NCBI GenBank assembly: GCA_007376635.1
Contig: VMGQ01000006.1
Location: forward strand, 1-34,253
Source: Candidatus Peregrinibacteria bacterium Greene1014_49
GTDB lineage: Bacteria; Patescibacteriota; Gracilibacteria; Peribacterales; Peribacteraceae
Reading direction: 5' to 3'
DNA length: 34,253 nucleotides
Made by a program: the position numbers and the translations under genes. Each line of letters starts with the position of its first letter. Position 1 is the stretch's first letter. Shown here piece by piece: positions 1-34,253 of this stretch. Under the pieces are notes generated by a model. It did no database searches and was not told where the DNA came from. It was given only the letters and a program-made list of their open reading frames with translations.

Positions 1-2
1 TC

Positions 3-602
3 CATGCCATCCGCGCCGCGCAGCTGGATCTTGCGGAAGTGGCAGTCGTTCTCGGCCCACGAGTCCTACGCGGTTGCCGTGCCAAAAAAATCGATCAATC
101 CATTGATCGCACATTCGACAGTCCGAAGTTTCCGCCGCTTGCGGAATTCAATATCGAAGTGAAACTTCACCCATGGCGCTTTGTCCGCAGAAAACGAACG
201 CTCGAATGCCGTCCGAAATTTGATCCCAATGTGGTCTTGCTTACCCTCCACCCGGGGCTACGCGAAGAATATTTTCATGCAGTTCTTGCAAGCAATCCCC
301 ATGGAATCGTGCTGCGTACCTACGGCCCGGGAATGCTTTCCGAAGGCGTCATTCCTTGGCTCAAGGAAGCTACCGCAAAGGGAATTCCCATTGTCATTAC
401 CTCGCAGCTCGTGCGCGGCACAGTGGATCTTCACCGCTACAGGAAACAATTAACTCTTGAGCGCATTGGTGTGATCAGCGGGAAAAATATGACCTTTGAA
501 TGCGCGATTGTGAAACTGATGTGGGCTCTTGGACAGACAAAAAATCCGAAGAGATTACAGGAAATTATCGAGAAGAGCTTGGTGGGAGAACTCGACGAGT
601 GA
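3..602 (+). CDS. L-asparaginase type I / GatD-like, C-terminal part (5' truncated by window)
   Basis: Open frame runs off the left edge: HAIRAAQLDLAEVAVVLGPRVLRGCRAKKID...FDSPKFPPLAEFN...GIVLRTYGPG...IPIVITSQLVRGTVDLHRY, typical of the asparaginase/GatD family. Confidence 0.9.
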   Translation, partial: HAIRAAQLDLAEVAVVLGPRVLRGCRAKKIDQSIDRTFDSPKFPPLAEFNIEVKLHPWRFVRRKRTLECRPKFDPNVVLLTLHPGLREEYFHAVLASNPHGIVLRTYGPGMLSEGVIPWLKEATAKGIPIVITSQLVRGTVDLHRYRKQLTLERIGVISGKNMTFECAIVKLMWALGQTKNPKRLQEIIEKSLVGELDE

Positions 603-644
603 TCGGGAGATCGTGAGGTCGTGAGATGGTGGTTCGTATTACGA

Positions 645-794
645 TTATCTTTCCTCTTGTTCTCCCTCCTTCTCTTCCTCAATCTCTGTCAGCTTTTTCC
701 CAATGATGGAGCTGATCGCTGCACCTAAAATAAATCCGACAATCAGGCGCTTCACCTGCTTTTCTGGTTTTGGCCGCTTGCGGAAAAGTCCCAT
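645..794 (-). CDS. small single-TM protein with basic N-terminus and acidic C-terminus
   Basis: MGLFRKRPKPEKQVKRLIVGFILGAAISSIIGKKLTEIEEEKEGEQEER; one hydrophobic segment; TGCTACACT extended -10-like sequence upstream. Confidence 0.5.
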   Translation of the reverse strand: MGLFRKRPKPEKQVKRLIVGFILGAAISSIIGKKLTEIEEEKEGEQEER

Positions 795-923
795 AGCGAC
801 GGATAGTGTAGCAGGTGTTACGCTCTTGAACAAAAAAAATGTTCAATGATTGGGAACAATCCCTAATAATAGCCAATTCCAGCCACCAATTTCGAAGCGG
901 AAGATCGCGATTTTCCGCTCCTC

Positions 924-2296
924 TCAAAGATCATGTATTTCCGGATATGCCCCCAAATGCTTGAGAACTATTTCCTCCACTTCCTGCAATTTCTCCCGAC
1001 TCCTTGCCTCCATGCAAATGGAAATACACGGGGAAGTATTACTCTGCCGGATTCCCGCCCATGCCCCTTCTCCAAAATCAATCCGCACGCCGTCTAATGT
1101 ATTTACTGGATAGTGTTTTTTGAAATATTCGGTTATGGATGTGATGATTGCTCCTTTGCGGTCATCGGGACAGTGGGGACGACGTTCGTGAGCTTGGAAT
1201 ACCTTCGGGAAATTTTGGAATAGTTCTGAGAAATTTGGGGAGTTGCTGGTTGCTGGTTGCTGGTTGCTAAGTATTTTTACTATTCTCAATGCTGCGACCA
1301 GCGCATCATCGAATCCGTAGTAATCCTCTTCACAGAAGAAATGCCCCGATTGCTCGCCGCCGAGCTTTGCGCCGTGCTCTCGCATCGTATGCTCTACAAA
1401 CGAATGTCCGACTTTACACATCACGGGTTTGCCGCCGTATTTTTTGATTTCCGTTTCGAGAATCGAAGAATTGCTCACTGTGAAAACGACAGGGGAGCCG
1501 GGATGGCGATTCCTTTCTCATCGACGATGCCAAGTCGATCTCCATCTCCATCAAAGGCAAGACCGAGATTCGCTTTTTCTTTGCGTACGGTTTCTTGCAA
1601 ATCTTTGAGTGTACTGTGTTTGCTCGGATCCGCTGGGTGATTTGGGAAATTCCCATCGGGCTCGGTAAATAACTCAATGACACGGGCTCCAGTATTTTTC
1701 AAAACTTTCACATACACCGGACCTGCGACTCCATTTCCACAATCCACAACCACTGTCATTCCTCTCCCAATCCCTCCAAACATTTTTTGAAGATGCTCTA
1801 TGTACGGAGTAATCGCATCAATGTTTTCGGTTGCTGGTTGCTGGTTGCTGGTTGCTGACACCTCTTTCCTCTTTCCTTTTTGCTCTATACTTTCGCGAAG
1901 ACGCTGCAAATTCTCCCCCGCAAACGCTTCCGCATCCTTGAGCTGCAACTTGATCCCGTTATCGTGCCCTGGATTATGCGATGCCGTGATCTGTGCTCCG
2001 CCATCGAGTTCTAATCTACAGATCGTAAAGTAATTCAACGGACTCGGCGTCTCTCCCATATCGAGAACTCTGCAACCAGCAACCTGCAACCCATTGTTCA
2101 ATGCTTCGAGCAACGCAGGACTGCTCACTCGTGCGTCCCGTCCAACAACAATCTTTGGGTGTGCATTCCCGCTTCGTTTTTTCACCTCTTCCCCAAATGC
2201 TATGCCGATAAGGGTTGCCGCTTCCTCTGTAATCTGCTCACCGGCACGGCCTCGAATGTCATAAGCCCGAAAAATGCGAGGGTCGATTTTTGGCAT
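924..2296 (-). pseudogene. phosphomannomutase/phosphoglucomutase, interrupted by frameshift with apparent ~50 bp deletion near 1495-1515
   Basis: N-part (1475..2296) has TASHNPGHDNGIK and FDGDGDRLGIVDEKG; C-part (924..1478 frame) has GGEQSGH and RQSNTSP. Between VDEKG and NRHPGSPVVFTVSNSS the usual ~17-residue helix is absent and the frame changes. Confidence 0.8.
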
Positions 2297-2314
2297 GAGA
2301 TTAGCTCAATTCTA

Positions 2315-2323
2315 TGATATAAT
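2315..2323 (+). promoter_or_regulatory. extended -10 (TGA-TATAAT) of the phosphorylase gene
   Basis: tgatataat at 2315-2323, 7 nt before ATG at 2331. Confidence 0.6.
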
Positions 2324-2330
2324 GATACGA

Positions 2331-3995
2331 ATGCCAAAAAGTCCCCTCACTGTCGCGTACTTCACAATGGAAATCGGGCTGGAGAGCCGTATGCCCACGT
2401 TTGCAGGGGGTCTCGGGATGCTTGCCGCCGACATCATGCGTTCTGCAGCCGATACGGGCGTCGTCGCCGCATGTGTCACGATCTGCTGGCAGCACGGCTA
2501 CATGCGTCAGACGATTCATAGCAACGGGACGCAGCGGTATGATCCCGTGTCGTGGAATCCGCCACAGATCCTTCGCAAAGCTTCCGAGCAGGTGACGGTG
2601 CAGTGCGAAGGAAGGACGGTGCATGTGGGGGCGTGGATCTATGATCTTCAAGGATCATCCGTAACCATTCCCATTATTTTCCTCGACACGGATCTCTCCG
2701 AAAATGCAGCGGAAGACCGGCAAATCACCAGTCACTTATATGGCGGAGACGGAGCAATGCGCTTAAAGCAGGAAATCGTTCTTGGCATTGGTGGCGTGAA
2801 GATGCTGCGGACAATGGGATATAGCGATATCCGCACGTTTCATATGAACGAAGGCCATGCGGCTTTTCTCACTCTGGAACTGCTCCGAGAGCGCAACTGG
2901 AATAACGATGACGTGAAGCGTTCCTGCGCATTCACCACACACACTCCCGTTGCTGCCGGTCACGACGTCTTTGATTACGACTTGGCATTCAGGATCGCAG
3001 GGGATCAGCTGCCGTGGCATATCCGCAGCATCGCGGGCAAGGATCGCCTCTCCATGACGGAGCTTGCCATCCGTATGAGTCGCTACACCTGCGGCGTTTC
3101 CAAAGTCCATGGAGAGGTTTCCCGCAGAATGTTTCCGTGGGCGACTGTCGATACGATCACCAATGGCGTGCATCATGTCCACTGGACCGCTCCGGAATTC
3201 CAGAATCTCTATGATTCCTACATTCACGGGTGGCGGCAAAGCCCGCAGCTTCTTGCGGAAAAGTGCCGGGAACTTCCGGATGACCAGCTCTGGAAGATGC
3301 ATCAGCTTGCCAAAGATCGCCTCATTGCTCATGCAAACCAATTCACTGATGTTCCTTTAGATCCTCATAGATTAACAATCGCCAGCGCGCGTCGTGTGGT
3401 TTCCTACAAGCGCCCGGAACTCCTCTATACCAACTTGGAGCGCCTGCGCGAAGTGTGCCAGGGCAAAGTGCAGATCATTCACGCGGGGAACGCACATGCC
3501 CAAGATCCCTTTGGACAAGGGGTGATCCAGCGCATGATCGAGCGGAGCAAGAAGCTCAGAGACAGCGTACGGATTGTCTATGTACCCAACTACAATCCCG
3601 ATCTTGCATCTCTTCTCACAGGAGGCGCTGATGTCTGGCTCAATACGCCGATGCGTCTCCATGAAGCCTCCGGGACTTCCGGCATGAAGGCCTGCGTGAA
3701 CGGCGTGCTGAATTTCTCCACGCTCGACGGCTGGTGGATCGAAGCCTTTGCGATGGATCCCGAAGCGGGATGGAGGATAGGGCCCCTCGCCTCTGCCTTA
3801 CCCGATGCCGAGGAAACGACGCATGTGGATGCCGAAGATCTCTACACACAGCTCCAATACGAAGTGATTCCGGAATTTGAGTATGAAAACCACGTTCGAT
3901 GGATTCGGAGAATGAAGAGAAGCATTGGATTGATCGGGTATTTCAATACGCACCGGTGCGTGGGGGAGTACAGAGAAAAAGCGTGGAAACATTGA
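2331..3995 (+). CDS. glgP: alpha-glucan (glycogen/maltodextrin) phosphorylase, GT35 family
   Basis: MPKSPLTVAYFTMEIGLESRMPTFAGGLG..., HMNEGHAAFLTLELLRE, ...RLHEASGTSGMKACVNGVLNFSTLDGWWIEA. Start chosen at 2331, 7 nt after a TGATATAAT extended -10. Confidence 0.93.
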   Translation: MPKSPLTVAYFTMEIGLESRMPTFAGGLGMLAADIMRSAADTGVVAACVTICWQHGYMRQTIHSNGTQRYDPVSWNPPQILRKASEQVTVQCEGRTVHVGAWIYDLQGSSVTIPIIFLDTDLSENAAEDRQITSHLYGGDGAMRLKQEIVLGIGGVKMLRTMGYSDIRTFHMNEGHAAFLTLELLRERNWNNDDVKRSCAFTTHTPVAAGHDVFDYDLAFRIAGDQLPWHIRSIAGKDRLSMTELAIRMSRYTCGVSKVHGEVSRRMFPWATVDTITNGVHHVHWTAPEFQNLYDSYIHGWRQSPQLLAEKCRELPDDQLWKMHQLAKDRLIAHANQFTDVPLDPHRLTIASARRVVSYKRPELLYTNLERLREVCQGKVQIIHAGNAHAQDPFGQGVIQRMIERSKKLRDSVRIVYVPNYNPDLASLLTGGADVWLNTPMRLHEASGTSGMKACVNGVLNFSTLDGWWIEAFAMDPEAGWRIGPLASALPDAEETTHVDAEDLYTQLQYEVIPEFEYENHVRWIRRMKRSIGLIGYFNTHRCVGEYREKAWKH

Positions 3996-4017
3996 GGGGT
4001 GGAGAGAGCCGTATTTG

Positions 4018-5460
4018 TTATACGGCTGCCATTGCAGGAACCATTCCTTTCATCCGTTGCAGTGGCTCCTCATCGATGGGACCGCCGAGAAAATGGTCTT
4101 CGTTATATATACTCCGCAGAGCATCGCGAATGTACTGCGGATCCATTTGTTCCAGTTTTGCCATGATCTCTATTAAGAGTTTTGGTTGAAACTCGAGAAG
4201 AGATTCTGTATTGGTACAAGCTTGCCACAGGCGACCCAGTGTCGTTGTTGATACTTTAGTTTTTACATGACGGATCATTCCGGTTTTTTGCGCCAAGAGG
4301 AGAGTGCCGATATGTGCGACTTCGCGGCTTGGAAACAATGCTGAAGAGAATGCGTAGCCGTCTGCTCCTTCTTCAGTGACATCATCAATTTCGATGGTTG
4401 TACGCCACGCAGAAAGGATAGTCCTTGGATCAGCACTCAAGACCGCTGCCGTCATCTCTGCCGCAAGTTCGTCCAGGCTGGTAGCGAATACTTCTCTTTC
4501 GTATTCATCCTCTGCGCTATCGATATAGGTACGAAGCACACTCTTTGGCTTGAGAAATCTTTCCATTTTTTCCAATGGACTGCACGGCCAATTCTTCAAT
4601 CCAAAACGCAGGTCAGTGACTGCATGACGCACTTCATGCAAGAGGGTTGCGTGGACATTATCTGGAAGCCACTCGGTATCCGGATTGTTGTACAGCGATT
4701 TGACGCGTCGCGCGTGTCGACCCCTTGCATCACCGACAAATGCGGGCTCTTGTGGGTTCCTCCGAAAATTCCGCAGAGAAAGATAATGCTGATGCAGGAG
4801 ATCTGTGGGCATCACCACGCTCCGCGTATACAGATCGTAATGAGGATAGTAGGATTGTGCTTTACCGCGCGCAGAGAGGAGTTGCACAAATGTGATGGGT
4901 ACAGAAATATCCGGGAAGGATACCGTTCCACGTGACTGTACATCGTACACACCCATGGTGGTCATGGGCATTTGTTCTTGTCTTTGTGGAAGGGCGATGA
5001 CTCCTTGCTGTGGGTGCGTTGCATAGGTCAACTGCAAGTCATGAGGAGCAAGCAATCTTGTATTTATCACCATTAACACTTCCGCGATCTTTCTCAATCG
5101 GGCAGATGATCGAGAGTCTATTGCGTCTCCCGATGATGATTCCTCTTCAGATGACCTCATGTCCATACCCCGTTTCCTGAGTATTTGCCTCACCATTTCC
5201 CATGCAGCATCATCGCCATTGCATGCATCCTCAAGGAGTGGAAGGAGCGTGTGAGCCGCCCAGCGGAGAGTATCAGTGCGCTCACTGCGTTCTTCCGACG
5301 GCGCAGCAGGTTGCTGCACGATGTACGTGCATGCCCCTGCAACATCCTCTGTCAATTGTGGAACGACTCCAGCAGAAGGTTGTTCCTTTGTCGTCACACC
5401 TTGGATCTTCTCCATTGATCTTGAGCCGGGTTCCTGTCGCATACTGTCCGCCATACGCAC
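4018..5460 (-). CDS. uncharacterised protein with HExxH zinc-metallopeptidase-like motif
   Basis: 480-aa ORF; NVHATLLHEVRHAVTDLRFG contains HEVRH, followed by DELAAEM as possible third ligand region. Promoter TTGATC-18-TAGTAT upstream on the minus strand. Confidence 0.7.
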   Translation of the reverse strand: MRMADSMRQEPGSRSMEKIQGVTTKEQPSAGVVPQLTEDVAGACTYIVQQPAAPSEERSERTDTLRWAAHTLLPLLEDACNGDDAAWEMVRQILRKRGMDMRSSEEESSSGDAIDSRSSARLRKIAEVLMVINTRLLAPHDLQLTYATHPQQGVIALPQRQEQMPMTTMGVYDVQSRGTVSFPDISVPITFVQLLSARGKAQSYYPHYDLYTRSVVMPTDLLHQHYLSLRNFRRNPQEPAFVGDARGRHARRVKSLYNNPDTEWLPDNVHATLLHEVRHAVTDLRFGLKNWPCSPLEKMERFLKPKSVLRTYIDSAEDEYEREVFATSLDELAAEMTAAVLSADPRTILSAWRTTIEIDDVTEEGADGYAFSSALFPSREVAHIGTLLLAQKTGMIRHVKTKVSTTTLGRLWQACTNTESLLEFQPKLLIEIMAKLEQMDPQYIRDALRSIYNEDHFLGGPIDEEPLQRMKGMVPAMAAV

Positions 5461-5570
5461 GATGAATACTATGTATCATTTTTACGATTGATCAAGGTTA
5501 TTGGATAGAAAATGATCACAACGTACGGAGATCAGTTTTTTCTCATTGCTATGGGACGTAGGATGGATCT

Positions 5571-6431
5571 ATGCAATCGGATCTCCAGATCGTCGGCATC
5601 CTCAATGTCACCCCAGATTCCTATTATGACGGAGGAATGTGGAATGCCGTTGGTGCGGCCTTGAAGCGTGCAAAGGAGATGCTCAAAGAAGGTGCAGATT
5701 GGATCGAGATCGGCGGGGAATCGACGGGTCCGAAGTCGAAGGATGTTTCTCTTGAGCAAGAGTTGGCACGCGTTATTCCCGTCATTGATGCGATCCATAA
5801 GAAATTTCCGGAAGCGAAGCTTTCCGTCGATACCTATAAATCGGCTATTGCGCGAGAGGCGATTGCTGCTGGGGTAACGATGGTCAATGACGTGACGGCT
5901 GGGAGGGGGGACGCTGAGATGTTTGGAACCATTGCTCAATCGCAAATCGCCCATTCGAATATCTCAGGGCAGGCAAATCGCAAATCGCAAATACCGTTGC
6001 TGGTCTTGATGTATTCCAAAGATTCCACCCCGCGGACAACTATTGCAGAAACGCAATACAAAGACGTTGTCGCAACCATCCGCGCATTCCTGAAAGCGCG
6101 CCGTGATGCAGCAATTGCCGCAGGGATTCCGGCAGATCGCATTATCCTCGATCCAGGTCTTGGGCATTTTGTCAGCAGTATTCCCAAATATTCGTATGAG
6201 ATCCTTGCACGTTTATCAGAGTTCAAAGATCTCGATTGTCCTTTGTTTATAAGCCCCTCGCGCAAATCATTTCTTGCAGGATCAGAGAATCTACCGGTGT
6301 CCGAACGCCTGCCAGCGACGATTGCCGCTTCCATGATTGCTGCATTGAACGGTGCAAGGTATATCCGAACGCACGATGTCGCAGATATCCGCAGAGCGTG
6401 TGCAGTCATTGAGCAACTGTCACAAGCATAA
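5571..6431 (+). CDS. folP: dihydropteroate synthase with in-frame heptad-repeat insertion
   Basis: QIVGILNVTPDSYYDGG, IEIGGESTGPKSKDVS, LSVDTYKSAIAREAIAAGVTMVNDVT, ILDPGLGHF, FISPSRKSFL. Confidence 0.93.
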   Translation: MQSDLQIVGILNVTPDSYYDGGMWNAVGAALKRAKEMLKEGADWIEIGGESTGPKSKDVSLEQELARVIPVIDAIHKKFPEAKLSVDTYKSAIAREAIAAGVTMVNDVTAGRGDAEMFGTIAQSQIAHSNISGQANRKSQIPLLVLMYSKDSTPRTTIAETQYKDVVATIRAFLKARRDAAIAAGIPADRIILDPGLGHFVSSIPKYSYEILARLSEFKDLDCPLFISPSRKSFLAGSENLPVSERLPATIAASMIAALNGARYIRTHDVADIRRACAVIEQLSQA

Positions 6432-6437
6432 AGCGTG

Positions 6438-6465
6438 GTAGGGGCATAGCGCGCTATGCCCCTAC
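6438..6465. repeat. 28-bp perfect palindrome GTAGGGGCATAGCGCGCTATGCCCCTAC
   Basis: Exactly self-complementary; lies between convergent folP and the 6492 minus gene. Confidence 0.95.
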
Positions 6466-6491
6466 AAGAACTGGCAATTTCACATCTTTTT

Positions 6492-7349
6492 CTATACTAG
6501 GCTCGTGAGCAGATACACGATTCCCCCGCTGGCGAAGATAATGATGAGGCCGATGCCAACTCTGAGAATGAGTGTTTTTGCTTTCGTGTATTGTTCTTCA
6601 CGTCCGATATTGACGACCATGAGGACACCCGCGTAGACGATCATTCCGAAGGCGATTGCGCCTGCGAAGGCGATGATTTTCGTCACGGTCGAAAGGAGGA
6701 GATTGATTATGTTTGTGGGACTGCCGCTGGCGATTCCCGTTCCGAGAGAGATGCGGGAAAACACGAGAATGAACCCTGCAACAACAAAGAGCACCGTACG
6801 TCGCAGCTGAGCAACACCATCTTCGGATCCAAAATTGGCGATGGCGCGGATCCCGCTGATGATGATCATGATGACGCAGAGGATGCCGAGCGGGACTTCG
6901 AGGAATGCGACGAGCCCCAAGGCTTCCGTTTGAATGTTTGTTGCAGAACCGGTTGGATTGCTGAGAATGGAAGAGCCTCCAGGAGCAAGAGTGGCCGGAT
7001 CAACGCTGAAGGTGTTGGAAATCAGTGACGAGGCGAAGATGCTTGCCAAATTAATCAGTGCAAGTCCCGCAAGACTACTGAGAAATACCCTTCTTGCCAT
7101 CGTCGTTTGCTGTTCATTTCCACTGATTGCCAGGAAGAATCCGGATATCGTCATTGCGAGCAGTGCGGCTCCTGCCACAAGGGGAATAAAACTTTCGGCG
7201 ACGGATTTCACGATGCCACCGAAATTCCCACCGCCCGCGGAAAGTGTGGGACCCACGGCAGCGATTGCACCACTCACATCCATTGCGAGCGCGGAATCTC
7301 CCCAAAGCGTTGCGAGAATGATGCCGGTGAGGAATGCGAGAGAGGTCAT
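6492..7349 (-). CDS. multi-TM protein, VirB2/TrbC (T4SS pilin)-like modules
   Basis: Signal-like N-terminus, then three hydrophobic units: ISGFFLAISGNEQQTTMARRVFLSSLAGLALI..., ISGIRAIANFGSEDGVAQLRRTVLFVVAGFILV..., YAGVLMVVNIGREEQYTKAKTLILRVGIGLIIIF. Confidence 0.65.
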   Translation of the reverse strand: MTSLAFLTGIILATLWGDSALAMDVSGAIAAVGPTLSAGGGNFGGIVKSVAESFIPLVAGAALLAMTISGFFLAISGNEQQTTMARRVFLSSLAGLALINLASIFASSLISNTFSVDPATLAPGGSSILSNPTGSATNIQTEALGLVAFLEVPLGILCVIMIIISGIRAIANFGSEDGVAQLRRTVLFVVAGFILVFSRISLGTGIASGSPTNIINLLLSTVTKIIAFAGAIAFGMIVYAGVLMVVNIGREEQYTKAKTLILRVGIGLIIIFASGGIVYLLTSLV

Positions 7350-8159
7350 TTAGAAGAAGATGCTGAGAATGGTGTACGAGGCCATGACGACAATGATCGC
7401 GACGGCCGTCGTAATGATGATTTTCTTCGATCGATCTTTCAGCTGTTCGTCTCCGGAAACAACAAGGAAGAAGCCGGCAACGACGATGCACGCGACAGAG
7501 AGCGCTCCGAAAATCGTGATAATAAAGCTGCCGATGCCGGTGAGTTCCGTACCGAAGAGTACATTGCTTGGTGCGATAGGAGCACCTGTGATGGAGTCGA
7601 AACCAAATGCATTTACCGCTACGCCTGCAAGGAGCACTGCTGTGAGTCCGATGATTCCCTTGATCAGTCCCTGTCGCGCTGATCCTGCCGCGCTATCATC
7701 TTGTGCGGTAATGAGACGTGCCCCTTGGAAAGCGATGTTGATGGTGAGTGCTGCTCCGACCATGAAAAAGAAGAAGTTCTTCATAGGGACGAGAATACTT
7801 GCGATCATGGATCCAGGGGCTGCCACGGCGGAAGTTGCCGGAACCATTGCCGCAATGAATGAGGCTCCCACAACCAGTACCGCGCCGAAGATTACATGAA
7901 GGTAGGAGTTACGGACTTCCGTCGAAGAGCTTTCATCCGCTCCACTCACCGTGAGTTTCAAGCTGTAGAAAATCAGCACGCCTGTCGCGATGCCTAGTGT
8001 CGCTCCGGCAATCCCTTGGGCTATCTTACCCACGTAGGTGGGGAAGAATGTCGCAGTAGGGCATGGGAAACCTGCAACGGGACATGGATTGAATGCGGCC
8101 GCGGATGCGTGGGTAATGAGTGCCGACGCCAATTCGTTCAGAAGATTGAGAATGGCCAT
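7350..8159 (-). CDS. multi-TM protein, VirB2/TrbC-like modules, paralogue of the 6492 gene
   Basis: Stop TAA abuts next ATG. Units: LKLTVSGADESSSTEVRNSYLHVIFGAVLVV, FQGARLITAQDDSAAGSARQGLIKGIIGLTAVL, AGFFLVVSGDEQLKDRSKKIIITTAVAIIVV. Start 8159 preceded by TGC-TATAAT. Confidence 0.65.
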   Translation of the reverse strand: MAILNLLNELASALITHASAAAFNPCPVAGFPCPTATFFPTYVGKIAQGIAGATLGIATGVLIFYSLKLTVSGADESSSTEVRNSYLHVIFGAVLVVGASFIAAMVPATSAVAAPGSMIASILVPMKNFFFFMVGAALTINIAFQGARLITAQDDSAAGSARQGLIKGIIGLTAVLLAGVAVNAFGFDSITGAPIAPSNVLFGTELTGIGSFIITIFGALSVACIVVAGFFLVVSGDEQLKDRSKKIIITTAVAIIVVMASYTILSIFF

Positions 8160-8335
8160 AATCCAGTCATTATAGCAGAAATGAGCCAAAGCGGGTAGAT
8201 GGAGATATAGGATTAAATGGCTGAATGGCTAAATGGTTAGGTGATGCTTGCGAACCATTTAGCCATGTAACCATTCAACAACCGCCTATTTTCTTTACAT
8301 CTTCCCCCTATTTCCTTACTCTTTCCGCACTTCCT

Positions 8336-8521
8336 ATGGGTAAACGTCCTACACCAAAGAAACGGCGCGCAAAGAGCGATGGCAATCGTCATCAGGCTAC
8401 CTATGAACGTAAGCAGCTTCTGAAGCTCCGGAATCGTCTTAATTCTCCGTATGGCGTTCCGGCACAGCCGAAGGACAAAGCGGGGAAGGCTTTGAAGGGA
8501 ATTACAAGGATTAAAGCTTAA
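8336..8521 (+). CDS. small basic protein, possibly divergent ribosomal protein bL32
   Basis: MGKRPTPKKRRAKSDGNRHQATYERKQLLKLRNRLNSPYGVPAQPKDKAGKALKGITRIKA; N-terminus resembles bL32 and it precedes nusB-rnc; no zinc cysteines. Confidence 0.45.
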   Translation: MGKRPTPKKRRAKSDGNRHQATYERKQLLKLRNRLNSPYGVPAQPKDKAGKALKGITRIKA

Positions 8522-8539
8522 GAGTCCAATCGTCTGACA

Positions 8540-8571
8540 AATTGAGAATTGAGAATTGAAAATTGAGAATT
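8540..8571. repeat. heptad array (AATTGAG)n, ~4.5 copies; inverted counterpart CATTCTC CATTCTC at 8607-8620
   Basis: aattgag aattgag aattgaa aattgag aatt. Confidence 0.9.
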
Positions 8572-8627
8572 ATGAAGGATACTAGTCTCAGTTCTTGTCT
8601 GTAGGTCATTCTCCATTCTCAATTTCC

Positions 8628-9035
8628 ATGGCTCGCAAGCGTCACCTCTCCCGCATCGCCGTCATGCAAACGCTCTTCGAGCGAGATGGTCGTCCTATTG
8701 ATACCGATGCATCTCTGGATCGTAATTGCGGAGGTCAGAACGGAGAGGCCGATCTGGAATTTGCGAGTACGCTCCTTGCTGGAGTTCTTGAGAAAGAGGA
8801 GGAGATTAAAGCAATGGTACAAACGCATGCACCCGGGTGGACTCTTGACCGCATGGATCCGGTCTCACGTTGTACACTGCTGCTCGGTTGCTTTGAATTG
8901 CTCTTCGGCAATGATGCTCCTCCGGCAGTTGTCATGAATGAAGCGATTGAAATAGCAAAGGAATTTGGGACGCCGGAGAGTGGGAAATTTGTGAATGGCG
9001 TGCTGAATGCGATTGCCCATGGCGAGAAAAAATAG
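8628..9035 (+). CDS. nusB: transcription antitermination factor NusB
   Basis: MARKRHLSRIAVMQTLFERDGR...PVSRCTLLLGCFELLFGNDAPPAVVMNEAIEIAKEFGTPESGKFVNGVLNAI. Confidence 0.92.
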   Translation: MARKRHLSRIAVMQTLFERDGRPIDTDASLDRNCGGQNGEADLEFASTLLAGVLEKEEEIKAMVQTHAPGWTLDRMDPVSRCTLLLGCFELLFGNDAPPAVVMNEAIEIAKEFGTPESGKFVNGVLNAIAHGEKK

Positions 9036-9060
9036 GTATATTTCTCATACACTGAGCACA

Positions 9061-9750
9061 ATGCCCCCCGCCCCCCTCGTTTCCCTCGAAAAGACTATCG
9101 GTGTTTCCTTTCGTGATAAGGAAATCCTGGTTGAGGCTCTCACGCACAGGAGCGCTGTTCGACGTTCTGGGTTAAAGAAGCATAATGAACGCTTTGAATT
9201 TCTCGGCGATGCTGTGCTCGAATTGGTTGCTACAGAATACTTGTTTCGTGTCAGTGATAAGCCCGAAGGGGATCTCACCAATTACCGATCCGCTCTCGTC
9301 AATGGGGAGCACCTTGCTTCTGTTGCTAAGGAAATGAAGCTTGGCGAATATTTACATCTCAGTCGCGGGGAAGAGGCGAGTGGCGGTCGTGATAAGTCTT
9401 CCACGCTCGCCAATGCGCTGGAAGCATTGATCGGAGCGATTTACCTCGATCAGGGGTTTGATGGTGCGGAACGCTTCTGCCGCGAATTCATTCTCGTTCG
9501 ATTGCGCGAGCTTCTTGCCGCCGGCAAAGACCGTGACGAAAAAAGCATGTTTCAGGAGAAGGCTCAGAAAGTATGCGGGACGACTCCGCATTATGAAGTG
9601 GTCAGCGAAGAAGGACCCGATCATGATAAAAAGTTCCTATCGGCAGCTTTTATTGGAGAAGAGAAAATTGCAGAAGGATCAGGAAGCTCTAAGCAACGTG
9701 CCGAATTAGATGCGGCGAAGGCAGCGTTGAAGGTGAAGAAATGGGCTTGA
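9061..9750 (+). CDS. rnc: ribonuclease III
   Basis: HNERFEFLGDAVLELVATEYLF, NALEALIGAIYLDQGFDGAERF, C-terminal dsRBD GSGSSKQRAELDAAKAAL. Confidence 0.95.
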   Translation: MPPAPLVSLEKTIGVSFRDKEILVEALTHRSAVRRSGLKKHNERFEFLGDAVLELVATEYLFRVSDKPEGDLTNYRSALVNGEHLASVAKEMKLGEYLHLSRGEEASGGRDKSSTLANALEALIGAIYLDQGFDGAERFCREFILVRLRELLAAGKDRDEKSMFQEKAQKVCGTTPHYEVVSEEGPDHDKKFLSAAFIGEEKIAEGSGSSKQRAELDAAKAALKVKKWA

Positions 9751-9751
9751 G

Positions 9752-10180
9752 CTATCCCATCTTAATCTCAATATCCACACCACTTGGCAAGCTCAAACTC
9801 TGCAAACTCTCAATGGTTTTAAAAGTCGTTTCCGCCAAATCAATCAATCTCCGGTGCGTGCGCATTTCAAACTGATCGCGCGCATCTTTATGCTTGAAGG
9901 TCGAGCGGTTTACTGTGAACTTACGGATCTTTGTGGGGAGGGGAATCGGTCCATGGACGATGGCGCCTGAGCGCTCTGCCGTCTCCAGGATTTTGTTTGC
10001 GGCTTCGTCGAGGACGATATGATCAAAAGCCGATAGACGGATACGAATACCTTTCACTCCAGACTCCATTTTCTTGGCCGCTTCGGCGGACTTTACCCCG
10101 GCTTCACCCGCTTTTGCCTCGGATTTAGCCCTCGGTGTGGCTTTCTTCTTCGGGGCGGCGGATTTCTTCGTGGGATTCAT
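9752..10180 (-). CDS. rpsJ: 30S ribosomal protein S10 (uS10) with ~37-aa Lys/Ala-rich N-terminal extension
   Basis: [71 protein letters not shown]. Confidence 0.93.
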
Positions 10181-10229
10181 AGAAGGGAGGAAAAGAGCGA
10201 AGGGAAGGATGGAGTGTTCTTGGGTAGTA

Positions 10230-10261
10230 CCGTAGCGGAGGTTCATGAACCTCCGCTACGG
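10230..10261. repeat. 32-bp perfect palindrome CCGTAGCGGAGGTTCATGAACCTCCGCTACGG
   Basis: Exactly self-complementary; in the tuf-rpsJ intergenic region. Confidence 0.95.
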
Positions 10262-10270
10262 GGTTTGATG

Positions 10271-11452
10271 TTATTTAATGATCTTCGTCACAACACCAGC
10301 ACCGACCGTGCGTCCGCCTTCGCGAATAGCGAAACGGGTACCGGTATCCAGCGCGATTGGCACACCGAAGGTGACAACGAACTTGATATTATCGCCAGGC
10401 ATGACCATCTCTACGTTTGCCGGGAGCTCTACAGAGCCCGTCACGTCCGTGGTGCGCATGTAGAATTGTGGCTTATATCCTTTGAAGAACGGTGTGTGGC
10501 GGCCTCCTTCCTCTTTCGTAAGGATATACACCTCAGCATCGAACTGCGTGTGCGGGGTGATGGAGCCGGTCTTTGCAATAACCTGTCCGCGCTCGATATC
10601 TTCTCGCTCAATGCCACGGAGCAAGAGTCCGACGTTATCGCCGGCCAATCCCTCGTCGAGAAGTTTGTGGAACATCTCTACACCCGTGACGACGGTCTTG
10701 CGGGTCTCTCTGATACCGACGATTTCGACTTCTTCGTTGACCTTCACTTTACCCTGTTCGATACGACCGGTGGCGACAGTACCACGACCCTTGATGGAGA
10801 AGACATCTTCGACAGACATCAAAAACGGCTTCTCGATTTCGCGCTTCGGATCCGGGATATAGGTGTCGAGAGCTGTGAGAAGATCCTTGAGTTTCTGGAT
10901 GTTTTCGGCATCTCCCTCTACGGCCTTCAATGCAGAGCCACGGATGATCGGCGTCTTATCTCCAGGGAATTCGTACTTTGTGAGCAGCTCACGGATTTCC
11001 ACTTCCACAAGCTCAATAAGCTCGGGATCCGTCACCATGTCGATCTTGTTGAGGAAGACGACGATGTAGGGCACTCCGACTTGGCGAGCAAGAAGAATGT
11101 GCTCACGAGTCTGGGGCATAGGCCCGTCAGCCGCAGAGACCACGAGGATGGCTCCGTCCATCTGGGCGGCGCCGGTGATCATATTTTTGACGTAGTCTGC
11201 GTGACCCGGACAGTCGACGTGTGCGTAGTGGCGCTTCGTGGACTCGTACTCGACGTGAGCGGTGTTGATGGTGATCCCGCGTTCACGCTCTTCAGGCGCA
11301 TTATCGATATCGGCATATCCCTTTTTCTCGCCTTCCGGAGAGAAATTCATGGATAGAGCTGCAGTCAGGGTCGTCTTCCCATGGTCGACGTGACCGATGG
11401 TACCGACGTTGACGTGCGTCTTAGAGCGATCGAATTTCTTCTGGTCTGCCAT
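10271..11452 (-). CDS. tuf: translation elongation factor Tu
   Basis: [33 protein letters not shown]...[62 protein letters not shown]. Confidence 0.98.
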
Positions 11453-11516
11453 GGGGAGAAAGGGAAGGATTTGAGGAGAATCTGGTTGCGGACAAAAAGC
11501 CGCAAAAAGCCAAGCC

Positions 11517-11546
11517 AGTGTAGGGAAGAGTTTTATAGGCCGTCAA
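11517..11546 (-). promoter_or_regulatory. predicted tuf promoter (TTGACG-18 bp-TACACT)
   Basis: Reverse strand: ttgacg at 11546-11541, tacact at 11522-11517. Confidence 0.6.
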
Positions 11547-11694
11547 CTGCATTTGTGCGTTGTGGGCGTTTTTTCTTGAGAATTTCTATTCCACAAGCAG
11601 CCCATGTAATTGGAGTTCCACCCTCCTTCGCTCTTCCACCTTCGCTACAACAGCTACGGCGGACAGGGCGGAGCTACGGAGGGCAAGCCATTTC

Positions 11695-13630
11695 CTATTC
11701 CGCTAGTAACCCGTGTGATTGCAGTTCTACCATCTCCTTATACGTAGCACAGGTCTTGAGGAGTTCTTCATGTGGCGCGAGTGCGATTAATCTTCCCCCT
11801 TCGAGAATCGCAATGCGATCGACACTGCGTACCGTGGAAAGCCGATGGGCGATAATAAAGGATGTCCGACCCGTGATCAGTTCCTTGATGCCTTCTTGCA
11901 CTGATCGTTCGGTGATTGAATCCAGAGCGCTTGTCGCTTCATCGAGCACAACGATCGAAGGCTTTTTAAGGATGGCTCGGGCTATCGAAAGTCGTTGGCG
12001 TTCTCCGCCACTTAATTTAATACCACGTTCGCCGATGACCGTGCGGTACCTGTCGGGCATGCGTTCAATGAAGTCATGGGCGGCTGCGCGCGCGGCTGCT
12101 TCATATACTTCGCTGTCCGTTGCGTCGGGGCGCGTATAGCGGATATTTTCGATGATCGAGTCATTGAACATCGTATTATCTTGCAACACGAGTCCCACAC
12201 TTCCGCGCCACCAATGGAGATCGAGATCCCGAAGATCTGTGCCATCAATGGTGATCGCGCCTTCGGTGACGTCATAGAAACGGTTGATGAGCGATGCGAG
12301 TGTCGACTTTCCAGAACCCGAATGCCCGACGAAGGCGATGTGTTCTCCGGGCTTCACACTGAAGTGGATATGTTCCAGCGCGTAGCGTCGTGGAGGATCT
12401 TTGCGCGTTTCCTCTTCTGTCGTACTTTCTTCGCTCTCTATTGCCACATTCGGATGATGGGGGCAGTGGAGGTCTTTGCACTCTTCCGGTGTGTGTCCGT
12501 GCAAGATATCCATCTCTTCCTCCAGTTCGTCATCGTGCATGATGGACATCACGCCTGCCGCGGCATAAGAAAAGGAGACATCCTGAAATTCCATCACACC
12601 GGAAATCTTCGGAAGTATTTTTGCATTGGCACGATTCTTCACAAGCGAAGGAAGCGAGGCGATCTGCACGCCCATCCGGACTTTTTCCATCTTCTCGTTC
12701 CATTTCGGAAGGAAAGCGCCGATGACTTCGATGGGGGCGACAAGTCGGAAGACGATAAAGAGGAAGAAAAAGAGCTCGCCGAGCGTAAGGTGCCCTCCCA
12801 CAACTAAAGCGAGCCCCGCGCCGATGATCGTGGCACGGAGGATAATAAACATGTTGATACCCTCAAGCGTTGCCCACAGGCGGTCGGCTCGGATTTGCAG
12901 GCTGAAGGCGCGGCTTTGAAGGGAGCGCATTCTCTCAAGCTCATGACTCTCCGCGCATTCTCTCAAGCTCATGACTCTCCGCAGCTGAAGATTTCACCGG
13001 AAGAATATTCGTCGCAACGTCGTACGCGCGGCCGACGACACTCACCCATAGCCTCGAAACGCGTTTCTGAAGTGGTTCTGCTTTCGTCGTCACGCACCAA
13101 AGCGCAATCCCATATGTCGCAAGCATCGTTGCGATACCGCCGGTGAGGGTGGCATTTACCCGGAATGCGATCACAAGAAAAATCACTCCCGTAATGGAGG
13201 AGGGGATGATCACTTCGAAGATCTGGAATCCCAGATCCCAGAGCGTATCGCTGGCATTATCAATCTTCTTGATGATCGCTCCCGCGCGGCGGCTCAGATG
13301 CTGCACGACGTCCATCCCAAGCACCGATCGGTAGCTTTCCTGCATGAAGCGGATATAGGAACGGTTCATAATCCGCCAACAGAGATACTTGTGGAGCGCC
13401 TGCAGAGCGCACAGAAGTATGGAGACACCCATCCACATTCCAAAGAGTCGCAGAAAATGAGGAGGAAGTGTTCCGCTTTCCAGCGATCCAACGCTGTCGA
13501 TGACCCGTTGCCCAAGAAGGGGATCTGCCACCCACACGGCGACTAGCGCGAGCGTCAAGACGCAGTACGCCCAAATAAGGTGGGGTAGTGTACGGAATTG
13601 TTGCCAGAGGGTCGTGAGCAGTAAGCGCAT
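11695..13630 (-). pseudogene. ABC exporter (fused TMD-NBD), reading frame split by a 28-bp tandem duplication
   Basis: ORF 12941..13657 carries the first TMD part; 11695..12972 carries the rest and NBD (GHSGSGKSTL, LSGGERQRLSIARAILKKPSIVVLDEATSALD). Removing one 28-bp copy gives continuous ...SSAAESHELERMRSLQSRAFSLQ.... Confidence 0.88.
12927..12982. repeat. perfect 2 x 28 bp tandem duplication (gcattctctcaagctcatgactctccgc)
   Basis: 12927-12954 and 12955-12982 are identical; 28 is not a multiple of 3. Confidence 0.97.
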
Positions 13631-13655
13631 GGGAGCTCGTAGTATACTCATTGCC

Positions 13656-14708
13656 ATGAATCGCGTCGTTCGTATTCAGGCGTTTGTGGAGACCATCTGG
13701 CAGTGGTATTCCCACAATAAACGCATGCTTCCCTGGCGTGATTTGCCCGATGCCGATCCTGCATTGCGTGCGTATAAGGTGATGATTTCGGAAATCATGT
13801 TGCAACAAACACAGGTAAGCCGAGTAAAAATTGTGTTCAAGGATTTTCTCGAAAGATTCCCGTATATTCAAAACCTCGCTCAGGCATCCAATCGCGAGGT
13901 TCTGCTTGCGTGGAGGGGGATGGGCTACAACAGCAGAGCGTTGAGATTGAGAGATGCGGCACAGAAAATAGTTGCGGGTTACGGGTTGCGGGTTACAAGT
14001 CCAGCAACCCGAAACCCGAAACCCGAAACCATGTATTTTCCTTCTTCAATGGAGGAGCTCCAATCCATCCCGGGGATAGGCAACTACACCGCCGCCGCTA
14101 TTCGCAATTTTGCGTTCAACATCCCGACGCCGTGTCTGGATACGAATATCCGCCGGATTCTGCATCGGACATTCGTTGGCCCCGAGAAACCCGATGGGAT
14201 GTGGAAGAAAGACGATGCGTATCTTTTGGAATTGGCAGGGGAGATTTTGCAGACAGCCTTAGAGCGCAAAAAGCATAATGGAAAATGCAAAAATATCGTT
14301 CGTACTCCGGCTGAGTGGCACGCAGCCTTGATGGATTTCGGCTCGATGATTCAGACGAAACGAAATCCCAAATGGGAAGCATGTCCCCTGACAGCGAGTG
14401 GGATAATGAAAACAAGTCCACAAGCACTTGCGAGAGCTGAAAATCGTAAATCGCAAATCGTAAATCGCAAATCGTTTGAGCCGGGGCGTCTTGTCGGCAC
14501 GCGTTTCATTCCCAACCGCATCTTTCGTGGGAAAGTGATCGAGGAACTGCGTGATGCCGCGGGATTATCCCTGGAAACCATTGGCAAGAATATCTGCATC
14601 GATTGGTCCAAAACCCATCGGAAATGGCTTCAGAGCATTCTGGATACATTGCTACGAGAAAGGATGTTGCAGGTACAGAAGGGGAGGTACCGTTTGTTTG
14701 AGGGATAA
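13656..14708 (+). CDS. mutY: A/G-specific adenine glycosylase MutY-like, two heptad-repeat insertions, FeS cysteines mostly missing
   Basis: MLPWRDLPDADPALRAYKVMISEIMLQQTQVSRV, LQSIPGIGNYTAAAI, PCLDTNIRRILHRTF, ALMDFGSMIQTKRNPKWEACPL. Confidence 0.88.
   Translation: MNRVVRIQAFVETIWQWYSHNKRMLPWRDLPDADPALRAYKVMISEIMLQQTQVSRVKIVFKDFLERFPYIQNLAQASNREVLLAWRGMGYNSRALRLRDAAQKIVAGYGLRVTSPATRNPKPETMYFPSSMEELQSIPGIGNYTAAAIRNFAFNIPTPCLDTNIRRILHRTFVGPEKPDGMWKKDDAYLLELAGEILQTALERKKHNGKCKNIVRTPAEWHAALMDFGSMIQTKRNPKWEACPLTASGIMKTSPQALARAENRKSQIVNRKSFEPGRLVGTRFIPNRIFRGKVIEELRDAAGLSLETIGKNICIDWSKTHRKWLQSILDTLLRERMLQVQKGRYRLFEG
13971..14030. repeat. heptad array GTTGCGG/GTTACGG followed by inverted-type array GAAACCC within mutY
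   Basis: gttgcgggttacgggttgcgggttac-aagtcca-gcaacccgaaacccgaaacccgaaacc. Confidence 0.9.
14441..14475. repeat. heptad array AAATCG(T/C) x5 within mutY
   Basis: aaatcgt aaatcgc aaatcgt aaatcgc aaatcgt. Confidence 0.95.
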
Positions 14709-14713
14709 CAACG

Positions 14714-15313
14714 CTATTTTTTTGCTCCCATCGCTGTCTGCAATCTCAGTAAGGGTGAGTCGTTCACTCCTCCTGCTGCAATCGGAGGCGGTGCCATGGC
14801 CTCTTTGGAAAGTGTTGGGCGGAAACGATTCTTGAAACGCAAGATCATAAACAGTATTCCACCCAGCACAATAACGCCGATCACTGCTCCTGCAATAATG
14901 AGAGCCGAGGGAGGAGATACAGATTCTCTCGTCTGCGCAGCTTCATGAGGTACCTGCTCACCAGTCTCTTGAATCAGGAGCTCTTCTTCCGTAAGAGGTT
15001 CAGGTTCGGTTAGTTCTGTAGGTGGCTCGTACACAGCTGCAGTCTCTTCTTCTGTCGGATCCAGGGCAGCAGATTCTTCTGCAATTGCCGGTTCCGCCTC
15101 TGGAGAAATCGTCTTTGTCTCGCCGTTACGGTAGAAAATACGGTCGCGCAATTCCATCTGTATGGTCTGTTCCTCTGAAGTTCGTGGTGTGTCCGATGTC
15201 TGTGCTTCTGCGGGGACATCGAAGAGATCCTCGGGAGTCATGTATGCATGCGACGGAGACGGGAGTACCCCTACAGTAGCGAGCGCGATGATGGTGATGA
15301 AAATGCGACGCAT
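14714..15313 (-). CDS. exported protein with signal peptide, acidic region and C-terminal TM helix
   Basis: MRRIFITIIALATVGVLPSPSHAYM...; SALIIAGAVIGVIVLGGILFMILRFKNRF. Confidence 0.65.
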   Translation of the reverse strand: MRRIFITIIALATVGVLPSPSHAYMTPEDLFDVPAEAQTSDTPRTSEEQTIQMELRDRIFYRNGETKTISPEAEPAIAEESAALDPTEEETAAVYEPPTELTEPEPLTEEELLIQETGEQVPHEAAQTRESVSPPSALIIAGAVIGVIVLGGILFMILRFKNRFRPTLSKEAMAPPPIAAGGVNDSPLLRLQTAMGAKK

Positions 15314-15326
15314 GTTGCGGGGATTA

Positions 15327-17198
15327 TTAACTCTCGTAGAACGTGGATTTTACGACGGACGTGGGTATATCGAATCGTAGATGTTCCGTGGAGCCGCCGG
15401 AGCCGAGGCTGAACCAGCGCACATGACTATTGCCTTCTCCTGGACCAAATGCCGTCGTTTGCAGATTGATGTTCTCAAGACTGACCTGTAATTGGGCAGA
15501 TGCGGAACTATTGAGCAAGGGATTGATGACGTTCAGTTCAAGAACGAATGTTTCATATGCTCCCGGATTGATCCGCGTGTTCACGATGGATTCCTGCAGG
15601 TTTTCACATAGGACAAGGAAGAGTCCGGAAATACTGGTTGCTGTGTATGGGGATCCATCGGGATAGAGCGCCTTGCATCTCATATTTGTGGTCTGGTCTG
15701 CCTTGTTGTAGAATCGGACATCGTCTGCAGTGGAAATCACAGTGTTTTTTGCATTCACCGTGAAGAGCAATGTCTCGAGTGCCACATTCCTGCGGGGATG
15801 AAGCGCATCACTGCTTGCCGCGGTGAAGCGGAACTGACCGACTCTACTTTTACCTGTGGGAATGCTCGAATAGTCCCAATCAGGATTGGCGTTCTCCACA
15901 GAAATTATCTTGCCGGAAGTATCTTCCGAAGAACTTGCGGAAGAGGAATGCGACTCTTCTCCGGTAATCACCACGAAGTTGCTGCAGAGAGTTGTGTCAT
16001 TGCCATGACAGAGCTTGATCTCCGCGCCGCGCCGGATCCCCGTTGTATTTGGAAAATCGGAGAGGGCAACCAGGGCTCCAATGTGATTTCCGCTGAGGCA
16101 GGCGAAGTTCGAGCGGTGATTGGCAAAGCCGTTACGCGTATAGACGTGGACACAGGTATCGAAATTTTTTGAGTACTCTACGGAGAACATGGCTCCAGTG
16201 ATGCTTGCGCTATGGAGCACAACGCCTTGTCTTAGTTCTTCTCCTTGTCCTCCATCACCCCCGAACGATCCTCCACCCGCATCATCACTTTCCCCGCCGA
16301 AATCTCCGCCGAGCGTCGGAATGTACACCTTGCATACGTTGTTTGCACACACGTACCCCTGCTTGCTCGTGCATGTTGGCCAGTCGCATCCTTCATGGAA
16401 CAGATCACACGCTTCGCCTCGTTCCAGTATGCCGTTGCCGCAGATCGGTCCTGCCGTACAGGCGCCATCCCTGCATCCGTGGGGGCATATGGTCTGCGCC
16501 ATTGCAATCGTGTTGGATCGCGTGCAGGAGTACTCGTAGAGCATGTTTTCTTCTCCTAGATTTCCGGAGCAAGTATCCGCTGCTGCAAGCGTCTCCCCCG
16601 CATTGGCTTTCGTTTCCCCACGAATTTCGAATCGCTCACCGCCATCACTGTCCTCGCAGAAGTCCCTCGTGCACTGGCTGCAACCGTCACCCGGGATGTC
16701 GTTTCCGTCGTCACATTGCTCTGTACCTTCATCCACAAATCCGTCGCCACACGCGGCGATTTTATTCAGTCCGCTTCTACACGAAAATTGCAACGTTTCC
16801 GAGCTCATCACATAGTACCTCTCTCCTCCTACAATGCGACGGAGTGTGTCCATGCTCCTGTATTGCGGGTGCACGGTGAGTTCTCCTGGGGAGATATAGA
16901 ACGTGCCGATGATGGTCGGTTCTTTTCCGGAGTATTTGTAGACCCAGAAACGAATCACAGTTGCTTTCAGATTTTCTGTAGCCACAGGTGTATCAGTTCC
17001 TGTCGGGCAGATTACAATGTTGTGTTCATCCGCATGGATCGTCACGCCGTTTACAGCTTCCGTTTCGCTATACACATTGATTGGTTGATCGGAAAGTTGT
17101 GCGGGGATTCCCGGTGAGCTCTGAATTCCAGACGTGATCGCGAATGTAGCAATCGTCAGGAATCCTGCAACGGCAATATGCTGTGAACGGGTTGGCAT
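15327..17198 (-). CDS. secreted/surface protein with Myxococcus-type Cys-rich (DUF4215-like) repeats
   Basis: CGDGFVDEGTEQCDDGNDIPGDGCSQCTRDFCED and CGNGILERGEACDLFHEGCDWPTC; signal peptide MPTRSQHIAVAGFLTIATFAITSG. Start moved to 17198 because a TTGCAA-16-TACAAT promoter abuts the upstream ATG. Confidence 0.75.
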   Translation of the reverse strand: MPTRSQHIAVAGFLTIATFAITSGIQSSPGIPAQLSDQPINVYSETEAVNGVTIHADEHNIVICPTGTDTPVATENLKATVIRFWVYKYSGKEPTIIGTFYISPGELTVHPQYRSMDTLRRIVGGERYYVMSSETLQFSCRSGLNKIAACGDGFVDEGTEQCDDGNDIPGDGCSQCTRDFCEDSDGGERFEIRGETKANAGETLAAADTCSGNLGEENMLYEYSCTRSNTIAMAQTICPHGCRDGACTAGPICGNGILERGEACDLFHEGCDWPTCTSKQGYVCANNVCKVYIPTLGGDFGGESDDAGGGSFGGDGGQGEELRQGVVLHSASITGAMFSVEYSKNFDTCVHVYTRNGFANHRSNFACLSGNHIGALVALSDFPNTTGIRRGAEIKLCHGNDTTLCSNFVVITGEESHSSSASSSEDTSGKIISVENANPDWDYSSIPTGKSRVGQFRFTAASSDALHPRRNVALETLLFTVNAKNTVISTADDVRFYNKADQTTNMRCKALYPDGSPYTATSISGLFLVLCENLQESIVNTRINPGAYETFVLELNVINPLLNSSASAQLQVSLENINLQTTAFGPGEGNSHVRWFSLGSGGSTEHLRFDIPTSVVKSTFYES

Positions 17199-17222
17199 AT
17201 AGAGTGTGTGGGTATTGTTCAT

Positions 17223-17250
17223 ATTGTATCAGAAATTGTAAAATTTGCAA
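17223..17250 (-). promoter_or_regulatory. predicted promoter TTGCAA-16 bp-TACAAT for the Cys-rich protein
   Basis: Reverse strand reading of 17250-17223. Confidence 0.55.
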
Positions 17251-17266
17251 TATGGTTCAATACGTC

Positions 17267-17337
17267 ATGGTAGAGACGGCACGCTGTGCCGTCTCCGATA
17301 TTCGGGAAAAGACGGCACAGCGTGCCGTCTCTACCAT
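17267..17337. repeat. BIME-like inverted repeat: two 28-nt perfect arms ATGGTAGAGACGGCACGCTGTGCCGTCT, each itself a hairpin, 15-nt spacer
   Basis: Left arm 17267-17294, right arm 17310-17337 exact reverse complement; each arm has stem AGACGGCAC/GTGCCGTCT. Confidence 0.95.
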
Positions 17338-17354
17338 GGATCCATTTTTCATCA

Positions 17355-18911
17355 TCATTTCGCCATTCCCTCAATTCTGCGTTCCCGGATGACGTTTACC
17401 TTGATCACGCCCGGGTAGGTAAGTTCCTTTTCGATCTTCTCAGCAATGTCCTTGGCGAGTTTTTCCTGGGCGAGATCGTCGATCTTTACCGTATCCACAT
17501 ACACGCGCACTTCGCGGCCGGCCGAGATGGCAAATGCGCGAGAGACGCCGGCGAAACTCTTGGCGACTTCCTCAAGCTCTTTCAAACGCTTGAAGTACGA
17601 CTCGATGGATTCGCGGCGAGCTCCCGGGCGTGCTCCAGAGATCGCATCGGCGGCTGCGACAATGAATGCCTCTGGCGATGCCATCGGGATATCTTCATGA
17701 TGGGCGGCTACACAGTGGACGACTTCAGGCCTCACCTTGAAGCGGTTACAAATCTCGACACCGATTTCCACGTGTGTTCCCGGCACTTCATGGTCGAGAG
17801 CCTTGCCAACGTCATGGAGAAGACATCCTTCAACGACGATCTGTTTGTCCGCGCCGATTTCTTCGGCAAGCATGCGGCCGATGTGCGCCATTTCCACGGA
17901 ATGCTTAAGGATATTTTGTCCATAGCTTGTGCGAAATCGGAGGCGTCCGATGATTTTCAGAAGATCTTGAGGGTAGTTTGGAATATTGAGTTCTTCGCAA
18001 GCCCTACGCCCGAATTCGAGCATCATCTTGCCGACCTCCTCTTTCATCTTCGTAACAATTTCCTCGATGCGTGCCGGCTGGATGCGACCGTCTTTCACAA
18101 GTTTTTCCATAGCGAGTTTTGCCACATAGCGGCGTGCGAGGTCGTAACCGGAAATGATGATCGCTCCCGGGGTGTCGTCGATGATGATATCCACGCCTGT
18201 TGCCTGTTCAAACGCGGTGATGTTGCGTCCTTCCTTACCGATGATCTTGCCTTTCACGTCGTCACTGGGCAATTGCACGATGGTCGATGTGGATTCCGTC
18301 GCGGTCTCCGATGCGTAGCGTTGCATGGCTTGCGCGAGGAGATCTTTGGCTTCCTCCTCCACGCCCACCTCCATTTTTTCCCGGAGAGCTTTCACTTGCT
18401 TCGCAAAGAATCCTGCGTACTCATTTTCCAGTTCTTTCGAGAGCTGCGCTTTGGCTTCTTCTTCGGAGAGCTTGCTGACCTGTTCGAGGGCGCTGCGGTG
18501 CTTCGCGGCACCTTCTGCAAGTTCTGTTTTCAGTTCTTCTACTTCCTTCTGCTTGTTATCAAGGTTCACGCGATCCCGTTCGATGCTTTTCGCTTTTTCA
18601 TCGATGCTGCGCTCCTTTTCTTCAAGTCGTGCCTGTTCTTTCTGTATTTTGTTCGTGAGCTCATTTGCGGCGATCTTCGCCTCAGAAATAATTTCTTTAG
18701 CATTAGCACGAGCCTCTGCCTCAACGGCACGAGCGGAAGACTGAGCTTGGCTGAGCTTCAGATCGATCTCTTTCAACTTGGATTCCTTTGCGGAAATCTC
18801 GGTCTGCAGGGCGGTGCTGATCTTCTTTCCTTTTGAAAAGGTGAACCAGCCGACGAGGAGGCCTAAGAGGAACGCAGCTCCTATAATCAGATAGACGATG
18901 GTGTTTTCCAT
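17355..18911 (-). CDS. rny: ribonuclease Y
   Basis: N-terminal TM helix, coiled coil, KH domain (VQLPSDDVKGKIIGKEGRNITAFEQATGVDIIIDDTPG), HD domain (HSVEMAHIGRMLAEEIG...GCLLHDVGKALDHE). Confidence 0.96.
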   Translation of the reverse strand: MENTIVYLIIGAAFLLGLLVGWFTFSKGKKISTALQTEISAKESKLKEIDLKLSQAQSSARAVEAEARANAKEIISEAKIAANELTNKIQKEQARLEEKERSIDEKAKSIERDRVNLDNKQKEVEELKTELAEGAAKHRSALEQVSKLSEEEAKAQLSKELENEYAGFFAKQVKALREKMEVGVEEEAKDLLAQAMQRYASETATESTSTIVQLPSDDVKGKIIGKEGRNITAFEQATGVDIIIDDTPGAIIISGYDLARRYVAKLAMEKLVKDGRIQPARIEEIVTKMKEEVGKMMLEFGRRACEELNIPNYPQDLLKIIGRLRFRTSYGQNILKHSVEMAHIGRMLAEEIGADKQIVVEGCLLHDVGKALDHEVPGTHVEIGVEICNRFKVRPEVVHCVAAHHEDIPMASPEAFIVAAADAISGARPGARRESIESYFKRLKELEEVAKSFAGVSRAFAISAGREVRVYVDTVKIDDLAQEKLAKDIAEKIEKELTYPGVIKVNVIRERRIEGMAK

Positions 18912-19270
18912 AAAATTCGGGCGGAAGAAAGTGAAATTCCGCCACTCCTTAAGCTCAACCGCGAGGTGCAAGTATACGAAGCGCGATTATGTGAGCAGTG
19001 AAACGCATGGAGAGATGAAGCTTTGGAAGGGGTACCTAAAGAAACGTTTCGGAGAGTGACAGTTCTCTATCATTGTATACGCGTTATTGGTTGCGAGCGA
19101 ATACTATTTTATGGCTTTCTAAAGCCATCGGTACGGAAGAGAGCGGAAAAATGAGGTTGACAGCAGGGATGAGTGATTGAGGTGTACGCTCGTTCAACCA
19201 CGCTTCTGTTCCATGCGTCTATAGAACCTACTTCTAGGCTTCTATAAGGGCTAAAACGAAATACTTAGCT

Positions 19271-21970
19271 ATGGAATTTACTGTAGGCATTCCCTTTATC
19301 TTCTCTGCACTGTGCAATGCATTCCTTCTTCGTATGCATTGTACATTCCGTACTCTCGGTATCGGCATGCTTCTTGTATTGCTTCTGCGAGCTGTGCCCA
19401 GTGCCTATGCCCGCGCGGTTATCTCTGAAGTGATGTGGGCAGGGACGGATCTGAGTAGCGCGGATGAATGGGTGGAGCTGGCGTGTGAGGATTTAGAAGA
19501 AGCAGAAGATTCAGAAGATTCAGAGGAGTTGATGCCTCGAGAGTGTTTCATCGGCGGATGGTCTTTAACCTATTTGGATTCTAAGAATGTGGAACAGACG
19601 ATGGTGACGTTTTCTTCGGGGACGGTGATTGGCTATGGCAAATATTTTCTTGTGAGTAATTTCTCCGAAGCAGAATCACGATTAGCTATTGTGCCGAATA
19701 TTGTTACATCGGTTGTCAGTATTCCCAATACAAAACTGCTTTTGCGATTGCGCGATGCATTCAACAATATTATGGATGAAGTGGATGACGGAATTGGAGA
19801 TCCCTTTGCCGGATTGAACCTCTCAGGGACGGGAACAAAAGCGAGTATGGAACGATTAGATGTTCTTGTTTCCGGAACATTGAAATCAAATTGGGTGACG
19901 GCATCAATATCAAACAACCTTGATTCGGGCTTTCCTGTGCGGGGTACGCCTGGAGCAGCATTTACATTTTCATCCTCATCCGCAGCACCCTCCAGCGCAG
20001 CACCCGCGGAGGGGTGCTGCTCATCGGTTTCCTCTTCCTCTTCACAATCAACATCTTCCATTTCCAATCTCTTCATCACCGAGATCCTTCCGAACCCCGA
20101 AGGATCGGATACCGAGGAATGGATCGAAATCGGCAATATCGGGAGTAGTCCACTTGCCGTAGCAGGATTACTCCTTTCTACCGGCACAGGAGCGACACGA
20201 AAAATGTTCGCTATTTCTTCTGATGCATCCGGTGGACTTCTTTTCCCCCAGACATTCCGGTCATTCCGAAATCATCAGAGTCATCTCACACTTCCCAATG
20301 ACGGTACAATTGTAACGCTTCTTTCCGGTGACACGGTCATTGATACCATGATGTATCCCGGGATTGCGGAAGGGATGAGTTACGGGCGCAGTGCGGGATC
20401 CGGTTCCTGGCGCGTGTATTGCATTCCTACCGAGAGGGAAGCGAATGTTGAAAAACCCATCGGTCTTTCAATTATGCTGCAATCGGGAAATCTCGATGCT
20501 GAAGAGCAGACATCGATCAACGTGAGTGCTGCCGCTTCCTATCCTCAGGCGCTTAGCAATGCACAGTGTCAGTGGGAATACCCCGATGGCTTTGCACCGG
20601 AGACCTGCAATCCGCCATCGCATGCACTAAGTATGACGGGAGTACACTTGATTACGCTCCGAGCACAACTGGCGTGTGGCAGGGAGGAGCGTGCAACGGT
20701 GACGGTGCGTATTCGTCCGGAAGATGAGCAGTTGATGTCAAAAAATCCTCCTCCCCGTGCGTATGCAAAAAACAGTATCCGTATTTCTGCAGCTGTTCCG
20801 TATTCCTCCAGTCGCAATGGAAGATGGGTCGCACTCCGTAACGTCAGTGAAGAAGCGATTGATCTTACAGGTTTCTCTCTCCATGGAGGGCTGATCCCAA
20901 ATGACCGCCATACCTTCAGTGGTGTTATCTTGTTTCCCCGCGAAGAGCGCAGATTTCCAGGCGAGATGTTGCGTATGGATTTTCCGTTGCCCGGAGGAAG
21001 TATTTTTCTCCGTGATCCAAGCGATACTTTGATTTCTCTTCTCCCATGGACAGAGGTGAAAGATGGAACCATTGTCCGGCAGCCGGTTACCCCTGTGGGA
21101 TCCATTGCCGTTCAAGTGTTGCGTGTTCTCGATGGTGATACATTCGATGTGAGGATTCTCGATACCAAGGATCCCGATCTTCCTGCGTCTGTGCTACACC
21201 GGTGGAGTGCACAGGAACTTTCTCCTTCTCCTTCACTCCATGTGCGCCTCATCGGCATCGATGCATCGGAATTGTTCTATGCATCAGGTGAAATATCGCA
21301 TTCCGGATTAGAGTCTTTAAATTCAGTAAGAGCCCTTACAGAAAATCAAAAGATTGAACTACAATTTGATTCAATAGTTTGGGATAGATACGAGAGGATT
21401 CTGGCCTATGCCCTTTTGCCAAACTCTGAAGAACTTTTGCAAACTGCATTATTGCGGAGTGGAAATGCCTTCGCAGAGCGAGAGTTTCCTCATCCATACC
21501 AAGAATATTTTATTGCAATGGAAGAGGAAGCGAAACTCCAGAAAAAAGGGCTCTGGGCTTCTTCACAGATGCCAACGTTCTTTACTCATGTGCAATCTGT
21601 TGTTACTGCTGCATCCTCTCCATCCTCTGTTTTTCCCCAATTTCTTTCCTTGTCGTCTTCTTCGTCATTTTCGTCTTCTCAACCCATTCGATCCATTGTA
21701 AAGAACATATCTCCCGTCATGACTCCCGCAGTTCTTGCTTCGCAGACGAAGATGAAGTGGAGAGTACAGGCTGCTTCTTCAGCAAACGAGATTGATAGTG
21801 GTTCGTCGCTTCTCAGCAGCGGTAGCCTGCTTGCGCGTTTGAATATTCTTGATGCTGTTTCTGAACAACAGCCTGAAGCTATCGAATCAAGCATTCCTCT
21901 TTCTCTTGCTGAACGCTTTCTGTATTTGCTTGAAGTAATGCTACAAGCATTGCGTTCCATTTTCACATAG
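19271..21970 (+). CDS. large secreted protein: lamin-tail-like domains plus staphylococcal-nuclease (thermonuclease) domain
   Basis: ARAVISEVMWAGTDLSSADEWVEL, FITEILPNPEGSDTEEWIEIGN; SNase: VQVLRVLDGDTFDVRI...LHVRLIGIDASE...WDRYERILAYALL...EEEAKLQKKGLWA. Confidence 0.85.
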   Translation: MEFTVGIPFIFSALCNAFLLRMHCTFRTLGIGMLLVLLLRAVPSAYARAVISEVMWAGTDLSSADEWVELACEDLEEAEDSEDSEELMPRECFIGGWSLTYLDSKNVEQTMVTFSSGTVIGYGKYFLVSNFSEAESRLAIVPNIVTSVVSIPNTKLLLRLRDAFNNIMDEVDDGIGDPFAGLNLSGTGTKASMERLDVLVSGTLKSNWVTASISNNLDSGFPVRGTPGAAFTFSSSSAAPSSAAPAEGCCSSVSSSSSQSTSSISNLFITEILPNPEGSDTEEWIEIGNIGSSPLAVAGLLLSTGTGATRKMFAISSDASGGLLFPQTFRSFRNHQSHLTLPNDGTIVTLLSGDTVIDTMMYPGIAEGMSYGRSAGSGSWRVYCIPTEREANVEKPIGLSIMLQSGNLDAEEQTSINVSAAASYPQALSNAQCQWEYPDGFAPETCNPPSHALSMTGVHLITLRAQLACGREERATVTVRIRPEDEQLMSKNPPPRAYAKNSIRISAAVPYSSSRNGRWVALRNVSEEAIDLTGFSLHGGLIPNDRHTFSGVILFPREERRFPGEMLRMDFPLPGGSIFLRDPSDTLISLLPWTEVKDGTIVRQPVTPVGSIAVQVLRVLDGDTFDVRILDTKDPDLPASVLHRWSAQELSPSPSLHVRLIGIDASELFYASGEISHSGLESLNSVRALTENQKIELQFDSIVWDRYERILAYALLPNSEELLQTALLRSGNAFAEREFPHPYQEYFIAMEEEAKLQKKGLWASSQMPTFFTHVQSVVTAASSPSSVFPQFLSLSSSSSFSSSQPIRSIVKNISPVMTPAVLASQTKMKWRVQAASSANEIDSGSSLLSSGSLLARLNILDAVSEQQPEAIESSIPLSLAERFLYLLEVMLQALRSIFT

Positions 21971-21973
21971 TGC

Positions 21974-22504
21974 ATGGCGAACTATGCGTTCATCGACAGC
22001 CAGAATGTGCATCTCTCGATTCGCGATCAGGGATGGTCTCTGGATTGGAAGAGATTTCGGCAATATTTGAAAGACAAATACGATGTTGCCAAAGCATTCA
22101 CATTCATTGGATATGTTCCTGGTAATGAAAACCTCTATACGATGCTTGAGCAGTCAGGATTCATCATTGTATTTAAGCCTATATTGAATATCCGATCAGG
22201 TGGTAGAGCTGTTATCAAGGGAAATGTGGATGCTGAGCTTGTACTCCATACGATGATCGAGTGGAATAATTTCGATCGAGCGGTGATTGTGACTGGGGAC
22301 GGAGATTTTTATTGCTTAGTGCGCTATCTGATTCAGAAAAATAAGTTTTCCCGGCTCATTGTCCCTGATAAGAATAAATATTCTCGACTTTTCCATGAGT
22401 TTGCTGAAATCACTACGCCACTGAACGAAATGAAGGAAAAATTAGCAAAAAAAATGAGAGGCATTCCCTCGGGACGAAACCCTTCGGACAGCCTCTCGTC
22501 GTGA
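21974..22504 (+). CDS. NYN domain (LabA/DUF88-like) PIN-fold protein
   Basis: MANYAFIDSQNVHLSIRDQGW...DAELVLHTMIEWNNFDRAVIVTGDGDFYCLVRYL. Confidence 0.88.
   Translation: MANYAFIDSQNVHLSIRDQGWSLDWKRFRQYLKDKYDVAKAFTFIGYVPGNENLYTMLEQSGFIIVFKPILNIRSGGRAVIKGNVDAELVLHTMIEWNNFDRAVIVTGDGDFYCLVRYLIQKNKFSRLIVPDKNKYSRLFHEFAEITTPLNEMKEKLAKKMRGIPSGRNPSDSLSS
22449..22481. repeat. 33-bp perfect direct repeat copy 1 (second copy 22558-22590)
   Basis: aaaaaatgagaggcattccctcgggacgaaacc at both positions. Confidence 0.96.
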
Positions 22505-22591
22505 TGGATTCAGTGTATCAAGAAGGCTCCATATGTAAAGCTGAATATCAAGAAATTAAAAAATGAGAGGCATTCCCTCGGGACGAAACCA

Positions 22592-22765
22592 TTCTCTTTG
22601 TGCACTATCTGCCGTGAGTGCCGAGCAACCGATCTGCGCCTAGAGACTATCAGCTTTCGCCCCGAAGATTTGGAGCGCGAGACCTTTGCACTGACCTGCC
22701 GCCCATAGCTACCGCAGGAGCGAAGGCTGGCCCAAGAGGTTCTCAAGACCGGCATCGCAGAGTGA
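22592..22765 (+). pseudogene. candidate relic of a Cys-rich zinc-ribbon domain with in-frame TAG
   Basis: Frame reads FSLCTICRECRATDLRLETISFRPEDLERETFALTCRP*LPQERRLAQEVLKTGIAE*; TAG at 22706-22708. Confidence 0.45.
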
Positions 22766-22857
22766 TGATAAAACTCTCAGCTATCGCCATCCTCACGTAC
22801 ACCTTTCCAAAGGATTGCATGGTGGATTAATGCCTCACAAAAGACAAAAGTAGGTGT

Positions 22858-22886
22858 TTGTAATAAACATGAAAAAGTAGTATAAT
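22858..22886 (+). promoter_or_regulatory. promoter TTGTAA-17 bp-TATAAT, 7 nt before ATG 22894
   Basis: ttgtaa 22858-22863, tataat 22881-22886. Confidence 0.75.
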
Positions 22887-22893
22887 AATACAT

Positions 22894-25512
22894 ATGGCAG
22901 TTGATGATCATCAAAAGGTAGATGTTGAGCCGTCTTCAGAAGCAAAGGACGGAGATGTTCTTTCGCAAGTGGGTAATAGTGTTCAGGCATTACGTGCTGC
23001 TGCAGATCAGACCATGCATCCTGTTTTTGAGCGCAAGCCACTAAGCAACCCAACATACTTTGCTGGCGCGGGATACGTCCTTGAAGATTTGCGGCGATTT
23101 GCGTGGAAGTTTGGACAAGGTCGATCGTGCAAAGTGGAGGATCTCACTTACAACAAGGGAAATACTGCCATTGTCGGCTCAGAAATAACGACTGCAGGCG
23201 ATGGAAAAGCTACTGGTCTGGAATACCTAGTGGCAGCTGCGAAGTATTTTGGTTTGCGCGTTGTAAATGAAAATAATCCCTCTGCTACAACGATGAACGA
23301 AGCATTACTCCGTTTAAAAATCCTTGCAGGATGTTCAAATGATGATGTTGCAAGGGCTCATAGAAAAAAGGCGAAAGACCTTCCTACAAGAGAGTCCATT
23401 CTTGCAGATTCTCAACAAGCCTCTTCGGAAAAAAAAGGAAGTACAAATTCTTCTTCCGAAAAAGTATCAGATCCAACTCATCCTGATAAAATCCTCGATG
23501 GCTCTTCTGCACCCTCTGTTCCTTCGGAAAATATATCTCCCTCCGTACGAGTACCTGACCCAGAGTCAGCCTCTGTATCGAATGGAGAGTCTTCAGATAA
23601 TCCTTATCTCTTTCAAGTGGATACCAATGCTGTCGATGGAATTTTAGGGGATACAGGTATTCATGCTCTTGCCGATCCCGCGGGTTCAGACATTACTCTT
23701 GAGCCTGATCCTGCATCGGAAAATTCCACGGCACTTCATGAAAAAGTTTTTTCTCAGCCCAACCCTTCTGAACCAACAGAAACAGTTGATAGCGCCCGCG
23801 ATGATCAGCAAGTTGCTATGCGCGAGATATTGCACACTGATGATCCAGTCGATAAGGAAATTCCGAGCAATTGGTTCACGATTCCGACCCAACTTGAGGA
23901 TTCTCTTATTGTCAGAATGCAAAATAATAAACAAGTACTTTCGCTTGCTGAATTGCGCAAGAGGAATGAGCTTCTGGATAGCGATTTTTGGGTGATTGAT
24001 CCTGATGGGCGCGTGGAACTTGCAGCGAATATCCAATCGCATGGTTTATCTGCCATACACCAGTCAGAACCGTATGCTCTTGTTGATGGCATGGAAAGTA
24101 TCTTCGCGCAGTGGGAACGTACGAGAGAGCAAAGAACAACAGCTGATCCGCTGGTTTCTGAATCGACCAGTGCTAATCATCAGCCGGATAAAGCGGATCT
24201 GGCTACATCCAATGAAGATAGTGATGCACAATCCGCAAATCTTATTGATGATGGGCTTTTCGGTGATGTGACCGAAGAACAACTTCGAGAGCACTGGAAA
24301 ATTCCCGAAGATGCCGACATTATTCCGCGAGAAATGGAGAAAAAAATTCACGTCAAGTATGAAGATGATGACGAGGAAATCGGTAGCTTAGAAAGTTGGA
24401 GATTGAGTCGTGATCTAAAAGATGAAGAACCATTTGTCTTATTTTCCAATGGCAGCGTGCTGCCTGGAAGTATGTGTCGTGAAGGTGGTAATACCTTTGT
24501 GGATATCGTTCCTGCAAATATATCTATGGCTGATTTGCGTAGAGATATACGTGGTACATCAGACGAACCACAAAGTCTTTTGGATTCTGATCCCGGATCA
24601 CTTGATGGGGAACACCAGAGCTCATCGGATCAGCAGAAAAATACACCATCCGCAGAAGCAATTCCTGAAGGATCTTTTGATGATGTAACTCAGGAGTTAC
24701 GAGAGGAATGGAATATTCCCTCTGATTGGCAGCCGGTTCTTCATCGTTGGGAAACCGATTTACGAGTCAATACCAATCAAGGTTCTGGCACGTTGCAAGA
24801 ACTACGGGCTTCATTGCAATTGCCTCCAAACGAGCCATTTTGCATTCATAAACAAGGCAGAGTGAATACTGCAGCAAGTGGTTCACTTTCACAATTTGCA
24901 GTTATTTTAGATCGTGAAAGCTACACCAAATTTCTACATTTATGTCGTAGGGAAAACCCTGCAGCAGATGTTCCACGCAATCCTCCAAATCCTTCCAATG
25001 AACCAGCCTTAGGTGTAACCAAAAAAGAATCACTACCCACTGGATCAAGCACCGACATGAACCCTCCAGCTTCAGCATCGCGCGAAATTTCAGATGAGCA
25101 TCCTCCAGAGACGACAAGTTCTGCACCAGCAGAAAATACTAGACCAGAGACGGCTGATGCTAAGAGAAAAAGAATTATCGAGGAAGGAGCGAACAAAGGA
25201 AAAAATCGCTCCGCCCAACTCTCTGCTTTTTCAAAGAGATCTGTTCCCGCGCGCTCCGCAGAGGAAACAAGAGCACGGTTTGCTGGACGACATGGTGGCA
25301 GGGGACTGTGGTCATCCATGATGACGGGATTGACAAAGAAAGATACGCCGGAGCCAGTGGCGCCAGTACCGGTACCTGCACCTGTAAAGCCGGCAGAAAA
25401 GACTGCTGATTCTAAGGCAAAACCTGGTGCACCTGCTTCCGATACCTCGAAAAAGGCGCTAAAGGCTGAGCAGGACGCTCAGACTCTCAAGGCAATGCAG
25501 CAGACGGAGTAA
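22894..25512 (+). CDS. giant uncharacterised protein A (872 aa) with three copies of an unnamed ~60-aa domain and disordered linkers
   Basis: Long ORF with promoter; repeats IPSNWFTIPTQLEDSLIVRM.../REHWKIPEDADIIPREMEKKIHV.../REEWNIPSDWQPVLHRWETDLRV.... Confidence 0.8.
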   Translation: MAVDDHQKVDVEPSSEAKDGDVLSQVGNSVQALRAAADQTMHPVFERKPLSNPTYFAGAGYVLEDLRRFAWKFGQGRSCKVEDLTYNKGNTAIVGSEITTAGDGKATGLEYLVAAAKYFGLRVVNENNPSATTMNEALLRLKILAGCSNDDVARAHRKKAKDLPTRESILADSQQASSEKKGSTNSSSEKVSDPTHPDKILDGSSAPSVPSENISPSVRVPDPESASVSNGESSDNPYLFQVDTNAVDGILGDTGIHALADPAGSDITLEPDPASENSTALHEKVFSQPNPSEPTETVDSARDDQQVAMREILHTDDPVDKEIPSNWFTIPTQLEDSLIVRMQNNKQVLSLAELRKRNELLDSDFWVIDPDGRVELAANIQSHGLSAIHQSEPYALVDGMESIFAQWERTREQRTTADPLVSESTSANHQPDKADLATSNEDSDAQSANLIDDGLFGDVTEEQLREHWKIPEDADIIPREMEKKIHVKYEDDDEEIGSLESWRLSRDLKDEEPFVLFSNGSVLPGSMCREGGNTFVDIVPANISMADLRRDIRGTSDEPQSLLDSDPGSLDGEHQSSSDQQKNTPSAEAIPEGSFDDVTQELREEWNIPSDWQPVLHRWETDLRVNTNQGSGTLQELRASLQLPPNEPFCIHKQGRVNTAASGSLSQFAVILDRESYTKFLHLCRRENPAADVPRNPPNPSNEPALGVTKKESLPTGSSTDMNPPASASREISDEHPPETTSSAPAENTRPETADAKRKRIIEEGANKGKNRSAQLSAFSKRSVPARSAEETRARFAGRHGGRGLWSSMMTGLTKKDTPEPVAPVPVPAPVKPAEKTADSKAKPGAPASDTSKKALKAEQDAQTLKAMQQTE

Positions 25513-25594
25513 GAAGTTGATATTGGCTTCAGCTAGGGCTCGATCAAATCTTCCACCAAAGGCATTTTTGTGCTAGAATAATAGGATTTATTCT

Positions 25595-28117
25595 ATGCCA
25601 CCCAATAGCCCCAACACCGAGGTCACGCTTGATACAGAAAACCGTGAGGCTGCCGCTCTCAGCGTGCGACAGCAGTGGAACACGCTTCGGCATCTGCTCC
25701 ATCTTCCGAGCATCATTCAGTTGCAAAACAATGCTCAGCAGGAATTGGTCGGCCGACGCATTGTTGCGACGATTGAGCAAGCACGCGGACCAGTTGTCGA
25801 TAACGGCGGTCTTCTTACACAAATATTGACTGATTTCCGTAACGAGAGAGACGCTATCAATCCTTCGACATTAGCAGGTACCAATCTCCGTTCCATGGAG
25901 GAACGAGGTATGGCTATTGCCGAGGCATGGTTGAATGTCATTTACCGGCACATTGAGAGACGTGATGTCGAACAGATGATTGAAGCGTTGCCTGCACAAA
26001 TCAAAACGACTGATGGCCGTCGTAACAGATGGTATGCTGAATGCACAATTGGCGCTAACACGGGCTATATCACTGTTGATCTGAACCATCCGATCTGGCG
26101 TCTTGGAACTGTGGAGCAGATTCGCAGGAGAATTGAAAATGCGACTCCTGCAGAGGCTGGGATTATTTTTGAGCCACCCTTGGTGCCGCCACCAATAATC
26201 ACGACCCCCATAGCGGATGAAGTTTTCCATTCAATGAGAAATGTTGTTTCTCCCACGCTGCCTCTTGCTACGTATACTAATCAGATCCCAGGAGGTCAAC
26301 GGATCATCTTTGATCTACCCGGGCTCATACGAGAACGACCCGTTTTTTCCTTGGATAACGAAGCTGCATTTTCAACGAGGTTGGCAGCTCTTCCTAACTA
26401 TTCGAGATACATCCGTGTTGCTGATGATAACAACGGAAGTCCGCTCAGGATTAATCCGCTGTATATTCCCACTCTCGTCCGCGACCTTTTTGCGAATCTC
26501 AGCCGCTCACCGAATCAACCCTTTGCGGCGGTGACTTCAACTCTCGAAGGTGCAATCAATACACGCCAACCCATTGATCAGCTCATGCAAGGATCAGCCG
26601 ATAGCCGAGAACTCATGCTTGCACTCTCTGCTCTCCAGGCGGATCCAAGTGCTGCAAGAGGATTAATCAACAGTCAAACAGCGGGACTTGATGCTGCGCG
26701 GAATCGTTTCACGAGGGAGAAGAACATTCGTACAGCGTTGACGCAGCTTAGTCAGTTGAAAATCCCAGTTCGTAATGATGCTGCCATTAGAAGGGAATTG
26801 ACGACCACCTTAGCTGCCATGCCAACGATCGCAGCTCAAATTCTAGCGAAACAACAGTCCATCGAGATGCTGCAAAAAGAAATGGACAATTACAGTCAGT
26901 GCGTTGGATTGCTGGGAGAAATACATGCATTATGTGATGGGGTTTCCGTTTTTCATCCGGAAATTGGACCAGGTGGTCGATTGGAAAATATTTATAATTT
27001 TGGACCTGGTATCAGAATGCAACCAACTGCGGTAAACAGGTTTTCCCCGTCGTTGATTGTTAATGAAGTCGAGAGAGCATTCGCAAATATCGCAGATCGG
27101 GATGGTGTGAAAAGCGATACTCTCCATTCCGTCGAGCATTACGATGACCAGCTAAGACAAAATCAAGAGGCGCGGACAGCTGCTGGAACCGAAAGAACCG
27201 GCGACTCCAATGCTTGCTGGCAAGTCATCCGAGCACGTCTCGAAGACCAAGGCATGCGCGGACCGCAGCTCGAAAGCACGCTCCAGTACATGCGTAGCCA
27301 AGTGCAAAAGAGCCCGGAGTCGCAGCGCGATGCCGTGGAACTCACAAACACGCTGTATCATTACGAAGGGGACGAGGATGATCATGCACAGGAACATTGG
27401 GAAGAGGGCAAGCAGCACACTTTTTCCTTCCGTAATAGCATCCGCAATCCGTATGAGACTTATCAGACTGGTCTCCATGGTCTCTTCACCGCGGATGGCA
27501 TCGGCTATTCCTTAGATGAACTTCGTCAATCCCGCAGTCGTAGAATTCCTTTGCCACGCCTTCTCGATGCGTATTTCAGCATGAAGTACCTTTCGGAGGA
27601 AGTTCCGAGTGGAGACCCACGCAGACTTCCGGAGTCTCAAGCGATTACGGGAGTGCTCCGCGCTATGCACCAAGCCATCCTCGATCGCGCAGCAGAGAGC
27701 TTGAGTTCTGCAACGGGCATGAATGAAGCCGAGCAGCGGCAAGTGGGGATCACTCCCGAGATGAGTCTCACGGAGAAATTGCAGCAGGCACAGTCTTTCC
27801 TCACCACCGGAAAGCAGGCGTACATCGCACGGAACAAATATCGCATCGATAAGATTTCGGAGCGTGCCTATGAGCCCATACGTACGGCACTCGAAAATCG
27901 CACGGCATTTTTTGATGCTCTATTTAAAGGAAAGAGATGGTTCACCAATGGCGTGTTGCCATTGGGTGTTCCCTCGAGATTAGTCCGACTGACTGCAACC
28001 AATGTCATTAAGCCTGCAGTCGTCGGCGGCTCTTGGAAGAATCCTGCCGCTTGGATATCTAATACTGTCCAGGGAGGAAGCAAGTTTATCTGGCGCCTCC
28101 TTAATACCGCTGTCTGA
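25595..28117 (+). CDS. giant uncharacterised protein B (840 aa)
   Basis: Long ORF in the same direction; TAGAAT and AGGA upstream; stop is 2 nt from the next ATG. Confidence 0.8.
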   Translation: MPPNSPNTEVTLDTENREAAALSVRQQWNTLRHLLHLPSIIQLQNNAQQELVGRRIVATIEQARGPVVDNGGLLTQILTDFRNERDAINPSTLAGTNLRSMEERGMAIAEAWLNVIYRHIERRDVEQMIEALPAQIKTTDGRRNRWYAECTIGANTGYITVDLNHPIWRLGTVEQIRRRIENATPAEAGIIFEPPLVPPPIITTPIADEVFHSMRNVVSPTLPLATYTNQIPGGQRIIFDLPGLIRERPVFSLDNEAAFSTRLAALPNYSRYIRVADDNNGSPLRINPLYIPTLVRDLFANLSRSPNQPFAAVTSTLEGAINTRQPIDQLMQGSADSRELMLALSALQADPSAARGLINSQTAGLDAARNRFTREKNIRTALTQLSQLKIPVRNDAAIRRELTTTLAAMPTIAAQILAKQQSIEMLQKEMDNYSQCVGLLGEIHALCDGVSVFHPEIGPGGRLENIYNFGPGIRMQPTAVNRFSPSLIVNEVERAFANIADRDGVKSDTLHSVEHYDDQLRQNQEARTAAGTERTGDSNACWQVIRARLEDQGMRGPQLESTLQYMRSQVQKSPESQRDAVELTNTLYHYEGDEDDHAQEHWEEGKQHTFSFRNSIRNPYETYQTGLHGLFTADGIGYSLDELRQSRSRRIPLPRLLDAYFSMKYLSEEVPSGDPRRLPESQAITGVLRAMHQAILDRAAESLSSATGMNEAEQRQVGITPEMSLTEKLQQAQSFLTTGKQAYIARNKYRIDKISERAYEPIRTALENRTAFFDALFKGKRWFTNGVLPLGVPSRLVRLTATNVIKPAVVGGSWKNPAAWISNTVQGGSKFIWRLLNTAV

Positions 28118-28119
28118 TC

Positions 28120-31100
28120 ATGCATATTCCACATCTCTTCCATCGGCATTCCACTTCCATACAAGAGCATAGGCTCTGTGCCTGGGATCCGGAGCACCTT
28201 GGGACAGGTTCTGAAAGTCTCACCAATGCACAGGAAGTTGTAGGGAGCTTTGCTCTTCTTGAGCGCAATGCCGCAATCAAGAAAGCGATGGCACTCTATG
28301 ATGATCCTCTTGTCAGAGGCAGGTTTGCAGAACTTACCAGTAATTCCCTCGATCGTCCGTACGTCCTCACACTGCTTCTTGATGGTATGGTGCGGAATAA
28401 AGATGGCAAACCCATAGAGAAGGGAAAATTTGGATTCACCGATATCCCCGGTTACACCGCCGATCCCGTTGATCCATTCGGGATCTATGCCAAATACAAA
28501 GATACACCTGCAGAACTCGGTACATTCCTCAAATCTTTTGTTTCGCCAGAAGTTCTCCTGCAAATTGATACAAAGGGAGAGAATGCAGAACCTACAGACC
28601 TCGGAAAGAGTTATATTGCAGTCATCGAAAGAGGTCTTGTAAAGAAGGATGCTGACCCCTATCCCAGTACGGTATTCGTCGACGTCAACCTTCTGTGGTA
28701 CCAGCATATTCGCAAGAAACTTCAGGGATCAATGGATCAACGGGGCGTCTCTAGGCCGGATCTTACGAAGGAGTTTCTTGGTGACGATAAAGCAAAACCC
28801 AGACCAAAGCTTACAAAGGTGCAGTATCTTGGGCTTCTCAGAAAGGGAATTCAAAAGAATGATCTTCCAACATTTGCAAGCTCCGAAACAATTCTTCTGG
28901 CCGGACAAGCAGAAGCAGACACCTTACCCAAAAACACCGGCAATCTTTTCACGACGATGACGATCGGGAAATATGGACCGCAGGAGAGCTTGCGCCGTCT
29001 CGATATTCATGTCGGAGATTTTGCGTTGAGCAAGTATTTGGATAAGCGTAGCGGCATTCAGCGTGATGAGAAAACTGGAGCAATTATCCCAGGGGCAAGA
29101 ACCAAGGAGCTGATCGGCTCTGCTACAGAGTGGCGAGGAGATCCGAAGGCTGCATTTGAGTTTCTCTTTGGTAACCCAGATGGAGCCATGTCCGTGAGCG
29201 ATGAAGAAGGTACAAGCAACAGGGTCTTCCGCGATTCCCTTGAATACTGGTTCGTTCCTGATCCTGCAGGGAAGCTTCCAAGAGGTGCCAAGCCTGACAA
29301 GCTTATGTCCAAAGAGGACACCAATGCTGTCTTGTACCTCGTCGTCCAGCAGTTCCTAGCGTACGAAGATCCGAGAAAAAAGACGAATGATCAGCGTGAG
29401 GAGCTCAAGAAAGAAGTTACGCTCACACAAAATCTTGAAGGATTCATGGGCAAAGCTTGGAAATACATGAAGGATTTCGAGAAGCATCCGCTGGGTTCTG
29501 CGTTCATGTGGCTGAGTGCATTCCACGCAGTACGGATCTTGCTTGGAACCCTTAAAGGCAAGCCTAAAATGTGGCAACTTGGTCTCCTTGGAGGAGCTGC
29601 CATTGGGCTCTACCAGCAAGATAGCAAAGGCCGTGCATGGTGGAACGATCTCACTGACAAAGTCACCGGTGCCATCACCAAAGATCAAGCCCTCAATCCA
29701 AAAGATCGCACACTTCCCAATTATTGGCTCCGGGAACTCAAGAAGGTCGAAGGAGAACCCGGAGAATACAACAATCTCACGGAAGACAAAGAGCAGCTCA
29801 TGCTCGCGCTTTCGGGCACTGTGCCCATTCAAGACATGCTTGGGTGGTACCGGAAGTATCAGGCTTTCACCTTGCATCGCGATGGTAACACCATGCCACC
29901 GATTCCCTTTCAATACAGCAAGTTCCGTAATCGTCTGGGTAGCGATGCTGGACCGAAGCACGTGGGGGATTATCTCTATAAAACCCTGCATAAATTCTTC
30001 GTACACCGCGGGCAAGCCGTACAGCAAGAGCATATTCCCTTCGGAATTCCCGGAGGATTTTCTGAGAAAGAAGGGCTGGGGTTTGCGTATATCAAAGATA
30101 AATATATCGAACATCGTTATTACATCCGGCTTATTGAACAGCTGGGGATCCCAAAGGATCTCAAGCTTACTGAACCAGAAATTCAGATGCTCAAAAATGG
30201 TGTGCCAATGACAGCAGAAGAAATTGCAGCCAACCCTAAACTCCAAGCGGAAATGGTTCGCCTAGAAGGCATCGCTCAGCCAGAACGCGATCGCCATATC
30301 AGTGCTCTCCTCTATCTCATACGTCTCTTCGAAATGGAGGGCATCAGCGATAATTCCAGCACGTATTCCATGGATCACGTGTACTTCATGGAGAGCAATA
30401 CGGAGGTTCTCTCGAGAATGCAGAGTGAAGGAGCACTCCCCGCGGGAGCATGGGAAGAATTCCTGGCTTGGTACCGAGGGGGTAATAAGCCTGTAAAGGG
30501 GGTTGCAACGGGAAGTCCTGCAAGCCGTTCTACAGGAAGCACTTATGGAGATAGTGGTACAGGTAGTACTACTCGTGGGGAGGGAGGATCTGGAACTCCC
30601 GAGCGCAGCCCTACGGGCAGCACAACAGAAACATCGACGGGAGATGCCTCGAAAGGACTAACTGCGGATACTACTAAAGGAACTACAGCAGGTACGACCA
30701 ACGATGGCACAGGCAGTCCAGAAAGTCGGACGGCGAGTGCAGCGGAAGTAGGATCGACAGGCAGTGCAGAAAAGGGAAGTGTAAAGGCAGCAACTCGTGG
30801 CCCCTCGGGTGTTCCCGCCGATCGCTTGTCTCCTACTGGACCCGAGCGGCCCCTTGCATCTCCTGCTGCACCTTCCGTTACTGGTCCTGGTGAAGGCGGA
30901 GTTTCTGCAGCAAGGAGTGGAGCTGCAGGAAGTACTGTCGAAACGCCTGTTACGGCTCCGGGTTCTACCTCTACGGGAACGTCATCGAAAACTGAAACTT
31001 CTGGACCGAGTGATCGCGGATCCTCTTCGGGCAATAAGCCATTGGGGAGTCCAGCAGGCGGTGCAGCTGGAGGCGTTTCGGAAGGAGAATCCAGTGCTCC

Positions 31101-31677
31101 AGCGAAGGATGGAACTTCTGGCCCTGGTTCCAAAGAAGTAAGCCCCGCTGCATCTCCTGACGTGTCGGGTACGGTAGGTGGAAGTGCATCTCCCAATCCA
31201 AAGGAGACAGTAGCTCCATCATCCAAATCTACAGGTCCAAGTGGCAGTCGCGAAGTCATGCCATCCACTCGTGAGCCTGTATCCATTGGAGAGAAGGGAA
31301 CAGGTGGCACGGACACTCCATCAACAGGCAGTGTCGAGGCAGGGGATTCCACTGCACCTGGTTCGAAAGATGTTTCTCCAGCGACAAAAGACGGTGTCTC
31401 CTCTCGTCTTCGGGAAACAGGTGGCACGGGAAATAAGTCCGCTGCATCTGTTGAGAGTTCTGAAGTTGCACCCGGTGCTCGTGGCAATAGTTCTTCTTCC
31501 GGTTCTACGGACACAGGTAACGTCGATAAAGGATCGACGGGAAAGGTTGATACCAAGGAGACCTCCGATGCCTCTCGTGATTCCTCCGGAAGAACCAAAC
31601 GACGCGGCGCTCGCTCAAGTGGTTCAAAGGCAACGGGTTCTCCCGGAAGTAGTGGCGTGAGTGGAGTGGAAAAATAA
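28120..31677 (+). CDS. giant uncharacterised protein C (1185 aa), internal hydrophobic segments and ~390-aa S/T/G/P-rich tail
   Basis: GSAFMWLSAFHAVRILLGTLKGKPKMWQLGLLGGAAIGLYQQ hydrophobic region; C-terminal low-complexity tail. Confidence 0.8.
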   Translation: MHIPHLFHRHSTSIQEHRLCAWDPEHLGTGSESLTNAQEVVGSFALLERNAAIKKAMALYDDPLVRGRFAELTSNSLDRPYVLTLLLDGMVRNKDGKPIEKGKFGFTDIPGYTADPVDPFGIYAKYKDTPAELGTFLKSFVSPEVLLQIDTKGENAEPTDLGKSYIAVIERGLVKKDADPYPSTVFVDVNLLWYQHIRKKLQGSMDQRGVSRPDLTKEFLGDDKAKPRPKLTKVQYLGLLRKGIQKNDLPTFASSETILLAGQAEADTLPKNTGNLFTTMTIGKYGPQESLRRLDIHVGDFALSKYLDKRSGIQRDEKTGAIIPGARTKELIGSATEWRGDPKAAFEFLFGNPDGAMSVSDEEGTSNRVFRDSLEYWFVPDPAGKLPRGAKPDKLMSKEDTNAVLYLVVQQFLAYEDPRKKTNDQREELKKEVTLTQNLEGFMGKAWKYMKDFEKHPLGSAFMWLSAFHAVRILLGTLKGKPKMWQLGLLGGAAIGLYQQDSKGRAWWNDLTDKVTGAITKDQALNPKDRTLPNYWLRELKKVEGEPGEYNNLTEDKEQLMLALSGTVPIQDMLGWYRKYQAFTLHRDGNTMPPIPFQYSKFRNRLGSDAGPKHVGDYLYKTLHKFFVHRGQAVQQEHIPFGIPGGFSEKEGLGFAYIKDKYIEHRYYIRLIEQLGIPKDLKLTEPEIQMLKNGVPMTAEEIAANPKLQAEMVRLEGIAQPERDRHISALLYLIRLFEMEGISDNSSTYSMDHVYFMESNTEVLSRMQSEGALPAGAWEEFLAWYRGGNKPVKGVATGSPASRSTGSTYGDSGTGSTTRGEGGSGTPERSPTGSTTETSTGDASKGLTADTTKGTTAGTTNDGTGSPESRTASAAEVGSTGSAEKGSVKAATRGPSGVPADRLSPTGPERPLASPAAPSVTGPGEGGVSAARSGAAGSTVETPVTAPGSTSTGTSSKTETSGPSDRGSSSGNKPLGSPAGGAAGGVSEGESSAPAKDGTSGPGSKEVSPAASPDVSGTVGGSASPNPKETVAPSSKSTGPSGSREVMPSTREPVSIGEKGTGGTDTPSTGSVEAGDSTAPGSKDVSPATKDGVSSRLRETGGTGNKSAASVESSEVAPGARGNSSSSGSTDTGNVDKGSTGKVDTKETSDASRDSSGRTKRRGARSSGSKATGSPGSSGVSGVEK

Positions 31678-31691
31678 TCCTATGCATGTTG

Positions 31692-31722
31692 AAAGCGCGA
31701 TGACGAAAGGTCATCGCGCTTT
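31692..31722. terminator. hairpin AAAGCGCGATGAC-GAAAG-GTCATCGCGCTTT between convergent genes
   Basis: 13-bp perfect stem, 5-nt loop, directly after the protein C stop. Confidence 0.75.
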
Positions 31723-31754
31723 GCAGTTGTTCTCAATGATCGGCAACACTCGGA

Positions 31755-32747
31755 CTACGCGTCCGGGTCAGTAGTTGTTTTGTCCGGATCATCCGGATCC
31801 GCCTTTGGGGCGGGGTCGGACTTTGGGTCCGGATCAGCCTTTGGAGCTGGGTCGGACTTTGGTTCCGAATCAACCTTTGGAGGTTCCGAAGAAGTCTCCG
31901 TTTTGGTGGTTTCCTTTTCAGGTTCTTTCATTTTTGATTCAACCGTAGTCAAATCTGAGGAAGATTCCTTCTTAGGAGATTCCACCTTGCGGAAGATGAC
32001 GGCTTCCTCACTGGGACCATTTGATGTTCCATAGAACACCCCAATGCGTTCCCAACGGGGACGATCCTGTTCATCCAAGACGTAGGACGATTTTCCATCA
32101 GCATCCTGATTGATGTGAGTTTTCAAGATGGATTGCCGTTTCACGGGCTCTCCATTCTTGTAGTCCACATTGATGACGACCCAGAGAGCCGTTCCATCCA
32201 TATCCCAGGATACCTTTCCACTCTCGACCGCAGGGGTCGTAGCAGCACTACCTGCTGGAATAGGGGTTGGGTAATCATATTTCAGATTTTCAACCTTGTC
32301 TTCCATCGCAGGCTTGCGACTCGGCACGAGCAATTTCTGGAAGCCCGTGAAGGTTTCCGGCGAAGTTGACGACACCAAGAATGTGGCGAAGAGCAACATC
32401 GAGGAAAGCACCAACTCCACGCATCCAAACCATTCTGTGTTGGTTTCTTCCGAGTCTTTGATGCGGGAGATCGCGTTCACGATTCCCGTAAGACCAACGA
32501 TGAACCAACACAAGCTGGTGCAGACTTTTGCAAACCCGAAGCCGAAGCTTGGGGTGTGCAACCACTCCGAGAAGCTGGAGAAGCCGATCCCAAAGGCTGG
32601 GATCGCAATCCCCAGCATGAGGAAGACAATCCAAGCCCAAGACAGGACTTGTGGGGGCACCTCCAGTCGCTTCGCCTTGTGGCCATGACTTGCGCCATGA
32701 TCAGCAACCACATCACTACCAGTCGAACCATGAGTCGTGTCGGCCAT
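31755..32747 (-). CDS. membrane protein with about four TM helices and P-K-[AS]-D-P repeat tail
   Basis: MADTTHGSTGSD... start preceded by AAGGAG; hydrophobic helices; tail DPAPKADPDPKSDPAPKADPDDPDK. Confidence 0.7.
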   Translation of the reverse strand: MADTTHGSTGSDVVADHGASHGHKAKRLEVPPQVLSWAWIVFLMLGIAIPAFGIGFSSFSEWLHTPSFGFGFAKVCTSLCWFIVGLTGIVNAISRIKDSEETNTEWFGCVELVLSSMLLFATFLVSSTSPETFTGFQKLLVPSRKPAMEDKVENLKYDYPTPIPAGSAATTPAVESGKVSWDMDGTALWVVINVDYKNGEPVKRQSILKTHINQDADGKSSYVLDEQDRPRWERIGVFYGTSNGPSEEAVIFRKVESPKKESSSDLTTVESKMKEPEKETTKTETSSEPPKVDSEPKSDPAPKADPDPKSDPAPKADPDDPDKTTTDPDA

Positions 32748-32828
32748 TGCAGAAACTCCTTGTGCGAGATTGATCACTTTGACAGGGGTGATCGTGACCC
32801 TTTTTGTTGCCGAAGATTTGTAAGAGCA

Positions 32829-32861
32829 ACTACTATAATTATAAAACAAATGTATAGTAGT
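32829..32861. promoter_or_regulatory. operator-like inverted repeat ACTACTATA-15 nt-TATAGTAGT around AT-rich promoter region
   Basis: Perfect 9-bp arms upstream of the 32747 minus-strand start, overlapping a minus-strand TTTTATAAT. Confidence 0.5.
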
Positions 32862-32950
32862 GTCTATCTCAAAAACGCCTAAAATAGGCCAAAAGAGGTC
32901 GCGGGGGGACAGAGTACCGCGACTTGAGAAATGAGCATTCTGAAGCTTTT

Positions 32951-33490
32951 CTACGGCACGAGGCCGTAGATCAGCCGCCCTGTTGAGGGGCATCGGTACC
33001 ACTCGTAATGCGGTCGCACGAACGGCACGAAGACCGGTGTGGGGTTTACCACGACAGGTGTCGGCGTCACCGTGATCGGGGTCGGGTTGACCTCGATTTT
33101 TGGTGTCACGGTGACTGGTGTGGGATTCACCACGATGTTGGGTGAAACCGTGACCGGCGTGGGATTCACTTGAATGATCGGTGCTGTCGTCTTCGTTTCG
33201 GTTGTGACTCGGGTGTGGAAGTGCGTCTTCGTGTAGGCCCCTGAAACGGCGGCCGTGTTTGCTCGGAGGGTACCGAGGGCATTATCCACCGTGGCGCGGT
33301 AGTGCGGAAGTGCCTTGTCGGCCACTCCGATGCGGACACGGATGCCTGGGACTTTCTGCGTGACTTTCGCCACGCCTTCCCACTCGACGATTCCAGATGC
33401 GTCACCGATCTGGATTTCGTAGACATCATCACAGACGCCATTCGCGCACAATGCGAAGATCACAAGCAAGCTGGAAAGCAGTTGTCGCAT
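32951..33490 (-). CDS. secreted protein with NPTPVTV repeats
   Basis: Signal peptide MRQLLSSLLVIFALCANGVCDD; repeats VNPTPVTVSPNIVVNPTPVTVTPKIEVNPTPITVTPTPVVVNPTPVFV; GAGGAG upstream. Confidence 0.7.
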   Translation of the reverse strand: MRQLLSSLLVIFALCANGVCDDVYEIQIGDASGIVEWEGVAKVTQKVPGIRVRIGVADKALPHYRATVDNALGTLRANTAAVSGAYTKTHFHTRVTTETKTTAPIIQVNPTPVTVSPNIVVNPTPVTVTPKIEVNPTPITVTPTPVVVNPTPVFVPFVRPHYEWYRCPSTGRLIYGLVP

Positions 33491-33805
33491 GACAGTTCTC
33501 CTCAAGAATTTGCGGTTTTTTGTCCCCCCACGTTGTCCAATCTCTTTAAGCATCTGTCCCCACAGTGCTTAAAAAAATCAAACAATGTTGGGCCAGCTCG
33601 GAAGAGACTGGAATGCATGGGGGAGGGCGGTGGTGGAAAGGATCAGTTTATCATTGTATAATGAAATATGAATTTAGCAAATCCAATTGGAGTGGAAATT
33701 GCAAGAGTATTGGGAGATTGGAGATTTTTTTCAAAGCCGAAGTAGCTCGTACACTGAGGTACACACTGTTTCTCTTATTATGCCGTTGTAGTATAGTGAA
33801 AAGGT

Positions 33806-34045
33806 ATGCGTACTCTTGCTCCACACATTGTCATCGATCAGAACGTTCGCTTTGGAAAACCGATGGTCAAGGGAACGCGCATGACCGTGGAAGAGGTGCT
33901 AGGGGCTCTTGCCGGGGGAATGAATCCACAGGCAATTGAGGAAGAATATGGGCTAACCCAAGTGCAGATTCGCGCAGTTTTTGCCTATGTTGCGGCATTC
34001 CTTGCGGGTGAAGAGATGGATATCTCCAAGATCAAGCGCACATGA
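33806..34045 (+). CDS. DUF433 family antitoxin-like protein
   Basis: HIVIDQNVRFGKPMVKGTRMTVEEVLGALAGGMNPQAIEEEYGLTQVQIRAVFAYVAAFL is typical of DUF433. Confidence 0.88.
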   Translation: MRTLAPHIVIDQNVRFGKPMVKGTRMTVEEVLGALAGGMNPQAIEEEYGLTQVQIRAVFAYVAAFLAGEEMDISKIKRT

Positions 34046-34253
34046 ATATCTTCATCGATGCCAATTTGCCTCGCTCTCTGACGTCCGTCCTTGGCCAGTT
34101 CGGGGAAGTATTTCATGCATTGGATACCGTGGCTCCCGGGGCATCAGATAATGCGATTGCCGCAGAAGCGACCAAGCGTAAAGCTATCCTTTTTACACGA
34201 GATCTTGATTTTGTGAACCCGCATCTCTTTCCAGAGATAGCAGGTGCTGGCCT
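34042..34253 (+). CDS. DUF5615 PIN-like toxin-like protein (3' truncated by window)
   Basis: ATGA overlap with DUF433 gene; MNIFIDANLPRSLTSVLGQFGEVFHALDTVAPGASDNAIAAEATKRKAILFTRDLDFVN. Confidence 0.85.
   Translation, partial: MNIFIDANLPRSLTSVLGQFGEVFHALDTVAPGASDNAIAAEATKRKAILFTRDLDFVNPHLFPEIAGAG

What the first reader, a model, noticed from the sequence alone, without database searches (positions are those of the whole stretch)
22894..31677. ~9 kb cluster of three giant uncharacterised proteins under one strong promoter
Genes A (872 aa), B (840 aa) and C (1185 aa) run co-directionally from a near-consensus promoter (22858-22886) to a hairpin (31692-31722); B and C are 2 nt apart. I recognise no known family. 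A has disordered linkers with repeat domains, B is helical with a hydrophobic C-terminus, C has an internal membrane-like segment and a long S/T/G/P-rich tail. This is the best candidate for an undescribed multi-protein assembly, perhaps envelope-associated.
Basis: inference. Interest (0 to 1): 0.75.

Follow-up and report, generated by a model that had tools for sequence, protein, structure and literature searches.

The report
Giant proteins sharing a start tag
In a poorly known group of tiny bacteria (Peribacteria), a fast-changing block of giant proteins of no known family includes one that carries a short start tag found on dozens of otherwise unrelated proteins, usually made together with a small acidic partner, which suggests an undescribed system for sorting or exporting proteins.

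Summary
The three ORFs exist as described, and none matches Pfam, NCBIfam, PHROGs, PADLOC or the PDB. The genome is a Peribacteria (Patescibacteria) draft. "One promoter" fails: B has its own short-leader promoter, repeated before B genes of relatives. B and C form the stable operon (C within -35..+10 nt of B in 13 of 18 relatives; a ~120-aa acidic gene between them in 4). A is recognisable in only four genomes. The block lies between RNase Y/LTD and carA, diverges fast, and C's history conflicts with RNase Y's (AU p=4e-9).

Across 24 C proteins (some ~13% identical) the best-conserved columns are M1, E16, R18, L19 and C20: an N-terminal ExRLC tag. An ExRL tag also starts 73 of 107 proteins encoded directly after a ~110-aa acidic protein, s110 (3 of 243 ordinary ORFs; p=1e-44). 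Tagged proteins form 59 unrelated clusters. s110 is in 68 of 74 genomes of this family and was not found elsewhere in the phylum. The window's block very probably continues on another contig with s110 and a 2,477-aa tagged giant. I read the tag as a docking, possibly export, signal with chaperone-like partners. Export is not shown.

The parts
22858..22886 (+). promoter-like site before A (TTGTAA-17-TATAAT); ATG 7 nt downstream, almost leaderless
   Evidence: a consensus match only
22894..25512 (+). A, 872 aa, acidic (pI 4.8), disordered linkers with repeated ~60-aa segments; homologues in 4 genomes, position often taken by unrelated proteins
25571..25579 (+). extended -10 of B (TGCTAGAAT), separate B-C promoter
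   Evidence: similar box before nearly all B relatives
25595..28117 (+). B, 840 aa, helical, conserved NP..xPARxVKGxW-like C-terminal motif; 18 homologues, 17 followed by C
28120..31677 (+). C, 1185 aa, tagged giant; 24 homologues at the same locus, core shared with two further giant groups
28165..28179 (+). codons of the E16-H-R-L-C20 N-terminal tag of C
   Evidence: best-conserved columns of 24 C proteins; for the same tag on s110 partners
29488..29622 (+). moderately hydrophobic hairpin of C (residues 457-501), conserved HPxGS...GxY...GxAWW
30478..31674 (+). S/T/G/P/A-rich tail of C (399 residues: S 20%, G 19%, T 13%); present in some relatives, replaced by ordinary sequence in others
31692..31722 (.). 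perfect 13-bp inverted repeat between convergent C and D, probable two-way terminator
31755..33002 (-). D, convergent protein with 3 hydrophobic segments and an FYGTSNGPS motif; the true start is probably inside this ORF. D-type relatives follow C in four other genomes
   Evidence: (cluster 12)

Best explanation
The cluster is a hypervariable Peribacteria locus built around a tagged giant protein. C begins with a short docking signal (about 15 residues, then E-x-R-L-C), followed by a flexible linker and a long lineage-specific body. The tag is a sorting signal shared by dozens of otherwise unrelated large proteins of these bacteria, most of which are encoded directly after, and often translationally coupled to, a small acidic partner (s110; the unrelated s120 before C in some genera). 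I propose that the small partner is a dedicated chaperone or adaptor that holds the N-terminus and hands the protein to a common receptor, most likely for export to or through the envelope towards other cells. B, which sits directly before C, would be the co-produced partner of C, and A a replaceable accessory. Shown: the tag, its N-terminal position and protein-level conservation, the pairing with s110, the diversity of the bodies, the B-C linkage, and the conflicting histories of C and RNase Y. Inferred: binding of the tag by the small partner, a common receptor, and export.
For: M1, E16, R18, L19, C20 are the best-conserved columns of 24 C proteins. Of 107 s110 genes, 73 are followed by a strict ExRL N-terminus and 90 by a looser form, against 3 and 15 of 243 ordinary ORFs; Fisher p=1e-44 and 2e-49; 1.7% in internal windows and 2.2% in shuffled N-termini of the same proteins. 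The 90 tagged proteins fall into 59 unrelated clusters after removal of 40 residues. All six Arg and all six Leu codons are used at the motif, so selection is on protein, not DNA. Many pairs overlap by 4 nt. s110 and s120 are acidic (pI 4.1-5.5) and unrelated to each other. Some tagged bodies carry J, InPase-type or DUF4116 domains. s110 is in 68 of 74 family genomes and only in this family among 384 genomes of the phylum. The window's own locus very probably continues with s110 and a 2,477-aa tagged giant before carA.
Against: No experiment, no structure of a complex, no secretion machine linked: the type IV secretion ATPase is in all 20 genomes tested, with or without s110. In the window C is preceded by B, not by s110. 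17 of 107 s110 neighbours lack even the loose motif, although a few show near variants. G018 has C but no s110.
Confidence: 0.5

Rival explanations
1. Cytoplasmic docking: the ExRL tag recruits diverse large proteins to one internal structure (a compartment, a cytoskeleton-like or membrane-attached scaffold), as N-terminal encapsulation peptides do for microcompartment cargo; nothing is exported. B and C would be scaffold parts.
For: No signal peptides seen; C has only a weak hydrophobic hairpin; one tagged protein ends in a J domain, which would suit work inside a cell; no secretion machine is linked.
Against: No shell or scaffold gene is known to accompany the tags. Rapid change and exchange of the locus fit contact with other organisms better than an internal structure.
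Confidence: 0.25
2. Defence or mobile-element conflict locus: the giants are anti-phage or inter-element proteins exchanged between lineages, and the tag recruits them to a shared sensor.
For: C tree conflicts with RNase Y tree; small toxin-antitoxin-like genes seem to lie beside the giants (family names from memory); one tagged protein has an InPase-type domain of a sort I recall from polyvalent phage proteins.
Against: No PADLOC and no significant PHROG hits; the site is fixed between core genes in most genomes; best viral structure match E=0.2. The viral contig scans gave no answer, so this is not excluded.
Confidence: 0.1
3. Lineage-specific giant proteins without a common function; the N-terminal motif only helps translation start or coupling with the upstream gene.
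For: Many pairs overlap by 4 nt, a sign of translational coupling.
Against: The motif is conserved in amino acids with free codon choice, lies 12-18 residues after the start, and is kept in C proteins that follow B or s120 instead of s110.
Confidence: 0.1

Closest known systems
Type III secretion chaperone-effector gene pairs (e.g. BtcA-BteA, PMC3846842)
   Same: Small acidic protein encoded directly before a large protein whose N-terminus carries the signal; effector bodies unrelated to each other
   Different: s110 and s120 match no known chaperone family; no type III machine is known to me in Patescibacteria (not tested here); a strict short sequence motif is not typical of type III signals (own knowledge)
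Polymorphic toxin systems (PMC3482391)
   Same: Conserved N-terminal trafficking part with very diverse bodies; fast exchange
   Different: No recognised toxin domain and no immunity gene identified; the tag is a short motif rather than a domain
Type IV secretion system of Patescibacteria (PMC12102498; essential in one epibiont, PMC10633639)
   Same: Present in the genomes tested, cargo unknown, so a candidate export route; pilin-like genes lie in the window at 6492-8189
   Different: No linkage or co-occurrence between it and the tag system; it remains in genomes without s110
Large exported proteins of Ca. Peribacter riflensis (PMC4736985)
   Same: Same lineage; that paper stresses many large exported proteins
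   Different: Those are described as exported and often cysteine-rich; A, B and C lack signal peptides; no tag or s110 is mentioned in the passages found
N-terminal encapsulation peptides of bacterial microcompartments (own knowledge)
   Same: Short N-terminal signal on unrelated proteins
   Different: No shell genes seen in the locus; a partner gene accompanies most tagged proteins

Membership tests
Type III secretion chaperone-effector pair | Small acidic protein (about 100-150 aa) encoded next to the substrate | tested here: met
   s110 pI 4.3-5.5, s120 pI 4.1-5.1, directly upstream
Type III secretion chaperone-effector pair | Small protein belongs to a known chaperone family | tested here: not met
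   two s110 members against Pfam, seven against NCBIfam, and the profile against PDB sequences: nothing over a cut-off; best was BamD model at E=5e-4 for one member, far below its cut-off
Type III secretion chaperone-effector pair | Small protein binds the N-terminus of the substrate | not testable with these tools
   no complex prediction available
Type III secretion chaperone-effector pair | Type III secretion machine in the genome | not tested
   not searched
Polymorphic toxin system | Shared N-terminal trafficking region with diverse bodies | tested here: met
   shared motif, 59 unrelated clusters
Polymorphic toxin system | Recognisable C-terminal toxin domains | tested here: not met
   about 70 tagged proteins scanned; J domain, InPase-type and DUF4116 only
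Polymorphic toxin system | Immunity gene directly downstream | not tested
   downstream genes not examined systematically
Type IV secretion substrates | Co-occurrence with the secretion ATPase | tested here: inconclusive
   VirB4-type ATPase in all 20 genomes, including those without s110
Known anti-phage defence systems | Match to a PADLOC model | tested here: not met
   none for A, B, C
   B promoter conserved; A in 4 genomes, B in 18, C in 24

The most novel reading that the evidence does not exclude
Peribacteria use a previously undescribed, lineage-specific targeting pathway in which an N-terminal ExRL tag and dedicated small acidic chaperones send giant, fast-evolving effectors, C among them, out of the cell to the cells they live with.
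Probability: 0.35. Interest if true: 0.9.

Novelty: categorically new. Interest (0 to 1): 0.72.

Why it matters
How Patescibacteria act on their hosts is largely open: their type IV secretion system is widespread and was essential in one epibiont, yet its cargo is unknown (PMC12102498, PMC10633639). A short tag that marks dozens of unrelated giant proteins in one lineage, most of them with a small partner gene, gives a direct handle: it predicts which proteins belong together, can be searched for by sequence, and can be tested by simple binding and localisation experiments. It also gives a first functional clue for proteins that no family library covers.

Tried and rejected
Family searches in Pfam, NCBIfam, PHROGs, PADLOC and PDB sequences: nothing for A, B, C. 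AlphaFold2 with 7 sequences: C core mean pLDDT 67, B 57; Foldseek of C against PDB and viral models: nothing; B was not searched because its model is poor. DUF5663, a weak hit for the s120 of G017, was searched in 20 genomes: no match over the cut-off, so dropped. s110 and s120 compared by profile: unrelated. T4SS co-occurrence: present everywhere tested, uninformative. Viral-contig scans for s110 and C failed for technical reasons, so a viral link is not excluded. A lipobox reading of 'RLC' was rejected: no hydrophobic stretch precedes the Cys. The idea that the motif is a DNA or RNA element was rejected by codon variation. HExxH in the 2,477-aa giant: no peptidase family found, left open. 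A 26-bp direct repeat before A occurs only twice in the genome, so it is a local duplication and not a repeat family.

Full report
WHAT THE WINDOW IS. The window is contig C7 (34,253 bp) of a 1.36-Mb draft genome, 96% complete. Relatives carrying C are named Candidatus Peribacteria, Peribacter or Peregrinibacteria; one named contig has the same length (58,844 bp) as the matching contig of G001, a genome of the window's own genus. So this is a Peribacteria genome (Patescibacteria).

CHECK OF THE OBSERVATION. A, B and C are as described in position, size and orientation, with a perfect 13-bp hairpin after C. They are real genes: in G021 (another genus) B is 36% and C 38% identical over nearly full length, in the same order. 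No family library and no structure search recognises them, with the caveat that the models are of modest (C, pLDDT 67) or poor (B, 57) quality.

PROMOTERS. A's -10 lies 7 nt before its ATG. B has a separate extended -10 (TGCTAGAAT), and almost every B relative has a similar box, TTTTTTGnTATAATA, a short distance before the ATG. C starts within -35..+10 nt of the B stop in 13 genomes. So there are probably two transcription units, A and B-C. RNA evidence is lacking.

THE LOCUS ACROSS THE FAMILY. I anchored on RNase Y in 74 family genomes and read the neighbouring region in about 40. The order is RNase Y, LTD protein, variable block, then carA where the contig reaches that far. By clustering, the C family has 24 members, B 18 and A only 4. 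Giants of about 1,700-2,000 aa in six other genomes, and a third group of three, share C's core by profile comparison (probabilities 73.9% and 96.8%). Three small genomes (G012, G009, G247) have no block: LTD is followed directly by carA or its neighbour, and they also lack s110; they may represent a single loss. RNase Y puts the window with G001-G003 (99% support), but the C tree rejects a window-G001-G004 clade (AU p=3.6e-9); the window's C is 40% identical to that of G272 and 22% to that of its genus mate G001. B and C types are combined freely: B of G017 and G251 resembles the window's B at about 30% while their C is only 13-14% identical. The block therefore diverges fast and has been exchanged or differentially retained.

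THE TAG. Reading the N-termini showed a repeated E-x-R-L near residue 15. In the alignment of 24 C proteins, M1, E16, R18 and L19 are the top columns and C20 is close behind. The same motif appeared on other giants in the same loci, often preceded by a ~110-aa protein, s110. A profile of s110 finds it in 68 of 74 family genomes, 1-5 copies each; among 384 genomes of the phylum only members of this family match at E<=1e-5. Of 107 non-redundant s110 genes with enough sequence, 73 are followed by a protein with strict ExRL and 90 with the looser form in the first 50 residues. Controls: 3 and 15 of 243 ordinary ORFs, 1.7% of internal windows of the same proteins and 2.2% of shuffled N-termini. The looser form was chosen after seeing variants such as ERRM and ERRE, so the strict count is the one to trust. 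Many start codons are fixed by a 4-nt overlap with s110. All six Arg and all six Leu codons are used. With 40 N-terminal residues removed, the 90 tagged proteins still form 59 clusters without detectable similarity. Because related genomes were sampled, the 107 pairs are not all independent events; the 59 clusters are a better guide to independence.

THE WINDOW'S OWN PAIRS. G000 has three s110 genes, followed by tagged proteins of 450, 2,477 and 537 aa. The 2,477-aa one lies on contig C25. The window ends inside a small gene whose remainder appears at the start of reversed C25, judged by the intact relative in G001; C25 then has an antitoxin-like gene, s110, the giant, and carA. The window's block is therefore very probably larger than the finding: A, B, C, D, small genes, s110, a fourth giant, carA.

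DOMAINS. Most tagged proteins match nothing. Exceptions over the Pfam cut-off are a C-terminal J domain, an InPase-type domain and DUF4116; a tachylectin-like hit is below its cut-off. The 2,477-aa giant has HELMH near its end, without a family match.

INTERPRETATION. A short N-terminal motif shared by unrelated, mostly large, fast-evolving proteins, most of them coupled to a small acidic protein, is best explained as a docking signal with a dedicated partner. In the window B sits where the small partner would be; in four genomes a second, unrelated acidic ~120-aa protein lies between B and C. Export is the most likely purpose given the lifestyle of Patescibacteria and the rapid change of the locus, but it is inference: no machine is linked, and the type IV secretion ATPase is present with and without s110. 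Docking to an internal structure remains a serious rival.

COMPARISON. It works like chaperone-effector pairs of type III secretion and partly like polymorphic toxins, but fails tested defining features of both (no known chaperone family; no toxin domain). The open papers on Peribacteria and on Patescibacteria secretion that I could search do not mention the tag or s110 in the passages found; most subscription papers were not searchable. I call it categorically new because no component has a known relative, while the proposed principle, a partner plus an N-terminal signal, is known.

Noticed in passing
L161:7117-14547 (-), contig C25 of the same genome: 2,477-aa tagged giant with repeated ~70-aa segments and an HELMH sequence (residue 2334) that may mark a metalloprotease; no family match. 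Probably the next large gene of the window's own locus.
   Followed up: partly
window 34047-34253 and the end of L161: A small toxin-like gene is cut by the contig break; its two halves are on the window and on contig C25, which suggests the contigs are neighbours.
   Followed up: partly
window 6492-8189 (-): Two type IV secretion pilin-like proteins (PF18895, E=8e-16 and 2e-10).
   Followed up: no
window 22455-22590: A 26-bp direct repeat (GAGAGGCATTCCCTCGGGACGAAACC), two copies about 110 bp apart at the end of the NYN gene; its 21-bp core occurs nowhere else in the genome.
   Followed up: yes
L067, L071, L074 (G012, G247, G009): Three 0.8-0.9 Mb genomes lack both the giant block and all s110 genes but keep the T4SS ATPase.
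   Followed up: partly
L043, L045, L054, L057, L068, L073 and others: Proteins encoded just before C-type giants often end in His-rich tails such as ...GHH...GH or ...AH; no explanation.
   Followed up: no
L060, L068, L072, L044, L053, L055: Alternative giants of about 1,700-2,000 aa at the same locus share C's core after an ~850-aa N-terminal extension; some start with an ExRL tag.
   Followed up: partly
window 15327-17222 (-): 631-aa protein with a cysteine-rich DUF4215 repeat, as reported for Ca. Peribacter surface proteins.
   Followed up: no
L180:5071-5871 and L176:9011-12526: Tagged proteins with known C-terminal domains: an InPase-type domain and a J domain.
   Followed up: no
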